Notes under the pieces: generated by a model
Told to the model about the DNA's origin: nothing
The model's database searches: none
Seen by the model: the letters and a program-made list of their open reading frames with translations, nothing else
Program-made: the position numbers and the translations under genes
In this document: in pieces, positions 1 to 48,989 of the stretch
Layout of the letters: every line of letters begins with the position of its first letter
Numbering within the stretch: the stretch's first letter is position 1
Assembly (NCBI GenBank): GCA_016185205.1
Contig: JACPOA010000097.1
Span: forward strand, 1 to 48,989
Reading direction: 5' to 3'
From: Hyphomicrobiales bacterium
GTDB lineage: Bacteria > Pseudomonadota > Alphaproteobacteria > Rhizobiales > Xanthobacteraceae
DNA: 48,989 nucleotides

Positions 1-199
1 AGTAGGTGCGCTGAACATTGCCGTTCGCCATCGCCGCATAGACCGTGTGAAAATTATTGTTGGCGGCCGGTTGGCTGCAGTCATCCGCCCAGGTGCCGAG
101 CAATCCAAATTGCTTCAAGGTTTGCGCAACCGTCTCGGCACCGGCCGTGGCAGGCGTTCCCAGACCAAGCGCTAGCACCAAAAGCAGCCCGCGATACAT
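1..199 (-). CDS. Exported protein, N-terminal part only
   Basis: The gene runs off the left edge of the window; 66 codons are visible. The start is the ATG at 199, preceded by a strong AGGAGG five bases upstream. The first 20 or so residues form a typical Sec signal peptide (MYRGLLLVLALGLG, then a small-residue region ending near AGA), so the product is exported to the periplasm or beyond. The mature part begins with a stretch containing FGLLGTWADDCSQPAA, which suggests a small periplasmic protein. I do not recognise the family, and the missing C-terminal part prevents a functional call. Confidence 0.7.
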   Translation of the reverse strand, partial: MYRGLLLVLALGLGTPATAGAETVAQTLKQFGLLGTWADDCSQPAANNNFHTVYAAMANGNVQRTY

Positions 200-334
200 G
201 ATTGCCTCCTGTTGTGAGACCTCATCGTGTCATTCAACGATTTTGGCCCGACATCCCCTGATGAACTCTACAACGGCATATACGATAGCACACGGCGGCT
301 GTTCTCAATAGCCACAGGCGGCCGCATCGGCGTC

Positions 335-1735
335 TCAGTTGAACCGGTAATTCAGTCCGCCACGCAGGATGTGCGTTCGGAAGGTGACGTTTTCCGACAC
401 TGTGGCGCCGCCGCCAATCGGCTCGGTGAAGACCGTGCCGCTGCCGAGATCGACGTAGAGATATTCGAGCTTGGTGCTCCAGCGATTGTCAATTCTGGCT
501 TCGATACCGGCGCCCGCGGTCCAGCCGGCCCGCGTGACGCTGCCGGAGCCGCTGAGAAGCGATTGCTGGTCGCCTTCCGTGCTCTTCAACGAGCCGACCG
601 CCAAGCCGCCGGTCACATAGGGCAGCAAGCGGTCCCAGGCGACGCCGATGCGCGCGCGCGCGGTTCCGAGCCAGCGCAGGTTTGTGTCGCAATTCGCGAA
701 GCTGCCGGGGACGTTGCACCACGGTGTGACGTTATCGACAATGCCGCTGGTGCCGCCTTTGATCGAGGAATAATCCAGGTCGCCTTCCAGGCCGTAGACC
801 CAGCGGTCGCGCTGCCAATTGTAGCCGACTGTGCCCCCAACAACACCGCCGCCGACATTGTACGTCCCGCGGTCGTACAGGTTGTCCGATTGCGAGGCCT
901 TGCCGGCGCCGCCGCCGTAGTTGAGGCCGGCATAGAGCCCGACCCAGTTCCACGGGCCCGCGCTTCGTCCCGGGTTTGGCGGCAGGAACGACAAGAACGA
1001 AGGGCCGGGATCGAATTTGTAATTGAGACCGGCGCGCACGATGTGGACCTGCATGCCCACGGTCTCGGTGATGGAAAATAAGCCGTTGCCTTCGGTGAAA
1101 GAGTTTCCATCGCGCAAATCGGCATAAAGGTATTCGACCTTCGCGCTCCAGTGTGGATCGATCATGGCTTCGACGCCGCCGCCGATCGTCCAGCCATAGT
1201 GAAACTCGGCGCCGGACCCAACAAGACCACCGGCCAGCGTGTCACCTTCGGAGCCGTGCACGCGGCCCCACGCCATGCCGCCGGCGACGAAAGGCAGCCA
1301 GCGGTCATAGGCATAGCCAAGCCGCAGGCGGTTGGTTCCAAACGCCTGCAATTTGGCCGTACACTGGGGGGTGACGCCGTAGCAGGGTCCGTTTAAGGCG
1401 TTGGCGCCGTCAGTCGAGCCGCGGATATTGCTCCAGGCGGCATCGCTCTCGAAGCCGATGACGGTGTTGCCGACCTGCCAGTTGTAGCCCCAGGTCACGC
1501 CGGCGAGGGCGCCGGACTGGTTGTACCAACCAGTATCAAAAGGCGAAAAATCCGTTTGCCTGGCGCGACCCCAGCCGCCGCCAGCCTGAACGCCGACATA
1601 GAAGCCGGTCCAGTCACCCGATCGTGCAGCGGGCGCGGCCTTCAACACAGATTTGGGCAGATCGGCCGCTTGCGCTGCACTCGCGACGACCAGGCCGGCA
1701 AAGCCTGTTGCAAGATACAGCGCTAGTTTTTTCAT
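335..1735 (-). CDS. Outer-membrane beta-barrel protein with two barrel domains in tandem
   Basis: A signal peptide (MKKLALYLATGFAGLVVASA, cleavage after AQA) is followed by two homologous opacity/Omp25-like barrel domains. The first spans about residues 40-243, opens with DWTGFYVGVQAGGGWG and closes with RAGLNYKF. The second spans about 262-466, opens with WNWVGLYAGLNYGGG and closes with RGGLNYRFN. Both end in the alternating aromatic strand used for BAM-dependent insertion, but only the second is at the true C-terminus. Known family members in Hyphomicrobiales usually have one eight-stranded barrel of roughly 200-280 residues; this 466-residue chain is a duplicated, fused version. The role is probably structural or in surface interaction. 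No partner gene is evident. Confidence 0.85.
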   Translation of the reverse strand: MKKLALYLATGFAGLVVASAAQAADLPKSVLKAAPAARSGDWTGFYVGVQAGGGWGRARQTDFSPFDTGWYNQSGALAGVTWGYNWQVGNTVIGFESDAAWSNIRGSTDGANALNGPCYGVTPQCTAKLQAFGTNRLRLGYAYDRWLPFVAGGMAWGRVHGSEGDTLAGGLVGSGAEFHYGWTIGGGVEAMIDPHWSAKVEYLYADLRDGNSFTEGNGLFSITETVGMQVHIVRAGLNYKFDPGPSFLSFLPPNPGRSAGPWNWVGLYAGLNYGGGAGKASQSDNLYDRGTYNVGGGVVGGTVGYNWQRDRWVYGLEGDLDYSSIKGGTSGIVDNVTPWCNVPGSFANCDTNLRWLGTARARIGVAWDRLLPYVTGGLAVGSLKSTEGDQQSLLSGSGSVTRAGWTAGAGIEARIDNRWSTKLEYLYVDLGSGTVFTEPIGGGATVSENVTFRTHILRGGLNYRFN

Positions 1736-1837
1736 GGCGCCCCATACAACCTAGCGTATGCCGGATACCTCAAGCATGGCTTGATCTTTGATATTTCCGC
1801 AAGGGGGAAATTCGCGTCAACGCGTAAACCGAAAGCC

Positions 1838-2584
1838 TTAAGACTTCATCCCGGCCGGCGCCACCTGCGAGGTCTTCAGCCCCATCTCGTCGAACGCCTT
1901 GCGCACCAGGCCCGCAGCCTTCGCCTCCTCGATGAACGCCGTGACATAGGCAAGCGCGACCGGCTTGCCCTTGGGCACCGCCACCGAGGTGGTGGAATTC
2001 AGGAAACCGCCGTCGAGAATGCGCGAGCCGGGCACCTTCGGCTGAATCCCGGTGAGCGATTCGCGCGAAAACGCCAGCGCGTCGACTTGGGCCTCGCGCA
2101 GCGCGGCGACCGCGGCGTCGGCCTTCTCGAAGCTCACATGCGTGGCGTTCGGGGCGGTCTTGTTGGAGGTGCGGAAGGTCGCGGTATTGGCGACGCCGCC
2201 GATGCGCATACCGGCCGCGTTGGCGGCGGCGACCGAGGCGAACTTGGCACTGGGCGCCACCAGATAGGTGCTTTGCAGCAGGTGATAGGCGTTGCCGAAG
2301 TCGACGAATTTCTTGCGCTCGTCATCCACGGGGAGGAATGCCACGTCCCATTTATTGTCGGCCGCCGAATTCTGGATTTCGCCGGAGCCGTTGTGGACGA
2401 TCAGTTGCGCCTCGACGCCGAGTTTTTTGGCGAGCGCCTGCCCCAGCACGACGGCGACGCCGCGATAGGCGCCGCTGGCCTCGTCCTTGATGGCGAATTG
2501 CGCCGACGGTGTGGGCGCGATGGCGATGGCGACGCGCAGCTTTCCCGTGGGGGCAAGTTGTTGCAGCAAGGCGGCATCGGCCAT
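1838..2584 (-). CDS. Solute-binding-like protein (SBP_bac_3 family), no signal peptide
   Basis: The product is close to the upstream neighbour over its whole length: both share GKLRVAIA, GEIQNSA, VDDERxKFVDFGNAYHLL and SRILDGGFLNS. The family binds amino acids or related small polar ligands in the periplasm for ABC uptake. I place the start at the ATG at 2584, with GGAG nine bases upstream; a TTG at 2599 would add five residues. Neither start gives a signal peptide, so unless export happens another way the protein would stay in the cytoplasm. The reading frame is continuous with the upstream paralogue, interrupted only by that gene's TAG and 17 codons. No permease or ATPase gene is nearby, so both are orphan binding proteins. 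Likely a tandem duplicate that lost its leader. Confidence 0.75.
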   Translation of the reverse strand: MADAALLQQLAPTGKLRVAIAIAPTPSAQFAIKDEASGAYRGVAVVLGQALAKKLGVEAQLIVHNGSGEIQNSAADNKWDVAFLPVDDERKKFVDFGNAYHLLQSTYLVAPSAKFASVAAANAAGMRIGGVANTATFRTSNKTAPNATHVSFEKADAAVAALREAQVDALAFSRESLTGIQPKVPGSRILDGGFLNSTTSVAVPKGKPVALAYVTAFIEEAKAAGLVRKAFDEMGLKTSQVAPAGMKS

Positions 2585-2650
2585 CGTCGGGCACTCCAAT
2601 AAATGACGGGCGGCGCCTACCGCCCCCCGCCATGAAATACCATGCCCGCG

Positions 2651-3463
2651 CTACGGTTTCATCCCCGCCGGCGCGACCTGGGAATTCTTCAGGTTCATGG
2701 CGTCGAAGGCCTTGCGCACCAGACCGGCGGCTTTCGCCTCCTCGATGAACTGGCCGACATAGGCCAAGGCTTCCGGCTTGCCTTTCGGCACCGCCACCGC
2801 GGTGGACGAATTCAGGAAACCGCCGTCGAGAATGCGCGAGCCGGGGATTTTCGGCGCCGCGCCGGTGAGTGACTCGCGCGACAGCGCGATGGCGTCGATC
2901 TCGCCCGAATTCATGGCATTGATGGCGGCATCGACGCCTGGGAACGAGACGAAGGTCGCCTTCGGCGCAGTGCGTTGCGCGGCGCGGAAGGTGGCGGTGT
3001 TGGCGGCGCCGCCGATGCGCACGCCCGGCTCATTGGCTTCGTCCACCGTCATGATCTTGGAGCCGGGCGCCACCAGATAGGTGCTCTGCAGCAGGTGATA
3101 GGCATTGCCGAAGTCGACGAATTTCCTGCGCTCGTCGTCGACCGGCATGAAGGTCACGTCCCACTTGCCGCTTCCCGCCGAGTTCTGGATTTCGCCGGAG
3201 GCCAGATGCGGAATAAATTCGACCGGCACGCCGAGCTTTTTGGCCAGCGCGGTGCCGAGGTCGACGGTGACGCCACGGAATTTTCCGGTTGAAGCGTCCT
3301 TCACCGCATAGAGCGCGGAGGGCGTGGGCGAGACCGCGATGGCCACGCGCAGCTTTCCGGTAGGGACCAGTTCCTTCATGACGTCCGCCTTGGCTGTTGC
3401 GGATAACCCACCAGCAAGCATGACGGTTGCAAAACCGACGCAGAAACGAAGCGCGAATGTCAT
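2651..3463 (-). CDS. ABC transporter periplasmic substrate-binding protein (SBP_bac_3)
   Basis: I chose the ATG at 3463 because it gives a clean signal peptide (MTFALRFCVGFATVMLAGG, cleavage near AKA). A longer frame from 3508 would place 15 charged residues before it. The mature protein of about 245 residues has the two-lobe family-3 pattern: GKLRVAIAVSPTPSA at the N-terminus, a WDVTFMPVDDERRKF segment in the hinge region and SRILDGGFLNSSTAVAVPKG in lobe 2. Proteins of this family deliver amino acids or similar ligands to an ABC permease; no permease is in the window, so the ligand cannot be inferred. It is followed after 66 bases by its leaderless paralogue, probably in one transcript. Confidence 0.85.
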   Translation of the reverse strand: MTFALRFCVGFATVMLAGGLSATAKADVMKELVPTGKLRVAIAVSPTPSALYAVKDASTGKFRGVTVDLGTALAKKLGVPVEFIPHLASGEIQNSAGSGKWDVTFMPVDDERRKFVDFGNAYHLLQSTYLVAPGSKIMTVDEANEPGVRIGGAANTATFRAAQRTAPKATFVSFPGVDAAINAMNSGEIDAIALSRESLTGAAPKIPGSRILDGGFLNSSTAVAVPKGKPEALAYVGQFIEEAKAAGLVRKAFDAMNLKNSQVAPAGMKP

Positions 3464-3568
3464 TGGCCAAGTCCGGACCTGAAAGGGCGGCAAGCGCGCT
3501 CGCATCAAACAAGTCTAGGCAAAATCGCGGGGCCGCCCAAGGTGGGTCGCTCAGGCGCTGGCGGGGCT

Positions 3569-3665
3569 AGAGCATGATCCATTTCAATTGAATCGGATCA
3601 TGCTCTGGATCCTTGTTTGGTCGCATTTTCTACGGCGAACCGGTTCCCACTTCGCCGGAAAATGC
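3569..3665. repeat. Intergenic palindromic repeat (two hairpins) reaching into a coding region
   Basis: Positions 3569-3580 (AGAGCATGATCC) and 3595-3606 are perfect 12-base inverted copies around a near-palindromic core. A second hairpin follows: GCATTTTC at 3623-3630 pairs with 3658-3665, and CGGCGAA pairs with TTCGCCG inside it. Elements with AGAGCATGATCC arms and an AACCGGTT-type core are common between genes in Hyphomicrobiales genomes. Here the right half supplies the last dozen codons and the stop of the downstream membrane protein gene (stop at 3630). Confidence 0.8.
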
Positions 3666-5036
3666 TCCATGCCGCCGGGCGATCAGCAGCGCTAGGGCGA
3701 ACGGCGCCAGCGGCACCAGGCGGCTCTGATAGCGGTCCACCGGATGCGAAAAGATGCCGCAAATGGCCGCATTGGCGGCGAGCGCGAGCAGGATCGTGAG
3801 GCAGAGCGCGGCGAGATCGGGCGCGACCTTGAACCGGCGGCGCGCGATCAGGGCGAGGGCAAGGCCGGCGATCGAAAGGCTAGCTGCCGGTACGTGCAGG
3901 AAATTGAGCGGCGCCACGTCGAAAGGATTGGCCTGCTGGCGCGCGCGCATGAATTGCTCGAACAGTTGCGGCGTGCGGTCGGCCAAGGTGGCGATGGTAG
4001 GCTCGTTGTCGGTGATGCTGGTCTCGGTCTGGAAGGCGACGAACTGCCTGAGCGTGGCGAGGATGGCCGTCTCGGCATGCATGAGCGGATAGCGCTTGAG
4101 GGTGGCGATGGTGATGGCGCGTTCCTCGGCGGCGAAGTCGACCCAGCCGCCGAGAGTATGGAACGGACTGTCGCCCCACAGCCACCAGTCCGCCTCGTCC
4201 GGCAAGCCGACTTTATAGTCGCACAGCCGCAGGGCCGGATCCGGGCAGCGGTCGTCGAGATAGCGGGCGACGATGCCGTCCTCGAGCAGGCGGCCGAACA
4301 GGAAGCTCGAACCGCCCGGCGTGAAGCCGAAGGTGCCGGTGATGGCGTAATTCGAGATCGGGCAGAAGGCGACGCCGGCGGCGACCGCGCCGGCTGCCAA
4401 CAGCAGGCGCGGCTTCGGCAGCGCCATGCGTGCGATGCGCGCGAGCGGCCACAGCGCCGCGATCAAGGCGACGCCCAGGCCGGCGGCCGCCATGTGGCTG
4501 GGAATGGCAATGACGATCACCGCCGCGAGCCCGCAGCGTTCCCACCAGGTGAGCTGCGCGGCCTGGAACGCCAGCAAGTAGATCGCCAGCACGGCGGCCG
4601 GAAACAGGATGTCGGGCATCAGCTGGCCGGCAAACCACGGCAGGCTGGTGCAGACGGTGAGCATCGCCACGATGCCGAGCGCGAGCCAGGGCCGTCCGCC
4701 CAAGCCCAGCGCGCGCATGGTCAGCACGATCAGCCAGGCGGTGAGCGCCGCCTGCGCGATCACGTTCACCCAGAATGCGGTGGGAATCCCGGCATAGAGG
4801 AACAGGCCGTAAAGCGCGGAGCGGCCCATGCCGAGCGTGCCTTCGATCGGCCGCGACAGGTAGCCGCCGGTGTCGGGAAAGACGAGCGGAAAGCCGTTCC
4901 ACAGCGCCGGCGCCAGCAGCGCCGCCACCATGCCGGCGCTCGCCAGCGACCACAGCAGAACGCGGCGTCGCAAACCCGGGACCGCCGGCGCGGCGTCCGT
5001 GGGCGCCATACCGCCGACAATCGAAACATCCGCCAT
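3630..5036 (-). CDS. Polytopic membrane protein, paralogue of the next gene (possible GT-C type)
   Basis: About ten hydrophobic segments are spread over 468 residues, so this is an inner-membrane protein. The first periplasmic loop carries APALWNGFPLVFPDTGGYL, whose acidic DTGGYL motif resembles the catalytic-loop position of GT-C glycosyltransferases; that is inference only. A second block, FGRLLEDGIVARYLDDRCPD followed by LRLCDYK and LPDEADWWLWG, is shared with the neighbouring paralogue and is probably a soluble periplasmic insertion. I take the ATG at 5036 (GTGGGG six bases upstream) over a GTG at 5048. The last residues (GAFSGEVGTGSP) are encoded by an intergenic repeat, so the C-terminus has been rewritten. 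Function unknown. Confidence 0.8.
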   Translation of the reverse strand: MADVSIVGGMAPTDAAPAVPGLRRRVLLWSLASAGMVAALLAPALWNGFPLVFPDTGGYLSRPIEGTLGMGRSALYGLFLYAGIPTAFWVNVIAQAALTAWLIVLTMRALGLGGRPWLALGIVAMLTVCTSLPWFAGQLMPDILFPAAVLAIYLLAFQAAQLTWWERCGLAAVIVIAIPSHMAAAGLGVALIAALWPLARIARMALPKPRLLLAAGAVAAGVAFCPISNYAITGTFGFTPGGSSFLFGRLLEDGIVARYLDDRCPDPALRLCDYKVGLPDEADWWLWGDSPFHTLGGWVDFAAEERAITIATLKRYPLMHAETAILATLRQFVAFQTETSITDNEPTIATLADRTPQLFEQFMRARQQANPFDVAPLNFLHVPAASLSIAGLALALIARRRFKVAPDLAALCLTILLALAANAAICGIFSHPVDRYQSRLVPLAPFALALLIARRHGAFSGEVGTGSP

Positions 5037-5124
5037 CGAAAGCCCCACTCACGCGACCGCAAACCGGCCGGCAGACTTTAGCACAACGGAATATGAACGT
5101 TGGCCGAACGGTTTGGTTCGGCGG

Positions 5125-6471
5125 CTAGCGGGCCGAAGGCGAAATGCCGCGGGCTTGCGGCAAAACTTGGGCCAGCGCCAGGGCGCATGCGAACACCGCG
5201 AGCCACACCATGCGGGCGCCATAGCGGTCGTGCGGATTGGACAGCGCGCCGCAGACGAAGGCATTGGCGAGCAGCGCCAGTGTGACGGTCGCGGCCAGTT
5301 CGCCGATGTCGGCGGCAATGGTTTTACGCCAGGCGAGCAGGGCGATGACCGGCAGCAGCGCCATCGCGATCAGCGCCAGCGGATAATGCAGGCGGTTGAT
5401 CGCGGTAAAGTCGATTTCGTCCGATTGCTGGCGCGCGGCGCGCATGGCCGGCCCCAGTTGCGGGGTGTAGCGCTCGATGATCGCATAGGTGTGCCAGATC
5501 GCGGTGACCACGCCTTCGCCGGAGCGCACGTCGATCAGCTGCTTGCCGGTGGCGATCAGTGCGGTCTCGGCCTGCAGGCCGGGATAGGCGAGCACGCTCG
5601 CGACCGCGATCCGCTCCATCTCGGCGCCAAGACCGGCGAAGCGGCCAAGCCGGTCGAACAGCGGGCTGCCCCAGAACCAGACGTCGGCATCGTGCGGCAG
5701 CTGGTCCTTGTAGGCGCAGAGCTGGAGCTTCGGATCGGGGCAGTGCTCGTCGAGATATTTGGTGACGATGCCGTCTTGCAGCATGCGGCCGAACGAGAGC
5801 GCGAAGCCACCCGGCGTCCAGGCCAGCCGCTTGGCGACGACATAGTTGGCGGCAAACACCATGGCCACGCCGAGCGTGAGCGCGATCAGGCCGCGCCAGA
5901 TGCCGGCCATGCGGTTGCGCCGGCGGTCGAATTGAAAATGCACGACGGCCGCCAGCAGCAGCGCCAGCAGCACGGCGAGCGTAGCGTTGTGGGTGGCAGC
6001 GGACACGGCCAGGAGAAGCATCAGCGCGAGGCGCTCGCGGTTGCTGAGCGTGTCGCCGCGCAGCAGCAGCAGATAGAGCGCCAGCACGCTAAGCCCTGCG
6101 AAAATATCGGTGAGCAGGATCGCGGTCAGCCAGGGCAACGTGGTGACGACCGACAGCGCCGCGATGATACCGGTCAGCAGTATCGGCCGTCCCCCGAGCC
6201 GATGCGCGCGCAAGGTGAGCGCGACGATCCAGACCGTGAGCGCCGATTGCAGCAGCAGCACCGGCCAGAACGACAACGGTGTGCCGGCATTGAGGATGAG
6301 GCCGTAGACCACGGCGCGGCTCGGCACCAGGATGCCTTCGTACCAGCGCGCGAGGTAGCCGCCGGTGTCGTATTGCAGCAGCGGGAAGCCGTTCCACAGC
6401 GCCGGAGCGAGCAGCAGCAGGACGCAGACAATCAAGGCCAGCGCCCACAGGGCGCGGTCGCGCGCACGCAT
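5125..6471 (-). CDS. Polytopic membrane protein, tandem paralogue (possible GT-C type)
   Basis: This shares its plan with the downstream gene: a first membrane segment, APALWNGFPLLQYDTGGYLA in the first loop, many hydrophobic helices, then FGRMLQDGIVTKYLDEHCPD, LQLCAYKDQLP and DVWFWG. The two genes are 88 bases apart on the same strand and are tandem duplicates that have diverged considerably. I favour the ATG at 6471 (GGGGGA eight bases upstream), which puts the first helix right after MRARDRALW; in-frame starts at 6501 or 6570 would add poorly ordered residues. The likely location is the inner membrane. If the GT-C reading is right, the substrate would be a lipid-linked sugar. Confident as a gene, uncertain in function. 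Confidence 0.8.
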   Translation of the reverse strand: MRARDRALWALALIVCVLLLLAPALWNGFPLLQYDTGGYLARWYEGILVPSRAVVYGLILNAGTPLSFWPVLLLQSALTVWIVALTLRAHRLGGRPILLTGIIAALSVVTTLPWLTAILLTDIFAGLSVLALYLLLLRGDTLSNRERLALMLLLAVSAATHNATLAVLLALLLAAVVHFQFDRRRNRMAGIWRGLIALTLGVAMVFAANYVVAKRLAWTPGGFALSFGRMLQDGIVTKYLDEHCPDPKLQLCAYKDQLPHDADVWFWGSPLFDRLGRFAGLGAEMERIAVASVLAYPGLQAETALIATGKQLIDVRSGEGVVTAIWHTYAIIERYTPQLGPAMRAARQQSDEIDFTAINRLHYPLALIAMALLPVIALLAWRKTIAADIGELAATVTLALLANAFVCGALSNPHDRYGARMVWLAVFACALALAQVLPQARGISPSAR

Positions 6472-6557
6472 CTTCCGAATCCCCCGGCCGCCCCTCGTCA
6501 TGGCTAGTTGATTCCGGCCATCACCGTCTTCTTTGCATGCACTCAACCAAGTCGTGG

Positions 6558-6580
6558 ATGCCCGGGTCAAGCCCGGGCAT
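6558..6580. repeat. Short palindromic repeat upstream of the VWA gene
   Basis: ATGCCCGGG and CCCGGGCAT are perfect 9-base inverted arms around TCAAG, within a GTGGATGCCCGGGTCAAGCC context typical of dispersed intergenic repeats in Hyphomicrobiales. It lies in the 160-base gap between the divergent membrane-protein and VWA genes. An open reading frame runs through it, but the VWA protein starts later. Confidence 0.7.
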
Positions 6581-6631
6581 GACCGTGGAGGGCGCTTGAC
6601 GCCGGCCCGGCGAGGGGCGAAATCTCACCTT

Positions 6632-7804
6632 ATGTTCGTCACCTTTTTCACCGAACTCAAATCCGCCGGCGTGCCGGTGACGCTGCGCGAGTATCTGACG
6701 CTGATGCAGGCGATGGAGGCCGATCTCGCCTCGCGTCGGGTGGAGGATTTCTATTACCTGTCGCGCGCAGCCCTGGTGAAGGACGAGCGCAATCTCGACA
6801 AGTTCGACCGCGTGTTCGGCCATGTGTTCAAGGGGCTTGAGATTGTCGGCGACGCCATCGCGGCCGAGATTCCGGCCGAGTGGCTGAAGAAACTGGCCGA
6901 TAAATATTTGACGGAAGAAGAGAAGAAGCAGATCCAGGCCATGGGCGGGCTCGACAAATTGCTCGAGGAGCTCAAGAAGCGCCTGGCCGAGCAGAAGGGC
7001 CGCCACCAGGGCGGCTCGAAATGGATCGGCACCGGCGGCACCTCGCCGTTCGGCAACGCCGGCTACAATCCGGAGGGCATCCGCATCGGCGGCGAGAGCA
7101 CGCATCGCCGTGCGGTCAAGGTCTGGGACAAGCGCGAATTCAAGGACCTCGACGACGACGTCGAACTCGGCACCCGCAACATCAAGCTGGCGCTGCGCCG
7201 CCTGCGCAAATTCGCCCGCACCGGCGCGCCCGAGGAGCTCGATCTCGACGGCACCATCAAGGGCACCGCGCAGAAGGGCTATCTCGACATTCTGTTGCGG
7301 CCGGAGCGGCACAATGCGGTGAAGGTGCTGCTGTTCTTCGACAACGGCGGCTCGATGGACTGGCACATCAAGGCGACCGAGGAGCTGTTCTCGGCGGCGC
7401 GCAGCGAGTTCAAGCACATGGAGCATTTCTACTTCCACAATTGCCTGTACGAGAAAGTGTGGAAGGAGAACCGCCGCAGATTCCAGGCCACCACGCCGAC
7501 CTGGGACGTGCTGCACACCTATCCGCACGACTACAAGGTGGTGTTCGTCGGCGACGCCTCGATGTCGCCGTACGAGATCAGCGCGCAGGGCGGCTCGGTC
7601 GAGCATTACAACGACGAGCCGGGCGGCGTGTGGCTCGAGCGCGTGACGCGCACCTATCCGGCGGCGGTGTGGCTCAACCCGGTGCCCGAGAAGGAATGGG
7701 AGTTCACTTATTCGATCAAGATGGTGCAGCAGCTGATGGAAGGAAGGATGTATCCTTTGACATTAGACGGGTTGGACCGGGCGATGCGGGAGTTGGTGAG
7801 GTGA
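6632..7804 (+). CDS. VWA domain protein of the CoxE-like family
   Basis: The start is the ATG at 6632, giving MFVTFFTELKSAGVPVTLRE, the usual N-terminus of CoxE-like proteins; an upstream in-frame ORF passes through a repeat. Residues about 1-110 are the helical CoxE-type region, followed by a charged linker and a GTGGTSPFG segment. The C-terminal von Willebrand A domain (about 245-390) has the MIDAS-like site as LLFFDNGGSMDW, so the canonical DxSxS is DxGGS, as is usual for the family. Such proteins work with MoxR AAA+ ATPases in protein maturation or complex assembly. A MoxR gene is present at 29230-30075 but 22 kb away. The last codons recur as fragments in the toxin-antitoxin patch downstream. 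Confidence 0.9.
   Translation: MFVTFFTELKSAGVPVTLREYLTLMQAMEADLASRRVEDFYYLSRAALVKDERNLDKFDRVFGHVFKGLEIVGDAIAAEIPAEWLKKLADKYLTEEEKKQIQAMGGLDKLLEELKKRLAEQKGRHQGGSKWIGTGGTSPFGNAGYNPEGIRIGGESTHRRAVKVWDKREFKDLDDDVELGTRNIKLALRRLRKFARTGAPEELDLDGTIKGTAQKGYLDILLRPERHNAVKVLLFFDNGGSMDWHIKATEELFSAARSEFKHMEHFYFHNCLYEKVWKENRRRFQATTPTWDVLHTYPHDYKVVFVGDASMSPYEISAQGGSVEHYNDEPGGVWLERVTRTYPAAVWLNPVPEKEWEFTYSIKMVQQLMEGRMYPLTLDGLDRAMRELVR
7784..7802 (+). repeat. Direct repeat, copy 1 (3' end of VWA gene)
   Basis: ATGCGGGAGTTGGTGAGGT occurs here as the last codons of the VWA gene and again, base for base, at 9898-9916 between the HicB-like and ParD-like genes. The reading frame is kept in the second copy. The intervening 2.1 kb holds the orphan gene and two toxin-antitoxin loci, so the pair may be the scar of an insertion at the gene's 3' end. 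Confidence 0.75.
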
Positions 7805-7891
7805 AAGCTTGGGTGCTGCACGATAGCGACGGTAGACGGTAGGACGGGTTAGCCGAAGGCGCCGTGCGTCCGAGGACGAAGATTCGGGAAT

Positions 7892-7917
7892 GGCGGATTA
7901 CGCTACGCTAATTCGCC
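7892..7917. repeat. Short inverted repeat of the GGCG-ATTA...TAAT-CGCC type
   Basis: GGCGGATTA and TAATTCGCC flank CGCTACGC, with one mismatch between arms, followed by CTACG. A sister element with the same plan lies at 8540-8565. The two bracket the orphan gene at 7991-8398. Dispersed elements reading roughly GGCGGATTACGC...CGCCCTACG are common in Bradyrhizobium relatives. Confidence 0.65.
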
Positions 7918-7990
7918 CTACGCGCTTATTGTACCACACCAATCTCTGGAGCATTCTCGCAAGGCTTCGTCTTGGCTCGGGAGGGTCATC

Positions 7991-8398
7991 ATGGGTTGGT
8001 TCAGCAATTTGTTCAGCGAAAAAATCGAAATCGAAATTGGTGGACAGAAGAAATGGGTTCCGAAGCGTCAATTTGACGAGATTATGCAAAAGGCTGTAGC
8101 CGCCGGCAAAGCTACAGTTCATCGCGCGTGCACAGTTCACATCATAAGTCCGATGGGCAACCGAACTGAAAACTGGATTGTCGGTGACCAGATTCCTGAA
8201 GAAGCCTACAATAAGCTGAAGGGCCAATCGGGTGACCTTCATGCACTCGAAGTGTACGAAAAGGGTGAACCCAGCATTACGGTCATCACAAAAGAAATTT
8301 GGCAAAAGGCCGCCGAGCAATTTGGCGCAATAGACGCGGAGGGCGATGCCGCGATGAAAAGGACGATGGATAAACTGGCTGGCTTGCGGCGCAAATAA
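7991..8398 (+). CDS. Hypothetical protein, 135 residues
   Basis: I do not recognise this family. The start at 7991 has GGGAGG seven bases upstream. The product opens with MGWFSNLFSEKIEIEIGG, then a basic, mixed alpha/beta sequence with no membrane segment after the short amphipathic N-terminus, and ends with a lysine- and arginine-rich helix. Base composition by eye is more AT-rich than that of the flanking genes (many AAA, AAT and GAA codons), which together with the flanking short repeats suggests acquisition. An opposite-strand frame of 177 codons also exists but gives an implausible protein. It sits alone between the VWA gene and the toxin-antitoxin loci. A weak hairpin (8409-8427) follows its stop. 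Confidence 0.6.
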   Translation: MGWFSNLFSEKIEIEIGGQKKWVPKRQFDEIMQKAVAAGKATVHRACTVHIISPMGNRTENWIVGDQIPEEAYNKLKGQSGDLHALEVYEKGEPSITVITKEIWQKAAEQFGAIDAEGDAAMKRTMDKLAGLRRK

Positions 8399-8539
8399 AC
8401 GCCCTCTACCTCTGATCCCCTCAGAGGCCAAGAGAACTATGATTTCATACCGCTATGCAGGACTTACTCAACAGTCTGTAGCTGATAGTAATCCTTGCTT
8501 CAGTGCACCGATGCAAATCAGATGGGAGAGGCGAGAGAC

Positions 8540-8565
8540 GGCGCAATACGCTGCGCTATTGCGCC
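8540..8565. repeat. Short inverted repeat, second copy of the 7892 type
   Basis: GGCGCAATA and TATTGCGCC are perfect 9-base arms around CGCTGCGC, followed by CTACG as in the first copy. It lies immediately before the stop codon of the half antitoxin frame at 8574. Confidence 0.65.
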
Positions 8566-8573
8566 CTACGACT

Positions 8574-8714
8574 TCACTCCAACTCCACCCTTAAATTCCT
8601 CCCCACCGCGCTCGCCGCCCGCCGTAGCGTCGCCAGCGTCACCGACGAATTGTCCGGATCGAGCAGCCGATCCAACTGCCGCCGGCTGGTCTGCATGCGC
8701 GCCTTCATGCCCAT
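8574..8714 (-). pseudogene. Truncated duplicate of the adjacent HigA-like antitoxin (46 codons)
   Basis: The frame reads MGMKARMQTSRRQLDRLLDP, then DNSSVTLATLRRAASAVG and a short tail. It is a clear duplicate of the C-terminal half of the antitoxin immediately upstream (ARMRTSRSQLDRLLDPDN and so on). Its ATG overlaps the upstream TGA by one base (TGATG at 8716-8712), so it could be translated by coupling as a 46-residue DNA-binding half. It lacks the first half of the antitoxin, including the helices before the helix-turn-helix. It may be a degraded gene copy or a functional mini-antitoxin; the sequence cannot decide. Confidence 0.65.
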
Positions 8715-9019
8715 CACGCCGCATCGACCAGCTCGAGTCGGATTTTCTTGCCGACCACCTTGGCGGCCCGCGTGATGGTTGCCAGATGCACTGCCGCATT
8801 GTCCGGGTCGAGCAGGCGGTCGAGCTGCGACCGGCTGGTGCGCATGCGCGCGGCCATCGTCTTCTTGGAAATCTTCTTTGCTCGCATGATCTCGGCGAGC
8901 TGCCACGCGATGACGCGTTTGATCGCCACCGCCTCGACCTCCTCCAAAATGCCGTCCTTCTGGAGCAGGCTGTCGAGCGTCGACCCGCTGTGATCGGGCT
9001 TCTTGCGCTTGCGGTTCAC
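8714..9019 (-). CDS. HigA-like antitoxin, helix-turn-helix protein
   Basis: The 101-residue protein has a basic N-terminus (MNRKRKKPDHSG), an acidic helix and a helix-turn-helix (about residues 39-90) around KKTMAARMRTSRSQLDRLL. Small proteins of this type downstream of a RelE/Gp49-like toxin are the antitoxin of HigBA-like modules; they neutralise the toxin and repress the operon. The start is a GTG at 9019 that overlaps the toxin's stop by four bases (GTGA), with AGGAG just upstream, so translation is coupled. Toxin first, antitoxin second is the HigBA order. Confidence 0.85.
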   Translation of the reverse strand: MNRKRKKPDHSGSTLDSLLQKDGILEEVEAVAIKRVIAWQLAEIMRAKKISKKTMAARMRTSRSQLDRLLDPDNAAVHLATITRAAKVVGKKIRLELVDAA

Positions 9020-9366
9020 GTGAGGCTCCTTTCATGTGTGCGTTTGTTGGCGCGTGCAAGCGCGAGATCGGACTGCGGTGTCGCGCGGGACTTCTTGACG
9101 AACCCGTGCAGCACGACCATCCGCCGGTGTCGATCGATATAGAACAGGATTCGGACGATACGATTGCCGTCGAGGCGGGTGCGGACTTCGTAAAGCCCGT
9201 CGCCCATCGCCCGGCAGGTCGGCATGCCAACCGGCCAGCCGAACTCGATCGTCTTCAAGTCCTCGCCGATGCGTCGCCGGTCCTCCGCATCCATTGCCCG
9301 CAGCCATTCGCGCACGGGCTCGCTGCCGCGTGCCGTTCGGAAGAAAATGGCGGGTATCCGCTTCAT
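9016..9366 (-). CDS. RelE/HigB-type toxin (phage-derived Gp49-like family)
   Basis: The ATG at 9366 gives MKRIPAIFFRTARGSEPVRE, the usual start of this family; a longer upstream frame runs into the neighbouring divergent gene. Over 116 residues it shows the family blocks EWLRAMDAEDRRRIGEDLKT, LYEVRTRLDGNRIVRILFY and a C-terminal HGFVKKSRATP with the basic residues expected for mRNA cleavage on the ribosome. It precedes and overlaps its HigA-like antitoxin. The gap to the divergent HicA-like frame is only about 40 bases, so promoters probably overlap. Confidence 0.85.
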   Translation of the reverse strand: MKRIPAIFFRTARGSEPVREWLRAMDAEDRRRIGEDLKTIEFGWPVGMPTCRAMGDGLYEVRTRLDGNRIVRILFYIDRHRRMVVLHGFVKKSRATPQSDLALARANKRTHERSLT

Positions 9367-9408
9367 CGAAGCCCGGCCGCTCCCGCTCGCGAACTGCTGC
9401 CGCGGCCA

Positions 9409-9579
9409 GTGTACTACGTGCGGTACATCAAGTCCAGAACATACCTGGCGGTGCAAACCCACCATAAATTCGTGCATCGGGCGCTTCGCCGCCGGGTGAT
9501 CGTGCCGCATCCCAAACGTGACTTGCCGGCGGGCACGGTACACGCCATCTACAGGGACGCGGGCTGGCAAAAGGACTGA
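9409..9579 (+). pseudogene. HicA-like toxin, shortened at the N-terminal half
   Basis: The C-terminal part reads THHKFVHRALRRRVIVPHPK, then RDLPAGTVHAIYRDAGW, a good match to HicA mRNA interferases, including the histidine in the SHHxF region. Before it, only KSRTYLAVQT is present where an intact HicA has about a dozen more residues (the first helix and DGW motif). No ATG is available; GTG codons at 9409 or 9418 are the only nearby starts. The HicB-like frame follows after five bases. I read it as an internally deleted and probably inactive toxin gene. Confidence 0.6.
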
Positions 9580-9584
9580 TCGGC

Positions 9585-9875
9585 ATGCCGCACTACATCG
9601 CGCTCATCCACAAGGACGCCGATAGCTGTTACGGCGTGTCCTTCCCGGACGTACCCGGCGTCTTCACCGCCGGCGACACGATTGACGAGGCGATTGGGAA
9701 GGCCGCCGAGGTGCTCGCTTTTGCTGCCGAGGATTGGTCCGACCTTGACGGCAAGGATTTTCCTGCGCCGCGTACGATTGATGAATTGCGGTCCGACCCG
9801 GCGTTCCAGGACCTTGCCGCCGACGCTGTCGTCGCAGCCGTTCCATTCCGCGCGGCGGTCGAGGCTGTCGCATAA
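9585..9875 (+). CDS. HicB-family antitoxin, short form
   Basis: MPHYIALIHKDADSCYGVSF followed by PDVPGVFTAGDTIDEA is the conserved partial RNase-H fold of HicB, which binds and blocks HicA. Intact HicB proteins of this type are usually about 130 residues with a C-terminal DNA-binding segment. Here the frame stops at 96 residues soon after RAAVEAVA, so the DNA-binding part is missing. It follows the degraded HicA frame. A fragment of the VWA gene's 3' end starts 14 bases after its stop codon, so the truncation may be the breakpoint of a rearrangement. Autoregulation through its own DNA binding is not expected. Confidence 0.75.
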   Translation: MPHYIALIHKDADSCYGVSFPDVPGVFTAGDTIDEAIGKAAEVLAFAAEDWSDLDGKDFPAPRTIDELRSDPAFQDLAADAVVAAVPFRAAVEAVA

Positions 9876-9888
9876 CAGCGTGGTCCCC

Positions 9889-9918
9889 GACCGCACCATG
9901 CGGGAGTTGGTGAGGTAG
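9889..9918 (+). pseudogene. Remnant of the VWA gene 3' end (DRTMRELVR-stop)
   Basis: GAC CGC ACC ATG CGG GAG and the four codons after it encode DRTMRELVR and a stop. The VWA gene ends in DRAMRELVR and a stop. Nineteen consecutive bases are identical. The fragment has no gene around it and lies between the HicB-like and ParD-like genes. Confidence 0.7.
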
Positions 9919-9967
9919 GGTGCTTACAATACGTGCGCCCGCACCGGCGATGTGATAGGAATTTGCC

Positions 9968-10195
9968 ATGAGCCCGAAGCGCCAAGACCTGCTTGAACGC
10001 GTGGCCGCATTGCCCGAGGAATTGCTCGGTGAGGTCGCGGAAACCGTCGACGAGATCGTGCGCTGGCACGAAGACGTCTATCGCCTGAGCGACGACGAGC
10101 GCGCGGCGGTGCGCAAAGGCATGGAAGCGGCGCGGCGCGGCGAGTTCGTGTCGGATGGGGAACTGGAGGCGTTTTATCGACGCCATCGGGGATGA
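9968..10195 (+). CDS. ParD-like antitoxin
   Basis: This is a 75-residue acidic, helical protein. Its second half, LSDDERAAVRKGMEAARRGE followed by FVSDGELEAFYRRHRG, is typical of small antitoxins that wrap around ParE/RelE toxins. The start at 9968 has TAGGAA about seven bases upstream. The stop overlaps the toxin's ATG by four bases (ATGA at 10192-10195), so the pair is translationally coupled, antitoxin first. It acts in the cytoplasm as toxin inhibitor and probably operon repressor, although no clear DNA-binding motif is seen in the first half. Confidence 0.8.
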   Translation: MSPKRQDLLERVAALPEELLGEVAETVDEIVRWHEDVYRLSDDERAAVRKGMEAARRGEFVSDGELEAFYRRHRG

Positions 10196-10479
10196 AGGTC
10201 CGGTTCACGCGACCGGCGCTCGACGATCTCTCACGCATTCACGCTTACATCGACAAGGACAATCCGGCAGCGGCATCGCGCGTCGTCACGCGGCTTATCG
10301 ATCGCGCATTGGAAATTGCTCAGGCGCCGTACCAAGGCCGCGAAGTCGACGAACCTAGCGCGCGTGTCGTGGTCATGCCGCGCTTCCGCTATTTCATATT
10401 CTACACCATCGAAGACGAAGAGATTCATATCAACCATATCCGTCACACCTCGCGGCGGCGGCCTTGGGACCTGGACTGA
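10192..10479 (+). CDS. ParE/RelE-type toxin
   Basis: The 95-residue protein starts MKVRFTRPALDDLSRIHAYI and continues with AAASRVVTRLIDRALEIA, the classic ParE/RelE N-terminal helices. The C-terminal half has VVMPRFRYFIFYTIEDEEI and a final HIRHTSRRRPW block. RelE-fold members cleave mRNA on ribosomes or (ParE) poison gyrase; the RHTSRRRPW ending is the common type annotated as ParE. It overlaps the antitoxin by four bases and appears intact, unlike the HicAB copy next door. Confidence 0.85.
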   Translation: MKVRFTRPALDDLSRIHAYIDKDNPAAASRVVTRLIDRALEIAQAPYQGREVDEPSARVVVMPRFRYFIFYTIEDEEIHINHIRHTSRRRPWDLD

Positions 10480-10516
10480 GCTGGTCGGATGACCATACGC
10501 TCGCGGATTCGTGGGC

Positions 10517-10546
10517 GGGCGTCTGTATCCCTTGATGCTGGAGGGG
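10517..10546 (+). pseudogene. Possible second remnant of the VWA gene (GRLYPLMLEG)
   Basis: The codons read GRLYPLMLEG, against GRMYPLTLDG in the VWA protein just before its last twelve residues. Seven of ten residues match, in a region with no other gene. On its own this is weak, but together with the better fragment at 9889-9918 it suggests repeated breakage near the same gene end. Confidence 0.4.
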
Positions 10547-10647
10547 GGCCGCGCCTCGCGGAAGCCGGTGCGCTAATCCTCCGCCGCCGCTGAAACCCGC
10601 CCTGAATCGGTCTACACTGGGCCCACCTTCAAACGGGGCGGGCAGCC

Positions 10648-11427
10648 ATGGCGGAACGCGGTCGATTGCCAATCATGCGTGCGGTCGGGATGGCCTATCG
10701 CGACGTGGTCCGCGTGGCGCGCGCGATGACCCGTCTGGTCGCAGTGGTGCTGGTCATTCTGCTGACCTTCAACCTGCTGGAAATCGTCATCCCGCGAAGT
10801 TGGTTCGAATTGCCGCTGGCCGAGTTCGTGTTCGGCGCCGCGCGCGGCTTTCTGCTCACCCCGTTCCTGATCGCCGTTCATCGCTACATCATCCTCGACG
10901 AGGTCACCCCGCATTACATACTGGCGCCGCAGCAGAAGCGCTTCCTGCGCTTCTTTGCCTGGACCTTGGTGCCCGCGCTGGTTTTGGCCGCTGGCAGTCT
11001 CATTCAATACCTGCTGTCGGCGGCCGGGCTGCCGGCCAGGGCCGTGTCGTTGGGTGCCGGCGTTGCGCTCATCGTCGGCGTCTTCGTCATCTTGCGGCTG
11101 ATGATCCTATTTCCGGCCATCGCGGTGGATGCGCCCGGCGCCAGCGCACGCAACGCCTTCGCCGACAGCAAGGGATTCTTCTGGGATATGTTCTTCATCT
11201 GCCTGCTGGCGGTGTTGCCGCTGGTCGTGCTGACCATGCTCTTGGTCGTGCTGGAATATCCGCTGGAATTGCGCGGCAGCGTGCCGATTTTATGGACGGT
11301 ACTCGAAGTCACCGATAAGACCCTCGTCGAGCTGGTGGCCTTTCCGCTCTACGTGGCGATCGCCTCGCGCATCTTCCATGCGCTGGGCGAGCGGGTGTTG
11401 CACCGGTACCCGGAGCGGGCGGTTTAA
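10648..11427 (+). CDS. Integral membrane protein, unknown function
   Basis: The 259-residue protein has about six hydrophobic helices (around residues 30-50, 65-80, 98-120, 130-155, 180-205 and a weaker one near 230). It also has a short cytoplasmic N-terminus and ends with a basic RVLHRYPERAV tail. The start at 10648 is an ATG preceded by GGGGCGGG. The sequence contains FLIAVHRYIILDEVTPHYIL, which I cannot tie to a named family. It stands alone between the toxin-antitoxin patch and hemN. Likely inner-membrane; no substrate or pathway can be given. Confidence 0.75.
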   Translation: MAERGRLPIMRAVGMAYRDVVRVARAMTRLVAVVLVILLTFNLLEIVIPRSWFELPLAEFVFGAARGFLLTPFLIAVHRYIILDEVTPHYILAPQQKRFLRFFAWTLVPALVLAAGSLIQYLLSAAGLPARAVSLGAGVALIVGVFVILRLMILFPAIAVDAPGASARNAFADSKGFFWDMFFICLLAVLPLVVLTMLLVVLEYPLELRGSVPILWTVLEVTDKTLVELVAFPLYVAIASRIFHALGERVLHRYPERAV

Positions 11428-11809
11428 GTAGTTTTCCTGAGGCCTGGTCGGGTCCTTGGCGGCATTCCGTTGCGCTGGATCAATGCCGGCGCGACAGATT
11501 CGGTCCAAGGAAGCAGCATGGTGCTTGATCGATCCCAGCTCAGCTCTCCGGCGCAGCCTGCGCAACCCGATGCCGTGCACAATCTGCCGGCACTGGCGGA
11601 GCGGCATGATTTGGTCAGCGTTCCTGCCGCAATTCCCGCGGCGTGGCCGGCCGGCGCTTCGCAATTGGCCATCGCGATCGATGTCGTTCAGCGCAGCAAA
11701 GACGTAGAAGTGCACCGCGACTGGGTCGCCGCCGCGCGCAACTAAGCCGTGGTCCGCAAACCGCCGCCTCGTCAGATATTTCCCAAAGTTATAGAACTGC
11801 CGGCGCGCC
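11428..11809. other. Stretch without a confident gene
   Basis: Both strands carry short open frames (a 75-codon frame from ATG 11518 on the plus strand and an 82-codon frame at 11424-11672 on the minus strand). Neither has a good ribosome-binding site or a recognisable product, and they are each other's complement. It may be non-coding or an old remnant. Confidence 0.4.
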
Positions 11810-13138
11810 TTATACCGCCACCGAATGGCGCTTCTGGCTGGCCGACAGATAAGTGTCGAACGCCGCCGCGGCGATTCGCACATAAGGCCGCCCGCTGGCG
11901 GTGACCGTAACGCGGCTGCCCTCGATGCGCAGCAGGCCCTGCTCGGCGAGCGGCGCCAGCGCCGCGATCTCGGCGGCAAAGCTCGCCACGCCGCCGCCGA
12001 ACTTGTCGAGATCGAGTTCGAGATCGCACATCAGCCGCTCGATGATCTCGCCGCGCAGGCGGTCGTCGTTCGACAGCGTGAGGCCCTTCACTGTGGCGAG
12101 CCGGCCGGCGGCGATGGCGCGCGTATAGCCGGCGAGATCGGGCGCGTTCTGCACGAAGCCTTGCGGCAAGCGGCCGATGGCCGAGGCGCCCAGCCCGATC
12201 AGGGCGTCGGCATCGTCGACGGTGTAGCCTTGGAAATTACGGCGCAGCCGGCGCTCGCGCGCGGCGACGCACAGTTCGTCGGCGGGCAGCGCGAAATGGT
12301 CGAGCCCGACCGCCTCGTAGCCAAGGCTCTCCAGCGTCTCGCTGGCCACCTGCGCCTGCTCGAGCCGCTCGGACAGGCCGGGCAGCGCGGCGTCGTCGAT
12401 CAGCTTCTGATGTGTCTTGAACCACGGCACATGCGCGTAGCCGAACAGCGCCAGGCGCTGCGCCCCGAGCGAAACCGCGAGTTCGGCGCTGCGCGCGACC
12501 TCGCGCACGCTCTGCTCCGGCAGGCCATACATCAGGTCGATATTGAGATTGACGATCCCCGCCTCGCGCAGCCAGGTGGCGGCGCGCTCGACCAGCTCGA
12601 ACGGCTGCACGCGGCCGATGGCGCGCTGCACCTGCGGCGAGACGTCCTGCACGCCGAGGCTGGCGCGGTTGACGCCGATGGCGGCGAGCGAGCGCACCAG
12701 CGCCCGGTCGATCCGGCGCGGATCGAGTTCGATCGCATGCTCCTTCAACGCCGACAGATCGAAGCGCGAGGCCAGTTTCGCGGCAACCGTCTCCAGCCAT
12801 TCCGGGCCGAGGATCGAGGGCGTGCCGCCGCCCCAGTGCAGATGGGTGAGCTTGCGCCCGGCCAGGCCCTCCAGCAGCGCGATTTCCTCGATCAGCCGGT
12901 TGGCATAGGCGTCGACCGGCTCGCGTTTGCGCACCGCGCGGGTATTGCAACCGCAGTAGAAGCACATATCGGTGCAGAACGGCACATGGATATAGAGCGA
13001 CAGGCTGGCATCGCGCGGCAGCTGGCTCAGCCACTCGCCATAGAGTTCCGGCCCGACGGCGGCCGAGAAATGCGGCGCGGTCGGGTAGGACGTGTAACGC
13101 GGGACGTTGCGTTCGGCGAGCGCGAGGGAAGTGCTCAT
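11810..13138 (-). CDS. hemN: Oxygen-independent coproporphyrinogen III oxidase
   Basis: This radical-SAM enzyme decarboxylates coproporphyrinogen III to protoporphyrinogen IX without oxygen, in the cytoplasm, for haem synthesis at low oxygen. Of its 442 residues, the N-terminus shows PRYTSYPTAPHF and the iron-sulfur motif CTDMCFYCGC (Cys-x3-Cys-x2-Cys-x-Cys). These are followed by HWGGGTPS, the HemN pattern NRASLGVQD, and DLMYGLPEQS. The HemN C-terminal domain (FQGYT, IGLGASAIG) is complete. The ATG at 13138 gives MSTSLALAERNVPRYTSYPT; the in-frame GTG/ATG further upstream only adds unrelated residues. A FixK/FNR-type box lies about 116 bases upstream, as in Bradyrhizobium where hemN is FixK2-controlled. 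Confidence 0.95.
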   Translation of the reverse strand: MSTSLALAERNVPRYTSYPTAPHFSAAVGPELYGEWLSQLPRDASLSLYIHVPFCTDMCFYCGCNTRAVRKREPVDAYANRLIEEIALLEGLAGRKLTHLHWGGGTPSILGPEWLETVAAKLASRFDLSALKEHAIELDPRRIDRALVRSLAAIGVNRASLGVQDVSPQVQRAIGRVQPFELVERAATWLREAGIVNLNIDLMYGLPEQSVREVARSAELAVSLGAQRLALFGYAHVPWFKTHQKLIDDAALPGLSERLEQAQVASETLESLGYEAVGLDHFALPADELCVAARERRLRRNFQGYTVDDADALIGLGASAIGRLPQGFVQNAPDLAGYTRAIAAGRLATVKGLTLSNDDRLRGEIIERLMCDLELDLDKFGGGVASFAAEIAALAPLAEQGLLRIEGSRVTVTASGRPYVRIAAAAFDTYLSASQKRHSVAV

Positions 13139-13253
13139 GATGCGGGCATCTCGGACTGGACGGTCACACAATTTGGCATTGATTGAAGGATCTCGGCGCC
13201 CCCGCCGGGATGGCATCGCGCGGGCAATAAAAGCGCAGCCTGGCCGGCCCGCC

Positions 13254-13267
13254 TTGCGCTAAATCAA
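13254..13267 (-). promoter_or_regulatory. FixK/FNR-type box upstream of hemN
   Basis: TTGCGCTAAATCAA fits TTG(A/C)-N6-(T/G)CAA, the FixK2/FnrL consensus, with no mismatch in the defined positions. It lies about 116 bases upstream of the hemN ATG and downstream of the preceding gene's stop. If activation is of the usual -41.5 type, transcription would start near 13219, leaving about an 80-base leader. Confidence 0.65.
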
Positions 13268-13356
13268 GTGGCGCCGGATTATGGTAGGGACCAAGACGCG
13301 ACAGCGCCGGGCTTCTGGCCCGGCGATGCCGCCAAATCACTGAAAAATATGGCGGT

Positions 13357-14787
13357 TTAGGCCGCGTTGGCGGCGCGCGGCCGGCTGTTGTCCTCCGCCG
13401 CCATCTGGACGCGCTGCAGGGCCATCACCTCGCGCATCAGGCGGGCAAAGTCCTTGCGGCCGGTTTCCAGCGCGCCTTCCACCACCGAGCGTTCCAGCTT
13501 CTCGCGCCGCAACGACGCGTTGAGCTCCTCGATCTGCTGCTCGGCCGTCTGCTTGCCGGCCGCCAGCGCCGTCTCCAGCACGCCGATACGCTCGTTGAGC
13601 GCCGCGACGGCGTCCTCGGCGCGCGCCAGCGCCGCTTCCTTGGCGGTATAGGCGCGGGCGAGCGAGCCCGAGCGCTCCAGCAAGGTGGTGCGGGCCTGAT
13701 CGATTTCCTTAAGCTGGGATTCGCGGCTGATGCGCTCGGCTTCCAGATCGGCCACGCGCGCGTGCAAGGTGTCGCGCTCCATGGCGATGTCGCCGGTGCG
13801 CCGGTCGTAGTCGCGGATCTCCTCGGCGCGGGCGAGCAGATGCTCGCGCGCCTCGACCAGCAGTTTTTCGGTCGATGTAGCGCGTGCCTGCAGGGCGTCG
13901 AAGCGCATGCGCTGGCTGGTGAGCTCGTGGTCGTGACGCTCATTGGACTCGTCGAGCGCCGACACCAGCCGGGCGCGTTCGTTGTTGACCTCGGTGAAAT
14001 TGGCTTCGACGTGGCGCAGGCGGCCTTGCGCGGCATTCAGGCTGGCCTCGGTTTCGGCCAGCTTGCGTGACAGCCGGGCGGCGTCCGCGCTTGCCTTGTC
14101 GAGCAGGGACTGCTGCGCGCGCTTCTCGTCCTCGGCCATCAGCAGGCGCTGGCGTGCGCTGTTGAGTTCGGATTCGAGCGCGATGATGCGCTTGTTGGCG
14201 GCTTCGAGCCGCTCGTCGAAGCGGCGGTTCTCCTCGCGCAGCGCCTTGTTTTCGCCGGTCTCCTGCGTGAGGCGGGCTTCCAGGTCGATGATCTGGGCGC
14301 GGCGGGCGGCGATATCGATGGCGATCTCGGCCTTGGTGGCCTCGATCGTGCGCAGCATGTTCTGCGTGGTGGTGAGTTCCTGGCGCAGCGCCCGGCACTC
14401 GCTGTCGGAGGCGGCGGCTTTCTTCTCCAGCTCGCCGACCTCGTTGCGCAGCTTGCCGTAGGACGTGCGGGTGTTGTTGAGCACGGTCTGCAGGCTGATC
14501 TTCTCGGACTTCTCGGCTTCGTATGCGCGCAGCGTCTTGCTCACCGGATCGGCCAGCTTGGCGACCGCGGCCTTGATGGTGTCGAGCTCGCCGATCTTGG
14601 CGTTGGCGTCGAGCAGCAGATTGCGCAGCGTTTCGTTGTCGCCGCCGATCTGGGCGCCGAGCGCGGAGAACAATTCCTCGTCGATCTCGAGCGGATTGTC
14701 AGGCAGCGCCGCGTCGGTGGGAGTGGGTTCGGGCAGAGCGTCGACCAGTGACGGCTTGCGAGCGAAGAGGCCCCCGAATTTGCTCAT
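13357..14787 (-). CDS. Long coiled-coil protein, crescentin-like
   Basis: After a short N-terminal head (MSKFGGLFARKPSLVDALPE, then a proline-rich stretch), residues from about 45 to 460 are almost continuous heptad-repeat coiled coil rich in Glu, Arg, Ala and Leu, with no membrane segment. The tail is short and ends in RAANAA. Length (476) and layout resemble the intermediate-filament-like crescentin of Caulobacter and related proteins of Hyphomicrobiales. The resemblance is in architecture; I cannot test homology by eye because coiled coils look alike. A role in cell shape or polar organisation is possible. It is transcribed ahead of hemN but separated by 219 bases with a regulatory box, so it is not in one operon. 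Confidence 0.75.
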   Translation of the reverse strand: MSKFGGLFARKPSLVDALPEPTPTDAALPDNPLEIDEELFSALGAQIGGDNETLRNLLLDANAKIGELDTIKAAVAKLADPVSKTLRAYEAEKSEKISLQTVLNNTRTSYGKLRNEVGELEKKAAASDSECRALRQELTTTQNMLRTIEATKAEIAIDIAARRAQIIDLEARLTQETGENKALREENRRFDERLEAANKRIIALESELNSARQRLLMAEDEKRAQQSLLDKASADAARLSRKLAETEASLNAAQGRLRHVEANFTEVNNERARLVSALDESNERHDHELTSQRMRFDALQARATSTEKLLVEAREHLLARAEEIRDYDRRTGDIAMERDTLHARVADLEAERISRESQLKEIDQARTTLLERSGSLARAYTAKEAALARAEDAVAALNERIGVLETALAAGKQTAEQQIEELNASLRREKLERSVVEGALETGRKDFARLMREVMALQRVQMAAEDNSRPRAANAA

Positions 14788-15131
14788 CGAAGTGATCCTT
14801 GTGTGCGCCGATCCGCCCGGCCGAAGCGACGCCGAATCACCCTGAGAACTCTCCTAACGGAATGTGAATGGGCATGGTAAATGGCTGGTTAATAGACCCG
14901 GCGAAGACACAAAAGATTGTTTTATATCAGAGGGTTAGGTCGCGAGTGGGGGAGGGCGGCACGGACCGTTTTGAGGTCTTCCGGCAGCGCCGCCGGCCGG
15001 GCGCGCCGCCATCGTGCGACACCGGCGCCTGTGAATAATCATGAATGAGGGGCACCCCCGCTCGACTTGGGAACCAAAGCGGCCCACAAATTCAGCCTCA
15101 GTACGGTTAACGTACGCGTAGGGAGACTAGG
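14788..15131. other. Intergenic region between divergent genes
   Basis: About 340 bases separate the coiled-coil gene (left) and the histidine-tail gene (right), so promoters for both must lie here. The stretch 14865-14935 is AT-rich. No gene, tRNA or clear sigma-54 or FixK site was found. GGGAG nine bases before 15132 is the ribosome-binding site of the right gene. Confidence 0.5.
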
Positions 15132-15608
15132 ATGAACCGAAAACTAGCGATTTTTGCCGCCGTCATCGCGGCCTTCGCCTTCACGGCGCAAGCAGCCGAT
15201 GCCCATGGCCGCAAGCACGTGAGCAAGCGCCTCACCGCCGTCTCGATCGGCGTCGGCGCCGCTTCGACCGCCGCCTACTTCGCCTTGAACGACTGGCACT
15301 GGAAATGGGACAGCAGCCGCTCCGGCATCACCAGTCTCGGCGCCTGGGGCATCACCACGGTGGGCTGCGCCGCGGCGTCGCCGATAGTCGCGACCGCCGT
15401 GCTCGGTCGTCCGCTCAAATATCGCGAGGCGCACATCCTGATCGGTTCCTGCGTGCTCCCGTTCGTCGGCGGCTGGCTGGTCAACGAGGCCTATAACCAC
15501 CATGTGCTGACGGCGCCCGACGAAAAGGTCGAGCACAAGCGGCATCATCGCCACCACCGCCACCACCACCACCACCACCACCGCCACCATCATCATCACA
15601 AGATGTAA
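15132..15608 (+). CDS. Exported/membrane protein with histidine-rich C-terminus
   Basis: A signal peptide (MNRKLAIFAAVIAAFAFTAQ, cleavage near ADA) is followed by a small domain with two hydrophobic segments (about residues 35-50 and 70-95). The last 27 residues are dominated by histidine and arginine (runs up to seven His) and are encoded by a CAC/CAT-CGC triplet repeat. Such tails bind Ni, Co, Zn or Cu ions in known metal chaperones and transport proteins, so metal binding in the periplasm is a reasonable inference. I do not recognise the core domain (SLGAWGITTVGCAAASPIVA). It is a single gene, followed by a strong terminator. Confidence 0.8.
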   Translation: MNRKLAIFAAVIAAFAFTAQAADAHGRKHVSKRLTAVSIGVGAASTAAYFALNDWHWKWDSSRSGITSLGAWGITTVGCAAASPIVATAVLGRPLKYREAHILIGSCVLPFVGGWLVNEAYNHHVLTAPDEKVEHKRHHRHHRHHHHHHHRHHHHHKM

Positions 15609-15632
15609 GCGCGCGCTATTCGCTTAACGAAA

Positions 15633-15662
15633 CGCCGGCGCCGATTGAATTCGGCGCCGGCG
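15633..15662. terminator. Bidirectional rho-independent terminator
   Basis: A 12-base perfect GC-rich stem (CGCCGGCGCCGA, loop TTGAAT) is followed by GTTTCGTTT on the plus strand and flanked by AA/TTTCG on the other. It sits between the convergent histidine-tail and methyltransferase genes. Confidence 0.8.
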
Positions 15663-15683
15663 GTTTCGTTTGAGCGGATGACC

Positions 15684-16439
15684 TTAAGCCCTTCTGGCGA
15701 TGAACAGGCCTTCGCTCAGGCGGAAGGTCAGTTCGTGGCCTTCGCCCTTGGGCTCCAGCGTGGCTTTCACCTCGGGCGTCGCCTGCGCCAGCATCGAACG
15801 CAGGAACGCCTGCATATTGGCGTCGTGGCGGGCCGCCCAGCTCTTGAATTCCATCTGCTTGAAGAGCTGCTCTTCGTGCCCGACGGCAAAGCCGTGCGCT
15901 TTGAGCGCCGCGCACCATTCCTCCATGGTCCAGGCGCGCAGGTGGCTCGGATCGCGGAAACGCTCGAACGCGTTCACGTAGTCGCCGACGCTGCCGGCCG
16001 GCACCACATTGTCGACCACCGCGAACACGCCGCTCGGCTTGAGCACGCGGCGCACCTCGTCGAGGAAATGCGGGATTGAGTCGAAGTGGTGCGGCGCGAT
16101 GCGGCAGGTGACCAGATCGAAACTTAAGTCCTCGAACGGCAGCGCCTCGGCCTTGGCGTAGGCGGTGCGGATATTGGAAAGCCCGCGCTTGGCGGCCTCG
16201 GCCTTCACCAGGTCGAGCATTTCCTGGGTAATGTCGGTCGCCCACATGCGCTCGACATGGGGTGCGAAGCTATAGGCGACATGGCCGCCGCCGGTGGCGA
16301 CATCGAGCGCGCGCCAGTCCTTCTGCGGCGCGGTGAGGGCGACCAGCCGCTCCAGGCTCTTGCCGAGCGCATGCGGCGTCGAGGTGAGATAGCCGGCGGC
16401 GTTCTTGCCGAATTGTTCCTGCACCAGCGTCTTGGACAT
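15684..16439 (-). CDS. Class I SAM-dependent methyltransferase
   Basis: The ATG at 16439 gives MSKTLVQEQFGKNAAGYLTS. Motif I is ALDVATGGGHVAYSFAPHV (about residues 44-62). Motif II/III follow as MWATDITQEMLDLVKAEA and AEALPFEDLSFDLVTCRIAP, then LKPSGVFAVVDNVVP. This is the UbiE/Methyltransf_11 type; the N-terminal FGKNAAGYLTSxPH is common in small-molecule methyltransferases of the group. The substrate is not evident from the neighbours, which are a histidine-tail gene and a putative membrane peptide. A longer frame to 16490 exists but lacks support, and no good Shine-Dalgarno is seen at either start. Confidence 0.85.
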   Translation of the reverse strand: MSKTLVQEQFGKNAAGYLTSTPHALGKSLERLVALTAPQKDWRALDVATGGGHVAYSFAPHVERMWATDITQEMLDLVKAEAAKRGLSNIRTAYAKAEALPFEDLSFDLVTCRIAPHHFDSIPHFLDEVRRVLKPSGVFAVVDNVVPAGSVGDYVNAFERFRDPSHLRAWTMEEWCAALKAHGFAVGHEEQLFKQMEFKSWAARHDANMQAFLRSMLAQATPEVKATLEPKGEGHELTFRLSEGLFIARRA

Positions 16440-16502
16440 GGGGGGCTTTCGGACGACTCTGAAGTCTGGAGTATATCGTTTGGCGACCACTAGCGCTGCT
16501 AT

Positions 16503-16610
16503 CTATCGGTATTTATCGAAAGCGATTGACGTCGTCGTCATAGCCGTGCCGGCAAACCAGGCTGCCAGCGCCAGCAAGCCGAACAAGGCAAGGATGATCA
16601 GCGCGCGCAT
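16503..16610 (-). CDS. Possible 35-residue membrane peptide
   Basis: From the ATG at 16610 the frame encodes MRALIILALFGLLALAAWFA followed by a short polar tail ending in FDKYR. This is one clean transmembrane helix with a basic start, like many bacterial single-pass microproteins. No good ribosome-binding site is visible, so translation is uncertain. It is divergent from the next gene. Confidence 0.35.
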   Translation of the reverse strand: MRALIILALFGLLALAAWFAGTAMTTTSIAFDKYR

Positions 16611-16674
16611 GGTTTGTTGCCGAATTTACGGATAGAACCCTTGCCGGCACGACTTTGCCAAAAGGATGTCAGGC

Positions 16675-17271
16675 ATGAGCGAGGGACTTAACATAGCGAG
16701 CGGTGACGACCTCGACTATGCCTACCGGCCATCGCTGATGGGGGCGGCCCGCCAGTTCAAGCTCGCCGACGACGGCATCGAGTGGATGACCGGCCGCCAC
16801 TCCGGGCGCATTGCCTACCGCGACGTGCGCCGCCTGCGCATGTCGTTCAAGCCCGCCAACATGCAGTCGCAGCGCTTCCTCACCGAAGTGTGGGCCGAGG
16901 GCGCGCCCAAGCTCGCGATCGTCTCCAGTTCCTGGAAAGGCATGTTCGAGCAGGAGCGGCTCGATAAACCCTATACCGCCTTCGTCGCCGAGTTGCACCG
17001 CCGGCTGATACGGGCGGCGGCGCCGGTGCACTATGAGCAGGGCACGCTGCCGCTGAAATATTGGCCGGCACTCGTTCTGTTCGTCGCCATCGTGCTTGGC
17101 CTGTGCGCGCTGATCGTGCGCGGCCTGCTGGCCGATGAGCTGAGCGGCGCGGCGTTCATCGCCGGCTTCCTGGCGCTGTTGCTCTGGCAGGGCGGCGTTT
17201 TCTTCCTGCGCAACCGGCCGGGCTTCTATCGCCCGGAGGCGCTGCCGGCGGCGGTGATGCCGAAGGGGTGA
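16675..17271 (+). CDS. Membrane-associated protein of unknown function
   Basis: The product has a soluble N-terminal half (residues about 1-125) with a pleckstrin-like pattern of alternating strands (FKLADDGIEWMTGRHSGRIA, YRDVRRLRMSF). Two transmembrane helices follow (about 126-150 and 157-180), then a short basic tail. I take the ATG at 16675 because AAAAGG is nine bases upstream; the ATG at 16666 would directly abut that site. No named family recognised. The gene is convergent with the phosphopantetheinyl transferase gene. Confidence 0.75.
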   Translation: MSEGLNIASGDDLDYAYRPSLMGAARQFKLADDGIEWMTGRHSGRIAYRDVRRLRMSFKPANMQSQRFLTEVWAEGAPKLAIVSSSWKGMFEQERLDKPYTAFVAELHRRLIRAAAPVHYEQGTLPLKYWPALVLFVAIVLGLCALIVRGLLADELSGAAFIAGFLALLLWQGGVFFLRNRPGFYRPEALPAAVMPKG

Positions 17272-17317
17272 GGGCCTCAGGTATTGCCACGACTTATCGA
17301 TGGCTGAACGAAGCCGC

Positions 17318-17944
17318 TCAGATCCGCGCCAACACGACCAAATGCGTGGACAGGCAATAGCGCAGTTCGACCACTCGCCCATTTCGGACAACGGCTTTGC
17401 GATCGGCCAGATCGACTTCGACGTCGTGATATTCGAGAAACAGTCGGTCGAGCGGGTAGATGGACTTGTAGACGGCCTCCTTGGCGGCAAACAGCAAGCG
17501 TCCCCGGTATGGATCGTCGCCCAGTCTGCGCCGCTCTTGCGGCGTGGCGACCAGGTCCAACAGGTCCGGCGGCAGCATTTCGGCCGGCTCGACGTCTATT
17601 CCCACCGCCGCGACGTCGCGGCAGAGGGCGACGGCGGCAACGGCAACACGCTCGTCATGGGCGAAAGAACCGGTGACGCCCGCCGGCCAGAGCGGGGCTC
17701 CCGACGGGCTTCTCGGCACGGCGCAGGCGGCATATCCGAGCCGGGCCAGGAGCGCACGACCAACGATGCGCGCGGCGCCGCTCGCGCGCCGCACGCCGAT
17801 GAGGGGCGAAGCCATCGAATGGGCTTCCTCCGCGAGCAGGGCCAGTTCGTCGCCGGGCGAGATCAAGCGATGGCCGATCAAAATGCCCGGCGCAGACAGC
17901 GATTTGATCGCCCGCTCCAGCACTGGATCGACGGGTTCAGTCAT
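17318..17944 (-). CDS. 4'-phosphopantetheinyl transferase (EntD/Sfp superfamily)
   Basis: The enzyme moves the phosphopantetheine arm of CoA to a serine of carrier domains. Visible motifs are PLWPAGVTGSFAHDERVAVA, VGIDVEPAE (Mg-binding Asp and Glu) and LLFAAKEAVYKSIYP, the family's WxxKE(A/S)xxK signature. The length of 208 residues is normal for the EntD type. The gene begins 35 bases after the NRPS gene stop, on the same strand, so the two are almost certainly one transcript and this enzyme should activate Ser633 of the NRPS carrier domain. It is a complete gene with all catalytic residues visible. Confidence 0.92.
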   Translation of the reverse strand: MTEPVDPVLERAIKSLSAPGILIGHRLISPGDELALLAEEAHSMASPLIGVRRASGAARIVGRALLARLGYAACAVPRSPSGAPLWPAGVTGSFAHDERVAVAAVALCRDVAAVGIDVEPAEMLPPDLLDLVATPQERRRLGDDPYRGRLLFAAKEAVYKSIYPLDRLFLEYHDVEVDLADRKAVVRNGRVVELRYCLSTHLVVLARI

Positions 17945-17979
17945 TGTCCCGCGTCTCGACCGTTCCGTATCGTCGACGC

Positions 17980-20900
17980 CTATTCCGCCGCCACGCAGGC
18001 AACGAAGGATTCCAACGGCTGCCGCGCGGGAGCCCGCTCGTTCGCCGCGACCCGAGCGACCGATTGGTCATGTGGCGTGTTGCGGCGAAACAGCTTGGCG
18101 GGATTGCCGCGCCAGCAGCTGTGCTGGTCGAGAACTTCGCCCTTCATCAGGAAGGAATCCGCATCGAGCACGGCCCGATCGCCCATGATCACGCCGTAAT
18201 GCACGAACGCGGCGGCGCCGAGCGTGCAGCCCTCGGACAGGCGGATGTGATCGGACTTGAACACGCCTTCCTCGAGCGAGTGCGATTGCAGGACGCTGCC
18301 CTCATTGAGGTTGCTGTGATCGCCGATCTCCGTGAGCGTCCGGTCCGTGATGCAGCATCCGCCATCGTAGACCTTGCGGCCGATTTTCACCCCCACCAGA
18401 CGGGTGACCCAATTCTTGAATGGCGTGCCCTTGAACAGTTCGACGATGGGCGAATCGGAGAGTTTCCAATGGCGTTCATGCGCCCAGAAGTACGGATCGT
18501 AGATGGAAACCAGCTTCGGCTCGAGCCGCTTGAATCCGATGCTGGCTCTTTCGATGAACGCAAAGTACGGGATCGCTGCCAGGGAGATAAGCGCGCCGGC
18601 GACGAACAGCGAACCAACGCCGTGGTCCGGATAGTACAGCACGGCCAGATGCGAGGCGAGCAAGGCCATAAAGAAGAACATCCAGCGGGTCAGCAGCAAG
18701 AGCGCTGCCGTGAGGAGATTGTGAGCGTTCTTGCGGCGCAGGCGTTGCCGGCGCGCCTCGCCGTCGAACGCCGCGCTGAGGTTCTTGTCGCGGTCCACGC
18801 TGCGCGGGATCTCGAAACAGGGCGATCCCAGCAGCCCGACGTTCTCGCGCACCGGGCCGTCGATCGGGATCAACACCTTGGTGCCGAGCAGACAATTCGC
18901 GCCGGTGCGGCCGTCCGGCGGATAGTGGATGTCGTTGCCGAGATAATTGCACTCGCCGATCCGTGTCGCGGCGAGCCGGAACGACGAGCTCGACATTTGC
19001 AAGTTGATCATCGACAGCCCGTCCGAGACCATCGTTTTGCTGCCGATCTCGCACAGGAAAGGATTGTCGTGCTTCTGGTTGGTGCCGAAATTCGACCCGG
19101 TCTGCTCGACCTCGTTCAGCTTCCAGCCCACGAACCGCATGTAGTGCACGATGCCGGAGGTGTCGCCGAACAGAAGATTGTAGAACTGGGAATTGCTGGT
19201 CAGCGATACGACGCGTTGCAGCCAGTAATGGAACCCATAGAGCACGTAGGTCTTGCCGGGCACGAGCAAGCGCTGACAGAGCCGCGGCACGAGGTAGATG
19301 CCGGCCAGTCCCAGCGCCAGCAGCCCGAAGAACGAGCCGGCGGAGGCCAGCAGCATCAGCGAGACGAACGCCATCGTCGAGCCGGCCACGGGCAGGGCGG
19401 TTTCACCCGCGAACGGAGCGAAATACGGGTACCAGAAGTCCAACAGCATGATCGGGAGCGGGATGAGGATCGCCAGCATGCCGGCGAGCTGGAAGCCCGA
19501 ATAGAGGCCGCGCCGCAGCGAGGTGCAGCGCTTGCTCTCGATCGGGCAATAATCGGCCTTGGTCTCGATCGCGGGGGAGCCGTGGTAATGCTTGCCGTCC
19601 GGCACGCGTTGACCGCTCTGCAACGACGAGGCGTGTCCGAGCTGGGAGCGGTTGCCCATCGCCGTGTCGATGTCCAGCACGCTCGCTTCGCCGACGAACG
19701 CATGGCTGCCGATGGCGATCGGTCCGGTATGAATGAAATTGCCTTGCGCCCGGTAGCCCAGCAGGATCGAGTCCTTGCGCAGAACCGTGTCGTCGCCGAC
19801 GGAAAACAGGTCGGTGCACACCGGCACGAAACGCGCGTTGATGACTGTGCCGCGTCCGATCTTGGCGCCGAGCAGACGCAGATACAGGTTGTGGATCGGG
19901 CTGCCGCGGAAGGCCGCCACGGGCGCGCTTTGCACCAGCGTCTTGATCATCCAGAAGCGGTAGTAGCGAAGGCTCCAGATCGGGAATGACTCGGGCTTCC
20001 ACCGGCCGATCAGCAGCCATTTCGCGGCGATGGGAAGGGCGGTCAGCCCGGCAAAGGCGGCGACGGCGAACGCCGTGCTGCGAAGATAGAGCGCGAGCGG
20101 ATCGTCGATCGCCGCATAAGTCCAGGTTAAGCCGGTGGCGCTGATCCAGAGAACCAGCAAGCCGTATCCGGCATAGAACAGGAGCTGGAGGGCGCCGCAG
20201 CCGTAGTAGGAAAAGTCGGATGGAACGTGGAACGGCTCCTGTTTGCCGGCGATGAAGCTTTCATCGGCCGCGTGCTCCAGATGTTCGGCGAGCTTGGCGA
20301 CGGTCGGGTACTGGTAGATATCGCGCATCGAAACGTTCGACAGGGCCGGATTCTTTCGAATCCCGGCGCAGAAGCGCGCCATCAGCAGCGAGTGCGCGCC
20401 CAGATCGTTGAAGAAATGATCCTCGACCGATACGCGGTCGACCTTCAGCGCCTCGGCGAGCGCCTGCGCCAGGATGTGCTCCTTCTCGGTATTCGCGGCG
20501 ACCGGCTTGTTTCCGGTGAGGAATTGCGGCCGTTTCGGCTTCGGCAGCTTCTTGTGATCCGCCTTGTTGCTGATCAACATCGGGATGAAAGGAAGCTGTT
20601 CGAGGAAGGCGGGAACCATGCTGGCCGGCAGCCGCTTTCGCAGCGCGCGCGTGATCTCGCTGCGCGGCAGATCGCCGGCGCCTTGCTTGAGGGAGTAATA
20701 AGCCACGAGTTCGACCATCCCGGGCTCGGGTTCGTAGGTGGTGACGGCCGCCTGCGCGATCTGGGGCAATTCCAACAGCACGGATTCGATTTCAACGAGC
20801 TCGATCCGGTGGCCGCGGATCTTGACCTGCGTGTCGATGCGGCCGAGGTATTCGATCTCGTCGTCCAGGTTGATGCGGCCGAGGTCGCCGGTCCGATAGA

Positions 20901-22287
20901 TGCGTTGCGACGGGTTGTTCGGGATGTCCAGAAAATCGGCAATGAACTTCTCGCGCGTCAGATCGTCCCGGTTCACATAGCCGGCGGCGAGCCCGATCCC
21001 CGCGATCCCGATTTCCCCCAGCTCGCCGCGCGCGACGGCGCGATCGGCGACCGGGTCGAGAATGACGATCGAATACGTCGGCAATGGCCCGCCGATCGTG
21101 ACCGGCTTGTTCGGCGTGAGCTCGCTCAACGTCGCGGTGACAGTGGCCTCGGTAGGACCGTAGGAATTCAAGATGGTCCGCCCCGGACGATGCCAGCGCG
21201 CCACCAGATTTTGCGGGCAAGCCTCGCCGCCGACGAGCAGAATTCTGAGCTGGGGCAACTCTTGCTCGATGGTCGCCAGCAAAGTGGGGCAGCAGCATAG
21301 GCACGTGACTCTGCGATCGCGCAGAAAGTCGGCCAGTTCGTCTCCGATCAGGCTGGCGCCCGGCTCGCCGGGAACGAGAGTCGCGCCGGCGATCAACGGC
21401 ACCCAAATCTCCTCGACCGAGAAGTCGAAGGCGATCGACATGCCCTGGTGGACACGATCTCCAGGAACGAAGCCGTACAGTTCGGCGGCAACCCGGACAA
21501 AATTGCAGATGGCGGGATGCTCGACCGCGACCCCTTTCGGGTTACCGGTCGTTCCCGACGTATAGATGATGTAGCAGACCCGATCGGCGGGGGGCGCTAC
21601 TTCGCCGTCGGCGAGGCGCGCAGGCGATTTTGCGTCAATATCCCGCTTCGCGACATCGAGAAAAATTTTCCGCACATCGAAGGCGCTGAGCCTGTCGGCA
21701 AAATCGGACATGGAGACGATGGCCGTCAAGTCCGCGTCCGCGACGATGAAACGAATGCGTTCCGTGGGGAATCCGGGGTCGAGCGGCACATAGGCGGCGT
21801 TGACCTTCATCACCGCCAACAACGCGACATAGGTTTCGACGGTTTTATCGAACAGCAGCCCGACGCGATCGCCGGCTCTGATCCCCCGGTCGATCAGATG
21901 CCGCGCGACCCGATTGGCGCGCTCGTCAAGTTCCCGATAGGTGAGGACGGTATCTTCGGCATCGACCGCGGCGTTCCGTCCGAAACGCTCGCAGGAATTT
22001 TCAAATAGATGATTGAGCCGCTCGCCTTCCTTCCAGCGAACGGCGTTGTCTTTGTCGTCGCAGGATAGCACTTGTCGTTGAGCGCGCGCCCGTTCGACGT
22101 ACTCGGGCGACATCGGCAGATCGTCGGAGCTACGGAAATACACAGGGCGGCGAGGCTGCATTCCTCGCTCGTTGACAGAATGTCGGGAGCTTAGCTCGCG
22201 AATTTCGACTCTATTGTCCATTGCACCGGTCTTGTCGTTGATGACTCGGCGCACTGGCTGGTCGTGCAACAGTGCCGCGGAACACAT
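17980..22287 (-). CDS. Pls/PosA-type membrane NRPS (poly-amino-acid synthetase-like)
   Basis: A 1435-residue single-module synthetase. The adenylation domain (about 90-590) has A3 YTSGTTGNPKG (242-252), A5 NSYGPTEAT, A7 YRTGDLGR, A8 GRIDTQVKIRGHR and A10 with Lys575. The carrier domain (600-675) has LGAHSLL, with Ser633 as the arm site. From about 690 on come alternating pairs of membrane helices and three left-handed beta-helix (hexapeptide) blocks, near IGRGTVINARF, GANCLLGTKVLIPI and IGDHSNLNEGSVL. There is no condensation or thioesterase domain. This is the layout of Streptomyces epsilon-poly-L-lysine synthetase (Pls). My hand-read specificity code, D-F-E-C-L-G-S-V-T-K, has an acidic third position, as in codes for basic amino acids, so a lysine/diaminobutyrate-like substrate is inferred. 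The start is uncertain (ATG 22287 or 22221). Confidence 0.9.
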   Translation of the reverse strand: MCSAALLHDQPVRRVINDKTGAMDNRVEIRELSSRHSVNERGMQPRRPVYFRSSDDLPMSPEYVERARAQRQVLSCDDKDNAVRWKEGERLNHLFENSCERFGRNAAVDAEDTVLTYRELDERANRVARHLIDRGIRAGDRVGLLFDKTVETYVALLAVMKVNAAYVPLDPGFPTERIRFIVADADLTAIVSMSDFADRLSAFDVRKIFLDVAKRDIDAKSPARLADGEVAPPADRVCYIIYTSGTTGNPKGVAVEHPAICNFVRVAAELYGFVPGDRVHQGMSIAFDFSVEEIWVPLIAGATLVPGEPGASLIGDELADFLRDRRVTCLCCCPTLLATIEQELPQLRILLVGGEACPQNLVARWHRPGRTILNSYGPTEATVTATLSELTPNKPVTIGGPLPTYSIVILDPVADRAVARGELGEIGIAGIGLAAGYVNRDDLTREKFIADFLDIPNNPSQRIYRTGDLGRINLDDEIEYLGRIDTQVKIRGHRIELVEIESVLLELPQIAQAAVTTYEPEPGMVELVAYYSLKQGAGDLPRSEITRALRKRLPASMVPAFLEQLPFIPMLISNKADHKKLPKPKRPQFLTGNKPVAANTEKEHILAQALAEALKVDRVSVEDHFFNDLGAHSLLMARFCAGIRKNPALSNVSMRDIYQYPTVAKLAEHLEHAADESFIAGKQEPFHVPSDFSYYGCGALQLLFYAGYGLLVLWISATGLTWTYAAIDDPLALYLRSTAFAVAAFAGLTALPIAAKWLLIGRWKPESFPIWSLRYYRFWMIKTLVQSAPVAAFRGSPIHNLYLRLLGAKIGRGTVINARFVPVCTDLFSVGDDTVLRKDSILLGYRAQGNFIHTGPIAIGSHAFVGEASVLDIDTAMGNRSQLGHASSLQSGQRVPDGKHYHGSPAIETKADYCPIESKRCTSLRRGLYSGFQLAGMLAILIPLPIMLLDFWYPYFAPFAGETALPVAGSTMAFVSLMLLASAGSFFGLLALGLAGIYLVPRLCQRLLVPGKTYVLYGFHYWLQRVVSLTSNSQFYNLLFGDTSGIVHYMRFVGWKLNEVEQTGSNFGTNQKHDNPFLCEIGSKTMVSDGLSMINLQMSSSSFRLAATRIGECNYLGNDIHYPPDGRTGANCLLGTKVLIPIDGPVRENVGLLGSPCFEIPRSVDRDKNLSAAFDGEARRQRLRRKNAHNLLTAALLLLTRWMFFFMALLASHLAVLYYPDHGVGSLFVAGALISLAAIPYFAFIERASIGFKRLEPKLVSIYDPYFWAHERHWKLSDSPIVELFKGTPFKNWVTRLVGVKIGRKVYDGGCCITDRTLTEIGDHSNLNEGSVLQSHSLEEGVFKSDHIRLSEGCTLGAAAFVHYGVIMGDRAVLDADSFLMKGEVLDQHSCWRGNPAKLFRRNTPHDQSVARVAANERAPARQPLESFVACVAAE

Positions 22288-22730
22288 CGACCGCCGAAAC
22301 CCTCACCGCTGCGTACCCCAGCGCCCGCGGCGAGTGATCGCGCGCCGAGCGGATGACTGCTGACTTTAAAAGCGTGCCCCCTGTTGAATTCTACGCAGCG
22401 CGCGTACCTCTTCCCACGTCAGAGTGGATGGCCGAAGATGAACGAAAGCTGAATAAAAGCAGGGGGTAAGGAGGCCAGGCGGGTGGGCTACGATATTCTT
22501 GACCGCTCCCGGCACATCGCTGCATGTCGGCGATTTGGTCGTTATTGGAATAATAGCAGACAAGGACGAGCGTCGGCCTTGACCAACGAGGCCGTCAATG
22601 ACCCAAAGACATTGGCTGGACACGATTCAATCGCGGATTAGAGTCCCGCCGCCTTTTGATAGGGAACTTCCGCAAAACTTTGGCGTTGCCAATAGCCTCC
22701 TTAATTCAATGGCCGCCGAGGAATAGTCCG
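22288..22730. other. Intergenic region between NRPS and copper-type pair
   Basis: This stretch of about 440 bases is more AT-rich than its surroundings and holds only weak short frames on either strand. It should contain the divergent promoters of the NRPS operon and the Cys-rich gene. A short TTGGC-GTT-GCCAA palindrome lies at 22680-22692, 40 bases before the start at 22731. Nothing else recognised. Confidence 0.5.
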
Positions 22731-23063
22731 ATGCATCATTATGATCAAACGACAAGCACGTGCATCGAGGCATGCCTACGCTGCTACCAAGCCTGTTTCG
22801 GCATGGCGATGACCCATTGTCTTGAGACGGGCGGGAAGCATGTCGAGCCAAAGCACTTTCGCTTAATGACCGCCTGTGCGGAGATTTGCCGGACTTCGGC
22901 TCATCTCATGTTGATGAAGTCGGAGCATGCTAAGCACCTTTGCAAGGAATGCGTTGAGATTTGTGATCAATGCGCGACTGACTGCGACAAGCTCGGTGAC
23001 ATGAAGGAATGTGTCGAAGCTTGCCGCCATTGCGCCGGGGCCTGCCGCAAGATGGCGGCCTGA
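22731..23063 (+). CDS. Four-helix-bundle cysteine-rich (copper storage-like, DUF326) protein
   Basis: The 110-residue protein has cysteines in helical spacing: CIEACLRCYQACFGMAMTHC, then CAEICRTS, CKECVEICDQCATDC and CVEACRHCAGACRKM. This is the DUF326/Csp pattern, in which a four-helix bundle lined with Cys binds many Cu(I) ions. There is no signal peptide, so it resembles cytosolic Csp3 types. The start at 22731 has GAGGAA seven bases upstream; the longer ORF upstream is not needed. The next gene, 44 bases downstream, is a Met-rich DUF305 protein, so a copper-handling pair is likely. Confidence 0.88.
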   Translation: MHHYDQTTSTCIEACLRCYQACFGMAMTHCLETGGKHVEPKHFRLMTACAEICRTSAHLMLMKSEHAKHLCKECVEICDQCATDCDKLGDMKECVEACRHCAGACRKMAA

Positions 23064-23107
23064 CGCGCTTCGATTTCGCCCATTCACATCACACCCCGGA
23101 GATGAAT

Positions 23108-23503
23108 ATGAAACGCCTTGTTCTAGCATCCGTTGCATCTGCGTTCGTTATCGGAATCGCGGTCGCTCAGCAGTCCGCCCCCATGCCCGGCATGGACATG
23201 AAGCGGGGCATGGATATGAAAATGATGGCCCCTGACCCGAGCGATTCTGCATCCACTAAGGGCTACAAGGCCGCAATGATGAAAATGATGGAGGGGATGC
23301 CGATGATGAAATTCACCGGCGACGCCGACCTCGATTTCATGAGTCGCATGCGGGCCCACCATCAGGGTGCCATCGACATGGCCAAAGTTGTTCTCGGCAA
23401 CGGCAAAGATCCCGAGGTCAAAAAACTGGCGCAGAACATCGTCACGGCGCAGGAAAAAGAAATTGTAACGATCAATGCCTGGCTGAAGGCGAAAGGAAAA
23501 TAG
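23108..23503 (+). CDS. DUF305 family exported Met/His-rich protein
   Basis: I take the ATG at 23108 (GGAG six bases upstream), which gives a signal peptide, MKRLVLASVASAFVIGIAVA, cleaved near AQQ. The mature protein has a Met-rich segment (MPGMDMKRGMDMKMMAPD) and the DUF305 core FMSRMRAHHQGAIDMAKVVL, with the diagnostic HHQGA. DUF305 proteins often occur with copper-resistance genes, and the Met/His content fits periplasmic copper binding. It is the second gene of a pair with the Cys-rich cytosolic protein. The product ends in NAWLKAKGK, normal for the short class. Confidence 0.88.
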   Translation: MKRLVLASVASAFVIGIAVAQQSAPMPGMDMKRGMDMKMMAPDPSDSASTKGYKAAMMKMMEGMPMMKFTGDADLDFMSRMRAHHQGAIDMAKVVLGNGKDPEVKKLAQNIVTAQEKEIVTINAWLKAKGK

Positions 23504-23565
23504 GGCTTGTTATCGGAGCGATCAGGAGGCGATTGATGGCGAAGTTGTCATAAGCGTCGTGAGTT

Positions 23566-23594
23566 AGGCCGCCTCATCAGTTGGCGGCCTCTTT
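23566..23594 (+). terminator. Probable terminator after the copper-type pair
   Basis: AGGCCGCC (23566-23573) and GGCGGCCT (23583-23590) form a perfect 8-base stem with a 9-base loop, followed by CTTT. The T-run is short, so termination may be partial. The rest of the 270-base gap to the UspA gene holds nothing recognisable. Confidence 0.6.
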
Positions 23595-23775
23595 ACTGGA
23601 CGGTAGCACGGGGCTCAAATCAAACATAAATACAAACCGTCCAACGGCGTGTTTATGAGTTCACGCCCTTCAATTGATTCAAGGTGGAATGTCCGCTAAT
23701 GGCACGTCATTCGCGGCATGTCCGCCATCTGGTCGCTATCGGAGGGAAGCGGACATTGGTCGCGCAGCTGCGGCC

Positions 23776-24210
23776 TCAGGCTTTAGAGTTGCGCACCACC
23801 AGCACCGAGCATTTGGCATAGCGCACGACATGCCCGGCATTGGAGCCGAGGAAATAGGTGCGCATCGCCGGCCGGTGTGAGCTCATCACGATCAGGTCGG
23901 CGTTGCTCGCCTTGGCTTGTTCCAGCACCTCGTGATAGATGCCGCCCTGGCGTACCGCCCACGACACATGCGCGGCATCGAGCCCGCATTCGTGCGCGAT
24001 GATGGCGAGCGCTTCCTCCGCCGATTTGCGCTGCTGCACGTCGAAATCCGGCGGCACGTATTCCGCCAGCATCACCGGCGTCATCGGCAGCACATTGAGC
24101 AGCCGCACCGAGCCGCCGGATATGCGCGCCAGCGCGACCGCGGTATCGATTGCCGGCTTGGCCAAATCGGTGTCGGCCAGATCGACCGGAACCAGAATCT
24201 GCTTGTACAT
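23776..24210 (-). CDS. Universal stress protein (UspA family)
   Basis: The ATG at 24210, with GAGGGGG upstream, gives MYKQILVPVDLADTDLAKPA, the canonical UspA start; the long frame upstream is a repeat region. The 144-residue single domain has LLNVLPMTPVML and the C-terminal SSHRPAMRTYFLGSNAGHVV, ending in KCSVLVVRNSKA. ATP-binding Usps have G-x2-G-x9-G(S/T) here; this one has SHRPA in place of the first glycines and keeps only LGSN, so nucleotide binding is doubtful. These small cytoplasmic proteins respond to stress or low oxygen in this group. Single gene. Confidence 0.9.
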   Translation of the reverse strand: MYKQILVPVDLADTDLAKPAIDTAVALARISGGSVRLLNVLPMTPVMLAEYVPPDFDVQQRKSAEEALAIIAHECGLDAAHVSWAVRQGGIYHEVLEQAKASNADLIVMSSHRPAMRTYFLGSNAGHVVRYAKCSVLVVRNSKA

Positions 24211-24279
24211 GACAGGCCCCCTCTTTTTGGCCCCTCGTTTCGCCGCAGGGCGGCGATCATGACACGTTTTGGCGTTATC

Positions 24280-24388
24280 GTCATTCCGGGACGGCGCGTT
24301 TGCGCCGGACCCGGAATCCAGGGCCACATGTTGTGCCAGATTGCTCTGGATTCCGGGTTCGCGACCTTCGGTCGCGCCCCGGAATGAC
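24280..24388. repeat. Intergenic nested inverted repeat
   Basis: Outer arms GTCATTCCGGG (24280-24290) and CCCGGAATGAC (24378-24388) enclose a 13-base perfect inner pair, ACCCGGAATCCAG (24309-24321) and its complement at 24346-24358. The layout, about 110 bases long with a GCCACA-type centre, is a familiar dispersed element in Bradyrhizobium and related genomes. It fills the gap between uspA and the phosphatase gene, which are on the same strand. Confidence 0.85.
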
Positions 24389-24394
24389 AGGACA

Positions 24395-24922
24395 TCAATT
24401 CGTCGCTGCTTCCAGCCACTTCGGGCTGATGAAGCGCTCCAGCCGGCCGGACTGCGGATGCAGCTTGCCCCACGAGTCGATGGCGAAATCGACGATCACC
24501 AGCCCACAGGTCGGCAATTTCTCGCCCAGCCGCTCGCGCGCCTCGATATCGCCGGTGGCGACCAGCATCAACGCAACCTCGTGCAGGCTCGGATTGTGGC
24601 CGACCATCAGCAGCGTATGGACGGAGGCCGGGGCATCCTTGATCGCCGCGAAAATGGCGTGCGGGGTGGCGTCGTAAAGCTGTTCCGACATGATCGCGCC
24701 GGGCTCCGGCCGGAACGCGGTGGCGGCGAATTTCCAGGTTTCCCGCGTGCGGGCGGCGGGCGAGATCACCACCCGGTCGGGGATCAGCGCATGGCTAGCC
24801 ATATAGGCGCCGATCCTGGCGGCATCCTTGCGGCCGCGCTCGATCAGCACGCGGGTGAGGTCCGGCATGCCCGGTTCGGAGCGTTCGGCCTTGCCGTGAC
24901 GAAGCAGTAAGAGTCGGCGCAT
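24395..24922 (-). CDS. Histidine phosphatase family protein (SixA-like)
   Basis: MRRLLLLRHGKAERSEPGMP carries the RHG catalytic motif at residues 8-10, whose histidine is phosphorylated in the reaction. The second half has VGHNPSLHEVALML, with the second catalytic histidine. The length of 175 residues matches the short SixA branch, which removes phosphate from histidine phosphotransfer domains; the true substrate here is unknown. The start at 24922 is the only one that includes RHG in its normal position. It is divergent from the FAD oxidoreductase gene, 64 bases away. Confidence 0.9.
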   Translation of the reverse strand: MRRLLLLRHGKAERSEPGMPDLTRVLIERGRKDAARIGAYMASHALIPDRVVISPAARTRETWKFAATAFRPEPGAIMSEQLYDATPHAIFAAIKDAPASVHTLLMVGHNPSLHEVALMLVATGDIEARERLGEKLPTCGLVIVDFAIDSWGKLHPQSGRLERFISPKWLEAATN

Positions 24923-24986
24923 GGCTCGTTATAAGATGTCTGGCCACGCCGTGGCCAGCGTGCCGCAAATTAGCTAACAACATGCC

Positions 24987-26363
24987 ATGAGCGACGACGA
25001 GACCAAGGCGGGCGGCTGGTACGAGGCGACCCGGGTTGCAAGCCCGGCGCGCGAGCGGCTGAATTTCGATCTCGACGTCGATGTCTGCGTGATCGGCGCC
25101 GGACTGGCCGGCCTCACCGCCGCGCGCGAGTTGGCGCAGCGCGGCTGGTCGGTGGCGGTGCTGGAGGCGGGACACGTCGCCTGGGCGGCGTCCGGCCGCA
25201 ATACCGGCTTCGTGCTGCCGGGCTTTTCCGAGCACATCGACGACATCGTCGAGCGTGTCGGGCTCGATCACGCCAAGCAGCTCTGGGGCTTGTCGGAGCG
25301 GGGCGTCGATTATGTCCGGTTCACGATCGAAGACGCGCGGCTGCCGGGCGTCGATCCGGTGCCGGGCTGGCTGCATGTGTCGAAGACCGACAATGGCGCG
25401 GAACTCGTCACCCAGGTCGAGCGGCTGCGCTGGATCGGCGCCGACGTCGAGACCTGGCCGACGGCGCGCGTGCGCGAGCAACTCAACAACCCGCGCTATT
25501 TCGGCGCGGTGCATTTCCGCCGCGCCTTCCATATCCATCCGCTCAATTACGCGCTCGGCCTGGCCGCGCTGGCGGAAAAAGCCGGCGCGCGCATCTTCGA
25601 GCAGACGCCGGCGGTCTCGATCGATGCGGCCGGCGTGCGCAAGCGCATCGTCACGCCGAACGCGCTGGTGCGCGCCGGCCATGTCGTGTTCGCCGGCAAT
25701 GTCCATCTCGGTGCGCTGATGCCGCGGCTGGCGGCGACCTTGTTGCCGGTCACCACCTTCGTGCTGGTGACCGCGCCGCTCGGGCCGCAGCTCACCGAAC
25801 TGGTGCGCACTCGCTCCGCGGTCAGCGACACCGATCGCGCCGACAATCATTATCGTATCGTCGGCGACGACCGCTTGCAGTGGTCGGGCCGCATGCGCGC
25901 CTGGCAAGCCGATCCGCGCTGGATCGCGTGTGGGCTGGTGGCCGATATCCGGCGCAACTTCCCCGCGCTCGGCAAAGTCGAGATCGCGCATCTGTGGCGC
26001 GGCACGCTTGGGCGCACGGTTCACCGCATGCCGCAGATCGGCGAGATCGAGCGCGGGGTGTGGCTGGCGAGCGGCTTCGGCGGGCACGGGATCAACACCT
26101 CGGCGCTGGGCGGCGAATTGGTCGCGCGCGGCATCGTCGATGCCGACCAGACCTGGCGGCTGTTTGCGCCGTACGAGCTGGTCTGGGCCGGCGGTCTGCT
26201 CGGCCGCGTCGTAGCGCAGGGCATCTATTGGGGCACGCGGCCGCTCGACCGCGCCGCGCAGGAGCTGTCGCGCTATCGCGAGCAGGCGCGTGTGCGCAAG
26301 GACGCGCGGCTGGCAGCGCGTAATGCGGCCGATCAAGGACCCGGGCAAGCGGCCGCCGAATAG
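24987..26363 (+). CDS. FAD-dependent oxidoreductase (DAO family)
   Basis: After a short leader (MSDDETKAGGWYEATRVAS) comes the dinucleotide fold CVIGAGLAGLTAARELAQRG (GxGxxG near residue 38) and VLEAGHVAWAASGRNTGFVL, where the SGRNTGF is typical of glycine oxidase/gamma-glutamylputrescine oxidase relatives. The C-terminal FAD segment is ASGFGGHGINTSALGGELVA. The length of 458 residues fits. The enzyme should oxidise a small amine or amino acid to the imine with release of peroxide; the substrate is not indicated by the context. A lipoprotein gene follows after 64 bases on the same strand. Confidence 0.88.
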   Translation: MSDDETKAGGWYEATRVASPARERLNFDLDVDVCVIGAGLAGLTAARELAQRGWSVAVLEAGHVAWAASGRNTGFVLPGFSEHIDDIVERVGLDHAKQLWGLSERGVDYVRFTIEDARLPGVDPVPGWLHVSKTDNGAELVTQVERLRWIGADVETWPTARVREQLNNPRYFGAVHFRRAFHIHPLNYALGLAALAEKAGARIFEQTPAVSIDAAGVRKRIVTPNALVRAGHVVFAGNVHLGALMPRLAATLLPVTTFVLVTAPLGPQLTELVRTRSAVSDTDRADNHYRIVGDDRLQWSGRMRAWQADPRWIACGLVADIRRNFPALGKVEIAHLWRGTLGRTVHRMPQIGEIERGVWLASGFGGHGINTSALGGELVARGIVDADQTWRLFAPYELVWAGGLLGRVVAQGIYWGTRPLDRAAQELSRYREQARVRKDARLAARNAADQGPGQAAAE

Positions 26364-26427
26364 GGTGTGCGCGCGGTCTGTGCTAGGTTGCAAGCTGATC
26401 GATCCCGGTCGCGAGTGTGTCATCCCC

Positions 26428-27198
26428 ATGCGTTTCATCCCCCTCTGCGTCGCCGCGCTTCTGCTCGCCGGCTGCGCCACCATGGACATCGGCGGTACGC
26501 CATCAGGCGGCTCGTCGCCGCGGCCGAAAACGATTGTGGTGTCCGACTTCGTGTTCGCGTCCGAGGTGGTGGCGGTCGACCGCGGCTATACCGCCCGGTT
26601 GGAGCGCAAGATCGGGACCTTCCCGACCCACGAGCGCAAACAGCGCACGCTCGAGCGGGTGAACGACGAGATTATGGCGAGCATCGTGGTCGCTCTTCGC
26701 GAAGCGGGACTTGAGGCGCAGCCCGGCAGCGAGGAGGGGCTTTCGCTCAACGACGACGTGGTGGTGGTCAACGGCCGGCTGCGCCCGAGCGATCCGAATG
26801 CCAAGCCGGAGCAGATCGGCTTCGGCGCCGGGCGCGGCGGCGTGGTCGCCGACATGACGCTGTCGCATCTCTCCGCTGGCGGCAAGAAACAGTTGGCCAG
26901 CTTCACCGCCGAGAGCGCCCGCAAGCCCGCCGTGGCTCCCGCCAGCCGCAACGCCGCCATCATCTTGGTCGTCGGTGCCGCCGGCTCGCCGACCGAGCGG
27001 CTGTCGCCCGACGTCGAAGCGCAGGCGCGTATTCTCGGCCGCGCTACGGCTGAGAAGATCGTCGCGTTTGCCAAGGAGCAGGGCTGGCTGGCAAAGCCCG
27101 AAGCCGCCGAGGCGGCGCCGGACGACAAGCCCAAGAAATTGCCGCAGGCGAAGCCCGAGAAGAAACCGGCGAAGCCGGCGGCTCAGCCAAAGGATTGA
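26428..27198 (+). CDS. Lipoprotein, DUF4410-like
   Basis: The ATG at 26428 gives MRFIPLCVAALLLAGCATMD, with the lipobox LLAGC and the lipidated cysteine at residue 16. Residues 35-210 form an alpha/beta domain with IVVSDFVFASEVVAV and LGRATAEKIVAFAKEQGW, the pattern of DUF4410 lipoproteins. The last 35 residues are a Lys/Pro/Ala-rich tail that may contact peptidoglycan or nucleic acid. The protein is anchored in a periplasm-facing membrane leaflet. Function unknown. The upstream frame to 26290 overlaps the preceding gene and is not used. Confidence 0.8.
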   Translation: MRFIPLCVAALLLAGCATMDIGGTPSGGSSPRPKTIVVSDFVFASEVVAVDRGYTARLERKIGTFPTHERKQRTLERVNDEIMASIVVALREAGLEAQPGSEEGLSLNDDVVVVNGRLRPSDPNAKPEQIGFGAGRGGVVADMTLSHLSAGGKKQLASFTAESARKPAVAPASRNAAIILVVGAAGSPTERLSPDVEAQARILGRATAEKIVAFAKEQGWLAKPEAAEAAPDDKPKKLPQAKPEKKPAKPAAQPKD

Positions 27199-27212
27199 GC
27201 GGGCTTTCTTAT

Positions 27213-27295
27213 CCCTCCCCTGAAAGGGGAGGGTGGCGAGCAAAGCTCGCCGGGTGGGGTTTGCCCTCGATGTTACGACAACTCTCCCCCACCCG
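27213..27295. repeat. Intergenic compound inverted repeat
   Basis: Three nested or adjacent stems are visible: CCCTCCCC/GGGGAGGG (27213-27233), GGCGAGC/GCTCGCC (27235-27251) and CGGGTGGGG (27251-27259) pairing with CCCCACCCG (27287-27295). This CCCTCCCC-type element is common between genes in Hyphomicrobiales and may also act as terminator for the lipoprotein gene. After it, base composition turns AT-rich. Confidence 0.75.
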
Positions 27296-27411
27296 CCGCC
27301 TTCCGGCAACACGGGGTAACCGAAACGTCGAAAAAGAAAATGCCGTCAAGGTGTGCGGGGAATACTTGATTGTAAATCGGGTGATGTTTCACTTAACGCA
27401 AACGTAATCGC

Positions 27412-27431
27412 CGCTAAGGTTCGCTAAGGTT
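27412..27431. repeat. Perfect tandem repeat of CGCTAAGGTT
   Basis: The decamer occurs twice without a gap at 27412-27421 and 27422-27431, about 180 bases before the GAF-protein gene. One helical turn spacing would place two protein-binding sites on the same face of DNA. The rest of the 410-base gap (27199-27608) holds the compound repeat and AT-rich sequence without a gene. Confidence 0.6.
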
Positions 27432-27608
27432 ATCGACAAAGCCTCATAATGGCGCTATCGCGCATCGGGCACTGGGACTGGCGCTTACACACTCGCGAAG
27501 CCGCTATTTCTCTGGTTATTGGCACCGTTAGGCATAATGGGCATCTGATCGCTGCTTGTACCTTGTCCTCCTGATGTATTCTACCCTAGGATGTGACGGG
27601 GATTGGGG

Positions 27609-28664
27609 ATGGGATTCAAGGAAAGGAAGGCCGAACTTTCTGCCGCTCTTGAAAAATACGCTAACGCGCTTTGGCGGGCAGCTAAGTTCGTAAAGATCGC
27701 TCTGATTATCGGCGGCGCGATGGTCGTTGCGGTTGCGCTCGCGTTCGATATTGCAAAAGCAAACGAAGAAATTTCGCACTGGACAATAACCGGTATTTTC
27801 GGGGCTGTACTCGTTGCCATTGGCAGTGCCTTCGACGCGGTCCGCGAAAAAGATGCCGCTCAGGCATTGTTGTTGGCGGACAAAACAATAGAAGAGTTAC
27901 GTGAGAAGGAGCAGGAACTAAACGAACGAGAAAAAGAATTTAATGACATGGTTGCCGATCACGGCCGGTTCGACCACGAAGTTACTCGTGGGCTGGAATT
28001 ATATAATTCGATGGATGTGATGCGCGGCGCTATCGAGCAATCGCTTTCGCTGCCAAATATTTCAACGGCCACGATGATCCAAACCTGCTTGAAAGCCGCG
28101 TGCGATTCGCTACTCGTCGCATTCGATTTCAACATAAAAGACACATGGACAATTTGCGTATTTATAGCCCAGCGAGATGGAGAATCTGGTAAGGATATGC
28201 TTCGCTGCATTGCTCACATGCGGAAGATACCTTGCGATATCTCAGAGGCGCGATCCTGGCCCGAAGGGGTCGGCGTCGCAGGGATCGCGTATTCGATGAA
28301 CAAGGAAATAATTATCCCCGACATGTCGTCGCCAGAATTTGGCACGATGTTCGATAAGAGCTCGAATGCTCGGGATTATGACAAAGCCAGATACATATCG
28401 ATGGCCGCCGTGCCGATAACCATCGGGACAAAACCTCGCCCTTGGGGTGTTGCCGTGGTCACGTCAGATCGGGAAAATCATTTTTCGGCCGAACCAAGTT
28501 ATGGCGTTGCCACCGCCGAACCTATCCGAGCCATCGCGGCCATGACTGCCTTGGGCGTCAAAGCCGCTGAGATCGCCCTTGTATCCGTTACGAAAAAGAC
28601 CGATTTGCCAGACACTTCGGCTACCGCGGGCGGTGACCGCCCCGCCCCAATCGCGACAAAGTGA
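27609..28664 (+). CDS. Membrane-anchored GAF-domain protein
   Basis: I take the ATG at 27609 (GGGG upstream) rather than a TTG at 27603. The product has 351 residues: an amphipathic N-terminus, two transmembrane helices (about 28-50, FVKIALIIGGAMVVAVALAF, and 56-78) and a coiled coil (about 80-115, rich in KEQELNEREKEF). A GAF domain follows (about 130-325) with GVGVAGIAYSMNKEIIIPDM and AAVPITIGTKPRPWGVAVV. There is no kinase, cyclase or effector output domain, so it would be a sensor or scaffold facing the cytoplasm. Codon use is more AT-rich than the neighbours. It heads a tight three-gene unit with two very small genes. Confidence 0.75.
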   Translation: MGFKERKAELSAALEKYANALWRAAKFVKIALIIGGAMVVAVALAFDIAKANEEISHWTITGIFGAVLVAIGSAFDAVREKDAAQALLLADKTIEELREKEQELNEREKEFNDMVADHGRFDHEVTRGLELYNSMDVMRGAIEQSLSLPNISTATMIQTCLKAACDSLLVAFDFNIKDTWTICVFIAQRDGESGKDMLRCIAHMRKIPCDISEARSWPEGVGVAGIAYSMNKEIIIPDMSSPEFGTMFDKSSNARDYDKARYISMAAVPITIGTKPRPWGVAVVTSDRENHFSAEPSYGVATAEPIRAIAAMTALGVKAAEIALVSVTKKTDLPDTSATAGGDRPAPIATK

Positions 28665-28671
28665 GGCCAAA

Positions 28672-28758
28672 ATGTTGAGCCAAATCAAGGAACTAATAAA
28701 CCAGAAGACTATTGTAATACTTCAAGCGTATAAAGATCATCAGGGCAGGACTCGATGA
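28672..28758 (+). CDS. 28-residue peptide gene between the GAF-protein gene and a small ORF
   Basis: The ATG at 28672 lies seven bases after the upstream stop and has GAGG seven bases upstream (GTGAGGCCAAAATG). The frame encodes MLSQIKELINQKTIVILQAY and a short basic tail ending in GRTR. Its TGA overlaps the next gene's ATG by four bases (ATGA). Good ribosome-binding site and coupling support translation. The role is unknown: it could be a real microprotein or a coupling leader. Confidence 0.5.
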   Translation: MLSQIKELINQKTIVILQAYKDHQGRTR

Positions 28759-28955
28759 GCATGGCCATTCGGATACCAGCCGAGTCGGCAGAAGCTGAGC
28801 TGCTTCGGCAAATCGAATTTCTCATTCGCAAGCTGGCCGCCGGCGCCGCCACGCCGAACGAGGTCCAGCTTCTGCAAGAATTGCAGAAGCGCCGCGTAGA
28901 AATGATGAGGCCGAAACCGCATGCCCCCGAGGGAAGACGGGCTTTCGTCGCCTAG
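28755..28955 (+). CDS. Small hypothetical protein, 66 residues
   Basis: The start at 28755 overlaps the 28-residue peptide's stop (ATGA), with AGGA five bases upstream. The product is helical: SAEAELLRQIEFLIRKLAAG, then NEVQLLQELQKRRVEMMRPK and a basic tail. It looks like a short coiled-coil protein. Its codons are more GC-rich than those of the GAF gene. It is the third gene of the unit. I know no family for it. Confidence 0.55.
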   Translation: MSMAIRIPAESAEAELLRQIEFLIRKLAAGAATPNEVQLLQELQKRRVEMMRPKPHAPEGRRAFVA

Positions 28956-28960
28956 GTCGG

Positions 28961-29179
28961 CTAACGCTTGACCTTGCACAGCACGGGCGTTCCTTCGCCG
29001 CAAACGGTGTCGCCCCTATGAGTGCGGAGTGCTGCCCGCACAGCTCCCTCTAGATTCTCTACGGCTGTTCTAGGTGTGTCCGTAATGCGCTTCGCTGACA
29101 ACATCAGCGCCGCGATTTCGGAGACGCTCAACCGCTTACCCTTGGCAGACTTTACCGCAATCGCAACAGCGCCGAGCAA
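28961..29179 (-). pseudogene. Possible remnant of a winged-helix-type protein
   Basis: From a TTG at 29179 the frame encodes about 72 residues with KGKRLSVSEIAALMLSAKRI, then TAVENLEGAVRAALRTHRGD and a final GTPVLCKVKR. This resembles the helical, DNA-contacting HTH segment often found at the C-terminus of regulators. There is no ATG; the open frame reaches only to a TAG just upstream (near 29223). It is convergent with the small ORF at 28955. I read it as the 3' remnant of a truncated gene, with low confidence. Confidence 0.4.
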
Positions 29180-29229
29180 TGTGCCGACTTCGATGCCGCG
29201 CGCCGACCACGATTCCAGCGACTAAATGA

Positions 29230-30075
29230 TCAGCGCCCCTCTCTTCGCGCCATGAACGCCAGCCGCTCGAACAAATGCACGTCCTGCTCGTTCTTGATCA
29301 GCGCGCCGTGCAGCGGCGGGATCAACTTCTTGGGATCGCGCTCGCGCAGAATCTCCGGGCCGATGTCCTCGACCATCAGCAGTTTCAGCCAGTCGAGCAG
29401 TTCGGACGTGGACGGCTTCTTCTTCATGCCGGGCACGTCGCGGATTTCGTAGAACAGCCGCAGCGCCTCGCTCACCAGTCTCTGCTTGATGCCGGGGAAG
29501 TGCACCTCGATGATCGCGGTCATGGTGTCGGGATCGGGAAAGCGGATGTAGTGGAAGAAACAGCGACGCAGGAAGGCGTCGGGCAATTCCTTCTCGTTGT
29601 TGGAGGTGATGATCACGATCGGCCGGCGGCGCGCCTTCACCGTTTCGCCGGTCTCGTAGACGAAGAACTCCATGCGATCGAGCTCGAGCAGCAGATCGTT
29701 GGGAAACTCGATGTCGGCCTTGTCGATCTCGTCGATCAGCAGCACCGGGCGCTCGTCGGCGACGAAGGCGTCCCACAGCTTGCCGCGCTTGATGTAGTTA
29801 CGGATGTCCTGCACACGCGCGTCGCCGAGCTGGCTGTCGCGCAGGCGCGAGACCGCGTCGTATTCGTACAGGCCCTGCAGCGCCTTGGTGGTGGACTTGA
29901 CGTGCCACTCCATGAGCGGCGCGCCCAGCGCCTTGGCGATCTCCAGCGCCAGCACGGTCTTGCCGGTGCCGGGCTCGCCCTTGACCAGCAGGGGCCGCTC
30001 GAGGGTGATGGCGGCGTTGACCGCGATCTTGAGATCGTCGGTCGCCACATAGGCCTGGGTGCCTTCAAAACGCAT
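29230..30075 (-). CDS. MoxR family AAA+ ATPase
   Basis: The ATG at 30075 has GAGGAA upstream and gives MRFEGTQAYVATDDLKIAVN. Walker A is LLVKGEPGTGKTVLALEIAK (about residues 30-50), Walker B is VLLIDEIDKADIEFPNDLLL, sensor 1 is VIITSNNEKELPDAFLRRC, with the arginine finger. Its 281 residues make it a short MoxR of the kind paired with CoxE-like VWA proteins, acting as a chaperone for assembling metal or protein complexes. In most genomes the two genes are adjacent; here the VWA gene is 22 kb upstream and on the other strand. The longer frame to 30165 is unsupported. Confidence 0.92.
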   Translation of the reverse strand: MRFEGTQAYVATDDLKIAVNAAITLERPLLVKGEPGTGKTVLALEIAKALGAPLMEWHVKSTTKALQGLYEYDAVSRLRDSQLGDARVQDIRNYIKRGKLWDAFVADERPVLLIDEIDKADIEFPNDLLLELDRMEFFVYETGETVKARRRPIVIITSNNEKELPDAFLRRCFFHYIRFPDPDTMTAIIEVHFPGIKQRLVSEALRLFYEIRDVPGMKKKPSTSELLDWLKLLMVEDIGPEILRERDPKKLIPPLHGALIKNEQDVHLFERLAFMARREGR

Positions 30076-30232
30076 GGAATTCCTCGTATTTTTCAAGCAC
30101 AGGCATAGAGCAGAGCGGGCGGCCTCTGCAAGGCTCGCACAACCGTGATGGTGGAGTGATGGCAAGTTGAATGGCTATTATGCGCAAAGCGTATATGTCA
30201 TGCGCCTGAGAAAACGAATTCGGGAGGATCGG

Positions 30233-30853
30233 ATGCCCCGCTTGTTGCTTGGCTTTGCTCTTCTGCTTGCAGGCCTCGGGTTCGCCAGCGCGCAAATGGC
30301 GCCGTTGCCGCAGCCGGGTCCCGGGCAGGCGGCGGCGACCTTCGCCGGCGGCTGCTTCTGGTGCACGGAATCGGATTTCGACCATGTGAAGGGCGTGATC
30401 TCGACCACCTCGGGCTATATCGGCGGCAAGGTCGCCAATCCAACTTATGAGCAGGTCTCCGGCGGCGGCACCGGGCACGCCGAAGCTGTGCTGGTGATCT
30501 ATGACCCAAGCAAGGTCTCCTACAAGCAACTGCTCACCCATTACTGGCGTACGGTCGATCCGACCGTGAAAGACCGGCAGTTCTGCGACGGCGGCAACCA
30601 GTACCGGACCGCGATCTTCGTCAACAACGACGAGGAGCGCAAACTGGCGGAGGTCTCCAAGAAAGAGGTCGAGGCCGAGCTCAAGAAGCCGATCTATACG
30701 CAGATCGCCGCCGCCGGAACGTTCTACCCGGCCGAGGAGTATCACCAGGATTTCTACAAGAAGAATCCCACCAAATATAAATTCTACCGGTGGAATTGCG
30801 GCCGCGATCAGCGGCTGGAACAGATCTGGGGCAAACCGAAGGAAGCAAGCTGA
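30233..30853 (+). CDS. msrA: Peptide-methionine (S)-S-oxide reductase, exported
   Basis: GGGAGGA five bases before the ATG at 30233 fixes the start. A Sec signal peptide (MPRLLLGFALLLAGLGFASA, cleaved near AQM) is followed by the MsrA core: ATFAGGCFWCTESDFDHVKG with the catalytic cysteine in GCFWC, GYIGGKVANPTYEQV, and YHQDFYKKNP near the C-terminus. The enzyme reduces the S-epimer of methionine sulfoxide; with this leader it should work in the periplasm. The following msrB gene overlaps by one base (TGATG), so the two stereospecific reductases are co-translated. Confidence 0.93.
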   Translation: MPRLLLGFALLLAGLGFASAQMAPLPQPGPGQAAATFAGGCFWCTESDFDHVKGVISTTSGYIGGKVANPTYEQVSGGGTGHAEAVLVIYDPSKVSYKQLLTHYWRTVDPTVKDRQFCDGGNQYRTAIFVNNDEERKLAEVSKKEVEAELKKPIYTQIAAAGTFYPAEEYHQDFYKKNPTKYKFYRWNCGRDQRLEQIWGKPKEAS

Positions 30854-31362
30854 TGATCAATCGACGCGCCCTGTTGACGGCCGGCGTAGCGCTCGGTGCG
30901 CTCACGGTCACGAGCAAATTTGGCGAGGCAGGATCCATGACGGCGACCGATAAGACAGTCGACTATCGCAATCTGAGCGATGCCGAATGGCGCAAGCGCC
31001 TCAGCCCGACGCAATACGACGTGCTGCGCAAGCACGGTACCGAACGCCCCGGCTCCAGCGCGCTCAATGGCGAGAAGCGCAAGGGCACCTTCGCATGCGC
31101 CGGCTGCGACCTGCCGCTGTTCTCGTCCGACACCAAGTTCGAGAGCGGCACCGGCTGGCCGAGCTTCTATCAGCCGCTGCCGGACGCGATCGGGACCACA
31201 TCCGATCGCTCGCTGTTCATGGTGCGCACCGAGGTGCACTGCAAACGCTGCCTCGGCCATCTCGGCCATGTGTTCGACGACGGCCCCAAGCCGACCGGCC
31301 TGCGCTACTGCATGAACGGCGTGGCGCTGAAATTCGTGGCCCAAGAGGGCGGGCAGACCTAA
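30853..31362 (+). CDS. msrB: Peptide-methionine (R)-S-oxide reductase, probably Tat-exported
   Basis: The ATG at 30853 overlaps the msrA stop by one base. The N-terminus MINRRALLTAGVALGALTV has a twin-arginine pair and a hydrophobic stretch, like a Tat leader, and the MsrB domain begins near DYRNLSDAEWRKRLSP. Two CxxC zinc sites are present (CAGC and CKRC). TGWPSFYQPLP and the catalytic GLRYCMNGVAL complete the signature. It reduces the R-epimer of methionine sulfoxide. The leader implies export in folded form with its zinc, unlike MsrA, which has a Sec leader. Usual MsrB length is reached without truncation. Confidence 0.92.
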   Translation: MINRRALLTAGVALGALTVTSKFGEAGSMTATDKTVDYRNLSDAEWRKRLSPTQYDVLRKHGTERPGSSALNGEKRKGTFACAGCDLPLFSSDTKFESGTGWPSFYQPLPDAIGTTSDRSLFMVRTEVHCKRCLGHLGHVFDDGPKPTGLRYCMNGVALKFVAQEGGQT

Positions 31363-31413
31363 GCCACTAGACGACTCAGCAGGGTTTTTTTACCTCTCGG
31401 CAGAGGGGGCGGG

Positions 31414-33693
31414 ATGCCGCAATCGCTGCCGAAAGCCGGATCGCTCAACGTGCCGCAAGCGCTCGCGCAGGCGCTCGAGCGGCACCAACAGGGCCGCCTG
31501 GCGGAAGCCGAGCGGCTGTATGCCGCCATTCTCGCGGTCCGGCCCGACAATATCGACGCACTGCAGATGATGGGGCTGGTCAAGCTCGCGCTGGGCCAGC
31601 CGGCGGAGGCCCTGCGCCTGGTGTCGGCGGCGATGCGGGCGCGCACGCCGTCGCCGCAAATCCTGTTGAACCACGGCTTGGTGCTCAATGCCCTCAAGCG
31701 CCACCAGGAGGCGATCGAGAGCTTCGACAAAGCGATCAAGCTGAAATCCAAATATGCCGAGGCGCACAATAATCGCGGCGCCGCGCTGGTCTCGCTCGGG
31801 CGCAATGACGAGGCGCTGGAGAGCCTGCGCAAGGCGGTCGCCATTAAGCCGGACTATGCCGAGGCGCATTACAACATCGGCACGTCGCTGCGCGCACTCG
31901 GCCGCACCGATGAGGCGCTCAAGAGCTTCGATCGCGCGCTCGCGCTGCAGCCGAAATATTTCAAGGCGCACAACAACCGCGGCGCGGTGCTGGAAGCGCA
32001 AAACCGGCTGCCGGAGGCGCTGGCGAGCTACGAGCGCGCGCTCGCCCTCAATCCTGGCTTCACGGAGGCGCGCAATAATCGCATTCACGTCTTGGGTGCG
32101 CTCAACCGCTACGATGAAGCGCTCGCGAGTCTCGATCAGGCTTTGGCGCTCAAGCCAGATGACGCGGAGGCCTATTACGAGCGCGGCAAAATCAATATCG
32201 ACCTCAACCGCAATGACGACGCCACCGCCGACTTTGAAAAGGCGCTGGCGATCAGGCCCAATTTGGCGGAAGCGAGAATCGGCTCCTGCATGGCCGAATT
32301 GCCGATCATGTATGCGGACGAAGGCGAGATCGTTCGGCGCCGCGCGGCCTACGCGCAGAAGCTGCGCGCGCTGTGCGACGACGTCGATGCCGGCCGGCTG
32401 ACCGGCGATCTGGTCAAAGCACTGGCCACCAAACATCCGTTCCTGCTGTCCTATCAAGGCTATAATGATCGCGATCTGCAAAACCTGTACGGCGCCATGG
32501 TGTGCCGGATCGTGCAGCGACAATTTCCCGCCGCCGAATTGCCGCCGCCGCCGGCCGCCGGCGAGCCGGTGCGCATCGGCATCGTCAGCGGCTTCTTCTA
32601 TCTGCATTCAAACTGGAAGATCCCGATCAAGGGCTGGCTCAGCCAATTGGATCGGAAGCGCTTCAAGCTGTTCGGCTATCACGTCGGCACCAGGCGTGAC
32701 GCGGAAACCGATGTCGCCGCCGCCATGTGCGACCGCTTCGTGCATCGCGCGTTTGACGTTGACGGCTGGCGGCGGGAGATTCTGGCCGACGCGCCGCATG
32801 TACTGATCTATCCCGGCCTGCTGATGGACAATCTGTCGCTGCCGCTCGCGGCGCAGCGGCTTGCTCCCGTGCAGTGCACGTCATGGGGCCATCCCGAGAC
32901 CAGCGGCATGCCGACGCTCGATTATTTTTTCAGCAGCGACGGCATGGAGCCGCCGGATGCCTCGGCGCATTACACCGAGCAGCTGGTGCGGCTGCCGAAT
33001 CTGTCGATCTATTACGAACCGGTGGCGACCGAGCCGGTGGCGGTGAGCCGCGCCGAATTGGGGCTGCGCGCGGATGCGGCCGTGTTCTGGTGCGGGCAAT
33101 CGCTCTACAAGTATCTGCCGCAGTTCGATTCTGTATTTGCGCGCATCGCGCGCGAGGCCGCGCATTGCCAGTTCGTGTTCCTGCGCCACAGCGGCGGACC
33201 GCTGGTCAACGAATTGTTCGAGGCGCGGCTGCAACGGGCGTTCGCGGCACTCGGACTGAAAGCTTCCGATCATTGCGTCTTCTTGGGCCGCCTGAGCCAG
33301 AGCAAATTCGTCGCGGCGATCGGGCAGTGCGACGTGTTCCTCGACAGCATCGGCTGGTCGGGCTGCAATTCGGCGCTGGAAAACCTGCCGCACGGCCTGC
33401 CGATCGTGACGACACCGGGCGCGCTGATGCGCGGCCGTCACAGCGCGGCCATCCTGCGCATGATGGGCGTGACCGATACGATCGCCGATACGATCGACGA
33501 TTACGTCGCGATCGCCGCGCGGCTGGCGAACAATCCGGCGCAGCGCCAGGCGCTCCGGGCGCGGATGCAGGAGGCCGAGCCCAAGGTCTATCGCGACCGA
33601 AGCTGTATTTCCGCGCTGGAGGATTTTCTCGAGCACGCCGCGCGGCGTAGCGGCGAGGCCTCCGGCATTTCCGTAAGCCCGTCCGCTCTCTAA
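31414..33693 (+). CDS. TPR protein with SPINDLY/OGT-type glycosyltransferase domain
   Basis: Of 759 residues, about 10-315 are tandem TPR repeats (for example YAEAHNNRGAALVSLGRNDE and YAEAHYNIGTSLRALGRTDE). The remaining part is a GT41-like catalytic region with VRIGIVSGFFYLHSN, LAPVQCTSWGHPETSGMPTL and DVFLDSIGWSGCNSALENLP, which is the UDP-sugar-binding half. Family members add GlcNAc or other sugars to Ser/Thr of proteins in the cytoplasm. It ends about 195 bases before flgE, so a link to flagellar protein glycosylation is suggested by position, not shown. No signal peptide. The start at 31414 is an ATG with GGGGGCGGG upstream. Confidence 0.88.
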   Translation: MPQSLPKAGSLNVPQALAQALERHQQGRLAEAERLYAAILAVRPDNIDALQMMGLVKLALGQPAEALRLVSAAMRARTPSPQILLNHGLVLNALKRHQEAIESFDKAIKLKSKYAEAHNNRGAALVSLGRNDEALESLRKAVAIKPDYAEAHYNIGTSLRALGRTDEALKSFDRALALQPKYFKAHNNRGAVLEAQNRLPEALASYERALALNPGFTEARNNRIHVLGALNRYDEALASLDQALALKPDDAEAYYERGKINIDLNRNDDATADFEKALAIRPNLAEARIGSCMAELPIMYADEGEIVRRRAAYAQKLRALCDDVDAGRLTGDLVKALATKHPFLLSYQGYNDRDLQNLYGAMVCRIVQRQFPAAELPPPPAAGEPVRIGIVSGFFYLHSNWKIPIKGWLSQLDRKRFKLFGYHVGTRRDAETDVAAAMCDRFVHRAFDVDGWRREILADAPHVLIYPGLLMDNLSLPLAAQRLAPVQCTSWGHPETSGMPTLDYFFSSDGMEPPDASAHYTEQLVRLPNLSIYYEPVATEPVAVSRAELGLRADAAVFWCGQSLYKYLPQFDSVFARIAREAAHCQFVFLRHSGGPLVNELFEARLQRAFAALGLKASDHCVFLGRLSQSKFVAAIGQCDVFLDSIGWSGCNSALENLPHGLPIVTTPGALMRGRHSAAILRMMGVTDTIADTIDDYVAIAARLANNPAQRQALRARMQEAEPKVYRDRSCISALEDFLEHAARRSGEASGISVSPSAL

Positions 33694-33703
33694 GGGAGAG
33701 CGG
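33683..33703 (+). terminator. Hairpin over the stop of the TPR-glycosyltransferase gene
   Basis: CCGCTCTC and GAGAGCGG form a perfect 8-base stem around TAAGG, which contains the stop codon's TAA. No T-run follows, so it may be a weak or rho-assisted terminator or a dispersed palindrome. Confidence 0.4.
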
Positions 33704-33800
33704 CAAAATCTGCCGATCGGCGGCAGGAAGAGCCGTCCGTGGCGGCCCCGCGCGGACCGCCGCGTTCTTATAAGCCATTGAAAAACCTACATAATACATA

Positions 33801-33815
33801 TGGCATGGGGATTGC
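33801..33815 (+). promoter_or_regulatory. Sigma-54 (-24/-12) promoter of flgE
   Basis: TGGCATGGGGATTGC matches the RpoN consensus TGGCACG-N4-TTGC, with one mismatch and the correct GG-to-GC spacing. It lies 72 bases before the flgE start. Start of transcription is expected near 33826. Sigma-54 control of hook genes is known in Caulobacter. Confidence 0.75.
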
Positions 33816-33887
33816 GACGGTCTCGCCGACGGATCGTGTCCGCGGGCCATTTCGGGCGTCCGCACGGGCGACAGTGGAGAACAGGTC

Positions 33888-35888
33888 ATGGGTATTTTCG
33901 GTGCGCTTACCACGGCGGTGTCGGGGATGCGGGCGCAGGCGTTCGCGCTGGAGAACATCTCGGGCAACATCGCCAATTCGCAGACCACGGCGTTCAAACG
34001 CGCTGACACCAGTTTCGTGGATCTGATCCCGGACGCCAATCCCAGCCAGCAATTGGCCGGCAACGTCGTCGCCAATTCCAGCTCCACCAACACGGTGCAG
34101 GGCGGCATCCAGACCGCCTCGGTATCGACCTACATGGCGATCAATGGGCAGGGCTTCTTCGTGGTCGAGAAGCCGGACAACTTCGTCGACAACCGTCCAT
34201 CGTTCAGCGGTATCGATCTGTACAGCCGCCGCGGCGACTTCCAGGTCGATCAGAACGGCTACCTGGTCAACGGCGCCGGCTACTACCTGATGGGTATCCC
34301 GATCGATGCCACCACCGGCAATCTTTCCGGCAGCGTTCCGAAAATCCTGCAATTCCAGAATGGCTTCTTGCCGGCGCAGGCAACCACCAGCATCGAATAC
34401 CGCGCCAATCTAGCGCACGATCCGCTCACCGCGACCACCAACAGCACCATTCCAGGTTCGGAACTGCTCAACCAAGCGCACTTCTCCGCTAACCCGGTCG
34501 CCGGTGCGCCAATCGCGGCAAAGATCATCGGCAGCGGTGCTAGGCTGTCGAGCGATGCGGCGGCGGTGGTGACAGGTTCGCAATCGATTGCGAGTTTGTC
34601 TTCCGCCGGCGGCACGCTCTACATCAACGGCACGGCGATCACGATCGCCGCCGGCGACGACGCCACCGCGATCCAGGCCGCCATCAATGCGCAGACCGGC
34701 ACCACCGGCGTTTCCGCCGCGCTCGATTCATCCAACAGGCTGGTGCTCACCAGCGCCGATGCCGACACCAATATCGCCGTCGGCGGCAGCAGCACGCTCG
34801 CGCTTCTGAGCGAGCTCGGCCTGTCGGCCGGCATCACCAACGCCACCAATTTGCTCACCCAGAGCGCGGCGGCTGCCGGCCAGACGCTCACCTTTACGAT
34901 CGGCAGCAATCCAACGACGACGATCACCTTCGGCACCGGCGTCGGCCAGGTGTCCACGCTGGCAGACCTCAATGCCGCGCTCGCCGGCGTTACCGGCAGC
35001 ATCGCCTCGGCCGATCCGTTGACCGGTGACATCACCGTCACCGCCACCAGCAGCACCGACATAATTGTCGTCGGGGGCACCGCCACCGCGCGCAATTTCG
35101 GCATCAACATCGCCACCGCGCTGCCGTCGAACGGCACGGTGGTGGCCAACGATGTCGACACGTTCCTCAACGAGTCGGTGGCCGGCGGTGCCATCACCGC
35201 CTACGATATTTCCGGCGCGTCGGTGAACATCCAGCTGCGCTGGGCCAAGATCGATTCCAGTGGGCTCGGCGCCGGCCGTACCGACATCTGGAACTTGTTC
35301 TATCAGACCGACTCGAACGCCATTGGTACCGACCCGGCCTGGAAGAATGCCGGCGTCGATTACATCTTCGGCGCCAACGGCCAGCTCGATCCGGCGATCG
35401 ATGCGGTGACACTGTCGGGTGTGACGGTCAACGAGGTCGCGCTCGGCGATGTGCGCTTGGTGCACGCCGCCGGCGGCATCACTCAGTTCGCGGATTCCAA
35501 CGGCAATGTGCAGGTCAACCTATTGCAGCAGGATGGCTTTTCCGCCGGTCAGCTTCAATCGGTGGCGGTGAGCGACAAGGGCCGCATCGTCGGCACCTAC
35601 TCGAACGGTCGCAGCGTCGATCTCGCCGAGATTACGCTCGCCAATTTCAGCGGCGCCAACAGGCTCAAGCGCATCGACGGCGCGGCCTTCGAAGCGACCG
35701 CGGAAGCGGGAGCGCCGACCTATAACGCCCCGGGCAAGATCGTCGGCTCCTCGCTCGAGGGCTCCAATACCGACATCGCCGACGAGTTCACCAAGCTCAT
35801 CGTCACGCAGCAGGCCTATTCGGCCAACACCAAAGTCATCACGACCAGCAACACGATGGTTCAGGATCTCCTGAACATGCTGCGGTAA
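33888..35888 (+). CDS. flgE: Flagellar hook protein FlgE, enlarged
   Basis: The N-terminal MGIFGALTTAVSGMRAQAFA and NISGNIANSQTTAFKR and the C-terminal YSANTKVITTSNTMVQDLLN are the coiled-coil D0 parts of axial proteins. The family hallmark INGQGFFVVEKPD and YSRRGDFQVDQNGYLVNGAG follow. The 666 residues exceed the roughly 400 of enteric FlgE; the extra length lies in the middle (about 220-430), with repeated Thr/Ala/Gly-rich strands such as GGTLYINGTAITIAAGDDAT. It assembles the curved hook outside the cell via the type III apparatus. The start at 33888 has GGAGAACAGG upstream. It is first in the flgE-flgK-flgL run, behind a sigma-54 promoter. Confidence 0.95.
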   Translation: MGIFGALTTAVSGMRAQAFALENISGNIANSQTTAFKRADTSFVDLIPDANPSQQLAGNVVANSSSTNTVQGGIQTASVSTYMAINGQGFFVVEKPDNFVDNRPSFSGIDLYSRRGDFQVDQNGYLVNGAGYYLMGIPIDATTGNLSGSVPKILQFQNGFLPAQATTSIEYRANLAHDPLTATTNSTIPGSELLNQAHFSANPVAGAPIAAKIIGSGARLSSDAAAVVTGSQSIASLSSAGGTLYINGTAITIAAGDDATAIQAAINAQTGTTGVSAALDSSNRLVLTSADADTNIAVGGSSTLALLSELGLSAGITNATNLLTQSAAAAGQTLTFTIGSNPTTTITFGTGVGQVSTLADLNAALAGVTGSIASADPLTGDITVTATSSTDIIVVGGTATARNFGINIATALPSNGTVVANDVDTFLNESVAGGAITAYDISGASVNIQLRWAKIDSSGLGAGRTDIWNLFYQTDSNAIGTDPAWKNAGVDYIFGANGQLDPAIDAVTLSGVTVNEVALGDVRLVHAAGGITQFADSNGNVQVNLLQQDGFSAGQLQSVAVSDKGRIVGTYSNGRSVDLAEITLANFSGANRLKRIDGAAFEATAEAGAPTYNAPGKIVGSSLEGSNTDIADEFTKLIVTQQAYSANTKVITTSNTMVQDLLNMLR

Positions 35889-35934
35889 CGCCCGCGGTGC
35901 GCGGACGGCGCGATAACAGGAACGGCGGCCGGCC

Positions 35935-37800
35935 ATGAGCCTGACCCAGGCACTTTCGGCGGCGATTTCCGGACTGAAGGCCAATCAGTCCGGCCTCGCG
36001 CTGGTGGCGGCCAACGTGGCCAATGCCGACACGCCCGGCTATGTCCGCAAAACCGTCAATCAGGTAGCGGTCGCCGGCAACAATGCCGGCATCAGCGTCA
36101 ACGTCAGCGCCATCCAGCGCGTGCTCGATACCTACGTGCAGCGGCAACTGCGCGTGGAGAATTCCGGCGCCGCTTATGCCGACAAACGCGCGGAGCTCTT
36201 TCAGCAGTTACAGGATATCTACGGCCAGCCCGGCTCCGCCAATACGCTGGAGACGGTGTACAATAATTTCACCAACGCCCTGCAGGCGCTGATGACCAGT
36301 CCGGACGATGTCGCGGCGCGCAGTTCGGTGATCAGCGCGGCGCAACTGGTGACGCAGCAGCTCAATCGGACCAGCGACAGCATCCAGGGCCTGCGCGGCA
36401 GCGCCGAGTTGGGCATCGCCGACGCGGTGACCAAGGCAAACGAGGCGATGAGCCAGATCGCCACGCTCAATCAAAGGCTCGCTGCATCAAATCAGAATGA
36501 CAGCGCAACCGCGACGATGATGGACCAGCGCGACTTCTATATCGACCAGTTGTCGCAATTGATGGACATCGGCATCGTCAAAACCGACAACAACCAGGTT
36601 TCTATTTTCACCAATTCGGGCGTGGAGCTCGTCGGCACCAAGGCTTCGCAGATCTCGTTCGACGCACAAGGCGCCATGAATGCGACCGCGCAATGGAGCG
36701 CCGATCCGTCGCAACGCGGCGTCGGTACCCTGACGCTCGTTTCGCCGAACGGCAACGCGGTTGACCTTATACAGACGAATGCCATCCGTTCCGGCCAGAT
36801 CGCGGCCTATCTGCAGATGCGCGACCAGGATCTGGTGCAGGCGCAGAGTCAGATCGACGCCATCGCGTCGGCCATGGCCGCGGCGCTGTCGGACAAGACC
36901 GCCACCGGCATTGCGCAGGCGGTGGGATTGCAGAACGGTTTCGACATCGATATCGGCGGCCTGTCGGCGGGCAATACCATCACGATCAATTATACCGATG
37001 GGCTGACCCGTACGCCGCGCACCATCACGCTCATGCGGGTGGACGATGCGTCGGTGTTGCCGCTTTCCGATAGCGCGACCGCCTCGCCCAACGATAAAGT
37101 GTTTGGCATCGATTTCTCCGGCGGCATCGGCGCGGTGCTGGGTCAGATCAACAGCGCCATTGCCAATACCGGCATGGTGGCGAGCAATCCCTCCGGCACC
37201 ACGCTGCGCGTACTCGACGACGGCGCCGGCAATATCGTGGACGTGGATTCGCTTTCAACCACGGCGACCGCGACCTCGCTCACCGGCGGCAGCAGCGAAC
37301 TGCCATTTTTCACCGACGGCTCGCAGCCTTACACCGGCGCCATCACCGGGCGCGGCGCGCAGAGCGTGGGTCTTGCCGGCCGCATCGTGGTCAACAGCGC
37401 GCTGGCGGCCGATGCCTCCAAGCTCGTCGTCTATCAGGCCGGGACCGCCGCCGGCGACGGCACGCGGCCGAACTTCATCTACCAGCAGCTCACCGGCGGC
37501 GCACTGCAATTTTCGCCGGAAACCGGCATCGGCACCGCCAGTGCGCCGTTTTCCGGCTCGATCACCACCTATCTGCGTCAGGTGATCAGCCAGCAAGGCG
37601 AGGCCGCCGACGCCGCCAACAATCTAAAGCAGGGCCAGGACGTGGTGCTCCGCTCCTTGCAGCAGCGCTTCAATGCCGATTCCAGCGTCAACGTCGATCA
37701 GGAGATGGCAAACCTGCTGACCCTGCAAAACTCCTACGCCGCTAATGCACGCGTGCTGTCGACGGTGAAGGAAATGCTCGACACTTTGATGAAGATGTGA
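35935..37800 (+). CDS. flgK: Flagellar hook-associated protein 1 (HAP1)
   Basis: MSLTQALSAAISGLKANQSG with VAANVANADTPGYVRKTVNQ is the FlgK N-terminus, and MANLLTLQNSYAANARVLST with MLDTLMKM is the matching end. The 621 residues are usual for FlgK. It forms the first ring of the hook-filament junction. It starts 46 bases after flgE, and flgL follows after seven bases, so these three are one transcript. Confidence 0.95.
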   Translation: MSLTQALSAAISGLKANQSGLALVAANVANADTPGYVRKTVNQVAVAGNNAGISVNVSAIQRVLDTYVQRQLRVENSGAAYADKRAELFQQLQDIYGQPGSANTLETVYNNFTNALQALMTSPDDVAARSSVISAAQLVTQQLNRTSDSIQGLRGSAELGIADAVTKANEAMSQIATLNQRLAASNQNDSATATMMDQRDFYIDQLSQLMDIGIVKTDNNQVSIFTNSGVELVGTKASQISFDAQGAMNATAQWSADPSQRGVGTLTLVSPNGNAVDLIQTNAIRSGQIAAYLQMRDQDLVQAQSQIDAIASAMAAALSDKTATGIAQAVGLQNGFDIDIGGLSAGNTITINYTDGLTRTPRTITLMRVDDASVLPLSDSATASPNDKVFGIDFSGGIGAVLGQINSAIANTGMVASNPSGTTLRVLDDGAGNIVDVDSLSTTATATSLTGGSSELPFFTDGSQPYTGAITGRGAQSVGLAGRIVVNSALAADASKLVVYQAGTAAGDGTRPNFIYQQLTGGALQFSPETGIGTASAPFSGSITTYLRQVISQQGEAADAANNLKQGQDVVLRSLQQRFNADSSVNVDQEMANLLTLQNSYAANARVLSTVKEMLDTLMKM

Positions 37801-37807
37801 GGACGAC

Positions 37808-39313
37808 ATGAGTGTGTCCGCAATCGGCGGTCAATCCGCGCTCGCCATCCAGCAGCTCATCAGCATGCGCGCGCAATTTGACGACTTGCAGCGCCAGCTC
37901 AGCACCGGGCAGAAATCGGCCACCTATGCCGGGCTCGGCCTCGATCGTGGCGTCACGATCAGCCTGAACGCCCAGCTGTCGGCGATCGGCGGCTACGACG
38001 ACACCATCAACAACGTGACCAGCCGCATCAGCCTGATGAACGTCGCGCTCACCCGCATGACGGATATCGGCAGCACGGTGAGGTCGGCGATCGCGCAGGC
38101 CAATACGACCAACAGCGCCACGGCCGCGATCGCGGCGCAGCAGACCGCGCAGTCCTCGCTCGATGAGCTGCTCAGCCTGCTCAATACCCAGGCCGGCGAC
38201 CGCTACCTGTTTTCCGGCCGCGCCACCGACAAGCCGGCGGTCGAGACGCTCGATCGCATTCTCAACGGCAATGGTGCGCAGGCCGGCCTCAAACAGGTCA
38301 TCGCCGAACGCAACCAGGCCGATCTCGGCGCCGACGGCCTCGGCCGCCTGGCGATCGGCCAGCCCACCGCCACCTCGGTTTCGCTGTCCGAGGATGCCGT
38401 CCCGCCGTTCGGTCTCAAGCTTGCCTCGGTCAGCTCGACCCTCACCAATGCCAGCGTGAGCGGCCCGACCGGCACGCCCGCCTCGCTCACCGTCGATCTG
38501 TCGGGCGGCGTTCCGAATGCCGGCGACGCCATCACCTTGCGCTTCAACCTGCCGGATGGCAGCAGCGCGAACGTGACGCTGACCGCGACCGCCAATTCGC
38601 CGCCCGGTGCCAATGCGTTCGCCATCGGCGCCACGCCGGCCGTCACCGCGGCCAATCTGCAGAGCGCGCTCACCACGGCCATCGGCAAGCTTGCCGGCAG
38701 CGCGCTGACGGCGGCGTCCGCGGTGACCGCCTCCAACGAATTCTTCAGTGCCGACGCCGACAATCCGCCGCAGCGCGTGGCCGGCCCGCCATTCGACAGC
38801 GCGACCGCGATGACCACCGGCAGCGCCGCCGATACGATGATCTGGTATCAGGGCGAAACCGGCAGCGATTCCGCGCGTTCCACGGCCACCGCGCGCGTCG
38901 ATCCGTCGGTGGCGGTGTCCTATGGCGCGCGCGCCAATGAAGCCGGCATCCGCGCGCTGGTGCAGAACATCGCGACGCTGGCCGCCGTCACCGTCTCGCC
39001 GAGCGATCCCAATGCTTCGGAGCTGAGCGCGGCGCTGAACCAGCGGCTGACCGGCAATCTCAACGGCAATCCCGGCGACCAGACGATCAAGGACATCGCG
39101 GTCGATCTGGCCAGCGCGCAGGTCTCGATCAACGCGGCGAAAAGCCGCCACCAGCAGACCGCCGGGACGCTGAACCATTTTCTGCAGCAGATCCAGGGCG
39201 TATCGAATGAGCAGGTCGGCTCGCAGCTCCTGGCGCTGCAGACCCGTATGCAGGCCTCGATGCAGACCACCGCGATGCTGTTCCAGACCAGCTTGGTCAA
39301 TTACCTGAGGTAA
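37808..39313 (+). CDS. flgL: Flagellar hook-associated protein 3 (HAP3/FlgL), long form
   Basis: The start at 37808 has GAGGACG upstream, seven bases after the flgK stop. The N-terminal flagellin-like part, MSVSAIGGQSALAIQQLISM and ARAQFDDL-type helices with QLSTGQKSATYAGLGLDRGV, and the end, RMQASMQTTAMLFQTSLVNY, form the D0/D1 helices. LNTQAGDRYLFSGRATDKPA is diagnostic for FlgL (FSG motif). The 501 residues exceed the usual 300-350; the surplus is a Thr/Ala-rich middle (about 200-370), as in many Hyphomicrobiales. It forms the second junction layer, joining hook to filament. A bidirectional terminator follows. Confidence 0.9.
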   Translation: MSVSAIGGQSALAIQQLISMRAQFDDLQRQLSTGQKSATYAGLGLDRGVTISLNAQLSAIGGYDDTINNVTSRISLMNVALTRMTDIGSTVRSAIAQANTTNSATAAIAAQQTAQSSLDELLSLLNTQAGDRYLFSGRATDKPAVETLDRILNGNGAQAGLKQVIAERNQADLGADGLGRLAIGQPTATSVSLSEDAVPPFGLKLASVSSTLTNASVSGPTGTPASLTVDLSGGVPNAGDAITLRFNLPDGSSANVTLTATANSPPGANAFAIGATPAVTAANLQSALTTAIGKLAGSALTAASAVTASNEFFSADADNPPQRVAGPPFDSATAMTTGSAADTMIWYQGETGSDSARSTATARVDPSVAVSYGARANEAGIRALVQNIATLAAVTVSPSDPNASELSAALNQRLTGNLNGNPGDQTIKDIAVDLASAQVSINAAKSRHQQTAGTLNHFLQQIQGVSNEQVGSQLLALQTRMQASMQTTAMLFQTSLVNYLR

Positions 39314-39352
39314 CCGCCACGGCTTGATCCCGACATGCGGGCGATGACATAA

Positions 39353-39379
39353 AAAAACCGCGACCGAGCCGCGGTTTTT
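39353..39379. terminator. Bidirectional terminator between flgL and flaF
   Basis: AAAAACCGCG (39353-39362) and CGCGGTTTTT (39370-39379) form a perfect 10-base stem with a seven-base loop and A/T flanks on both sides, a classic convergent terminator. Confidence 0.9.
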
Positions 39380-39404
39380 AATTTTGGACGATACAGATCG
39401 CGGA

Positions 39405-39770
39405 TCAGGCGCGGCCGAGCAGCCCGGCCGCCAGCTCGCGGTTGATGCTGATGAGCGAGCCGAGATTTTCCGGCTTCGGATCGATCAAGGTGGTGAGCGT
39501 CTGCTTGAACACGAACAGCCCGATATTGGCGACGTTCTGGCGCAGGCCGGCCGGCAGCGAATTTTCCGCGCTGGTCGCCGAGGTCACGAAGATCGACCAC
39601 AGCTTGCGGTTATAGAGCAACGCGGCGTCGAGCTCGGCGCGTTTGCTGTCCCAGCTGTCGCGGATGGCTTGCAGGCGCGCTGCCGCGGTCAACAGCAGAT
39701 CGGCTTCCAGCTCACGCGGATTTGCTGTCTTTTTCGCGATCGAGCCGTAGGCTTGTGCCGCGTGTTGCAT
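39405..39770 (-). CDS. flaF: Flagellar biosynthesis regulator FlaF
   Basis: The ATG at 39770 gives MQHAAQAYGSIAKKTANPRE, the FlaF start, with AAGGAG eleven bases upstream inside flbT. The 121-residue helical protein (LLLTAAARLQAIRDSW and ALLYNRKLWSIFVTSAT) matches the family. FlaF supports flagellin synthesis or export in Caulobacter and relatives, opposing FlbT. It overlaps flbT by 59 bases in another frame, which couples the two. Confidence 0.92.
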   Translation of the reverse strand: MQHAAQAYGSIAKKTANPRELEADLLLTAAARLQAIRDSWDSKRAELDAALLYNRKLWSIFVTSATSAENSLPAGLRQNVANIGLFVFKQTLTTLIDPKPENLGSLISINRELAAGLLGRA

Positions 39771-40146
39771 GGGCGAGGAGCTCCTTCTCGTAAGCAATGA
39801 GGGTCTTGGCGCTTTTGAGCGCCTTGTACATCTCGCCGGCCAGGATGTAATTGCTCACCGCCGTCACATGCGACCATGCGCTCGGCGCCGCCTGCACCAG
39901 ATCGCGCATCAACGCGAAATAGGTTTCGTGATGCGCGGCCGGATCGCGTGAGGTGTACATCAACTGCACGACGAGATAGAGGCGCTTGGCCGGCGTGTCG
40001 GCCGCCGCCGCCGTCATGATATCTTTTTCACGTAAGATCGGCGCATGGCCCTCGATCAGCAACCGCGTGCGCTGATCGCCATTGGTGACGAGGCAGTCGC
40101 CAAGGATGAATCGTTCGCCGGGCTTGAGTTCGACCTTGAGGCCCAT
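39712..40146 (-). CDS. flbT: Flagellin translation regulator FlbT
   Basis: MGLKVELKPGERFILGDCLV and NGDQRTRLLIEGHAPILREK are the conserved FlbT N-terminus; YFALMRDLVQAAPSAW follows. The 144 residues are normal. In Caulobacter FlbT binds the flagellin mRNA leader and blocks its translation until hook completion; in other species it can activate. It is upstream of and overlaps flaF, and is next to both flagellin genes, whose leaders are the likely targets. Confidence 0.94.
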   Translation of the reverse strand: MGLKVELKPGERFILGDCLVTNGDQRTRLLIEGHAPILREKDIMTAAAADTPAKRLYLVVQLMYTSRDPAAHHETYFALMRDLVQAAPSAWSHVTAVSNYILAGEMYKALKSAKTLIAYEKELLAHATRGTSLRLDREKDSKSA

Positions 40147-40227
40147 TCGATGCCGCTCCTTTGCGGCCGCCTGTCGTAACTGGCGCGGCGGTAGGAGAGG
40201 GTTCCCCGCCGCGTCAGGATGACGCCA

Positions 40228-41043
40228 TTACTTGAACAGCCGCAGCACGTTCTGATCGGCTTGCGCGGCGAGCGACAGCGCGGTGGTCGACAATTGCTGG
40301 CGCGTCTGCAAGGCCAGCAGGTTGGCGCCTTCCTGGTTGCTGTCGGCCAGCGTCAGGTTGTCGGCGCCGGTATTCAACGTGTTGATCATCGCCTTGGTAA
40401 AATCCTGGCGCACCTGCACGGTCTGCAGATTGGAGCTGAGCGCCTGCGACTGCGAGCGCAAGGTCACCAGTGCCGCGGTCAGGTCGGTGCTCGCCGCAGT
40501 GATGGCGGCAGCGTCGGCCCAGTTGTTGGCCGCGGCGGTAATCGCGAGATCGCTGGCGCTCGTGTCGTCGACACCGGAAACGACGACGGTCGAGGTGCCC
40601 GTTTCGTTCAGCGTGATGGTGAGATCGTTGCCGCCGAGCAGATTGACGCCGTTGATGCCGGAGTCGCCCGCGAGCTGATCGATCTGGGTGCGGATGGCGT
40701 CGAACTGGGTCGAGAGATTGGCGCGCACGGTCGGGTCGCTGGCCTGCTGTGCCTGGCTGATAAGCGACTGCGCCGATTGCACCAGCTTGGTGATGGCCGT
40801 GATGCCGTTGTTGGCGGCTTGAATGGTGTTGATGCCGGTCGACATGGTGTCGAGCAGGCTATTGAGATCGTTGGCGCGGATGGACAGGCTTTGCGCGGTG
40901 AAAAAATTGATCGGATTATCAAGAGCGGAATTAACCCGCCTGCCGGTGGCGAGTTTCGTCTGCGTCGACGAGATCAAATCGGAAGTCTGCTGCAATTGCA
41001 GGAGGTTGGAACGAACGCCGCTCGAAAGCACGATGTCACTCAT
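40228..41043 (-). CDS. Flagellin, short form (copy 1)
   Basis: The ATG at 41043 has AAGGAG seven bases upstream; a six-residue longer frame is not needed. The 271 residues consist almost only of the conserved D0/D1 helices: SNLLQLQQTSDLISSTQTKL, GRRVNSALDNPINFFTAQSL and the C-terminal NQEGANLLALQTRQQLSTTA. The surface-exposed D2/D3 domains are lacking, as in other short alphaproteobacterial flagellins. It is a paralogue of the next flagellin, differing mainly in the middle (NETGTSTVVVSGVDDTSASD). It is secreted by the flagellar export apparatus to form the filament. Confidence 0.94.
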   Translation of the reverse strand: MSDIVLSSGVRSNLLQLQQTSDLISSTQTKLATGRRVNSALDNPINFFTAQSLSIRANDLNSLLDTMSTGINTIQAANNGITAITKLVQSAQSLISQAQQASDPTVRANLSTQFDAIRTQIDQLAGDSGINGVNLLGGNDLTITLNETGTSTVVVSGVDDTSASDLAITAAANNWADAAAITAASTDLTAALVTLRSQSQALSSNLQTVQVRQDFTKAMINTLNTGADNLTLADSNQEGANLLALQTRQQLSTTALSLAAQADQNVLRLFK

Positions 41044-41160
41044 GGCAGGCTCCTTGCCCACGGATGGCTAATAAGCTTTCGGCGATAATGGATTGTTAGG
41101 GTTAACAGCGGGTAAAACCGTTTGTGTTAGGAATTCATTAACCATAACTATTGGCATAAA

Positions 41161-41190
41161 AAAACGGCGGCCCGCAGACCGCCGTTTTTA
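41161..41190 (-). terminator. Rho-independent terminator after flagellin copy 2
   Basis: CGGCGG/CCGCCG with AAAA/TTTT extensions (41161-41188) forms a strong stem followed on the minus strand by a run of seven T. It is 19 bases past the flagellin copy 2 stop and separates the two flagellin transcripts. Confidence 0.9.
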
Positions 41191-41208
41191 TTGCTGGGAT
41201 CGAACGGC

Positions 41209-42018
41209 TTAGCGGAACAGCCGCAGCACGTTCTGGTCGGCCTGCGAAGCGAGCGACAGGGCCGTCGTGGACAGCTGCTGGCGGGTCTGCAACGCGAGCA
41301 GGTTGGCGCCTTCCTGGTTCGAATCGGCCAAAGTGAGGGAGGCCGAACCGGCCTGCAGGGTGCTGATCGTCGCCTTGGTGAAGTCCTGGCGAATCTGCAC
41401 GGTCGACAGGCTCGAGCCGAGGGTCTGGGCCTGCGAACGCAGGGTCGACAGCGCGGCGGTCAGGTCGGAACTCGCCGCCGTGATGGCGGCGGAGTCGGCC
41501 CAGTTGTTGGCCGCAGCGGCGATGCTCAGACCAGTGGCGGTGTCGGTCACGCCGGAGACGGTCGTGCTCGACCCGGTCTCGCTCAGGTTGACCACGAGGT
41601 TGGCACCGGCGAGCAGGTTGGTGCCGTTGAAACCCGAATCGCCCGATAGCTGGTCGATCTGGGTACGGATCGCATTAAACTGCGTGGAAAGGCTTAGCTT
41701 CGTCGCGGCGTCCGAAGTCTGCTGCGCCTGGCTGACGAGAGACTGGGCGGACTGCACCAGCTTGGTGATCGCCGTGATACCGTTGTTGGCGGCCTGAATC
41801 GTATTGATGCCCGTGGCCATGCCGTCCAGCAGGTTGTTCAGGTCGTTGGCGCGGTTGTCGAGGCCCTGCGCGGTGAAGAAGTTATTCGGATTGTCGAGGG
41901 CCGAGTTGACCCGCTTGCCGGTGGCAAGCTTGGTCTGGGTCGAGGAGATCAGGTCCGAAGTCGACTGCAACTGCAGAAGGTTCGAACGAACGGCTGAGGA
42001 GAGAACGATGTCTGACAT
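41209..42018 (-). CDS. Flagellin, short form (copy 2)
   Basis: The 269 residues start MSDIVLSSAVRSNLLQLQST and carry the same D0/D1 helices as copy 1, with AAAGG at the ribosome-binding site. Middle-region wording differs (NLSETGSSTTVSGVTDTATG). The codon choice looks more uniform than copy 1, so this may be the major flagellin, but that is an inference. It has its own terminator and a long leader (about 80 bases to a possible sigma-54 site), so copies 1 and 2 can be expressed independently. Confidence 0.94.
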   Translation of the reverse strand: MSDIVLSSAVRSNLLQLQSTSDLISSTQTKLATGKRVNSALDNPNNFFTAQGLDNRANDLNNLLDGMATGINTIQAANNGITAITKLVQSAQSLVSQAQQTSDAATKLSLSTQFNAIRTQIDQLSGDSGFNGTNLLAGANLVVNLSETGSSTTVSGVTDTATGLSIAAAANNWADSAAITAASSDLTAALSTLRSQAQTLGSSLSTVQIRQDFTKATISTLQAGSASLTLADSNQEGANLLALQTRQQLSTTALSLASQADQNVLRLFR

Positions 42019-42092
42019 CTTGAAGTACCTTTCTGGTGACTTTGCCGTACTGGCAGTTACACGTGTCGATCCATTGGATCGGCCGATGTCAT

Positions 42093-42108
42093 CGCACAGG
42101 CCCTCCCA
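42093..42108 (-). promoter_or_regulatory. Weak sigma-54-like site upstream of flagellin copy 2
   Basis: Read on the minus strand, TGGGAGGGCCTGTGC keeps the GG and GC at the correct spacing but has several consensus mismatches (TGGCACG-N4-TTGC). It lies about 75 bases upstream of the ATG. Listed as a candidate only, because the flgE and flgI sites show RpoN is used here. Confidence 0.3.
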
Positions 42109-42348
42109 ACGGCCCGTAAAAGAACATGGTTAAAAAGTCGTCGATTCCTTGTCATAACCAGTTGAATTTAAATCGAATTGCACAATGAATTCGGGCCGTT
42201 AACGCGCCGCGCCTAGACACGCGCCAGGCCTCTTCGGCAGTGGAATATCGGGGCAAATCGCCGAACGAGCCGCGGTCGTTAATTTGCTAACGCGCAGGCT
42301 TCATTAACCGTCTTGTCGTACCCTGCCAGTGCCGAAGGATGCGTGCCT

Positions 42349-42924
42349 ATGAGTTCAATTACTCCTGTTTCTTCCGCGGCGTTTTTCAACTCGGGCTCGA
42401 ATTGGCTCGCCGACACCTATACCGCCATTCAAAACGACAATAACGCCGGCGGCCTCTTGGGCATGATGGCGAACTCCGGCGGCGACGGCAGCATCGACGG
42501 GTTCCTCGGGCGGAGCGTCATCAACGCGAACGCCTTTGCGACCATTTCCCAGACCGGGGTCACGAACGCCTCCGCCCTGATTGCGCAGCTGGCGGCGCAA
42601 AATCTGCAGAAGGCCGATGCGAAAAAGATGCAGGATGCGTTTGCTGCGCTGGCGGCGACGCAGAAGATGGTGCCGGAGAAGAATGTACTCGATCCGGTGA
42701 TCTACTTTGCGGATGGCTCGACCATCGACACGAACAGCAACATCATGACGCGGGCGGACGGAACGCAATACGATACGACGACCGGCGCGAAATACGTGGA
42801 TCCCGCCTCCATCATCCAAATGGCCAACGGCGCCTATCTCGATACCAAAAACAATATTCTCACCATGCCCGACGGCACCCGGATCGACACGGTGACCGGA
42901 CTGATCGTTTCGACGACAGCCTAG
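42349..42924 (+). CDS. Hypothetical protein of the flagellar cluster with a C-terminal repeat
   Basis: The start at 42349 has AAGGA ten bases upstream. Residues 1-115 are helical and without a signal peptide (SNWLADTYTAIQNDNNAGGL). Residues 119-187 contain four copies of a roughly 16-residue unit: YFADGSTIDTNSNIMT, RADGTQYDTTTGAKYV, QMANGAYLDTKNNILT and MPDGTRIDTVTGLIV. The units suggest stacked beta hairpins. The N-terminal part resembles an export-type flexible start of axial proteins, so type III secretion is possible. It stands alone on the plus strand between flagellin and flgN-like genes. I do not recognise a family. Confidence 0.7.
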   Translation: MSSITPVSSAAFFNSGSNWLADTYTAIQNDNNAGGLLGMMANSGGDGSIDGFLGRSVINANAFATISQTGVTNASALIAQLAAQNLQKADAKKMQDAFAALAATQKMVPEKNVLDPVIYFADGSTIDTNSNIMTRADGTQYDTTTGAKYVDPASIIQMANGAYLDTKNNILTMPDGTRIDTVTGLIVSTTA

Positions 42925-42949
42925 CCGTCATCCCAACACAGACTGATCG

Positions 42950-43426
42950 CTACAGCGTACGGCTGATCGCCAGCGGCTGGCTGGTCTTGCTGCTCGGCGC
43001 ATTGGCGCGGCCGGAGGCGCCGTAGGTCGAAGGCGCAGCTTTACGCGCGAGTTCGCCCGATACGCCGCGGATGATGCCCTCGGACACGGCATGCGCGGTG
43101 GCCAGCACCGTCAGATTTTTCTGCAGCAGCGCATGGAACGCATCATGCCGCTGGCGCAAGGCGTCGAGCGCATCGGGCAGCGACTGGGCGATGATGTCCT
43201 TGGCGGATTTCACCCGGTCGGATTCGGCGGCATAGGCGCGCGCGAGCTCGACCTTGGCCTCGTCGAGTTCGACCGCGTCGCGAAGCCGGCCGGCGCGCAG
43301 GCGCGCGGTCTCTTCCTCGACGGTGTCGATCAGGCGATCCATGATCTTGTTCAGGTTTGCGATCGCGCGTTCGGCCTCGCCGGCGTTGGCGATCGGGGCG
43401 GCGGCATGGGGTGACGGTATGGTCAC
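42950..43426 (-). CDS. FlgN-like flagellar export chaperone
   Basis: The start is a GTG at 43426 with AGGAG eight bases upstream; it overlaps the preceding gene's stop by four bases (GTGA). The 158-residue helical protein carries AIANLNKIMDRLIDTVEEET and ALRQRHDAFHALLQKNLTVL, the FlgN pattern. FlgN keeps FlgK and FlgL unfolded in the cytoplasm and delivers them to the export gate; those genes are in this window. The third gene of flgI-rod protein-flgN. Confidence 0.75.
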   Translation of the reverse strand: MTIPSPHAAAPIANAGEAERAIANLNKIMDRLIDTVEEETARLRAGRLRDAVELDEAKVELARAYAAESDRVKSAKDIIAQSLPDALDALRQRHDAFHALLQKNLTVLATAHAVSEGIIRGVSGELARKAAPSTYGASGRANAPSSKTSQPLAISRTL

Positions 43427-43755
43427 GAACGGATCTCCTGCTGCGCCATCAGGCTGCGATAGACCTGATCGGCGATGCCGATGCCGCCGGCCTTGGCGAA
43501 CGACTTGGAATATTCGTCGGTGAGGAACGAGCGCCACACGCCGGTCGCGCCGCTGCCACCGAACGGGCCATCGCCCTGCAGGCCGGTGAACATCTGCTGG
43601 AACATGGAATTGAGGAACACCGCCTCGAAGTCCTGCGCGGAGGCGCGCGCCTTCTCCTTGCTGGCGGCGGACAGTTTGCCGGCCGCCGGCGCATTGGCGT
43701 TGAACAGATCGAGCGGGCGCAGGCCCGGCGCGGAGAGGGAAAGGGTGCTCGCCAT
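43423..43755 (-). CDS. Rod-binding protein (FlgJ N-terminal domain/CheL-like)
   Basis: The ATG at 43755 overlaps the flgI stop by one base (TGATG). The 110 residues contain AQDFEAVFLNSMFQQMFTGL, then SFLTDEYSKSFAKAGGIGIA and DQVYRSLMAQQE, the rod-binding domain. It lacks the C-terminal muramidase domain of enteric FlgJ, as usual in alphaproteobacteria, where the gene is named cheL in Caulobacter. It helps rod assembly through the periplasm. Confidence 0.88.
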   Translation of the reverse strand: MASTLSLSAPGLRPLDLFNANAPAAGKLSAASKEKARASAQDFEAVFLNSMFQQMFTGLQGDGPFGGSGATGVWRSFLTDEYSKSFAKAGGIGIADQVYRSLMAQQEIRS

Positions 43756-44870
43756 CACATCACCTCGATGTCGGCCTGGATCGCGCCCGCGGCCTTGATC
43801 GCCTGCAGGATGGCGATGAGGTCGCGCGGGCCGATGCCGAGCGCATTGAGGCCGTCGACCAGCTGCTGCAGCGAGACGCCGTCCTTGACCAGCGCCAGCT
43901 TCTTGCCGTCCTCCTGCACGCCGATGCGGGTGCGCGGCACGGTGACGGTGGTGCCGCCGCGCGAGAACGGCGTCGGCTGGCTGACTTGCGGTGTCTCGGT
44001 GATGGTGACCGTGAGATTGCCTTGCGCCACCGCTACCATCGATACGCGCACGTCGCGGCCCATGACGATGATGCCGGAGCGTTCGTCGATCACGATCTTG
44101 GCGGCGAGGTCCGGCTCGACTTGCAGCTGCTCGATCTCGGTCAGCAGCGAGATCACGTTACCGCGGTATTGCTGCGGGATGGTGACGCCGACGGTGCCCG
44201 GATCCAGCGACTCCGCGGTCGGCACGCCGATGAAGTCGTTGATGGCGGCGGCGATGCGTTTGGCGGTGGTGAAATCGGGATTGCGCAGCGCCATGCGCAA
44301 CTGGCTCTGCCGGTTGAGATTGAATTCGATCTCGCGCTCGATCAGCGCGCCGTTGGCGATGCGGCCGACGGTCGGCACGCCGCGCACGATCTTGGCGGCT
44401 TCGCCCTCGGCCTGGAAACCGCCGATCGCCACCGAACCCTGGCCGACCGCGTAGACATTGCCGTCGGCGCCGAGCAGCGGGGTCACCAGCAGCACGCCGC
44501 CTTGCAGGCTCTTGCTGTCGCCGAGCGCGGAAACGGTGACGTCGATGCGCGTGCCTTGCGTGCCGAACGGCGGCAGATTGGCGGTCACCATGACGGCGGC
44601 GACGTTGCCGGTGCGCAGCGTCTGGCCGCGGATGTTGACGCCGAGCCGTTCCAGCATCGCAGTGAGCGACTGCTTGGTGAAGGGGATGTTGTTGAGGGTG
44701 TCGCCGGTGCCGTTGAGACCGACCACCAGGCCATAGCCGATAAGCTGGTTCTGGCGCACGCCCTCGATATTGGCGAGGTCCTTGATGCGCGAGGTCGCCC
44801 CGGCGTTTACCGGGACAAGTAGCATGGCCAAGAGCGCCGCCAAGCAGGCGACCAGAAAGGTCCTCGTCAT
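43755..44870 (-). CDS. flgI: Flagellar P-ring protein FlgI
   Basis: The ATG at 44870 has GGGGAG six bases upstream and gives a signal peptide, MTRTFLVACLAALLAMLLVP, cleaved near AGA. The mature part has SRIKDLANIEGVRQNQLIGY, GLVVGLNGTGDTL and the C-terminal VDGLNALGIGPRDLIAILQA, all FlgI hallmarks. The 371 residues are normal. FlgI forms the P ring around the rod in the peptidoglycan layer. A sigma-54 promoter lies about 39 bases upstream. flgJ-like and flgN-like genes follow with overlaps, so the three are an operon. Confidence 0.96.
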   Translation of the reverse strand: MTRTFLVACLAALLAMLLVPVNAGATSRIKDLANIEGVRQNQLIGYGLVVGLNGTGDTLNNIPFTKQSLTAMLERLGVNIRGQTLRTGNVAAVMVTANLPPFGTQGTRIDVTVSALGDSKSLQGGVLLVTPLLGADGNVYAVGQGSVAIGGFQAEGEAAKIVRGVPTVGRIANGALIEREIEFNLNRQSQLRMALRNPDFTTAKRIAAAINDFIGVPTAESLDPGTVGVTIPQQYRGNVISLLTEIEQLQVEPDLAAKIVIDERSGIIVMGRDVRVSMVAVAQGNLTVTITETPQVSQPTPFSRGGTTVTVPRTRIGVQEDGKKLALVKDGVSLQQLVDGLNALGIGPRDLIAILQAIKAAGAIQADIEVM

Positions 44871-44908
44871 CACTGCTCCCCAATGTGACGGTTGACTGAC
44901 AGTTGTTA

Positions 44909-44924
44909 TGCGAACGCCGTGCCA
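44909..44924 (-). promoter_or_regulatory. Sigma-54 (-24/-12) promoter of the flgI operon
   Basis: On the minus strand TGGCACGGCGTTCGCA matches TGGCACG-N4-TTGCA except for one T to C. It lies about 39 bases upstream of the flgI start; transcription is expected near 44898. Together with the site before flgE it shows a consistent RpoN pattern. Confidence 0.8.
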
Positions 44925-45120
44925 ACCCCGGCGCGCGCCCCAAGACTCTGGGGATGCAGACGATTTCGGTTCAGCGCGGCTTGCGCGGGGTGGCCGCGGG
45001 CCGGCACAAAACGCCAAGTGCGGCAAATTTTGCCCGGCGTCTTTACCGGCGATTAACCATAGCAAGGCAGGCTCATGGTACTCGGGGACCGATACGTTTT
45101 CGGTTGGGGACTAAATCGTC

Positions 45121-45531
45121 ATGCGCGTCCAAGGGACGAACGGAACCGCGCTTGCAAGCGCGCCGGCAACGGCGCGCCGCAGCGCCGGTGGAACTTTCAC
45201 GGTCAGCGAGCAGGCGACACCGCGCAACGCAACGGCCGCCAGCTCGTTGCGGGCGATCTCGACGCTCGATGCGCTGATGGCCCTGCAGGGGGTGGAAGAC
45301 CCGACCGAACGCAAGAAGCGCGCGGTCGCCAAGGGCCGCAATGCGCTCGACGTGCTCGACAAGCTCAAGCTCGGCCTGCTCGATGGCAGCGTGGACGGCC
45401 CCACGCTCGCCCGCCTCAAGGTCGCGTCCGAGGGCCTGACCGATGGCTCCGGCGACCCAGGCCTGGACACGATATTGAGCGAAATCAATCTTCGCGTGGC
45501 GGTGGAACTGGCCAAAGCCGGTACCCGCTAG
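45121..45531 (+). CDS. fliX: Flagellar assembly regulator FliX
   Basis: MRVQGTNGTALASAPATARR begins the protein, and SLRAISTLDALMALQGVEDP, RKKRAVAKGRNALDVLDKLK and LSEINLRVAVELAKAG match FliX of Caulobacter and Hyphomicrobiales. The 136 residues are usual. In Caulobacter FliX links early flagellar assembly to the sigma-54 activator FlbD. Divergent from flgI, with 250 bases between; dksA follows on the same strand. Confidence 0.9.
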   Translation: MRVQGTNGTALASAPATARRSAGGTFTVSEQATPRNATAASSLRAISTLDALMALQGVEDPTERKKRAVAKGRNALDVLDKLKLGLLDGSVDGPTLARLKVASEGLTDGSGDPGLDTILSEINLRVAVELAKAGTR

Positions 45532-45621
45532 CCGCCGCCACCGCGTGTCCGGTCCCGTACATTGGCGGAAGCCATTGAATCATAACGATAATTCTGAATG
45601 CCGGCGGACGCCACTGGGATA

Positions 45622-45650
45622 TTGTCCGGGGCTTGGTGCGCGTATATAAG
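45622..45650 (+). promoter_or_regulatory. Possible sigma-70 promoter of dksA with overlapping palindrome
   Basis: TTGTCC (45622-45627) and TATAAG (45645-45650) are 17 bases apart. CTTGGTGCG at 45632-45640 lies in the spacer and its perfect inverted copy CGCACCAAG at 45676-45684 lies in the expected leader. The pair of arms around the start site looks operator-like. No consensus assigned. Confidence 0.4.
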
Positions 45651-45713
45651 CCTGCCGCGCGGGGGCGTGGGACCTCGCACCAAGAACAAAAGAAGTCAGG
45701 GAGTCAGTGGGAT

Positions 45714-46127
45714 ATGTTGGCCAAGACGAAAGCGTACCGACCGTCCGACAAAGAGCCGTTCATGAACGAGCGGCAGCGGGATTATTTCCGCGCGAAGCTG
45801 CTCGTCTGGCGGGAAGACATTCTGAAAGAGGCCAAGGAAACCCTTCTGCACTTGCAGGAGGAAAACCAGAACCACCCCGATCTCGCCGATCGGGCCTCGT
45901 CGGAAACCGACCGCGCCATCGAGCTGCGCGCGCGCGACCGCCAGCGCAAGCTGATCGCCAAGATCGACGAGGCGCTGGCGCGCATCGACGACGGCACCTA
46001 CGGTTATTGCGAGGAGACCGGCGAGCCGATTTCGCTGCGCCGCCTGGAGGCGCGCCCGATCGCCACGCTGTCGGTGGAAGCGCAGGAGCGGCACGAGCGA
46101 AGAGAGCGCGTCTATCGCGACGATTGA
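45714..46127 (+). CDS. dksA: RNA polymerase-binding protein DksA, single-cysteine type
   Basis: The ATG at 45714 gives MLAKTKAYRPSDKEPFMNER. The coiled coil with ADRASSETDRAIELRARDRQ holds the conserved DxxD/A-type tip (DLADRASSE), and the globular end reads YGYCEETGEPISLRRLEARP, then IATLSVEAQERHERRERVYR. Enteric DksA has a four-cysteine zinc finger; here only one Cys remains (C-x2-T, and SVEA replacing CxxC), as is usual in Hyphomicrobiales. DksA binds the polymerase secondary channel and tunes rRNA and stress promoters with ppGpp. It follows fliX by 183 bases, with its own promoter and terminator. Confidence 0.93.
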   Translation: MLAKTKAYRPSDKEPFMNERQRDYFRAKLLVWREDILKEAKETLLHLQEENQNHPDLADRASSETDRAIELRARDRQRKLIAKIDEALARIDDGTYGYCEETGEPISLRRLEARPIATLSVEAQERHERRERVYRDD

Positions 46128-46172
46128 GGGCGGCGGCGCAAAGTTCGATGAACAGCAGAGAGAAACGACTCG

Positions 46173-46202
46173 ATGCCTGGCCACGTGTGCCGGGCATTTT
46201 TT
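46173..46202 (+). terminator. Rho-independent terminator after dksA
   Basis: ATGCCTGG and CCGGGCAT pair over eight bases (one G-T pair) with a nine-base loop, followed by a run of T (46197-46202). It ends just before the next gene's start. Confidence 0.75.
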
Positions 46203-46215
46203 CGTGTCGTGGGTT

Positions 46216-47712
46216 ATGAAATCCGTCAATAACGCCATTTTTCCAAACATTGCGCTGGATGCGGCCGCAATCAGGACCGCCGCTATTGTTGCGCTTGTCA
46301 CATTTGCTCTTGGACTGGCGTTGGCTATCGGCTTGTGGATGCCTGGCGCCGTCCATACCGATCCGTTTTTTATCGGCCCGGCTATTCGCTTTGCCACTAC
46401 GGGAGAAATGAAAAACTTTTTGTTCGATTGGGATGCTCTCCCCAACATCGGCGACCGGCCGTTTTGGTACACCCCGATAAACTTCTACGCACTCGGCTAC
46501 TGGTTGACGGCGTTCGGGTGCTCGACGGTTTCGGTGCTTTGCTTTTACGCGACAGCGGCGGCGGTAAGCTCCGCCGGTGTAAGCCTTATGTTGTCGCGAC
46601 TTGGTTGCTCCCCGCTTTGGTGCTTTGGCGGTGCAATCGTATCGTGGACCAGCTTTTACGCGGCAACTCGGTACGGCTTGAGGCCGGAACCGCTCGCACT
46701 GGCTTTCTTTTTTATTGGGCTGCCTTTAATCCCGTCATCCCGGAATGTGCTGCAATGCACGGGATTTTTTTTGATCGGCCTCGGCGTCATCACCGCACCA
46801 AGGCTCACGGGCTGGGCTGTGGCCTTCGCGGGGCTTTTTGTCATTGGAGTTCTGGATCGAGTCCGTACTGTGGCGCGCAACGTTGCGGTCGGCGGTGTAT
46901 TGGCGCTCCTGCTGTTTAGTCTGAGCATTGGATTCGAGTTCGCCGCATTTTACGAGGTGTTTTCCGCTCACGCTGCACTGCGTACTCGGCCCCCCTATAA
47001 CTCACAGATGCTTTTAATGGCCTCAATGACCAGCGGATTCGGCAAGTTCAATTGGCTGGGCGTCGGCATCGTGTTGCTGTTGGGAGCTGCCGCATCGCTG
47101 TTGCTCGGTTACTGGCGCTCCGTCGGTCCGCTGCTCATAACGTTTGTGTTGGGATATATTTTGTCGCTTTTCACGGGAGGATACGGGACAGTTTTGTTCA
47201 TTTACGTCGCCGCCATGGGTGTTTGGGGAATGTCCGGGCCGGCCCCAAGTGCGGCGCCCTGGCGGCGACTGATGCTAGCCATTTGCGTTGTGCTCGTCGG
47301 AGCTCCCTTGATTGTCGTCGCAACGAGCTATTTTCAGGCTGCCTATCGAAGTCCCGAACTATGGGCGAATTATCGAAACATCGAATCTGAAGTGCGCAGT
47401 CATCAATGGCGCGAAGTATGGCTCGATACTTTTTCGCTGCGCTACGTATTCGATATGAAGCCGCCTGACACGGCGCGATCCACCGCTGCCATGCCCCTGC
47501 GGCTGCCAAAATTGGCGTATGAGCAAGTGCCGAGCGATCCGGACATCAGCTTCGTAGTATCGCAGCGGCTGCTGCATGCGCTCATGCCCGATAAATTTCC
47601 GGATCGACCTGCCGTTCGCGTGTTCGGCCGAGAGTTTTATATCAACGCTCGGCCTGAAATTTATTTCATTTCGCGCGACCGCGTGATCACCCCGTCGGGT
47701 GCGCCGTTTTAG
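46216..47712 (+). CDS. Polytopic membrane protein, unknown function
   Basis: The 498-residue protein (ATG 46216; a GTG at 46204 adds four residues) has about ten transmembrane helices and a large C-terminal soluble part (about 375-498, with SLRYVFDMKPPDTAR). The first loop holds HTDPFFIGPAIRFATTGEMK, resembling lipid-linked-sugar transferases of the GT-C type, but the catalytic motif cannot be fixed. Composition is by eye more AT-rich than dksA and the flagellar genes. It is convergent with the tyrosine recombinase, 57 bases apart, and has no ribosome-binding site that I can see. It is possibly imported DNA. Confidence 0.7.
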   Translation: MKSVNNAIFPNIALDAAAIRTAAIVALVTFALGLALAIGLWMPGAVHTDPFFIGPAIRFATTGEMKNFLFDWDALPNIGDRPFWYTPINFYALGYWLTAFGCSTVSVLCFYATAAAVSSAGVSLMLSRLGCSPLWCFGGAIVSWTSFYAATRYGLRPEPLALAFFFIGLPLIPSSRNVLQCTGFFLIGLGVITAPRLTGWAVAFAGLFVIGVLDRVRTVARNVAVGGVLALLLFSLSIGFEFAAFYEVFSAHAALRTRPPYNSQMLLMASMTSGFGKFNWLGVGIVLLLGAAASLLLGYWRSVGPLLITFVLGYILSLFTGGYGTVLFIYVAAMGVWGMSGPAPSAAPWRRLMLAICVVLVGAPLIVVATSYFQAAYRSPELWANYRNIESEVRSHQWREVWLDTFSLRYVFDMKPPDTARSTAAMPLRLPKLAYEQVPSDPDISFVVSQRLLHALMPDKFPDRPAVRVFGREFYINARPEIYFISRDRVITPSGAPF

Positions 47713-47768
47713 TCAATGCGCGCGGGGTCCGTGGTGCCGCTTCGCCGGTCTTTCCCGGCCATTGCATG

Positions 47769-48704
47769 TCAGGACCGCATGCGCCCTTGCTGAGTCCCGT
47801 GCCCCAGCATGGCAAGGATATTCGCCCGTTCCAATGTGGTGCGCAGCGCCTCGTCGGAAACGTGGGTGTAGATCTCGGTGGTGGCGATGCTGGAATGACC
47901 GAGCAGACGCTGCACAAAACGGATGTCGACGCCGGTCTCGATCAGCAGGGTCGCCGCCGTGTGCCGCAGCATATGCGGGGTGACGCGGCGGGCGAGGCCA
48001 ATCTGGCGCGAATAGCGGCGCAGGCGCGAGCGGATCGACTGCGGTTTCATGGCGGAGCCGTGCCGGTTGAGAAACAACGCGCCATGCGCGGGACCGTCGA
48101 GCCGGCGCTGCGCGACGCATTGCGCCAATGCGGTGCGTAACGCGGTGTCGCTGACATAGGCGACGCGGTCGCGCGAGCCCTTGCCATGAATGCGGCAGGT
48201 CGAGCCGTCGGGCGCTACATCGTCGACCGCGAGCCGGCACAATTCGCCGACGCGAATGCCGGTCGCCACCATCAGGCTGACCGCGGTCGCCAGTACGCCA
48301 TCGTGCGATCCGCGTACGCCGGCGAACATGTTCAGCGACGTCATCAGTGACGAGATTTCCGGCCGCGACAGCGTGCGCGGCAGGCGCTTGCGGCGCGGCA
48401 GCTGCAGCTTGAGCGTGGCGAACGGATTGGCGATCTGTTCGCGCTCGGCCTGCCGCCGGAAGAAGGCGCGCAGGCAGGCGAAGCGGCGGCGCACGGTGCC
48501 GGCGCTCAGTTTGCGCCGGCCGAACATGTCCTCGAGATAGGCGGTGAGCGTGGCGGCCGAAATCTCGGCTGGCGCGACACCGGCGCCGAGAAATTTCCGG
48601 AAGTCGGCGAGATCGTGGGTATAGGCCCGCACCGTGTGCTGGGAGAGCTGGCGTTCGACCGAGCAGTGACGCAGGAATTCACAGACGCTTACGCGGAATT
48701 GCAT
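47769..48704 (-). CDS. Tyrosine recombinase (phage-type integrase)
   Basis: The 311-residue protein has an N-terminal SAM-like core-binding domain (about 5-95, with ERQLSQHTVRAYTHDLADF) and a catalytic domain with the conserved set: Arg in TGIRVGELC, HMLRHT (HxxR), LGHSSI and the nucleophile Tyr in EIYTHV. It cuts and rejoins DNA at specific sites. Its sequence is not that of the housekeeping XerC/XerD pair. No attachment site or tRNA is visible in the window, so its element must lie beyond the right edge or be lost. It is a candidate marker of a genomic island starting here. Confidence 0.88.
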   Translation of the reverse strand: MQFRVSVCEFLRHCSVERQLSQHTVRAYTHDLADFRKFLGAGVAPAEISAATLTAYLEDMFGRRKLSAGTVRRRFACLRAFFRRQAEREQIANPFATLKLQLPRRKRLPRTLSRPEISSLMTSLNMFAGVRGSHDGVLATAVSLMVATGIRVGELCRLAVDDVAPDGSTCRIHGKGSRDRVAYVSDTALRTALAQCVAQRRLDGPAHGALFLNRHGSAMKPQSIRSRLRRYSRQIGLARRVTPHMLRHTAATLLIETGVDIRFVQRLLGHSSIATTEIYTHVSDEALRTTLERANILAMLGHGTQQGRMRS

Positions 48705-48989
48705 GGGGACGCTCTCCGGGACTGAGGGAGCGGGGAGTGTGGGGGAGAGGGAGGGGAATCAGAAGCCCATTGTCGTTGGTTAGAGAATTCGTCCGTGACC
48801 AATACTGGAAATTGTGAAGAAAGCCGCCGCCCGTAATGCGACACGATAATAACTCTGGATTATCGATGTCGACTGGCGGCTCCCCGACTTTCCGCGATAG
48901 GATACATGGGCGATCCATTGAGGCCTGGATACTACGTCGGATATTCAACGCTCTCTTTAGTTCAGACAGAGATCAAATCGTCTTTACCG
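48705..48989. other. Right edge, no gene recognised
   Basis: The last 285 bases become AT-rich and contain only an 89-codon frame (48679-48948, minus strand) without a recognisable product or ribosome-binding site. It may hold the recombinase promoter and the boundary of an accessory segment. Confidence 0.4.

Follow-up and report, generated by a model that had tools for sequence, protein, structure and literature searches.

The synthetase and phosphopantetheinyl transferase genes

The window, the whole stretch of 48,989 nucleotides that was analysed (contig JACPOA010000097.1 of a Hyphomicrobiales bacterium), carries on its reverse strand a single-module synthetase of the Pls/PosA family (positions 17980..22287, 1435 amino acids), assigned from the open reading frame list, Pfam, TIGR02353 and an AlphaFold2 model. 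Thirty-five bases (17945-17979) separate it from a downstream 4'-phosphopantetheinyl transferase (PPTase) of the PptT/EntD type (17318..17944, reverse strand, 208 amino acids).

The synthetase comprises an A domain (residues 95-571), a T domain (residues 606-670, with Ser633) and a membrane polymerisation region (residues 697-1397). Pfam places AMP-binding at residues 95-437 with 264.9 bits, AMP-binding_C at residues 499-571 and PP-binding at residues 606-670. No condensation or thioesterase family was found in the synthetase at E 0.001. A followed by T without a condensation or thioesterase domain is the layout of the Pls/PosA family, and it bears out the original prediction, which had read A and T domains without C or TE domains. 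The annotated start of the reading frame may lie too far upstream, since most of 79 loci align only from approximately residue 60-90.

In the C-terminal region (18097..20199, reverse strand), three left-handed β-helix blocks alternate with the same number of helix pairs. It matches TIGR02353, annotated as 'Pls/PosA family non-ribosomal peptide synthetase' (NRPS_term_dom), at residues 697-1397 with 748.8 bits (NCBIfam cut-off 423.1), and the locus is the only match over this cut-off in its own 4.38 Mb draft genome. The hydropathy profile has three pairs of maxima, near residues 697-760, 928-1004 and 1191-1246. An AlphaFold2 model of residues 689-1406, calculated from an alignment of 50 sequences (the window and 49 of 62 candidate relatives), reached a pLDDT of 92.6 and a pTM of 0.91. 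Its long helices pair up at model residues 3-71, 235-317 and 488-560, and short strands form a block after each pair. In a Foldseek search the closest PDB folds among the matches listed were hexapeptide acyltransferases (E-values of 4e-5 and weaker), and the TM-score by query was at most 0.18 among the 50 matches listed, so that only parts of the model are covered. A PDB sequence search with the whole C-terminal region gave weak hexapeptide matches only and no full-length relative; the top match was 3ixc (2.3e-7), in the third block. Hexapep_2 was the only hexapeptide family matched by Pfam, below its cut-off (19.5 vs 27). Hydropathy, the model and the partial fold matches thus agree on six membrane helices in three pairs and three left-handed β-helices, the arrangement of the family, and the predicted alternation of membrane helices with three hexapeptide β-helix blocks holds. 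The PosA model described in PMC10522769 has the same C-terminal layout.

The PPTase was assigned from the Pfam families 4PPT_N and ACPS and from PDB matches, its nearest solved relatives being 7ed1, 7ed2 and PptT entries. GIDVEP and KEAVYK are present in its sequence. Its position 35 bases downstream of the synthetase was predicted correctly, as judged by the reading frame coordinates and Pfam. It is the sole PF17837 match in its own genome, in a search that covered enzymes of the PF17837 type and whose control was positive in 3 of 14 known genomes. Domains, closest solved relatives and the single genomic match suggest that it is probably a dedicated priming enzyme for the synthetase. Among the 29 synthetases of the window's clade (see below), 25 have a PPTase within 9 kb. 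For three of the other four (L114, L127 and L039) the contig ends approximately 320 bases or less downstream, and for L035 no PPTase was found within 9 kb.

Two further features were noted in the window. A crescentin rod-domain protein is encoded at 13357-14787 on the reverse strand (PF19220, 280.2 bits). Upstream of the synthetase and on the other strand (22656-23503, forward) lie two genes, one for a CopM-family metallochaperone and one for a protein that resembles Csp-type copper storage proteins (below cut-off).

Family survey and A-domain code

TIGR02353 exceeded its cut-off in 22 of 150 relatives and in 31 of 391 genomes of the same taxonomic family, 69 of 397 of the order and 10 of 385 of the class; these samples overlap. 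The resulting 157 loci were condensed to 148 distinct synthetases, and an A domain is present in 146. L109, L111 and L118 were dropped as duplicates of L029, L032 and L036, since their contigs are of equal length and, for L109 and L111, the scores are equal too; eight further duplicate pairs were merged. L163 had no synthetase of 1000 amino acids; L115 and L165 lack an A domain and stand outside the tree. From the order, fifteen of the 69 matching genomes were left out (G157, G204, G210, G226, G237, G261, G283, G285, G296, G351, G358, G387, G400, G427 and G473).

The specificity code of the window's A domain reads D-F-E-C-L-G-S-V-T-K (residues 288, 289, 292, 331, 351, 353, 375, 383, 384 and 575), identical to the code that had been read by hand. 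Its first nine residues (D288, F289, E292, C331, L351, G353, S375, V383 and T384) are encoded within 21136..21426 on the reverse strand, with K575 farther along. The acidic third position pointed out in the original prediction is Glu292. An acidic residue at this position is a trait of the Pls/PosA family and occurs in every one of the 146 rows whose A domain could be read.

In a FastTree phylogeny of the 146 rows, the 29 rows of the DFE group with Gly at code position 6 form one branch with a local support of 100, referred to here as the window clade. Together with nine rows that carry Ser at this position (DFE..S rows) they make up a 38-row branch (support 99) inside a DFE/DYE group of 107 rows (support 100). 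The window clade is thus nested among enzymes with Ser at position 6. The eight lysine-type DAES rows and the DMEH-type rows are separate from the DFE group. Codes of the window clade follow the pattern DFE[AC][LM]G[ST]VT[KN]. The sister of the window, L029, is 90% identical over 1309 columns and reads DFEALGSVTK; the remaining members read DFEALG[ST]VTK, DFEALGSVTN in one case and DFECMGTVTK in four, including Rhodoplanes. Within the window's taxonomic family, 18 of the 31 genomes with a TIGR02353 gene carry the window-clade code. The other 13 have DLED codes (five), DAES codes (three), DFEALSAVTK (one) or no readable code (four).

We compared the 29 window-clade rows with the 77 DFE..S rows column by column, skipping sparsely filled columns. 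Between columns 91 and 580 only columns 333, 353 and 375 have no residue in common. From the DFE..S rows to the window clade, Val333 changes to Cys or Ser, Ser353 to Gly, and Ala or Val375 to Ser or Thr. Code positions 6 and 7 correspond to columns 353 and 375, whereas column 333 lies two residues past position 4; all three are encoded within 21136..21426. Against a background of 142 equally conserved columns, the probability that two of three switched columns fall on code columns is 0.008. The comparison is circular for column 353, which defines the two groups; the 29 rows nevertheless make up a branch of the tree, and the switch in column 375 is complete without resting on the group definition. 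A Dab-type signature (Ser at position 6, Ala or Val at position 7) is absent from the window, which has Gly353 and Ser375, while positions 1-5 and 8-10 are those of the common code DFECLSVVTK. A check of the class as a whole, where 10 of 385 genomes have the family, added six loci; among the five codes read (all but that of L200), no second change from Ser to Gly was seen inside the DFE group. One of the rows, L202 (G843), is a distant member on a long branch with the code DFEHSGTCSK, which combines Phe at position 2 with otherwise PosA-like letters.

In the T domain and the membrane region no column is completely switched between the 29 and the 77 rows. Residues 952 and 953 (19429-19434, reverse strand), in the second membrane helix pair, come nearest: the window clade has Trp or Tyr at 952, frequently followed by an acidic residue (953), whereas the Dab-linked rows mostly have Leu, Val or Phe. 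This difference is possibly linked to the monomer or the chain path. Between residues 601 and 1430, 46 positions are kept at at least 85% in each of six code groups.

Dab transaminase in the gene context

As far as the contigs reach, a Dab-type transaminase gene lies within 9 kb of 64 of the 77 DFE..S synthetases and of none of the 29 in the window clade. Sixty-two of the 64 score at least 250 bits, 60 are on the strand of the synthetase, and all seven that were scanned exceed the TIGR00709 cut-off (NCBIfam). An aspartokinase is found within 9 kb in 31 of 59 rows with the code DFECLSVVTK. The tie is strong but not strict. For thirteen DFE..S rows no transaminase lies within 9 kb, and in seven of these the contig extends at least 8 kb to either side, so that Ser at position 6 does not require the gene nearby. 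In L034, L162, L036, L117 and L176, all of the DFE..S type, transaminase, synthetase and PPTase occur together, which suggests that this is the ancestral arrangement.

Because several window-clade contigs are short upstream too, whole genomes were searched for TIGR00709. The 29 genomes comprised 25 of the window clade (completeness 72 to 100%), G511 (a DFE..S genome) and three with a synthetase too broken for a code. No match over the cut-off was found in 24 of the 25 window-clade genomes, single-contig ones among them, and in G000 (96% complete) there was no match at 1e-60. The exception, G395, has the switched code and three matches over the cut-off on other contigs. G511 (DFEALSAVTK) likewise gave no match over the cut-off genome-wide. 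Of the controls, the DFE..S genomes G126 and G146 were over the cut-off, G107 gave a partial match at a contig end (341.6 bits) and G125, with a DYEC code, a sub-cut-off match only (253.7 bits). Neither the neighbourhood of the 29 clade synthetases nor, at 1e-60, the genome G000 thus yielded a Dab transaminase.

Proposed product and identity of the monomer

The original prediction had likened the locus to ε-poly-L-lysine synthetase. Family and layout support this: Pls of Streptomyces albulus has the domain layout and C-terminal region of the window's enzyme (PMC10522769, PMC4668381). The closest relatives on the tree and by gene context, however, are the Dab-transaminase-linked rows and not the lysine-type ones. 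These Dab-linked members (DFECLSVVTK and kin, from actinobacteria and proteobacteria) belong to the DFE group of the window and share eight of ten code positions with it; they differ in Ser at position 6, Ala or Val at position 7 and the nearby transaminase.

Starting from the computed architecture, clade, gene context and residue switch, we propose the following reading, to which we assign a probability of roughly one half. The two-gene unit would make a cationic isopeptide homopolymer or oligomer, a product that fits the family. The A domain would activate a single diamino acid, and the T domain, primed by the adjoining PPTase, would carry it. The membrane C-terminal region would then link the monomers via the side-chain amine, as in Pls and PosA. 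The branch would descend from Dab-linked enzymes, would have lost the Dab transaminase, and its pocket would have changed from Ser to Gly at position 6 and from Ala or Val to Ser or Thr at position 7. As a result the synthetase would now most probably use a diamino acid of primary metabolism, ornithine being the first candidate and lysine the next, with Dab, Dap and arginine as residual ones. Substrate, polymerisation and linkage, as well as secretion and biological role of the product, are what we infer here.

The change of monomer from Dab to a primary diamino acid, with ornithine in first place, is put forward tentatively and from sequence comparisons, its odds being somewhat below even. 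In polymyxin synthetases, Ser occupies position 301 in 18 of 18 Dab rows of Table 2 of PMC3708778; in the same rows position 322 is Ala in twelve and Ser in six. Position 7 alone can thus not tell Dab from ornithine, and only position 6 separates them in this comparison. An A domain predicted for ornithine (the assignment is itself a prediction) reads DVGEIGSIDK, with Gly at 301 (PMC3992020). PosA, the δ-poly-L-ornithine synthetase of Acinetobacter baumannii, was tested with ornithine, and its Thr at position 7 hydrogen-bonds the δ-amine of the substrate (PMC10522769). The DAES rows, assigned to lysine by the rule of the same paper, also have Gly at position 6 and Thr at position 7. These comparisons suggest that the pocket has moved from a Dab-like to an ornithine- or lysine-like state.

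PosA resembles the window's enzyme in its A-T architecture with a Pls/PosA-type membrane region, and both have Glu at code position 3, Gly at position 6 and a hydroxyl residue at position 7. Their codes (DMEHNGTVSK and DFECLGSVTK) agree only at positions 1, 3, 6, 8 and 10, though, and the PosA-like DMEH-type rows lie outside the DFE group, so that neither code nor clade is of the ornithine type. PosA was also reported as a single-gene operon (PMC10522769), whereas the window's synthetase is followed by the PPTase gene. In the scheme of that paper, position 2 is Phe in Dap and Dab enzymes, Ala in lysine enzymes and Met in ornithine enzymes. Phe is bulkier than the Met of PosA and favours a short side chain, which counts against ornithine. 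Ornithine is thus a compromise between this preference and the ornithine- or lysine-like pocket, with lysine second.

That the enzyme has remained a γ-poly-Dab synthetase, supplied with Dab by an unrecognised enzyme or from outside, is rather unlikely in our view. Phe at position 2 matches the Dab and Dap enzymes of PMC10522769, the clade is nested in a Dab-linked group, eight code positions are identical to DFECLSVVTK and some DFE..S rows likewise have no nearby transaminase. The genome-wide result, on the other hand, leaves a single clade genome with a Dab transaminase over the cut-off, and Ser353 and Ala or Val375 are replaced in 29 of 29 rows. An ε-poly-lysine synthetase, which the shared family and the Gly and Thr of the eight DAES rows would suggest, is improbable: those rows form another clade with Ala at position 2, the residue of lysine enzymes in PMC10522769, and Phe at this position should shorten the pocket. 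Since the Dab gene is absent and the pocket changed in the branch, it would not be safe to assume either lysine or Dab.

We give little credence to Dap, arginine or an unusual diamino acid as the monomer. The guanidine of arginine is a poor nucleophile for isopeptide chain growth, and as regards Dap, SbnA (TIGR03945) exceeded its cut-off in 0 of 29 genomes and SbnB (TIGR03944) was not found in G000 at 1e-40. Phe at position 2 would suit Dap, and a Bdellovibrionales A domain whose code (DSECYGGVTK) matches that of the window at 7 of 10 positions modestly activated arginine (PMC10522769). It is very improbable that the enzyme does not polymerise at all and instead passes a single loaded diamino acid on to a different acceptor such as a lipid, a sugar or a small molecule. 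Such a transfer would be in line with the partial likeness of the polymerisation region to hexapeptide acyltransferases and with the ability of Pls to esterify the chain end onto added alcohols (PMC9606270). The 46 positions conserved across six code groups argue against it, as does the formation of polymers by those members that PMC10522769 quotes as tested.

Returning to the proposed change of monomer, it would be a natural substrate switch in which a Dab-making operon lost its Dab gene and had its pocket re-cut at three positions. The product would be either a polymer not reported so far or δ-poly-ornithine, the latter made along a second and independent route by an enzyme whose F-type pocket runs counter to the size rule in print; we hold this to be nearly an even chance. 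As the switch occurred once on the tree, gene loss and pocket change count as one event without repeats. If true, it would be a clean case of a synthetase changing its monomer by very few residues, and position 2 alone would not set the monomer. To our knowledge, the natural amino-acid homopolymers described are few, with the food preservative polylysine among them; the window branch adds a putative source of cationic polymers. The Pls/PosA family itself is already known. The branch, which bears the sign of a substrate switch, is uncharacterised in the literature searched, and no tested enzyme from it was found in print in the open PMC literature.

In 21 of the 29 window-clade loci the next gene after the synthetase encodes a GNAT acetyltransferase (for example L116:10635-11207), and the PPTase is present as well in 19 of the 21. 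Neither the window nor L029 showed the acetyltransferase, and a search of the window's own genome, run without a positive control, gave no match. The homologue at the Dab-linked locus L048 has spermine/spermidine acetyltransferases as its best solved matches (9dsb and 2fl4, approximately 6e-15). Acetylation may, as a speculation, protect the producer or cap the product. Beyond PPTase and GNAT, gene clusters present in at least 10 clade loci were on the opposite strand and were discarded as shadow frames.

A split system was observed at L115:4562-11648 (G100) and L165 (G243), where the TIGR02353 region stands without an A domain. In L115 it forms one protein with four T domains in tandem and is accompanied by a separate A-T protein and an adjoining gene of the SbnB (Dap) type. 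Both loci hold SbnA-like and PPTase genes.
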